Source: a virus
Length of the DNA: 22,870 nt
Strand: one strand, 5' to 3'
Virus record (IMG/VR): IMGVR_UViG_3300001737_000126
Coordinates: 1-22,870 of that record
This document shows, one piece after another, positions 1 to 22,870 of this stretch; within the stretch, counting starts at the first letter, position 1, and the number at the start of each line of letters is the position of its first letter. A program made the position numbers and the translations under genes. The notes beneath the pieces were generated by a model. It made no database searches. It saw nothing but the letters and a program-made list of their open reading frames with translations, and had not been told where the DNA came from.

Positions 1-150
1 TTTCACAACTCAAGAGATATTCCTATGAACAAAATTTTGAAGATTTCAAAGTACTTTGATATCTCTCCATTTGAAATTGTTATAGATAATAATACAAAAC
101 AAGAGACTCCAAAGTCTAATCCTAAAGAGAGCGAAAAGGTATCTGCATGA
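1..150 (+). CDS. Partial 3' end of a small, possibly HTH (XRE-like) regulator
   Basis: Reading frame 1 is open from the window edge to a TGA at 148-150, giving a 49-residue C-terminal fragment. The stretch around KILKISKYFDISPFEIV resembles the last helices of XRE/Cro-type HTH domains, where an 'IAKYFNVSPDEL' pattern is common. It is followed by a polar, Lys/Glu/Ser-rich tail. The stop codon overlaps the ATG of the next gene (ATGA, 147-150), which suggests translational coupling with the CII-like regulator. The N-terminus lies outside the window, so the family call is an inference from one short motif. Confidence 0.5.
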   Translation, partial: FHNSRDIPMNKILKISKYFDISPFEIVIDNNTKQETPKSNPKESEKVSA

Positions 151-638
151 ATGATTACACACTAAACAAACAACCAAAAGACCCACGCCTTTGTAAATCA
201 ATCCTTAAAACAATCACTATAAATCGTAAAAAGCTTGGCTTAGAGTTTGAAGATGTTGCAAATGAGTTAGGCTTACAACCTGGAACCCTTAGAAATAAAC
301 TCAAGCCATCATATGACATGGGAGATATGACACTTACTGAGTTCATGCACTTCCTAGAACTTACTGGTGACTATGCCGCATTAGAGTATATAGCTAAAAA
401 GTTTGGATTTGTTTTGGTATGTGAGAAAAAAGCACATACAACTACCATGGATATCAACATCTTAGTAGATAGATCCAACATAGAAAACGCGGATGTTTTT
501 AAAGCTGTAAAAGTTGCTATGTCTGATGGTGAAGTAACACCGCAAGAGAGAGACATCATACTAAAAGAGATAGAAGAAGCTCAGAGTGCAAATGCGGAGC
601 TAAAAGACTTAGTGCTGCACTTGTCTACAAAGGAGTAG
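147..638 (+). CDS. CII-like phage regulatory protein (Phage_CP76 family)
   Basis: This 163-residue protein probably binds DNA and controls phage early genes or lysogeny. Residues about 34-52 form a helix-turn-helix with the pattern 'FEDVANELGLQPGTLRNKL'. This is followed by a segment in which 'MTLTEFMHFLELTGDYAALEYIA' spans residues 61-83. That combination, a 'TLRNKLxP' turn and a later 'ELTGD' motif, is characteristic of the Phage_CP76/CII regulators of proteobacterial prophages. The C-terminal third (about 124-147, with AMSDGEVTPQERD) forms an extra helical segment that looks a little like TerB-type helices; its role is unknown. The gene overlaps the upstream gene by ATGA and lies 4 bp before the next gene, so it belongs to one early operon. 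Confidence 0.75.
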   Translation: MNDYTLNKQPKDPRLCKSILKTITINRKKLGLEFEDVANELGLQPGTLRNKLKPSYDMGDMTLTEFMHFLELTGDYAALEYIAKKFGFVLVCEKKAHTTTMDINILVDRSNIENADVFKAVKVAMSDGEVTPQERDIILKEIEEAQSANAELKDLVLHLSTKE

Positions 639-642
639 GGTT

Positions 643-918
643 ATGGCAAAGATTACTTTTAAAGCTGGTTCTCAGTCACATATAATTTATAAGCTACTTA
701 GTAATGGGCACTCTTTAACACATGAAGAAGCTATTCCTCATGGTGTGAGTCGTCTTGCACAACGTATAGCAGACATGAAAAAGAAGTTTGAAGATGCAGA
801 GATAGCAAACCCTATCATGGTACTACAAGTCACTTCAAATAGAACAAAGATAGCACGATACTTTTTTAAAGGTTACGGCTCACCATTAGAGTCTCATCCC
901 GAGGCAAAACCTTACTAA
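643..918 (+). CDS. Small HTH_39-like DNA-binding protein
   Basis: The protein has 91 residues. Residues about 12-50 (SHIIYKLLSNGHSLTHEEA, then a run containing GVSRLAQRIADMKKKF) match the layout of the helix-turn-helix domain HTH_39, in which a 'xILxxLxxGxxLTxxEA' helix pair is followed by 'GxxRLAxRIxDLRKxG'. This family occurs in phage early regions and is thought to bind DNA, but a target cannot be read from the sequence. The C-terminus is basic and short. The start has a plausible ribosome-binding site (AAAGGAGTAGGG) just upstream. The stop overlaps the next gene's ATG (TAATG), consistent with an operon with the helicase. Confidence 0.7.
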   Translation: MAKITFKAGSQSHIIYKLLSNGHSLTHEEAIPHGVSRLAQRIADMKKKFEDAEIANPIMVLQVTSNRTKIARYFFKGYGSPLESHPEAKPY

Positions 919-2138
919 TGCAAGACAACTTATATAACCTCGCATTTGAGCGAAGCATACTATCGTCTATACTTTTTAATCCTGAGAGTTTTGAAGTACT
1001 GAGTGGATCTATAAGAGAGGATGATTTTTATCTTCCTGCACACAGAGATGTATTCTCTTCTATGGCTATTCTTGAGAGCACAAACAGACCTATAGATGAA
1101 GAGTTCATTAAAAAAGAACTTATCAAAGTTAGTAAGTTTGATGAAGCGGTTCTTATGGAGATCATGCTTGCAAATCCTATCTCAAATACTCGTGCTTATG
1201 TTGAAGAGCTTGTGGACAAATCCAGACTTAGAAAACTACTAAACATCACAAACAGTATAAAAAGAGGTGTGCTAGAAGAGAATCTATCAAGCGATGAAGT
1301 GATATCTGAGACAGAAGATGAACTAAGTAGCATCGTTGATATGGTCGCTGATGATTTTGGAATCATAGATATATGTGATGTAGAAGATGGTGAGACTGAG
1401 TTCATACTTTCAGACTGGCTACCTATGCCTAGAGGTACTGTAACAATCATAGCAGCACCAGGTGGAACTGGTAAATCATGGAGTGCTATACAAGCGGCGA
1501 TAAGACATACAACTCATACAGGTAAGAAGTCTGCTGTATGGCTTAGTGAAGACCAAGACTATGAGTCTAAGTCTCGTGCAAAAGGAATATGTGAATACAT
1601 AGTTCATAAACAGTTTAGCAGCATAAGAGGTGTTAGTCTGATATCTCGTTCTCCTATTCAACTCATAGTTAACAAAAAGTTTTCTCATGCAAACTTCTAC
1701 AAACTAAAAAAGAATCTATCTGCTTATGATTTTATAATCTTGGACCCATTGCTCGCGTTTTATGGCGGAGAGGAAAACGACAACTCTCAAGCAAGAACGT
1801 TTATGCAGCCATTTATGGACTGGGCTAAAGAAACAAACAAATGCATAGTATTTTTGCACCATTCCAAAAAAGCAGGCGATAACTCAACAAAAGGAAATGT
1901 TCGTGGAGCAAGTGCATTTGTGGATGCTTCAAGAACAGTATATGAAATAAACAAGATAGATGATGATAGTGAATCATCCGAGAGAGAGTTTGTGCTTACA
2001 AAAGATAACTATGGAGCTATAAAGCTACTCAAGAGCTTTAGAGTTAGAAGAACCATAACTCCTAAACCTCCTGTAGTTATTGAGTATACGGATAGCCCTC
2101 GTGAGTATGAGGGTAAGATAGAGGTAACAATTATATGA
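918..2138 (+). CDS. DnaB/RepA-like replicative helicase or ATPase
   Basis: The 406-residue protein has two domains. Residues about 1-100 resemble the DnaB N-terminal helical domain, seen as 'ERSILSSILFNPE' and 'FYLPAHRDVFSSM'. Residues about 165-390 are a RecA-fold ATPase of the AAA_25/RepA type, with Walker A 'AAPGGTGKS' (179-187), Walker B 'FIILD' (272-276), a 'VFLHHSKK' strand (312-319) and 'RGASAFVDASR' (329-339). This arrangement is typical of phage replicative helicases that unwind the origin-proximal fork. It is the only obvious replication enzyme in the window, so the phage probably relies on host polymerase and primase. The start overlaps the upstream stop (TAATG), and the stop overlaps the next ATG (ATGA). 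Confidence 0.85.
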   Translation: MQDNLYNLAFERSILSSILFNPESFEVLSGSIREDDFYLPAHRDVFSSMAILESTNRPIDEEFIKKELIKVSKFDEAVLMEIMLANPISNTRAYVEELVDKSRLRKLLNITNSIKRGVLEENLSSDEVISETEDELSSIVDMVADDFGIIDICDVEDGETEFILSDWLPMPRGTVTIIAAPGGTGKSWSAIQAAIRHTTHTGKKSAVWLSEDQDYESKSRAKGICEYIVHKQFSSIRGVSLISRSPIQLIVNKKFSHANFYKLKKNLSAYDFIILDPLLAFYGGEENDNSQARTFMQPFMDWAKETNKCIVFLHHSKKAGDNSTKGNVRGASAFVDASRTVYEINKIDDDSESSEREFVLTKDNYGAIKLLKSFRVRRTITPKPPVVIEYTDSPREYEGKIEVTII

Positions 2139-2926
2139 GAATGAATTACAAGTCGTATCCTACTGACTATATACAAGAGCTTAACCAAGAGAGAGGTCTT
2201 AAAGGCCGTAAAAAGTCTCGTGCTTTTATGGAGTACTACAACGACGTAGAACATGCTGAATATAACTCTGTTGGCTTCTATGCTAAGAGCTGGGAAGTTA
2301 GTAAGAGTACGGCACATGAGTGGATAAAAGAGTATACGATAGAGATAGAGCTTTTCTTGTCACATTGGAGCCTTAAAAATAAGCAACACTATACTAGTGT
2401 AAAAAATCACACCGAACGGTTACAGGATAAAACGAACGGCTACAAACCCCAAAATATTGGGAAAGTAGAAGAACAAGCCGAACGGCAACCGAACAAAGAT
2501 TTTAATCTATATAATAACAATAGCGCGAGACCTGAACATTGGCATCAGAGTAAAGAGTTTAATGACTTATATTTTGTTTATGGTGTCAATACTAAATACA
2601 AAGGCAAAAAAGAAGATGCTTATGAAGTCTTTAAGTATATGGAGATAGATGTGGACCTGTTGAAGTTAGCAGCTATGAAATACTTACATGATCCAGATAC
2701 AGAGGGTAAAAGATATAACTTAACAAACTTCTTGAAGAATGAAATATATATCTCATATCTACCAAAGAGAATGAAGCTCACACTCGATGGAAGTGTAAGA
2801 GTTGGAAACTACTACGACGATAAGAAGCTATTTGTTTGTGATAGTGGAGAGTTTAATGGTCATCTCTCAGGAAAGAGACTTATAGAACTCTACCAAACAG
2901 GTAACCTGGAGTATATAAATGAATAA
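2135..2926 (+). CDS. Unknown protein of the replication region
   Basis: I do not recognise a family for this 263-residue protein. Residues about 20-75 are helical and basic, and the segment 'YAKSWEVSKSTAHEWIKEY' looks like a helix-turn-helix. The middle (about 85-145) is a polar, low-complexity linker rich in Asn, Gln, Lys and Glu. The C-terminal part (about 145-263) has alternating helices and short strands. A DNA-binding N-terminus, a flexible linker and a C-terminal helical domain next to a helicase recall phage initiator or helicase-loader proteins (O/DnaD-like), but that is positional inference. ATG 2135 was chosen because GAGG at 2121-2124 lies 10 nt upstream and the gene overlaps the helicase stop as ATGA; ATG 2141 is an alternative. 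Confidence 0.6.
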   Translation: MRMNYKSYPTDYIQELNQERGLKGRKKSRAFMEYYNDVEHAEYNSVGFYAKSWEVSKSTAHEWIKEYTIEIELFLSHWSLKNKQHYTSVKNHTERLQDKTNGYKPQNIGKVEEQAERQPNKDFNLYNNNSARPEHWHQSKEFNDLYFVYGVNTKYKGKKEDAYEVFKYMEIDVDLLKLAAMKYLHDPDTEGKRYNLTNFLKNEIYISYLPKRMKLTLDGSVRVGNYYDDKKLFVCDSGEFNGHLSGKRLIELYQTGNLEYINE

Positions 2927-2956
2927 CTTAACTACAAACAATATGGAGCAAAAGAT

Positions 2957-3205
2957 ATGAGCACACCAAACATGGAAGATATAGTTGAGAGAATCAAAGA
3001 TGTACTAAGTAGAGATACTCATGATGCAAAAGTACTTGACAAGAATGTTGCGTTTACACTTGGTATAAGTCCAGCTGCTCTATCTATGAAGAAGAACAGA
3101 AACCTCTTGCCATATGATGAACTTACAATGTTCTGCATAAACAACAAAGTAAATACAAATTGGCTATTCTTTGGAATTGGCAGTATGGATATGAACTATG
3201 CCTAA
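2957..3205 (+). CDS. CI-type HTH regulator (N-terminal repressor domain only)
   Basis: The protein has 82 residues and corresponds to the DNA-binding domain of Phage_CI_repr-type repressors. 'DKNVAFTLGISPAALSMKK' contains the helix-turn-helix, and 'YDELTMFCINNKVNTNWLFF' is the usual continuation ('IxxYCxxNxINxxWLLxG'). It lacks the C-terminal S24 peptidase or oligomerisation domain of full-length CI repressors, so it cannot be a RecA-cleavable repressor on its own. It may act as a Cro-like or accessory regulator of the structural genes. GGAG at about 2946-2949 precedes ATG 2957. The 3' end overlaps the HNH gene by 8 bp. Confidence 0.75.
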   Translation: MSTPNMEDIVERIKDVLSRDTHDAKVLDKNVAFTLGISPAALSMKKNRNLLPYDELTMFCINNKVNTNWLFFGIGSMDMNYA

Positions 3206-3581
3206 AAAGATTTGTAATGAAATCTCATGCAACACTCTCATACCAATGAGTGAGAGATATTGTGCTGCACATAAGAGAGATAATATTCAAAGACGAAATA
3301 GTCACTATGACAAGAACTTCAGAAACAAGAAACATCAAATCTTTTACTCTTCAAGTGAATGGAGAAAGATAAGAAAGATAGTAATGATAAAGGCTGGTGG
3401 ACTTTGTGCATCTTGTATGGATATGAACATAGTAACAAATGCTGATGTAGTAGATCACATTGTCCCAATCACAATAGACTATACAAAGCGACTAGAAGAG
3501 TCGAATTTACAGCCACTTTGTCATACATGTCACAACAAAAAGACAGCTGATGATGAGCTATGTAATAGGAGGGGGGCATGA
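3198..3581 (+). CDS. HNH endonuclease
   Basis: The 127-residue protein is a small HNH nuclease of the kind commonly encoded just before terminase genes in HK97-like phages, where such proteins assist DNA cleavage at packaging. A leading Cys cluster (C6, C11, C22, H25) could bind zinc. The core reads 'SSEWRKIRKIVMIKAGGLC' with C70 and C73, 'VVDHIVPI' with D86-H87, N103 in 'ESNLQPLC', and C108/C111-H112 in 'LCHTCHNKK'. This gives the two metal-binding Cys pairs and the His-Asn-His catalytic set. The start overlaps the previous gene by 8 bp and has no strong ribosome-binding site, which suggests coupling. The stop overlaps a possible small ORF at 3578. Confidence 0.88.
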   Translation: MPKKICNEISCNTLIPMSERYCAAHKRDNIQRRNSHYDKNFRNKKHQIFYSSSEWRKIRKIVMIKAGGLCASCMDMNIVTNADVVDHIVPITIDYTKRLEESNLQPLCHTCHNKKTADDELCNRRGA

Positions 3582-3715
3582 AATACCTATATACTAAATC
3601 CGAAATTACCGACCCCCATCCTTTCATTTTACAAAAACTGATTTTCATGGGGTGGCTATTTATGGTTGAAATAACCAATATATTTAAGGTTCAAGCATTT
3701 TGCTTGGAACCTTAA
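3578..3715 (+). CDS. Possible 45-residue small protein between HNH and terminase genes
   Basis: An ATG at 3578 overlaps the HNH stop codon (ATGA, 3578-3581) and is preceded at 5 nt by AGGAGG (3567-3572). It opens a 45-codon frame ending at TAA 3713-3715. The start MKYLYTKSEITDPHPFILQK is followed by a hydrophobic middle (LIFMGWLFMV) and an aromatic, Cys-containing end. The ribosome-binding site and coupling favour translation. The last codons lie in the strong inverted repeat at 3685-3714, so part of the frame may simply be RNA structure. I do not recognise a family; a short membrane-associated peptide is one reading. Confidence 0.4.
   Translation: MKYLYTKSEITDPHPFILQKLIFMGWLFMVEITNIFKVQAFCLEP
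3685..3714 (+). repeat. Inverted repeat (RNA hairpin) before the small terminase gene
   Basis: TAAGGTTC-AAGCA (3685-3697) can pair with TGCTTGGAACCTTA (3701-3714) as a 13-bp stem with a single bulged base and a 3-nt loop. There is no T-run after it; AGGAGG of the next gene follows at 3719-3724. It is therefore more likely to be a processing, attenuation or translation-control structure between early and packaging genes than a simple intrinsic terminator. Confidence 0.6.
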
Positions 3716-3718
3716 GCC

Positions 3719-3724
3719 AGGAGG
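3719..3724 (+). promoter_or_regulatory. Strong ribosome-binding site of the small terminase gene
   Basis: AGGAGG lies 6 nt before ATG 3731 and directly after the hairpin at 3685-3714, fixing the start of the small terminase subunit. Folding of the hairpin leaves this site exposed. Confidence 0.7.
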
Positions 3725-3730
3725 TTAGTT

Positions 3731-4282
3731 ATGGCAAAAGGTATTGATTGGGATTTTATAAAGATTGAATATGAAGAGACAACAAAGTCAATTCGCTTGA
3801 TTGCTACTGAAAATGGAATAACTCATGGAGCAATCCAAAGAAGAGCTAAAAAAGAAAACTGGTCCAGAGGATCGCTTGATGTTATAAATGATAAATCTCT
3901 TACAAAAGCAAGTAATCCAATTCTAAAACGCCATGCTCTTAGAAAAATTGAAGAGATTAAGAATGAGCTTGGGGATAATTACTCAGTTCTTGATGAACCT
4001 TTAGTCATCGCGTTTGCACTGAACTATCAAAAATGGATAGCTACTCAAGAGATACTCCTGGAAGAAAAATCCATAGAAGTTAGCTCAAAGGGAAGTTTAT
4101 ATATTTCACCTTATGAGAACCTGGCAAAGATGTATGAAAACTCTTTTATAAAAATAGCAGGGCAAATTGGTCTTTCACTTGCATCTCGTAAACGAATAGG
4201 AGTTTCAACAAAGTCGGACTCAGATGAGGCTTCATTATTTGAGATTAGTGGACAGTTGGAAAATTATGACGTCGATGTGTAA
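3731..4282 (+). CDS. Phage terminase small subunit (P27-like with N-terminal HTH)
   Basis: This 183-residue protein is the likely DNA-recognition subunit of the packaging motor. Residues about 10-45 form a helix-turn-helix ('SIRLIATENGITHGAIQRRA' followed by KKENW), as in small terminases and terminase-like HTH proteins. Residues about 90-160 resemble the P27-type terminase small subunit: a helix with 'ALNYQKWIATQEIL', a short hairpin with 'SSKGSLYISPYENLAKMYE', and a last helix ending 'GLSLASRKRIG', matching the family's 'LGLTPxSRxRI' signature. The gene directly precedes the large subunit, the standard order. The reading frame overlaps the start of the large-subunit gene. Confidence 0.82.
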   Translation: MAKGIDWDFIKIEYEETTKSIRLIATENGITHGAIQRRAKKENWSRGSLDVINDKSLTKASNPILKRHALRKIEEIKNELGDNYSVLDEPLVIAFALNYQKWIATQEILLEEKSIEVSSKGSLYISPYENLAKMYENSFIKIAGQIGLSLASRKRIGVSTKSDSDEASLFEISGQLENYDVDV

Positions 4283-5984
4283 AGAGGAAAAAGAGTGCCT
4301 ATCGTATACCCCTAAGAATAGGCCATACTATGAGAAAACATTTCAAAGACATCAAAAAGATTTAGAAGATGTTGTATCCAGAAGAAGAGATGATATTAGA
4401 TTTAATAAGAAGCTAGGAATAGCTTATGTTATTGTGATAGAAAATCTTAAACACTTTGAAGGTGAACTTACAGGACAGCTAATACGGCTAGAAGAGTGGC
4501 AAAAAAAAGCAATTACTATTAACTTTGGGTGGCAAAAAAAACGACTAGGAAAAGATGGAAATCCAGTTATAAAAGATGGGAAAATACAATGGGTAAGAAG
4601 ATTTAATTCAGCTTTTTGGTACATTCCTCGAAAAAATGGAAAATCAATTCTTGCATCAGGTATAGCAATAGCAGAGTCGATACTATCTCCTGAGAGAGGA
4701 AATCAAATAGTTTCATACGCGACTAAAAAAGACCAGGCTAAAATCGTATGGAATGGATGCCAAAAGATGATAGACTCAAACAAAGAGTTAAGAAAAAAAT
4801 CATCTGTCGCATATTCCACTATAAATATAAAGCCGACATCAGCAACTATAAAACCATTGGGCAGAGACTCTAGTACCGAGGATGGTCTTAATGTTGGTAT
4901 GGGAATAGGAGATGAAACACATGCACATGCAAGTCGCGAGATGAGAGAGGTTATTGAGTCTTCTCAAGGTGCAAGGCTTAATCCTATGATGTTTGACATA
5001 ACTACTGCTGGGTTTGATACTGCATCACCTGGTTATCAAGAGTATGAGTATGCAAAAAAAGTAATGGATGGTGTTATAGAAGATGATAGCTACTTCGCGT
5101 TTATATGTGAGCTTGATAAAAATGATGATCCATTCGATGAGAGTGTATGGCATAAAGCAAATCCAAATTTAGGTGTCTCAAAAACATGGGACTACATGAG
5201 AAAACAAGCAAAACAAGCACAAGAAAGGGCTGAGACTAGAAACAACTTTTTAGTAAAAGACCTTAACAGATGGACAAATGCTTCTGAAAACTTCATAAAA
5301 TTTGAAGATTGGCAAAAGTGTTATAGAAAAAATGTTGATATTAGTAATGCTTTAGCGGTGTTTTTAGGAGTAGATCTGTCAAGAGTTGATGATTTTACCG
5401 CCTTAGCAGCTACATATATGCTGCCAAACAATCGTTTTCACACTACTCAGCACTACTATATTCCACAAAGTAGAGTCAAAGAGAGAGAATCAGAGCTAAG
5501 AGCTCCTCTGACAAAGTGGATTTTAGAAGGTTATATCACAGCAACACCTGGTGATACTATTGATTACGATTACATTGAACAAGACATTATGGCAAAAATA
5601 GCAAGCAGTGAAGTAGATGAGATTTGTTACGATCCATATGCTGCAAGAACTCTCATCTCAAATATAGAAAGAAACAGTGACTTTGATGGATGTATTCAGA
5701 TAAGACAAGGATACCTTACTATAAGTGAACCTACTTACAATTTTAAAGACTGCATCAAAAACGAAACACTTACCCATGATGGAAACCCAGTTACAAAATG
5801 GATGGTTTCAAATCTATCTATAATTAACGATGCAAATGGAAACATTAAACCAGACAAAAGAAAACCAAATCGTAAGATAGATGGATGTGCGGCCATTATA
5901 AATACACTTGCAAGAGCCATTACATACGAACATGAAGAGAAGAGTGTTTATGAAAGCAGAGGTATAAGGAACATTCAAGATTAA
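4266..5984 (+). CDS. terL: Phage terminase large subunit
   Basis: The protein packages concatemeric DNA into proheads using an N-terminal ATPase and a C-terminal RNase H-like nuclease. From the ATG at 4266 it has 572 residues. The ATPase shows an adenine/Q region 'LEEWQKKAITINF', a Walker A variant 'PRKNGKS' (121-127) and Walker B 'GMGIGDETH' (211-219, D216-E217). The nuclease has acidic residues D370 in 'FLGVDLSRVDD', D456 in 'ICYDPYAA' and D539 in 'RKIDGCAA'. It belongs to the Terminase_1 group associated with HK97-type phages. The frame extends upstream to ATG 4224, but I prefer 4266 (17-nt overlap with the small subunit) because the 14 extra residues do not look conserved. No strong ribosome-binding site is visible for either. 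Confidence 0.95.
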   Translation: MTSMCKEEKECLSYTPKNRPYYEKTFQRHQKDLEDVVSRRRDDIRFNKKLGIAYVIVIENLKHFEGELTGQLIRLEEWQKKAITINFGWQKKRLGKDGNPVIKDGKIQWVRRFNSAFWYIPRKNGKSILASGIAIAESILSPERGNQIVSYATKKDQAKIVWNGCQKMIDSNKELRKKSSVAYSTINIKPTSATIKPLGRDSSTEDGLNVGMGIGDETHAHASREMREVIESSQGARLNPMMFDITTAGFDTASPGYQEYEYAKKVMDGVIEDDSYFAFICELDKNDDPFDESVWHKANPNLGVSKTWDYMRKQAKQAQERAETRNNFLVKDLNRWTNASENFIKFEDWQKCYRKNVDISNALAVFLGVDLSRVDDFTALAATYMLPNNRFHTTQHYYIPQSRVKERESELRAPLTKWILEGYITATPGDTIDYDYIEQDIMAKIASSEVDEICYDPYAARTLISNIERNSDFDGCIQIRQGYLTISEPTYNFKDCIKNETLTHDGNPVTKWMVSNLSIINDANGNIKPDKRKPNRKIDGCAAIINTLARAITYEHEEKSVYESRGIRNIQD

Positions 5985-6069
5985 AGTTTTTTTAAGTCAT
6001 TTTACACAACAAGACAACGCCTCGTGAACTTTTGGCATCTTTTTCAAAAACGGTTGTATAGTTCTTCTT

Positions 6070-6279
6070 ATGCAAACATTCATATTTTTAAAAGCACTAT
6101 ATATTTTCTTAGCACTTATATTTTTTGGGGTAGCTTCTGCTTTTGCTTTAGCATTTCCTGAGATATATCGTTACTCTTATGCAGTAGCTATACTTGTGCA
6201 CTCTTTAATAATGCTTTTTATATTTATACAGCATGTAAAAACACCTAAAAAATCAGATGCAAAAAAGAGTAATTCATGA
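6070..6279 (+). CDS. Small two-segment membrane protein
   Basis: The protein has 69 residues with two predicted membrane helices, about residues 8-30 (rich in Leu, Ile, Phe and Ala) and 36-53. A short basic tail (KTPKKSDAKKSNS) should lie in the cytoplasm. I do not recognise a family. It sits between the terminase and portal genes, a place where such inserts are often accessory (for example superinfection exclusion), but nothing in the sequence shows this. The 85-bp gap before it holds no obvious terminator. No ribosome-binding site precedes ATG 6070, but TGTATAGT just upstream could be a weak extended -10 element. Its stop overlaps the portal ATG (ATGA). Confidence 0.6.
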   Translation: MQTFIFLKALYIFLALIFFGVASAFALAFPEIYRYSYAVAILVHSLIMLFIFIQHVKTPKKSDAKKSNS

Positions 6280-7493
6280 GTATTATAAGTTCACTTATGT
6301 CTCGTGAAGATTCAACTCTATCCTCTCCAAAAGAGTGGTTAAGCTCTATGTTTTCTTTAGAGTCTTACTCAGGTGTAAATGTAACTCCAAAGAGAGCATT
6401 AGAGCATACAGCAGTTTATGCATGTGTAAATGTTTTGAGTGAGTCAATAGGATCATTACCTTTCTCGGTCTATAAAACTGAAACTAAGAACAAAAAAACT
6501 TACAAAACAAAAGAAACAAACCATCATCTTCACTTTTTACTACATGATGAACCAAATCCATATATGACCGCGTTTACATTTTTCCAATTAGTGATGATAA
6601 ATCTCACTCTAAGAGGAAACTTCTATGCTCAAATAGTAAGAAACAATGCAGGAAACATAATAGGCTATTACCCACTTGATAATGAAAAAATGCAAGTAGT
6701 TCGTCTTGAAAATGGTGATGTTGGGTACATATATACCAGCTCTTCACTTGGACAAATAGGACTTGAATCAAAAGAGGTACTGCACTTCATAGGTATGACA
6801 CTTGATGGCATCATAGGCCTTAGCCCTATCGCTTACAACCGCCATACCATAGGTGCAAGTATAGCCATGGAAACATTCGGTTCTACTCTCTTTAAAAATG
6901 GAGCTACACCAAGTGGTGTTGTAAGTGGCAAAGGTGTTACATCTATGAGTGATACCGCATTCAATAGATTTAAACAGAGTTTTAAAGATTCATACCAGGG
7001 AATGATGAATGCAGGAAAACCTCTTATCTTAGAAGATGGGTTTGAGTTTAAGCCTATCACTATCTCAAACAGAGATGGTCAGTATCTAGAGTCTCGAAAA
7101 TTTACAAAATCTGAAATAGCATCTATGTTTCGCATTCCATCTCACATGATAAATGATCTTGATAAAGCTACTTTCTCAAACATAGAACATCAAAGTATGC
7201 AGTTTGTTGTGGATGCTCTTCGCCCTTGGATAGTTCGTATAGAGCAAGAGATAAAACGTAAGAGCTTTTCTGACTCAGATAAAAAAACTTACTATGTAAA
7301 AGCAAACATGGGTGCATTGCTTCGTGGTGATACTTCGAGCAGATACTCTGCTTATGAGTCTGCCATCACAAAAGGGTGCTGGATGAGTAGAAATGAGGCT
7401 CGTGAGTTAGAAGATCTAAATCCAATAGAAGGACTTGATGAAATGATAGTGCCATTAAATTATGGAAAGGAGGGTGACAGTGCCAAAGAGTAA
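6276..7493 (+). CDS. HK97-family portal protein
   Basis: This 405-residue protein forms the dodecameric portal through which DNA enters the capsid. Family features include 'HTAVYACVNVLSESIGSLPF' near the N-terminus (the usual 'xxAVxACVxxIAxxIAxLPL'), 'HHLHFLLHDEPNPYMTAF', 'GNFYAQIVRNNAGNIIGYYP', 'VLHFIGMTLDGIIGLSPI', 'GFEFKPITISNRDGQYLESR' and 'EIASMFRIPSHMI'. All are hallmark blocks of HK97 gp3-like portals, and the length is normal for the family. The gene is coupled to the preceding small membrane gene through ATGA. Its last 14 bases overlap the protease gene if that starts at GTG 7480. Confidence 0.95.
   Translation: MSIISSLMSREDSTLSSPKEWLSSMFSLESYSGVNVTPKRALEHTAVYACVNVLSESIGSLPFSVYKTETKNKKTYKTKETNHHLHFLLHDEPNPYMTAFTFFQLVMINLTLRGNFYAQIVRNNAGNIIGYYPLDNEKMQVVRLENGDVGYIYTSSSLGQIGLESKEVLHFIGMTLDGIIGLSPIAYNRHTIGASIAMETFGSTLFKNGATPSGVVSGKGVTSMSDTAFNRFKQSFKDSYQGMMNAGKPLILEDGFEFKPITISNRDGQYLESRKFTKSEIASMFRIPSHMINDLDKATFSNIEHQSMQFVVDALRPWIVRIEQEIKRKSFSDSDKKTYYVKANMGALLRGDTSSRYSAYESAITKGCWMSRNEARELEDLNPIEGLDEMIVPLNYGKEGDSAKE
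7468..7473 (+). promoter_or_regulatory. Ribosome-binding site that fixes the protease start
   Basis: AGGAGG occurs at 7468-7473, inside the 3' end of the portal gene and 6 nt before GTG 7480. An in-frame ATG at 7462 lies upstream of it and would make the site part of the coding sequence, so GTG 7480 is the better start. Confidence 0.7.
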
Positions 7494-8115
7494 AGAGCAA
7501 ATTATTGATCGTATGAATGAAGTTGGTGTAATGAACCGCTCATGTGGAAAAGGAGTTTGCCCAAGAGCTAAGGGAGATATCACAGAGATAGATATCGAGA
7601 ACCGCACCATACCATTTATACTTGTAAGTAAAGAAAATGCTGGTGAGAGATATGACTGGTGGAATGATGAAGTTTACATAGAAGAGCTTGACCCAAATGG
7701 TGCAAGACTTGAAGAACTTCAAACATTCTTTAAAGACCACCGCACTAGTGTAGACACAGCTATAGGCCGTATTGAAAACACTCGTGTAGAAGATGGTCAA
7801 ATAAAAGCAGATGTCGCGTTTGGAACAGACGAAGATGCTGCAAAAGTGTTTACTAAGTACCAGGACAGAGTTCTCACTGATGTGAGTGTCGGGTACTACG
7901 TAAATGACATCATAGTTACATCAAGAAAAGATGAACCTGACCATGTACTTGTTACCGACTACACATTAGTTGAGCTATCAGCCGTGTGGAAGGGTTTTGA
8001 TAAGGGTGCAACTATAGGTCGCTCGGCAACGAGTCAAAAGCAAGTTGAAAAACTTAGAAACACTGATGTGCTTCGCAAAAAATTAAACCTAAAAGAGAAG
8101 GAGATTACATGTTAA
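7480..8115 (+). CDS. HK97-family prohead protease (S78-type)
   Basis: From GTG 7480 the protein has 211 residues. It should cleave the scaffold (delta) domain of the major capsid protein during head maturation. Visible features are 'RTIPFILVSKENAGERYDWW' (the N-terminal strand region), 'FFKDHRTSVDTAIGRI' with catalytic His (H87), and 'VLTDVSVGYYV' with the nucleophile Ser (S136). 'YTLVELSAVWKGFDKGATIG' then resembles the family's 'LxEVSlVxxpADxxA' block. It sits between portal and capsid genes as in HK97. A Cys-containing insert near the N-terminus (SCGKGVC) is not part of the core. The last bases overlap the capsid ATG at 8109. Confidence 0.87.
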   Translation: MPKSKEQIIDRMNEVGVMNRSCGKGVCPRAKGDITEIDIENRTIPFILVSKENAGERYDWWNDEVYIEELDPNGARLEELQTFFKDHRTSVDTAIGRIENTRVEDGQIKADVAFGTDEDAAKVFTKYQDRVLTDVSVGYYVNDIIVTSRKDEPDHVLVTDYTLVELSAVWKGFDKGATIGRSATSQKQVEKLRNTDVLRKKLNLKEKEITC

Positions 8116-9287
8116 TCAAACAACTACGTGAAAGAATGAATAAAGCTAATGCAGCTATGAGAGCTATGTTAGACAGCAATCCAAATGGATTAAGTGAAGA
8201 GCAATCAGCTGAGTATGATGATCTTGAAAAAGAGTTTGATACAACTCGTGCACAACTTGAAAAAGCAGTAGAGCGTGATGCAAAATCAAAAGAGCGTGAG
8301 ACTTTTATGGGTCAAGCACAAAGAGCTCCATTAGCAGGTGATGTTTCACATCAAGATGATAATGAAGGTCAAGAAGATTTATATCGTGGTGCATTTTGGG
8401 CTGCACAAACTCGTAAGCCACTTACACCAGAACAGACTCGTTCTTTAAATACTGCAACTGGTTCAGAAGGTGGTTACCTGGTTCCTGAGTCTTTCCAAAC
8501 TGAGATTGTTAAAAAACTTACTGAAAAATCATATATGCGTGGATTGGCAACTGTAAGTATGTCAAGCTCAACAGACAATATCCCTGTTGAAGGTGATGAT
8601 GGCGCAAACAGCTGGATTGATGAAGAGGGTACATATGCTGAGAGTGACCCTACGATTTCTCAAGTTAAAATGGCGGCATATAAAACAGGTCGTATTATTA
8701 AAGTTACTGATGAGCAGTTAAATGATAGCTTCACTTCTATTGAAGGGTATGTGTCTCTTAAGTTTGCTAAGTCTACTACAAAAGCAGAAGAGCTTGCATT
8801 TGTGTCTGGTGATGGTTCAAAAAAACCAACTGGTTTCTTAGTAACAGCACAAGTTGGAAAAACAACAGCATCTGCAACTGCTATTACAGCTGATGAAATC
8901 ATTGATACATGGGGCTCACTAGACGAGGACTATGCTGTGAATGGAACTTGGAAAATGAACAGAAACACTTTAGTTTCAATAATGAAATTAAAAGATAGCA
9001 ATGGTGACTACCTTGTAAACAAAGGTCTTAATGGTGCTCCAAGTGCAATGTTAGGTGCTCCTATCGTTGTTAACAAACACATGCCTGACATTGAAGCTGG
9101 TGCAAAACCAATCTCTTTTGGAGATATGAGTTACTACTTCATCAAAGACCGTACTGTTATGAACATGAAACGCCTTGAAGAAGCCTATGCAACAACAGGT
9201 CATATCGGTTTTAGAATTGATAAACGTGTTGATGGAAAACTTGTTCTTCCTGAAGCTGTAAAAGTACTACAAATGAAAGCGGCTTAA
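8109..9287 (+). CDS. HK97-family major capsid protein
   Basis: This 392-residue protein forms the icosahedral shell. Residues about 1-70 form a charged coiled coil (KQLRERMNKANAAMRAML and on to about residue 68), equivalent to the cleavable scaffolding delta domain of HK97 gp5. The mature shell would begin after a linker. 'GSEGGYLVPESFQTEIVKKL' (118-137) is the classical start of the HK97 fold. Later blocks include 'SMSSSTDNIPVEGDDG', 'FVSGDGSKKPTGFL', 'WKMNRNTLVSIMKLKDSNGD' and 'APIVVNKHMPDI', ending with 'HIGFRIDKRVDGKLVLPEAV'. AAGGAG lies upstream of ATG 8109. Codons here are slightly more biased than in neighbouring genes, as expected for an abundant protein. Confidence 0.96.
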   Translation: MLIKQLRERMNKANAAMRAMLDSNPNGLSEEQSAEYDDLEKEFDTTRAQLEKAVERDAKSKERETFMGQAQRAPLAGDVSHQDDNEGQEDLYRGAFWAAQTRKPLTPEQTRSLNTATGSEGGYLVPESFQTEIVKKLTEKSYMRGLATVSMSSSTDNIPVEGDDGANSWIDEEGTYAESDPTISQVKMAAYKTGRIIKVTDEQLNDSFTSIEGYVSLKFAKSTTKAEELAFVSGDGSKKPTGFLVTAQVGKTTASATAITADEIIDTWGSLDEDYAVNGTWKMNRNTLVSIMKLKDSNGDYLVNKGLNGAPSAMLGAPIVVNKHMPDIEAGAKPISFGDMSYYFIKDRTVMNMKRLEEAYATTGHIGFRIDKRVDGKLVLPEAVKVLQMKAA

Positions 9288-9297
9288 AGGCTAAGTT

Positions 9298-9678
9298 ATG
9301 AGCAAATTGCAAATTAAACTACTAACTGGACGAAGTGGTCCAGAAGGTAGTTATATGCCAGGTGAAAAGATAAATGTTGATTTTGAAGAAGCTATTAACC
9401 TTGTTGAGTCAAATCAAGCAGAGCCTACAAACAAAAAGGCTTACGAAGCAGCTGTAAAAGCTCTTGCGGACGAAAAAGTAAAAACGGATGAGAGAGAAGC
9501 TGAGATAAATGCAGTAATGCATAAAGATACTCTTGGCCTTGAACTCAAAGAGCTCTATAGAGATGTAGCACTTAAAACTGCTGAGATAGAAGGTGTCATC
9601 CTTACTGAGGAGGAGATAGAGTCGTTTGTCGCTATCTCTCTTGAGGGTGAGAAGTTTAAAGGCAAGGAACCAAAGTAG
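9298..9678 (+). CDS. Unknown small protein after the capsid gene
   Basis: The protein has 126 residues and no family I recognise. The N-terminal 45 residues look like a small beta domain ('LQIKLLTGRSGPEGSYMPGE' then KINVDFEEA), a pattern often found in short proteins encoded after major capsid genes. The rest is highly charged and helical, with heptad-like stretches. It has neither a signal peptide nor membrane segments. By position it could be a head decoration or head-tail joining accessory protein, but this is inference. It starts 10 bp after the capsid stop, and the next gene begins immediately after its stop (TAG-ATG). Confidence 0.6.
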   Translation: MSKLQIKLLTGRSGPEGSYMPGEKINVDFEEAINLVESNQAEPTNKKAYEAAVKALADEKVKTDEREAEINAVMHKDTLGLELKELYRDVALKTAEIEGVILTEEEIESFVAISLEGEKFKGKEPK

Positions 9679-10215
9679 ATGAGTGCCGTAACACTATTAG
9701 AAGCAAAAGCACATTTAAAAGTATTAGATGATGCAGATGATGTTTACATCCAGACTCTTATAGATGTTGCAGAAGCTCAGGCTGAGGAGATTACATCTCG
9801 CAATCTTCTTGAGACTACAAATGTGTTCTACCTCTCTAAATATATGGAAGTCTTTGAACTACCAAAGTCTCCACTAATTGCGGTTGATACTATTGAATAT
9901 GTGCCATATGGAGAGAGTGAAAATGTGACTCTCTCTGCTGACATGTACGAAGTTGACAACTCGTGTGAACCTGGAAGGGTAAGATTTTTAGAAGACCTTT
10001 ATGCAGCAGACCTGTTTAAGGCTATAAAAGTCACATACAGATCAGGGTTTGGAACTGCTTCAGATGTACCAGCTCCTATAAAACAGTGGATGCTTTTAAG
10101 AATCGGAACTCTCTATGAGAACCATGAAGAAATAGTTGTAGGAACAATTACATCAGAGATAAAAAGTGACTATAACGATTTTCTCATTTCAAAATATAGA
10201 GTGGGTCGTTTATGA
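9679..10215 (+). CDS. Head-tail connector protein (gp6-like)
   Basis: This 178-residue protein resembles the HK97 gp6 / phiE125 gp8 adaptor family that docks below the portal. It begins with 'TLLEAKAHLKVLDDADDVYI', the typical 'LxEaKxhLRvdxxdeDxxI', continuing with 'LIDVAEAQAEEITSRNLL'. A central strand region follows ('LPKSPLIAVDTIEYVPYGE'), then 'IKVTYRSGFGTASDVPAPIK' and a C-terminal helix ('QWMLLRIGTLYENHEE'). All these blocks are standard for the family and in the correct order. The stop overlaps the next gene's ATG (ATGA), as expected for a head-completion operon. Confidence 0.88.
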   Translation: MSAVTLLEAKAHLKVLDDADDVYIQTLIDVAEAQAEEITSRNLLETTNVFYLSKYMEVFELPKSPLIAVDTIEYVPYGESENVTLSADMYEVDNSCEPGRVRFLEDLYAADLFKAIKVTYRSGFGTASDVPAPIKQWMLLRIGTLYENHEEIVVGTITSEIKSDYNDFLISKYRVGRL

Positions 10216-10532
10216 GAAGCGGAAACTTAAAGCATAAAATAGAGATACAAAGCTACATACAAACCCAAAACGATTTTGGAGAAGTGATAGAAGGGTACTC
10301 TGTTTTTAAAACTGTTTATGCGAGTATCGTTCCTATATCTGGGAAAGAATACTTTGCAAGTAAACAAGTAAATGCGGAAGTTTCTCACAAAATAGAGTGT
10401 AGATATGTTGCTGGGGTTTTACCAACAATGAGAATAGTTTATGGTAGTAGAATTTTTGAAATAAGTTCACCTCCTATAAACGTTCGTGAAGCAAACAAGA
10501 TTTTGCAAATTATGGCTGTAGAGGTTATTTAA
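10212..10532 (+). CDS. Head closure / head-tail adaptor protein (SPP1 gp16-like)
   Basis: The protein has 106 residues, the usual length of the Phage_H_T_join family. The N-terminus 'MRSGNLKHKIEIQSYIQTQN' matches the family's 'xRaGxLrhrItIQxxxxxxD' start. It is followed by a beta-barrel pattern with 'VYASIVPISGKEYFASKQ' and 'HKIECRY', and an end 'RIFEISSPPINVREANKILQ' matching 'xxyxItxvxdxxxrxrxlxl'. It plugs the connector until the tail is attached. It overlaps the connector gene by 4 bp, and its stop immediately precedes the next ATG. Confidence 0.87.
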   Translation: MRSGNLKHKIEIQSYIQTQNDFGEVIEGYSVFKTVYASIVPISGKEYFASKQVNAEVSHKIECRYVAGVLPTMRIVYGSRIFEISSPPINVREANKILQIMAVEVI

Positions 10533-11078
10533 ATGTCTGATGTTCAAGTTATCGGAATGGAAGCGATACTTAAAAAACTCAAAGTGCTACCAGAAAGAAT
10601 TCAAAAGAATGTTTTAGCTGGTGCAATTAGAGCGAGTGCGAAAGTAATAGCAGACGAAGCAAAGAGAAATGTTCCAATTAAATATGGTGGATTAAGAGAC
10701 AGCATAGGAGTTAAAAAAGCTTCTAAGCCGAGAGTTACAAAAAAGACTCTATTAATTTACAAAGTCTCTCCAATGACAAAAAATGTTACACGTAGATTTA
10801 AACTAGCGGATGGCACTAAATGGTCTATAAAAGGAGAGGTTGATGGGTGGTATGGTCACTTCGTGGAGTTTGGAACTTATGCAAAATTAGACCATCCACT
10901 TGTAAAACCAAGAACTGGAAGGTTAGGCAAAAAAAGAGCAAAGATGGTTAGTCAAGGCTATGGTGTAGCGGCTCACCCTTTTATGAGACCAGCATACGAA
11001 AAAAAAGGTGCAGAGTCTATAAGAGTAGTAAAAAGTTATATGACTAAGCGAATAGACAAGGAGATTGCAAAATTATGA
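10533..11078 (+). CDS. HK97 gp10-like tail/neck protein
   Basis: This 181-residue protein belongs to the HK97-gp10-like family that helps terminate or join the tail. It starts 'VIGMEAILKKLKVLPERIQK' and continues 'NVLAGAIRASAKVIADEAK', the typical 'xxlxkaLxxaaxxixxeAkxxaPvxtGxLrxSI'. The conserved 'NVPIKYGGLRDSIGVKKA' follows, then 'YGHFVEFGTYAK' ('yaxfvEfGT') and 'AAHPFMRPAYEKK' ('pxPFlrPA'). The Lys/Arg-rich insert at about 120-145 is somewhat longer than in the shortest family members. The stop overlaps the next ATG by 4 bp. Confidence 0.88.
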   Translation: MSDVQVIGMEAILKKLKVLPERIQKNVLAGAIRASAKVIADEAKRNVPIKYGGLRDSIGVKKASKPRVTKKTLLIYKVSPMTKNVTRRFKLADGTKWSIKGEVDGWYGHFVEFGTYAKLDHPLVKPRTGRLGKKRAKMVSQGYGVAAHPFMRPAYEKKGAESIRVVKSYMTKRIDKEIAKL

Positions 11079-11404
11079 TTGAAAAAGACTTAGTTGCATC
11101 TATTAAAACTATCTGTACAAGGGTTTACCCTCTTTTTATGCCTCAAAATGTAGTTTTTCCAGCTGTGACTTACCAAGTCATTTATGATGGTACAGAACAA
11201 GGAGTAGGCGGTTGCGTTTGGGGTAGAGATGTACGGATACAAGTAGATATTTACTCAAAAAGCTATAGTGAGGCGAAAAGCCTTAAACAACAAGCTGTAA
11301 ATCATATTATTGACTTAAAGGGAGGAAATATTTCCGCTCAAGACCTTTATGATGATGATATGCAACTTTACAGACAATTAATTGATTTTACAATAAAGGA
11401 ATAA
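11075..11404 (+). CDS. Tail completion protein (DUF3168-like)
   Basis: The 109-residue protein has the size, place and pattern of DUF3168 / gp17-like tail terminators. It has an N-terminal helix ('EKDLVASIKTICTRVYPLFM'), 'VFPAVTYQVIYDG' (the family's 'xxPyvvyxxxsd'), 'VRIQVDIYSKSYSEAKSLKQ' (central strand and helix), and the ending 'MQLYRQLIDFTIKE'. Such proteins form a ring at the head-proximal end of the tail tube and set its termination. It is encoded between the gp10-like and tail tube genes, as in many siphoviruses, and overlaps the gp10-like stop (ATGA). Confidence 0.8.
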   Translation: MIEKDLVASIKTICTRVYPLFMPQNVVFPAVTYQVIYDGTEQGVGGCVWGRDVRIQVDIYSKSYSEAKSLKQQAVNHIIDLKGGNISAQDLYDDDMQLYRQLIDFTIKE

Positions 11405-11406
11405 CA

Positions 11407-11820
11407 ATGGGTATTAATACAAAAGGCATTATCTTAAGTGCAAACAGTCAAGAGGTAGGTTGTTTTCAATCAGTAGGTGACATCGATTTAACTAGAGAGG
11501 TTAAGGAGTACGAATGTTTAAACAATGGGAACATTGAGTTAGCAGTTGGAAACATTAAAGCTGGTGACATTCCAGTAGGTGTTAAGTATGATCCATCAGA
11601 CTCTGCTGGTGCTGGTGAAATGGAGACTGCTTTCAAAAGCGGTGCAGCTATCCCTTTTGCAGTTGAACTTTCAGACAAAGGCACAACTAATGGAACTACA
11701 TTTACATGGAGTGGTGCAGTTGTAACAAGTTGGAAAGTAACACCAGAGCAAAATGGTTTTGTAATCGCAACTTTCACTGTTAAATTAAATGGCGAACCAA
11801 CAATTACGGCGGCTGCATAA
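11407..11820 (+). CDS. Major tail tube protein
   Basis: The protein has 137 residues and the compact beta-rich character of siphovirus tail tube subunits. Family-like elements are 'GCFQSVGDIDLTREVKEYEC' near the N-terminus, 'GDIPVGVKYDPSD', 'AFKSGAAIPFAVELSDKG' and 'TFTWSGAVVTSWKVTPEQNG' followed by a last strand 'FVIATFTVKLNGEP'. This is the common pattern in which a tube subunit ends in 'xxxxvsfkxsGkpt'. The position, after tail completion and before the frameshifting chaperones and tape measure, supports the call. The start follows AAAGGAATAAC. Stacked hexamers would line the channel around the tape measure. Confidence 0.83.
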   Translation: MGINTKGIILSANSQEVGCFQSVGDIDLTREVKEYECLNNGNIELAVGNIKAGDIPVGVKYDPSDSAGAGEMETAFKSGAAIPFAVELSDKGTTNGTTFTWSGAVVTSWKVTPEQNGFVIATFTVKLNGEPTITAAA

Positions 11821-11821
11821 T

Positions 11822-12307
11822 ATGAAAATTCAACTCGACTACGAAATAAAAATCGAAGTTAAAGAGGGAAATAAAACGAAAGAGAGCTTAAAAGTTTTCT
11901 TTCGTGAATTCACTCAAAAAGAGAAGAAAGAACATGATGTTCTTAGAAAACAGTTTTTAGCTATCAATAAAAAGGCTCAAAAACTCAACAGAAAACAAGT
12001 AGCAATTAGTGAAAAAGCTGAACTATATAAACTTACAAAAGACTATCAAAGTGCTATAGATGCAGTAAGTGAACAAGAAAAGATAGAAGATGAACTCGAA
12101 GAACTACTTGATGAACTTAGCGAATTAGGCGGAGGCGACCCAGTTGAATTCGCAGAAAAAACAGCAGAGAATAGATTTGAAGTTCTTGTAAGTGGAAAAG
12201 ATAAAGAGACTCTTAGAGAGTATGCAGAAATAAAAGGCTACACAGCATTAATGCAATCACTTGATGAGTCAAAAAATGAGTTAGAAAAAAAGCAGTCTGG
12301 CGAGTAG
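11822..12307 (+). CDS. Tail assembly chaperone, upstream (gpG-like) frame
   Basis: From ATG 11822 the protein has 161 residues. It is very charged and helical, with a central coiled-coil stretch rich in Lys, Glu and Leu (about 30-110), and begins with short strands (KIQLDYEIKIEVKEG). I make the call mainly from gene order (tail tube, this gene, a -1 frame ORF, tape measure) and from the slippery site A_AAA_AAG at 12286-12292 near its end, as in the lambda G/GT pair. An upstream in-frame start would overlap the tube gene and is unnecessary. The products coat the tape measure during tail assembly and are absent from virions. Confidence 0.75.
   Translation: MKIQLDYEIKIEVKEGNKTKESLKVFFREFTQKEKKEHDVLRKQFLAINKKAQKLNRKQVAISEKAELYKLTKDYQSAIDAVSEQEKIEDELEELLDELSELGGGDPVEFAEKTAENRFEVLVSGKDKETLREYAEIKGYTALMQSLDESKNELEKKQSGE
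12286..12292 (+). other. Programmed -1 ribosomal frameshift site A_AAA_AAG
   Basis: The heptamer AAAAAAG is in the correct phase for the upstream frame (codons GAA-AAA-AAG), matching the classical X_XXY_YYZ slippery sequence. A -1 slip enters a frame that is open from 12280 through 12618 without stops, fusing the gpG-like and gpT-like parts. The upstream frame stops only 15 nt later (TAG 12305-12307). A short TGGC/GCCA stem (12298-12301 with 12307-12310) lies 5 nt downstream but looks weak. Confidence 0.75.
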
Positions 12308-12312
12308 CCATA

Positions 12313-12618
12313 GTGTTAAGAAGCGGAGAAGGTTTTAATAGTCTTCGCTCTTTTGAAAAAGCACTTGCCAATGTAGCGGCAAAGTGTGAGTTTAATTATG
12401 GTGCGATGGGTAGAGTTGGATTTCTTTACGAGTCAGTAAAAGACCAACTAAAATGGCATCATTTAGTAGTTAAAGATTATGTAAGAATTATCTCACAAAT
12501 AGGTCAAATTATGTCTATGAGTGATGAAGATTTTAACAAACACAAAGTAGAACACATAGAGATGAGCCAAGAGGCAATAAGCCAAGTGTTCTTAAAAGCA
12601 TTCGGAGATGGAAAGTAA
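12313..12618 (+). CDS. Tail assembly chaperone, downstream (gpT-like) frame
   Basis: This is 101 residues if counted from GTG 12313. More likely it is made as the C-terminal part of a -1 frameshift fusion, in which reading continues from the slippery site (next codon GCA at 12292) and gives a GT-type product of about 265 residues. It has a helical pattern, with 'RSFEKALANVAAKCEFNYGA', 'WHHLVVKDYVRIISQIGQIM', and an end 'MSQEAISQVFLKAFGDGK'. The frame is exactly -1 relative to the upstream gene, and the only initiation codon (GTG) has a poor ribosome-binding site. The stop overlaps the tape measure ATG. Confidence 0.75.
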   Translation: MLRSGEGFNSLRSFEKALANVAAKCEFNYGAMGRVGFLYESVKDQLKWHHLVVKDYVRIISQIGQIMSMSDEDFNKHKVEHIEMSQEAISQVFLKAFGDGK

Positions 12619-15600
12619 TGGCAACAGTTGGAACAGTAATAATTGATGTTAAAGCGGATACTGCAAAACTCGTCTCTGGAATGGATAGAGCAGAAAAAAG
12701 TGTTAAAAAAAGTGTAGACAGTTTAAAGAATAATATTCTTGGAATTGGTGCTGCATTTTTATCTATCCAAACTGCAATGAAAGCATTTGAAGTTGGGATT
12801 GACTTCACAAGAACAGCATCACAGTTTGAGAAGTTCAATACAGTCCTAAAAACCATTGAAGGCTCATCTGCAAAAGCAAACCAATCTATGGACTGGATCT
12901 CTGAATTTACCAAAAGTACACCTTACGAACTAGCAAACGTAACGGACTCTTTTGTTAAGCTCAAAGCGTATGGCATAGACCCCACAGATGGAACACTAAG
13001 AACTCTTGGAGATACAGCTTCTGCAATGGGAAAAAGTTTAAACCAAGCAGTTGAAGCAATGGCTGATGCTGTAACTGGAGAGAATGAAAGACTCAAAGAG
13101 TTTGGTATAAAAGCTTCAAAGAGTGCTGACGAAATAACATATAATTGGACTTCTGCAAGTGGTAAAGCTAAAACTATTACTATTGAGAACAACTCTGCAA
13201 TCATACAAAGCACACTTGAAGCTATATTTAACAGTAAATACGAAGATGCTATGGATATGCAAAGTAAGACTCTTGAAGGTATGCTATCTAACATTAGCGA
13301 CAGTTATACAATCTTTCAAAATAATGTAATGAACGAAGGCTTGTATGACTATATCAAAGCAGTTACTAAAGTATTTGGGACTGAATTAAGTAAAGCACTT
13401 GAAGTCACAGCAGACAATTCAAAACCATTTGCGAACACTTTAATTGATGCAATAAACTCAACAATTCTTGCAACTGGTAAACTCGCAAATGCACTTCAAG
13501 GGATTGGTGTATTTTTTAAAGTTACTTACGAAACAGTAAGTGCGGCCTTTAATGCACTTGTTGTTACCATCGTTGGTGGTGCTGCGACTATGATTGACTC
13601 GCTAAATAAATTACCAGGTGTCAATCTTGATAACTCTTGGAGTACAAAAGTTTCAGAAAGTGCCGCAAATAGCTTTAGAGACAATATCGACAATATAAAT
13701 AACTCTTTAGATGGAATAGTAGATTATGAAGATAGAGCGGTTAAATTTGTAAACGATAGCACAGAAGCTTTTAGAAAATTCCAACTTGTAGCCGACAATG
13801 CGACATCAAATAAACCAAGAGCAGAAATCGGAACTGATGCAAAATCAGGTAGTGAAAGCGATGCTGCTATTAAGAAGAGAATGAAACTAGAAGAAGATTG
13901 GAAAGAGTTGCTTGATAATAACTATCTGTCTGCACTAGACTCTCAAATAGCACTAGCAGAAAGCACAAATGATTGGAATGATGGCTTAACTGGCGTGGCT
14001 GGTAACATAATGGCTATATCTAAAAGCATGAGTAAATTCAGAGTAGATGAACTTAAATCTACTAAAGCACAGTTCACACTTGAGAAGAAATATGAACAAG
14101 ACAGAGAGAAGTTTAAAAACTCTCCGGAGAAACTTGCAATATTAGAAAAACAATATGCTAAAGACTCAAAAGCACTAAAAGAAGCATCATTACAAAATGA
14201 ACTTCAAGGATACTCACAAATGGCTGGTGCTATGAGTAATATGTTTGAGCAAGGGAGCAAAGAGGCTGCGGCTTTTAATGTTGTTCAAAATGCTCTCGCT
14301 TTAAGTGCGGCTGTAACTTCTATCGCAAGTGCTGGTGCTGGTGATCCATATACTGCAATCCCTAGAATTATTGCAATGACAGCGACAATGGCTTCACTTC
14401 TATCAAACATAGGTGTTGCACTAGGAACAAATCAAACTGTGACATCTTACGATGCTTTCTCTGCACAAGCGGAGAACACTGGAACTGGAAGTGTTTTTGG
14501 TGAACCAGATGAACAATCACAAAGCATAGCAAACTCTTTAGAGATAATGAGCGACTATGCAGAGCCGCAGTATCAAGCGATTGTAAGAATGAGCGACAGC
14601 ATACTACAGCTTAACGGAGACATAACAAAGTTCACAAATCAAGCTGTGAGAACTGGCGCAACATCTTCATACTTTAATGACTACTCTTTTGAGGGCTCTA
14701 TGGAAACTCTATTTAAAGAGTCTGGTGCGGCTTCATTTGTTGGAAATATTGCGAGTATGTTCACTTTCGGTCTTGGGGATTTTCTTGGTATAACATCGGC
14801 ACTTAGTAGTGTATTTGGTGGTGGTGGCTATACAGAGATGACAGACTATGGTGCTAGATTTAACCAACAACTTATCACAAGTGCAATGGAGTCAATAAGT
14901 GCTAATTCATACAAAACTATTCACACGCATAAAGATGGTGGATGGTTCAGTTCTGACTCTGACACATACAAAACAACATTTGGATCACTAGATAAAACTC
15001 TAAAAGAAAATATGTCAATGGTACTTGGTGGCGTTTACGACTCTGTTATCTTAGCAACAGAAGCAATCGGTCTTGATAGAGTAGAAACGATTGAAGATTT
15101 ATCTGACTTTATGATTATGTCTTCAAAAATATCTTTTGACAAATCAGGAACAGCAATTGAGAAAGACTTTACTGCATATATAAGCAACATCACAGACAGA
15201 CTTGCAGCAGATGCACTTAATGGGATTTTAGATGATTATAGACAAGTGGGCGAGGGATTATTTGAAACACTTTCGAGAGTTGCTACAGAAGTAACGGTTG
15301 TGACTGGATTGCTTGACGTCATAAATACAATGCCAGTTGATAACATTCTATTGACTTCTCAAAACTTAATAGAACTATCAGGTTCACTTGATGAGTTTTC
15401 AAACATGACTAACAGCTATTACGATGATTATTTTAGTGATGCTGAAAAACTAGAAGATACAACTCAAATGCTGTCTGGAATATTTAGCGACTTAGGCATC
15501 GCAATGCCATCTACTTATGAAGGCTTTAGAAACATAGTTGAAACGCTTGATTTAAACACAGAGTCAGGGCAATCAACTTATATAACGATGATGCGCATTG

Positions 15601-16034
15601 CTGACAGCTTTACAGAAGTTGCGGATGCTTCAAAAACTCTACTTGATGCAAACGAAGAACTCATAAGCGGACTTCTCACATTTGCTAACAATATGCTTTA
15701 CAACTCTTTGTCTGCAGAAATAAACTATGGGTACTCAATGACAATGTTAAGTGCGGCACTCAATGGGTTTGCAAGTTCAACAGATAAAGCTCAAAGTTCA
15801 ACAGACATACAAAGTTATGCGGCAAATGCAGTTAATTATATCAATAGTAGTGCTACTTCATTATCTGAACAGCAATATCAAACAGCACTAATCGCAAACA
15901 GAATAAAAGACACGGTTGCACTAAATGATAATGGAAGTTTTAAAACTGTTGAAGAGAGAATTATAGAAATGAAAGATGCAATCGTAGCTGAACTTCAAGA
16001 CATAAATGCAAACACAGAAAGGGAGTATGCTTAA
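12618..16034 (+). CDS. Tail tape measure protein
   Basis: This 1138-residue protein sets tail length and is ejected with the DNA. The N-terminal block 'GTVIIDVKADTAKLVSGMDR' is the typical tape measure opening. It is followed by a conserved domain with 'FEKFNTVLKTIEGSSAKANQ', 'STPYELANVTDSFVKLKAYG' and 'LGDTASAMGKSLNQAVEAMA', found in many Campylobacterota and proteobacterial phage tape measures. Hydrophobic, Ala/Gly-rich segments lie at about 305-325, 548-604 and 710-735; these could be membrane-inserting during injection. Long helical repeats fill the rest. It is the longest gene in the window, as usual in siphoviruses. A rough estimate of about 0.15 nm per residue gives a tail near 170 nm. 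Confidence 0.93.
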   Translation: MATVGTVIIDVKADTAKLVSGMDRAEKSVKKSVDSLKNNILGIGAAFLSIQTAMKAFEVGIDFTRTASQFEKFNTVLKTIEGSSAKANQSMDWISEFTKSTPYELANVTDSFVKLKAYGIDPTDGTLRTLGDTASAMGKSLNQAVEAMADAVTGENERLKEFGIKASKSADEITYNWTSASGKAKTITIENNSAIIQSTLEAIFNSKYEDAMDMQSKTLEGMLSNISDSYTIFQNNVMNEGLYDYIKAVTKVFGTELSKALEVTADNSKPFANTLIDAINSTILATGKLANALQGIGVFFKVTYETVSAAFNALVVTIVGGAATMIDSLNKLPGVNLDNSWSTKVSESAANSFRDNIDNINNSLDGIVDYEDRAVKFVNDSTEAFRKFQLVADNATSNKPRAEIGTDAKSGSESDAAIKKRMKLEEDWKELLDNNYLSALDSQIALAESTNDWNDGLTGVAGNIMAISKSMSKFRVDELKSTKAQFTLEKKYEQDREKFKNSPEKLAILEKQYAKDSKALKEASLQNELQGYSQMAGAMSNMFEQGSKEAAAFNVVQNALALSAAVTSIASAGAGDPYTAIPRIIAMTATMASLLSNIGVALGTNQTVTSYDAFSAQAENTGTGSVFGEPDEQSQSIANSLEIMSDYAEPQYQAIVRMSDSILQLNGDITKFTNQAVRTGATSSYFNDYSFEGSMETLFKESGAASFVGNIASMFTFGLGDFLGITSALSSVFGGGGYTEMTDYGARFNQQLITSAMESISANSYKTIHTHKDGGWFSSDSDTYKTTFGSLDKTLKENMSMVLGGVYDSVILATEAIGLDRVETIEDLSDFMIMSSKISFDKSGTAIEKDFTAYISNITDRLAADALNGILDDYRQVGEGLFETLSRVATEVTVVTGLLDVINTMPVDNILLTSQNLIELSGSLDEFSNMTNSYYDDYFSDAEKLEDTTQMLSGIFSDLGIAMPSTYEGFRNIVETLDLNTESGQSTYITMMRIADSFTEVADASKTLLDANEELISGLLTFANNMLYNSLSAEINYGYSMTMLSAALNGFASSTDKAQSSTDIQSYAANAVNYINSSATSLSEQQYQTALIANRIKDTVALNDNGSFKTVEERIIEMKDAIVAELQDINANTEREYA

Positions 16035-16972
16035 TGACTTATTTAGTACCTATAAAGAATGACATGGAAGTTGCATACAATAACTCTATTTACACAGTTA
16101 AGTATTTCAATAACATAATAAGCACAACAGCACTTGATAAAGCGAATACAGACTGGGACAGTACAACTAGTTTTGCAAAAGATAGTTGGGTGAGAGTTCC
16201 AGGTTTAAAAAGAGTTTATCGTTGCGCATCTGCTGAAAGCACAGACCAGTACCCACCAGCACATCCAAGTGTATGGATTGACTACGGTGCAACAAATTCT
16301 TATAAAATGTTTGATGACATCATCGGTTCACAGACTGAATTTGATACAAGTTTAACTTTGAGACTTAGTGGATCATCTGTAAATTCAATTGCTTTTTTAA
16401 ACATGGATGGAATTTCTTCTATATCAATAACACAGACGGATATGAATACTGGATTGATAATTTATGAAAACACAATATCTCTACAAGAGTTTGGGGTCTT
16501 AAGTCTGTACGACTACTGGTATAGACCTATTTCTTACAGAAGAGATTTAGTTTTAGACAGTCTTGGTTTTTCTACAGATGCAGAGTTAGAAATTACTTTT
16601 ACATCTGGTGGTATTGGAAAAATCGGTGCAGTTGTTACTGGCTTATCTGACTATCTTGGGATAACTCTCTATGGCTCAAAAGTAAGACTAAAAGACTACT
16701 CAAAATATACTGTAGACGATTACGGAAACACATCGTTTACAAAACGCGGATACGCAAGAATAATAACTGGGCAAGTATTAATAGATACAAACTTAGTAGA
16801 TGAAACAATGACAAAACTATCAGCACTTAGAGGTGGACTCACTCTTTTCGTTGCAGACGAAAGGCAAGATGGCTTCGCGTCAATGTCTACTCTTGGATAC
16901 ATCGAAGAGATAGAGATAGAACCAACAGCAAGTAAAACAAAATATCCAATCAAAATAATAGGAGTAATATAA
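16034..16972 (+). CDS. Distal tail protein (baseplate region), function uncertain
   Basis: The protein has 312 residues and lies between tape measure and tail fibre. Residues about 34-95 look like a small carbohydrate-binding-like module: 'DSWVRVPGLKRVYRCASAES' then 'HPSVWIDYGATN', a pattern shared with chitin-binding-like and 'CBM5/12' modules in phage tail proteins. The middle is beta-rich. The end contains 'LSALRGGLTLFVADERQDGF' and 'MSTLGYIEEIEIEP', as seen in tail tip proteins of several siphophages. A distal tail or host-contact role is thus likely, but the family is not certain. It overlaps the tape measure stop (TAATG) and is followed by TAATG of the fibre gene. Confidence 0.6.
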   Translation: MTYLVPIKNDMEVAYNNSIYTVKYFNNIISTTALDKANTDWDSTTSFAKDSWVRVPGLKRVYRCASAESTDQYPPAHPSVWIDYGATNSYKMFDDIIGSQTEFDTSLTLRLSGSSVNSIAFLNMDGISSISITQTDMNTGLIIYENTISLQEFGVLSLYDYWYRPISYRRDLVLDSLGFSTDAELEITFTSGGIGKIGAVVTGLSDYLGITLYGSKVRLKDYSKYTVDDYGNTSFTKRGYARIITGQVLIDTNLVDETMTKLSALRGGLTLFVADERQDGFASMSTLGYIEEIEIEPTASKTKYPIKIIGVI

Positions 16973-18765
16973 TGGAAATAACTACATTTATCACAGAGTA
17001 CAGCGGAGATGTTCCAAACAGAGCTGGAGACACGCCAATCGTTTTTGCAGAAAATGTATATAGCTATCAGATATGGATAGATCAGAATTTTGTACCTAAC
17101 TATAACCAATCAATTAGTGAAGTTAATCAAAAAATTAACGAAATAAAAACTTATAGCGAAGGTGTTTTTAATCAAGCAGTCGATGGTGGGTATAGCCAGG
17201 AATATATAAATGAAAATTTTCCTAGTAAATCTCAAACTTATCTAAAAGAAGAAGTTTACTCAAAGCTAGAAACGTACTCAAAAGAAGAAGTTTTTACAAA
17301 AGAAGAGTCAAAAGCATTGATAGCGAAAGAGGCATCTAACCCATTGACTACAACAAACCCAACAAATATAGGGGATATATGGGTTAATTCTCAAAGTGGA
17401 GAGATTTTCACTTGCACAGATAATACTACAGATACAAATGTTTGGGAAGGTACAAACGGAACAACTGTTCCTGCTCCTGCTACAGCTTCGGTATTTGGTA
17501 GAATTTGGAACATCACAGATGATGTCTATAAAAGAATAGGTTTGGATTTTGCAGATTTTGGAGTTGCTACCAAGCTTGAATTTGAGAACTGGTTAAGTCC
17601 AACTGCTGAGAGGGTAAACGACAATGATGTTTTCACTCCTAGTGATTTGACAAAAGAACTAGACACAAATACAAACTTGCCATTTAATAGCATAAAAAGA
17701 AAAGTAGTGTCTAATCTTGGACTAGTAACAGACTTTGACCATGTAACAGCTCCAAGTGCTACAGAACAAATAATGACAGAGATTCCAAAATGTTATTACG
17801 TAGATGTGACTGTAGTATCTGGTGGTAAAGAATATGATGTAAAACTTACTTCAATAAATCCATTTAGTGTCGATGCAATTGAAGACCTAGGATTTTTAAG
17901 TGTTGAGAGTATAACAGCATGGAATCCAACAACAGGAATATCATCTGGAACAATTAGTGGAAATGTGATTAGTTCTGTACTCCATCCCGCATTTGTTTGG
18001 CACGATGGAAGTGAAGCAGATTTCACATATGTAGGTTCTTTTTGGTCAGTTAGTGGTCGCTCTACTTTTGGTTCTGGCATAAGAGCCACTGCAAACATAA
18101 CACTACCAACAGCAAGAACTCAAAACAAGGCATTTGGAACAAACTTCAATCAGCATGACATATGGAATAATGCACTTATTCAGCTCCTGGCATACATAGA
18201 GAGAGGATCAAACTATTTAGAGCAAAGTGGAACTAAGTGGGATGGATATAGTTGGAACTCAGGAGCAGGAAGTTACAACCAAGACAATGGCTTAACTATT
18301 TCGCTTGAAAACAAGACTGGTGTAATCCTTGATGGAAGCTCAAGAGTCATAGCAAACTCATATAGAGGTATTGAAAACTATCATTCTGGTCTTTGGGTAT
18401 GGGTAGATGGAATTAATATAAACAGTGGAGTTTGTCACCTTGCAAAAGCTGGTTCAGTATTTGCCAGCGATACAGATGCCGCACCATACTTTTCTAGCGG
18501 TTATACAACTACAACTACTGCATCATGGAGAAATATAAACAAGTGGCAACCTGGAACATTTATACCAGATAACACTTCTGGTGGAACTACTAGCTCAAAA
18601 GTGTCTGACCAGATGTACGGAACAACAGGATGGCGAGTGCTGCGGTTCGGTGGGGGTTTGGCGAATCCTGGTCTTTCGGGTCTTTCGACTTGGCGTGGCG
18701 GCGATGCGTCTTCGAACTCTAATTGGGGGATTGTCTCTCGTGCGAGCTTTAGAAAATTTTTATAA
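16972..18765 (+). CDS. Tail fibre / receptor-binding protein, DGR target with C-terminal C-type-lectin-like domain
   Basis: This 597-residue protein is the likely host-recognition tip. Residues about 1-75 should attach to the tail. Residues about 80-115 hold a charged quasi-repeat (TYLKEEVYSKLETYSKEEVF). A small module follows ('GDIWVNSQSGEIFTCTDNT'). The C-terminal half carries blocks common to DGR-target proteins with the FGE-sulfatase/C-type-lectin fold: 'HPAFVWHDGSEADFTYVGSF', 'LLAYIERGSNY' and 'SGLWVWVDGI'. It ends with 'GWRVLRFGGGLANPGLSGLS' (553-572) and 'TWRGGDASSNSNWGIVSRAS' (573-592). The last 44 codons hold the variable repeat; residues 558, 562, 564, 568, 575, 577, 578 and 586 differ from the template at adenine codons. 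The scaffold residues N582, N584 and W585 are unchanged. Confidence 0.9.
   Translation: MEITTFITEYSGDVPNRAGDTPIVFAENVYSYQIWIDQNFVPNYNQSISEVNQKINEIKTYSEGVFNQAVDGGYSQEYINENFPSKSQTYLKEEVYSKLETYSKEEVFTKEESKALIAKEASNPLTTTNPTNIGDIWVNSQSGEIFTCTDNTTDTNVWEGTNGTTVPAPATASVFGRIWNITDDVYKRIGLDFADFGVATKLEFENWLSPTAERVNDNDVFTPSDLTKELDTNTNLPFNSIKRKVVSNLGLVTDFDHVTAPSATEQIMTEIPKCYYVDVTVVSGGKEYDVKLTSINPFSVDAIEDLGFLSVESITAWNPTTGISSGTISGNVISSVLHPAFVWHDGSEADFTYVGSFWSVSGRSTFGSGIRATANITLPTARTQNKAFGTNFNQHDIWNNALIQLLAYIERGSNYLEQSGTKWDGYSWNSGAGSYNQDNGLTISLENKTGVILDGSSRVIANSYRGIENYHSGLWVWVDGININSGVCHLAKAGSVFASDTDAAPYFSSGYTTTTTASWRNINKWQPGTFIPDNTSGGTTSSKVSDQMYGTTGWRVLRFGGGLANPGLSGLSTWRGGDASSNSNWGIVSRASFRKFL
18632..18745 (+). 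repeat. DGR variable repeat (VR)
   Basis: This 114-bp segment at the 3' end of the fibre gene matches 18814-18927 at an offset of 182 bp. I count 17 mismatches: 15 at template adenines (A to G at 18632, 18633, 18644, 18645, 18655, 18656, 18661, 18695, 18700, 18701, 18703, 18727 and 18728; A to C at 18673 and 18694) and two T to G (18708, 18729). The template has 26 adenines in this stretch. The last 16 bases (18730-18745) are identical and are the candidate initiation-of-mutagenic-homing region. Similarity upstream of 18631 is weak. Confidence 0.95.
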
Positions 18766-18766
18766 T
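18761..18766 (+). promoter_or_regulatory. Candidate -10 element for the template RNA / RT transcript
   Basis: A perfect TATAAT overlaps the fibre gene's stop codon (TAA 18763-18765). Transcription from it would start near 18773, about 40 nt before the template repeat. No good -35 is visible, though Campylobacterota promoters often lack one. In DNA this AT-rich, a chance match is quite possible. Confidence 0.3.
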
Positions 18767-18813
18767 ACTAACTTAAAGGAAACTTAAAAAAATGAATATA
18801 GGGAACAAGGGGG

Positions 18814-18927
18814 AACGAGTGCTGCAATTCGGTGGGAATTTGACGAATCCTGGTATTTCGGGTCTTTCGACTTGGAATGGCAACAATGCTTCTTCGAACT
18901 CTAATTGGAATATTGTCTCTCGTGCGA
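18814..18927 (+). repeat. DGR template repeat (TR)
   Basis: This is the donor copy for adenine-directed mutagenesis, 114 bp with 26 adenines on the coding strand. Adenines cluster in AAT/AAC/CAA codons that match the variable positions of the fibre tip (for example 18826-18827, 18837-18838, 18876-18877, 18882-18886 and 18909-18910). These are the codons that reach the most amino acids when A is randomised. It is much richer in G+C than the surrounding genes apart from the VR. Downstream of 18927 the sequence diverges completely from the region after the VR. Confidence 0.95.
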
Positions 18928-18951
18928 TTTTTTGTCAAACAGTTTTTAAAA

Positions 18952-19037
18952 TCCTCCTTGTTTCCTTGGCTCTTGCCAAAACACATTACTATCTCTCTAT
19001 GCAGATTAGTAGCTTACAAGCGAAACTTTGGGGAGGA
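18952..19037 (+). ncRNA. Possible structured RNA leader between TR and RT gene
   Basis: Hand-found pairing: TCCTCC (18952-18957) with GGAGGA (19032-19037), GTTTC (18960-18964) with GAAAC (19022-19026), and CTTG (18965-18968) with CAAG (19017-19020). The loop contains an alternative perfect hairpin TTGGC-TCTT-GCCAA (18966-18979). The outer stem would hide the RT ribosome-binding site. The DGR RNA of the Bordetella phage needs sequence 3' of the template for priming, so this segment could serve both that and RT control. No folding program was run. Confidence 0.4.
19030..19036 (+). promoter_or_regulatory. Ribosome-binding site of the reverse transcriptase gene
   Basis: GGGGAGG lies 9 nt before ATG 19046 and determines that start. 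An in-frame TTG at 19028 lies upstream of and inside this element and is rejected. The site may be sequestered by TCCTCC at 18952-18957. Confidence 0.7.
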
Positions 19038-19045
19038 CAAAAGCT

Positions 19046-20119
19046 ATGAAAAGAGTTAATAACCTTTTTGAGAAAATTGTAGATATAAATAATATTATCA
19101 GAGCACATAATAATGCTAGAAAAAATAAGGCTCACTATAATGAAGTAAAGATGTTTGATAGTGATCCATACTTTTATGCAAACAAAATAAGAGAGATGTT
19201 ACTTGATGGTTCATGGATTCCATCTGATAGTATAAAATTTGAGACAACAGATAGTGGAAAAAGAAGACTTATAACAAATGTAAAATACTTTCCTGACAGA
19301 ATAGTGCATCATGCAATCATGCAAGTTACAGAGCCAGTGTTTCAAAGTACATATATCAAAGATACCTATCAGAGCATAAAAAACAGAGGGTTGCACAAAG
19401 GTGCAGCAAGAGTTAAGTCATGGCTAAAGGATGAAGAGAATACAGAGTATTGTCTTAAAGTAGACATCGAAAAGTTTTACCCCAGCATGAAACAGCATAT
19501 AGTGAAAAAGTTTTGTAGAAAAAAGATTAAATGCAAAAAAACTTTAGAGCTTCTTGATTTACTTATTGACTCAGAAGATGGTCTTCCTATTGGATTTTAC
19601 TCTTCTCAGTGTTTAGGAAACTTTGTAGTGAGCTATATGGATCACTACATAAAATCTCTTGGTGCAAAGTACTACATAAGGTATGCAGATGACATAGTTA
19701 TATTTCATAAGAGTAAAGAGTTTTTACATTTTCTAAGAGTAAAAATGCAGACATATATGAATGATGTTCTTGAATTAAAAATGAAAAGAAACTACCAGGT
19801 GTTTCCATTTAAAAAACGCGGACTTGATTTTCTAGGGTATAGATTTTTTAGAAAATATACACTCGTACGCAAGAGCATTGTTAAGAAAATGAAAAAATCT
19901 TTTAAAAAGAGTGTCAAAAACCTAAGTGATATAAGTAGAGTTATGAGTTATCTGGGATGGGTAAAGTGGGCTAATTCATATAATTTATTGAGGACATATG
20001 TGCCAGGTGTTTTAAATATTGTAGAGAGAGTTTCAAAGAGGATTAAGATTAGAAATCCACTCAGAAACATATATCTTTTACCTAAACCAAAAAAAGTTCA
20101 ACTGAGCTTTAATTTTTAA
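19046..20119 (+). CDS. DGR reverse transcriptase
   Basis: The 357-residue enzyme should copy the template RNA into adenine-mutagenised cDNA that replaces the variable repeat. Motifs in order are 'RRLITNVKYFPDRIVHHAI' (about 73-91), 'YCLKVDIEKFYPSM' with catalytic D140, and 'GLPIGFYSSQCLGNFVVSYM' (179-198). In the last, S187-Q188 replaces the SP of retroviral and group II enzymes, a hallmark of DGR reverse transcriptases. Then come 'YIRYADDIVIF' with D215-D216 and 'LDFLGYRF' (260-267), followed by a basic thumb region. There is no maturase or endonuclease domain, and length is normal for DGR enzymes. The TR lies 118 bp upstream. The next gene begins 12 bp after the stop. Confidence 0.95.
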   Translation: MKRVNNLFEKIVDINNIIRAHNNARKNKAHYNEVKMFDSDPYFYANKIREMLLDGSWIPSDSIKFETTDSGKRRLITNVKYFPDRIVHHAIMQVTEPVFQSTYIKDTYQSIKNRGLHKGAARVKSWLKDEENTEYCLKVDIEKFYPSMKQHIVKKFCRKKIKCKKTLELLDLLIDSEDGLPIGFYSSQCLGNFVVSYMDHYIKSLGAKYYIRYADDIVIFHKSKEFLHFLRVKMQTYMNDVLELKMKRNYQVFPFKKRGLDFLGYRFFRKYTLVRKSIVKKMKKSFKKSVKNLSDISRVMSYLGWVKWANSYNLLRTYVPGVLNIVERVSKRIKIRNPLRNIYLLPKPKKVQLSFNF

Positions 20120-20131
20120 TAAGGAACAAAA

Positions 20132-20566
20132 ATGAAAATAATTAGAAACATAAGAGCAAGCGAGAAGCAAGATGGCATATCTGAGTATGGAAATGAAGCT
20201 CATGTGCTTTTAAACGAGAGAGAGATTGATGTTGATGGAACTATTCAATACGAATATGACAAAGTGGTAGTTGCTAATTTTCAAGAGTATCACAATGTTT
20301 ATGAAATTGCAGAGTTCTATTTTAAAGAAAATAACAAACAGGAATTACTTGATGAAATTTTAGTTACGACTATAAGCGGTAAAACTTTTTATGCTGATCC
20401 AATCAGCAGAACTGATTTGTCGGATGCAATATCAATAGCAGCTGAAACAAATCAAACATCTAAAGAGTGGAAGCTTAAGACTGGGTGGGAGATTGTAACT
20501 CTTGAAGAGATGAAGGAAGCAAGGGAGTTAGGACTTATGCGAAAGGGAGAGATTATTGCATCATGA
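20132..20566 (+). CDS. DUF4376-like tail-associated protein
   Basis: The protein has 144 residues. The C-terminal part (about 70-135) reads 'TISGKTFYADPISRTDLSDA', then 'WKLKTGWEIVTLEEMKEA', matching the DUF4376 layout: a substrate strand with F-x-A-D, a helix with SRxxLxxAI, and a Trp-containing strand before a final helix. Such domains are common in proteins next to tail fibres, where they may help fibre assembly; exact function is unknown. The N-terminal half is beta-rich and unfamiliar. It is not Avd-like, because the DGR accessory protein is an all-helical basic bundle. AAGGAAC precedes the ATG, and the stop overlaps the next ATG (ATGA). Confidence 0.62.
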   Translation: MKIIRNIRASEKQDGISEYGNEAHVLLNEREIDVDGTIQYEYDKVVVANFQEYHNVYEIAEFYFKENNKQELLDEILVTTISGKTFYADPISRTDLSDAISIAAETNQTSKEWKLKTGWEIVTLEEMKEARELGLMRKGEIIAS

Positions 20567-20898
20567 TTAAATATAGCGATTTAACAGATAATCAAAAAAG
20601 TCTTATTACTAATGGATGTGGTGCAAAAGGTGGATTTATAAACCCACCAGACTTCATCTTTAAAGCTTCATGCAATCAACACGACTTTTACTATTGGAGA
20701 GGTATGGATGAAGAGGATAGAAAAAAGGCTGATAATGCTTTTTATAAGTATATGAGAATTGACATATCAGAAGTTAGCTTTCATAAGAAACCATATTACC
20801 ATCTATGGGCTTTTTCTTACTACTCCATGGTTAGACTTTTTGGAAAGAAGTATTTCTCTTATGCTTACAGATATAAAACTTTAGAGGACTTATTATGA
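20563..20898 (+). CDS. Phospholipase A2-like protein
   Basis: This 111-residue protein carries the signature of secreted phospholipases A2. 'NGCGAKGG' (17-24) resembles the calcium-binding loop, and 'ASCNQHDFYYWRG' (35-47) holds the catalytic His-Asp pair (H40, D41) with Cys37. A helix with 'DRKKADNAFYKYM' then supplies a further Asp (D57), as in prokaryotic PLA2 ('aDxxFxxxM'). It has no signal peptide and few cysteines, unlike venom enzymes. If active it would hydrolyse membrane phospholipids, helping lysis or, if virion-borne, entry. It opens the lysis block and is coupled by ATGA to neighbours on both sides. Confidence 0.72.
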   Translation: MIKYSDLTDNQKSLITNGCGAKGGFINPPDFIFKASCNQHDFYYWRGMDEEDRKKADNAFYKYMRIDISEVSFHKKPYYHLWAFSYYSMVRLFGKKYFSYAYRYKTLEDLL

Positions 20899-21290
20899 TT
20901 GAACATGCTGGAACTGTATCTGCAAAAGCTATTGCAACTGGTGGAATTGGCGTTGCACTTATGGCTATATTTAACGATGCAGAGGTAATGTTTCTCATTG
21001 TTACTGGGCTTTTTGCATCGCTAAGTTCGTACTTTTATGATTGGGTACATAGACATCCAAGAGTGTTTGGACTTAAAGAGATGAGTGAAGTTTTAAAATA
21101 CTCTTTTTATGGATTGAGTGTGATTTTTATTATCTACTATTTAGGAAAAAATAATGGTCACGACTTTATAGATTTGCCATCATCTGCATGGGGTTTTATA
21201 GCTGCACTTTGTGCTGGTAGTGCTGTTCAAATGGTAGAGTGGTCAAAGGAACTACTAAGTAAATACATTACAAAGAAGGCTGGACTATGA
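20895..21290 (+). CDS. Holin-like membrane protein
   Basis: The protein has 131 residues and about four predicted membrane helices (12-26, 30-48, 69-84, 98-114), separated by charged loops (HRHPRVFGLKEM; KNNGHDF), and a short basic C-terminal tail (KYITKKAGL). The size and position, between a PLA2-like gene and spanin/peptidase genes, fit a phage holin, which forms lethal holes in the inner membrane and times lysis. I cannot place it in a named holin family, so another membrane function is possible. Its start overlaps the upstream stop (ATGA), and its stop overlaps the next ATG (ATGA). Confidence 0.62.
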   Translation: MIEHAGTVSAKAIATGGIGVALMAIFNDAEVMFLIVTGLFASLSSYFYDWVHRHPRVFGLKEMSEVLKYSFYGLSVIFIIYYLGKNNGHDFIDLPSSAWGFIAALCAGSAVQMVEWSKELLSKYITKKAGL

Positions 21291-21574
21291 CTGAATTTAT
21301 GATAAATCTAAGTCCCTATTTTACTTTAGGACTTATTGCATTATCACTTCTGTTTAAACTACACAAGAGAAGTGTGAGTACATTTATAACCATAGTGATG
21401 GCTGGTGTAATAGTAAATATGTTTTACTATGGAATGAGCGAGTGTGCAGTTATGATGTTTATACTATTTTTAGTTGTCATATTTTTTCGTGCAATGATAA
21501 AACCAGAAACTGATACATTTTTTATAAAAGTATATAAAGGTGAAGAGAGAAGAGGAGACACAAGATGCCATTAA
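21287..21574 (+). CDS. Small membrane protein of the lysis block
   Basis: The protein has 95 residues with three hydrophobic segments (about 10-24, 30-48, 53-68) and a soluble, charged C-terminus of about 25 residues (ending VYKGEERRGDTRCH). It could be a second holin, antiholin or pinholin partner; genes of this type often occur as pairs. No family is recognisable. It overlaps the holin-like stop by 4 bp and the spanin start by 10 bp. Confidence 0.55.
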   Translation: MTEFMINLSPYFTLGLIALSLLFKLHKRSVSTFITIVMAGVIVNMFYYGMSECAVMMFILFLVVIFFRAMIKPETDTFFIKVYKGEERRGDTRCH

Positions 21575-21945
21575 ATGCAGGAAGCTATGTTTCGATGGTT
21601 CTTGGATCATTTCTTATTATTGTTGGAATATATGCAAATATAAAAATATCTTCTCTTGAGAAAGACTTGGCTGTATCTCAGTCAGATGCTAGAGACTTTG
21701 AACTAAGTTTTAAGTCACTTATAAATGACTTTGAATCTCAAAGTGAATCTATAGAAAAAAATAAAGCAGATAAAGAAAATGCAGAGAAAAGACTAAAAGA
21801 GTTTCTATCTACTCCCGTAAGAGAAAGAGTAGTGACAAACACTATAACTATATACAAAGATATAAACACTACGAGGGAGGATAGAACTTGTGAAGATTAC
21901 AAAAAGATTGAATCTAATACTTATGATCTTGATTGGAATAAGTAA
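21565..21945 (+). CDS. Rz-like inner-membrane spanin
   Basis: The 126-residue protein has one N-terminal membrane helix (about 7-25, 'YVSMVLGSFLIIVGIYANI') followed by a long charged coiled coil (about 28-85) and a periplasmic tail. This is the topology of i-spanins (lambda Rz), which pair with an outer-membrane lipoprotein to fuse the envelope membranes at the end of lysis. The assignment rests on topology and on the out-of-frame lipoprotein gene overlapping its 3' end, since Rz sequences are poorly conserved. AGGAG at 21552-21556 precedes ATG 21565. Confidence 0.72.
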   Translation: MPLNAGSYVSMVLGSFLIIVGIYANIKISSLEKDLAVSQSDARDFELSFKSLINDFESQSESIEKNKADKENAEKRLKEFLSTPVRERVVTNTITIYKDINTTREDRTCEDYKKIESNTYDLDWNK

Positions 21946-22123
21946 CACTGGATGTACTACGAAGAAAGTATATATTCCCGACCCAAAGCCTTATCCAGTT
22001 GAAGTTAAATGTGTGCTGCCAGAAGTGGACTGCAATAAGTACAAACATACACTTGACTCACAGCAAGAAGAGATGAAAGCTTGCATGGACGAGATGAGAA
22101 AAACTATGGAGATTTGTAGATAA
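21890..22123 (+). CDS. Rz1-like outer-membrane lipoprotein spanin
   Basis: The protein has 77 residues and starts at GTG 21890, with AGGGAGG (21874-21880) 9 nt upstream. The first 21 residues are a lipoprotein signal peptide: basic 'MKITKRLN', a hydrophobic core, then 'ISNTGC' with the lipidated Cys at position 22. N at -3 is atypical for a lipobox, but G at -1 and T at -2 are standard. Pro-rich 'YIPDPKPYPVEVKC' follows, typical of o-spanins. The gene overlaps the Rz-like gene by 56 bp in another frame, the classic Rz/Rz1 nested arrangement. Four further Cys may form disulfides. Confidence 0.75.
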   Translation: MKITKRLNLILMILIGISNTGCTTKKVYIPDPKPYPVEVKCVLPEVDCNKYKHTLDSQQEEMKACMDEMRKTMEICR

Positions 22124-22359
22124 TGAAAAAAATACAAGCGATAAACAAAATATTTGAAGGTGATGGAAAATATGTTGGGGTTACTCCTCTTGGAAATATT
22201 ATGTATCTAAAGGGAGATAGTATTCATTATGAAACTGATGGCTCACGAATAGAATTTGTTACAACAGACCACTTAAGTGCTGAAGGCTTTATAGTGGTTG
22301 AAGATGAAAACGATACAAGACAAAGACTATATAAAGCAAGAATGAAAAAGAGGAAGTAA
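22123..22359 (+). CDS. Unknown small protein
   Basis: I do not recognise a family for this 78-residue protein. It seems to be a small beta-rich domain ('GKYVGVTPLGNIMYLKGDSI' and 'SRIEFVTTDHLSAEGFIVVE') with a strongly basic helical C-terminus (RLYKARMKKRK). It has neither a signal peptide nor membrane segments. It overlaps the Rz1-like gene by one base (TAATG), so it is co-expressed with the lysis genes. Confidence 0.55.
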   Translation: MKKIQAINKIFEGDGKYVGVTPLGNIMYLKGDSIHYETDGSRIEFVTTDHLSAEGFIVVEDENDTRQRLYKARMKKRK

Positions 22360-22361
22360 TA

Positions 22362-22466
22362 ATGAAAAGTTTATATCTTGCGTTTTACTTAGTCTTTAGT
22401 GAAATATTTATGAGAGTTAGTTTATCAGGCAATGGCATAAAATCAAACAAAAGGAGATATAGATGA
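22362..22466 (+). CDS. Possible 34-residue small protein
   Basis: ATG 22362 starts 2 bp after the previous stop, with GAGGAAG upstream, and opens 34 codons ending at TGA 22464-22466, overlapping the peptidase ATG (ATGA). The N-terminal half is hydrophobic (MKSLYLAFYLVFSEIFMRV) and the end is basic (KSNKRRYR). The last codons contain AAAAGGAG, the ribosome-binding site of the next gene. It may be a coupling leader or a tiny membrane peptide; codon evidence is too short to decide. Confidence 0.3.
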   Translation: MKSLYLAFYLVFSEIFMRVSLSGNGIKSNKRRYR

Positions 22467-22870
22467 TAAAGAGTAAATATTATAAAGTGCATGAATTTGT
22501 ACCAAAAAGTTTCTATGAGGAGTATGGAGAGAAGGCTTGGAGATTTGTTCCTATTGCGATGATTGAAACAGCCGATACACTAAAAGAAAGATTTCCTCTT
22601 GGTACTATTACTATAAACAATTACTTTTGGGGAGGAAATAGAGAGTGGAGTGGGATAAGAACACCATCTAGTCCATATTACAGTGAAACATCTATGCACT
22701 CATTCGGTGCTATTGACTCAGTATATAGTCACTACACAGCAGAAGAGGTAAGAAACGACATTATATGCAATCCGCATTTATATCCTCATGTTAAAGGATT
22801 AGAACTTGGTGTTAGTTGGGTGCATACTGACTTTAGGAACGAGATAGATCTTATTTTATTTACTGCATAA
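22463..22870 (+). CDS. M15-type peptidase, probable endolysin
   Basis: This 135-residue protein has the zinc-peptidase pattern of the M15 (D-Ala-D-Ala carboxypeptidase / L-Ala-D-Glu peptidase) group. 'SMHSFGAIDSVY' gives zinc ligands H79 and D85, and 'GLELGVSWVHTDFRN' gives the catalytic Glu (E114) and third ligand H121. 'ITINNYFWGGNREWSGIR' is the usual strand and loop before the active site. A single small catalytic domain and no cell-wall-binding module match endolysins of phages infecting Gram-negative hosts. It would cut the stem peptides of peptidoglycan after the holin opens. There is no signal peptide, so it depends on the holin. AAAGGAG precedes ATG 22463. The window ends at its stop codon. 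Confidence 0.8.
   Translation: MIKSKYYKVHEFVPKSFYEEYGEKAWRFVPIAMIETADTLKERFPLGTITINNYFWGGNREWSGIRTPSSPYYSETSMHSFGAIDSVYSHYTAEEVRNDIICNPHLYPHVKGLELGVSWVHTDFRNEIDLILFTA

Follow-up and report, generated by a model that had tools for sequence, protein, structure and literature searches.

A predicted phage diversity-generating retroelement with a template repeat enclosed by a covarying helix

The window, a 22,870-bp IMG/VR virus record analysed over its whole length, is best explained as carrying a phage diversity-generating retroelement (DGR) of a group without detectable Avd, which would diversify a C-type-lectin-like fibre tip; we put the probability of this reading at about 94%. It draws on adenine bias between a template repeat (TR) and a variable repeat (VR), kinship of the reverse transcriptase (RT), the target's family and its fold as judged by profile and model, a conserved template RNA, covariation of a helix around the TR and VR turnover in relatives. 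Judged from its sequence, the DGR is real and probably active. A DGR acting on a phage fibre is a known kind, one of many; what merits further attention is the RNA architecture.

The cassette and its target

The window encodes an HK97-type head module (portal, protease and major capsid protein), a terminase, a tape measure protein and a CII-like regulator, and its source is therefore likely to be a temperate long-tailed phage. The target–TR–RT order on a single strand given in the initial annotation was correct, and the features are as follows.

16972–18765, + strand: target, a tail fibre or receptor-binding protein of 597 amino acids with a predicted C-terminal C-type-lectin-like domain (phrog_5302 tail protein; profile A3; model)
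18632–18745, + strand: VR, fibre residues 554–592, with the stop codon 20 bp 3′ (gapless alignment with the TR)
18800–18814, + strand: 5′ arm of the TR-enclosing helix (AGGGAACAAGGGGGA; 15 of 15 pairs with 18952–18966, two of them G-U)
18814–18927, + strand: TR (15 of 17 VR differences fall on its adenines)
18952–18966, + strand: 3′ arm of the TR-enclosing helix (TCCTCCTTGTTTCCT; pairs with 18800–18814)
18964–19055, + strand: conserved DGR template-RNA module, RT-17-like (model R1, 58.2 bits, E=1e-12)
19046–20119, + strand: DGR RT of 357 amino acids, with SSQ at 19601–19609 and YADD at 19682–19693 (phrog_1423, E=7e-101; 8ub7, E=4e-35)

Re-alignment of VR and TR (offset 182) agreed with the repeat first described: 114 gapless columns with 17 differences, 15 of which lie on the 26 TR adenines, an excess that held when we tested it (Fisher p=4e-10). 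This pair is the largest direct repeat in the region. From TR to VR, the adenine changes comprise 13 A>G, two A>C and no A>T; the other two differences are T>G, none falls at a TR C or G, and the VR base is G in 15 and C in 2 of the 17 columns. Columns 18632–18633 are A mismatches, and the identity-anchored copy covers 112 bp (18634–18745 and 18816–18927), in which 13 of the 15 differences fall on 24 adenines (p=6e-9). With the fibre copy taken as template, the bias was weaker (15/17 at 44 G; p=8e-6). G+C content is 0.60 in the VR, 0.45 in the TR and 0.37 in the remaining fibre gene. DGRs are recognized by at least 75% of VR/TR differences falling at TR adenines (PMC8144416); the share here is 88% (15/17), and the VR lies within a protein gene with the TR nearby, adjoining the RT.

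The RT open reading frame is intact, and the YADD and DGR-type SSQ motifs noted initially were both located in frame with an ATG at 19046. Among solved structures, its best match is 8ub7, which we take to be the Bordetella DGR RT; the top-scoring group II intron RT gave 6e-16 and retron chains 0.009, and profiles of these two classes matched weakly, far under their cut-offs. In a tree of 31 RTs that included three group II intron and five retron RTs as contrast, the window, its relatives and BPP-1 Brt formed one clade (100/99) apart from the contrast set, and the window clustered with loci L010–L018 (95/91). Because BPP-1 and some other RTs are long-branched, we do not rely on the order within this clade. 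The phrog_1423 and 8ub7 matches and the tree all place the enzyme among DGR RTs. As a separate observation, two Helicobacter canis prophages (L021 and L022), the only annotated phage relatives spanning most of the fibre, encode a long-branch DGR RT with SA in place of SQ (LSLGSYLSAILGN), and an A-biased VR–TR pair is present despite this motif.

A search with the fibre domain gave 80 homologues, of which 49 had an A-biased VR–TR pair, 49 had an RT with SQ and DD motifs and 45 had both. Every one of the 71 sequences in alignment A3 matched phrog_5302, and the A3 profile matched TaqVP (5vf4; E=5e-16), a DGR variable protein whose C-type lectin fold is known (PMC6328139). A first fibre model built from 13 sequences was discarded (pLDDT 40). 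A second AlphaFold model of the tip (pLDDT 78, pTM 0.83) matched TaqVP in Foldseek (8e-12), as well as phage tail fibres and, weakly, Bordetella Mtd (7e-3). Its TM-scores were modest (about 0.5 to TaqVP and 0.3 to Mtd), so the fold assignment draws mainly on the profile. Profile and model together support the initial proposal of a C-type-lectin-like fibre tip with the VR at the C terminus, and the homologues place it in a DGR-target family. In one relative (L096), tandem homologous target genes (1371–2564 and 2587–3909) lie upstream of a single TR, which suggests that its DGR has two targets.

A helix around the TR and an RT-17-like module

Around the TR lies a covarying 15-bp helix, after which comes a conserved RT-17-related RNA. 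Folding of 18766–19060 gave a helix around the TR, and none of 200 shuffles reached the pairing of its arms. For covariation, we used 37 non-redundant loci, the window included, and compared the stretch just 5′ of the module's hairpin with the TR-upstream region of its own and of every other locus. Own arms paired best in 26 of the 37 loci (1 expected; p=3e-19), and the arm sequences vary widely among loci. Under symmetric scoring, there were 36 G-T pairs versus 8 A-C mismatches (p=1e-5), an excess that points to sense-strand RNA. Across loci, the median distance from the end of the 5′ arm to the TR start downstream is 7 nt, and in the window the arm ends directly at that start; the 3′ arm adjoins the conserved module. 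When BPP-1 was put through the same test, no TR-enclosing helix was detected.

The module opens with a hairpin, TTGGC-TCTT-GCCAA at 18966–18979 in the window, and its consensus elements are the hairpin TTGSC-NCTT-GSCAA, AAAACACA, TTRGTAG and CGAA. Covariance model R1, built from 21 relatives with the window excluded, matched the window as listed above and 18 further loci. The Rfam RT-17 model scored 22.6 bits on the window, under its cut-off of 40.4; at the same place, seven relatives reached the RT-17 cut-off and one that of RT-18. The Rfam Phage_DGR model gave 16.7 bits on the window (cut-off 50) and 104.7 bits on BPP-1.

In BPP-1, a spacer RNA recruits the RT complex and an internal adenine primes, and a motif within the avd mRNA terminates cDNA synthesis (PMC12875486). 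The RT-17-like module should play the analogous part for the window RT, recruiting and priming it, and the position of the TR-closing helix suggests that it may set the cDNA end. We tentatively extend this to the Avd-less group as a whole, in a model that we consider possible but doubtful: a long-range RNA helix would hold the TR in its loop, its 5′ arm running up to the TR start and its 3′ arm adjoining an RT-17-like RT-binding module; this helix would stop the RT, setting which part of the target is rewritten and replacing the avd-borne stop of Bordetella; and RT-17 and RT-18 would be parts of DGR template RNAs.

VR turnover and error profile in relatives

We examined RT relatives at 17 viral-contig loci (39–47% RT identity) and two genome loci, plus phage records. 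Using a script that seeks only repeats with template-A mismatches, we found the VR–TR–RT order with A-specific differences in all RT relatives with available flanks. The variation across related phages that the initial annotation had predicted is present in three near-identical pairs. L010 and L011 differ by 17 substitutions and one 3-bp indel, all in the VR, with no internal difference across the remaining 17 kb. In L013 and L015, both differences found over 13.3 kb fall at TR adenines, and in L003 and L004 the VR holds 15 substitutions and an indel, with 2 substitutions outside. Because these pairs differ almost solely in the VR, this group of DGRs is, by its sequence record, active; such turnover with a constant remainder is seen in relatives at 40–47% RT identity to the window. 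Searches for a second VR of the window phage or a near relative found none: the TR DNA pattern had no match in viral contigs, the fibre and the phrog_6278 protein as single queries returned no relatives from viral contigs, and megablast of the whole window against phages gave no hits.

These comparisons overturned one earlier idea, that the unchanged adenines at N565, T573, N582 and N584 mark scaffold positions kept by selection. The list itself was incomplete, as 11 adenines are unchanged, including those in CGA of R555, the second A of D578, I587 and S592. In 47 DGR-bearing homologues the aligned sites are hypervariable, in line with the rest of the variable positions: the VR residue differs from that of its own TR at sites 565, 573, 582 and 584 in 36, 31, 40 and 40 of the 47, respectively, and at 565, 582 and 584 the TR codon specifies Asn in 44–45 of the 47. 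Among TR adenines at first and second codon positions, 66% have changed in the relatives, as compared with 58% of all TR adenines in the window, and unchanged adenines are therefore expected by chance.

Across the relatives, A>G makes up 55% of changes (231/423), similar to the 59% C misincorporation recorded in E. coli for the Bordetella RT (PMC12875486). Sequence context had a pronounced effect: of 140 TR adenines standing before G in the 47 relatives of alignment A3, 124 had become G and none C or T, and AG became GG at third codon positions too (53/62). In AA and AT contexts, G accounted for 41% of changes. Template AG is thus converted almost deterministically to GG in relatives. In the window, 13 of 15 adenine changes are A>G against a context expectation of 7.4 (P=0.002, a post hoc test on a single VR), and we counted this G-bias above that of the relatives against our preferred reading. 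We also considered whether AA doublets change jointly (in the window, 6 changed, 3 unchanged and 1 mixed); the 90 mixed doublets among 178 in relatives are what independent adenines would give, so this idea was not borne out.

Known systems, alternatives and mechanism

The window resembles the BPP-1 DGR (mtd-avd-TR-brt) in its target–TR–RT order, its adenine-specific TR/VR differences, its related RT, its 3′-terminal VR in the gene for a C-type-lectin receptor-binding protein, and structured RNA between TR and RT. Unlike BPP-1, it has no avd between VR and TR and no GRNA hairpin after the VR, its template RNA is of a different family, and its TR is enclosed by a helix. Avd (NF033474) was not found in the window or 15 relatives, the BPP-1 control being the only match among 17 records; the window is a fragment, and a diverged accessory protein might escape this profile. 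PF05635 had been tried as an Avd probe and matched nothing, controls included; NF033474, for which BPP-1 served as positive control, therefore took its place. Between −20 and +70 relative to the end of the VR, we saw no stem of 5 bp or longer. Avd and the hairpin both matter in BPP-1, and their lack here counts against the preferred reading. The initial description of "complete hallmarks" thus stands for VR, TR and DGR RT, and was too strong for a Bordetella-type element, as Avd, the GC-rich GRNA-loop hairpin and the Phage_DGR RNA are all missing from the window.

Closer likenesses lie elsewhere. The crAss-like and other phage DGRs with a phrog_1423 RT and a phrog_5302 target (for example, uncultured phage cr55_1, L024) have an RT 44% identical to that of the window, a homologous target domain, the same cassette order and the same hairpin and RNA module; they are diverged, and the phage backbone differs. 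Rfam RT-17 (RF03020) and RT-18 (RF03021) share the position between TR and RT and the opening hairpin, although the 95-position RT-17 model starts matching at the hairpin and leaves out the TR-enclosing helix. TaqVP likewise carries its VR at the C terminus of an FGE-type C-type lectin fold (PMC6328139), although identity is 17% and the window protein, a phage fibre, also has an N-terminal portion.

One alternative is that the complementarity flanking the TR is a DNA inverted repeat, extruded as a cruciform, rather than an RNA helix. There is a precedent in BPP-1, in which a DNA hairpin adjoining the VR promotes homing (PMC3240598), but the arms here flank the TR rather than the VR, the 3′ arm abuts the RT-17-like RNA and the G-T excess is that expected of sense-strand RNA; we consider a DNA structure unlikely. 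Somewhat less probable still is a decayed or now inactive DGR, which worked formerly and cannot home without Avd and a target hairpin. That neither was found in the record and that one VR sequence is known would fit such decay. Against it, the RT with its YADD and SSQ motifs is intact, as are the template RNA and helix, TR and VR remain identical at every C and G, and relatives without detectable Avd, mostly lacking the hairpin, vary their VRs freely.

We give almost no credence to the possibility that the repeats are an ordinary partial gene duplication beside an unrelated RT of group II intron or retron type: the weak profile matches to those enzymes are its only recommendation, and it is contradicted by the restriction of differences to adenines, the RT clade, the 8ub7 match and the same cassette layout in relatives.

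In the preferred reading, that of an Avd-less DGR, a transcript through TR and RT would fold so that the TR becomes a large loop shut by the 15-bp helix, and the conserved module after the helix probably binds the RT. The RT would copy the TR, misincorporating at adenines with G as the most frequent outcome in the VR, and cDNA synthesis might stop at the 5′ arm of the helix, which reaches the TR start. The cDNA would then take the place of the VR, at the fibre gene's 3′ end, and alter up to ~10 exposed residues (562, 564, 565, 568, 575, 577, 578, 582, 584 and 586). These would sit on the C-type-lectin-like tip, which most likely binds the host surface, and hypervariation would follow changes in that surface, the role first proposed. 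By analogy with the Bordetella system, we infer adenine misincorporation by the window RT, priming, retrohoming and host-receptor binding.

The value of the comparison is that a large phage DGR group without detectable Avd shares a covarying TR-closing helix and an RT-17-like module, a template RNA that could explain how the cDNA end is fixed without the Bordetella signals. It ties two Rfam families of unnamed role, RT-17 and RT-18, to DGRs, and the architecture gives design rules for programmable diversification that are testable in E. coli. The 47-locus VR/TR comparison also provides a natural error profile, in which a changed AG is always GG.

Fibre and DGR appear to be exchanged between phages as one module. 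Sister phages found by the major capsid protein, the closest with 66–80% identity in head genes (L026, L034, L035 and others), contain neither the RT nor the window-type fibre, so the module is dispensable or swapped; because both are absent, these phages yielded no second VR. Between the DGR and a partial endolysin gene (22463–22870), the window also encodes a small protein in which a prokaryotic phospholipase A2 domain was recognized (20563–20898; PF09056, E=2e-7).
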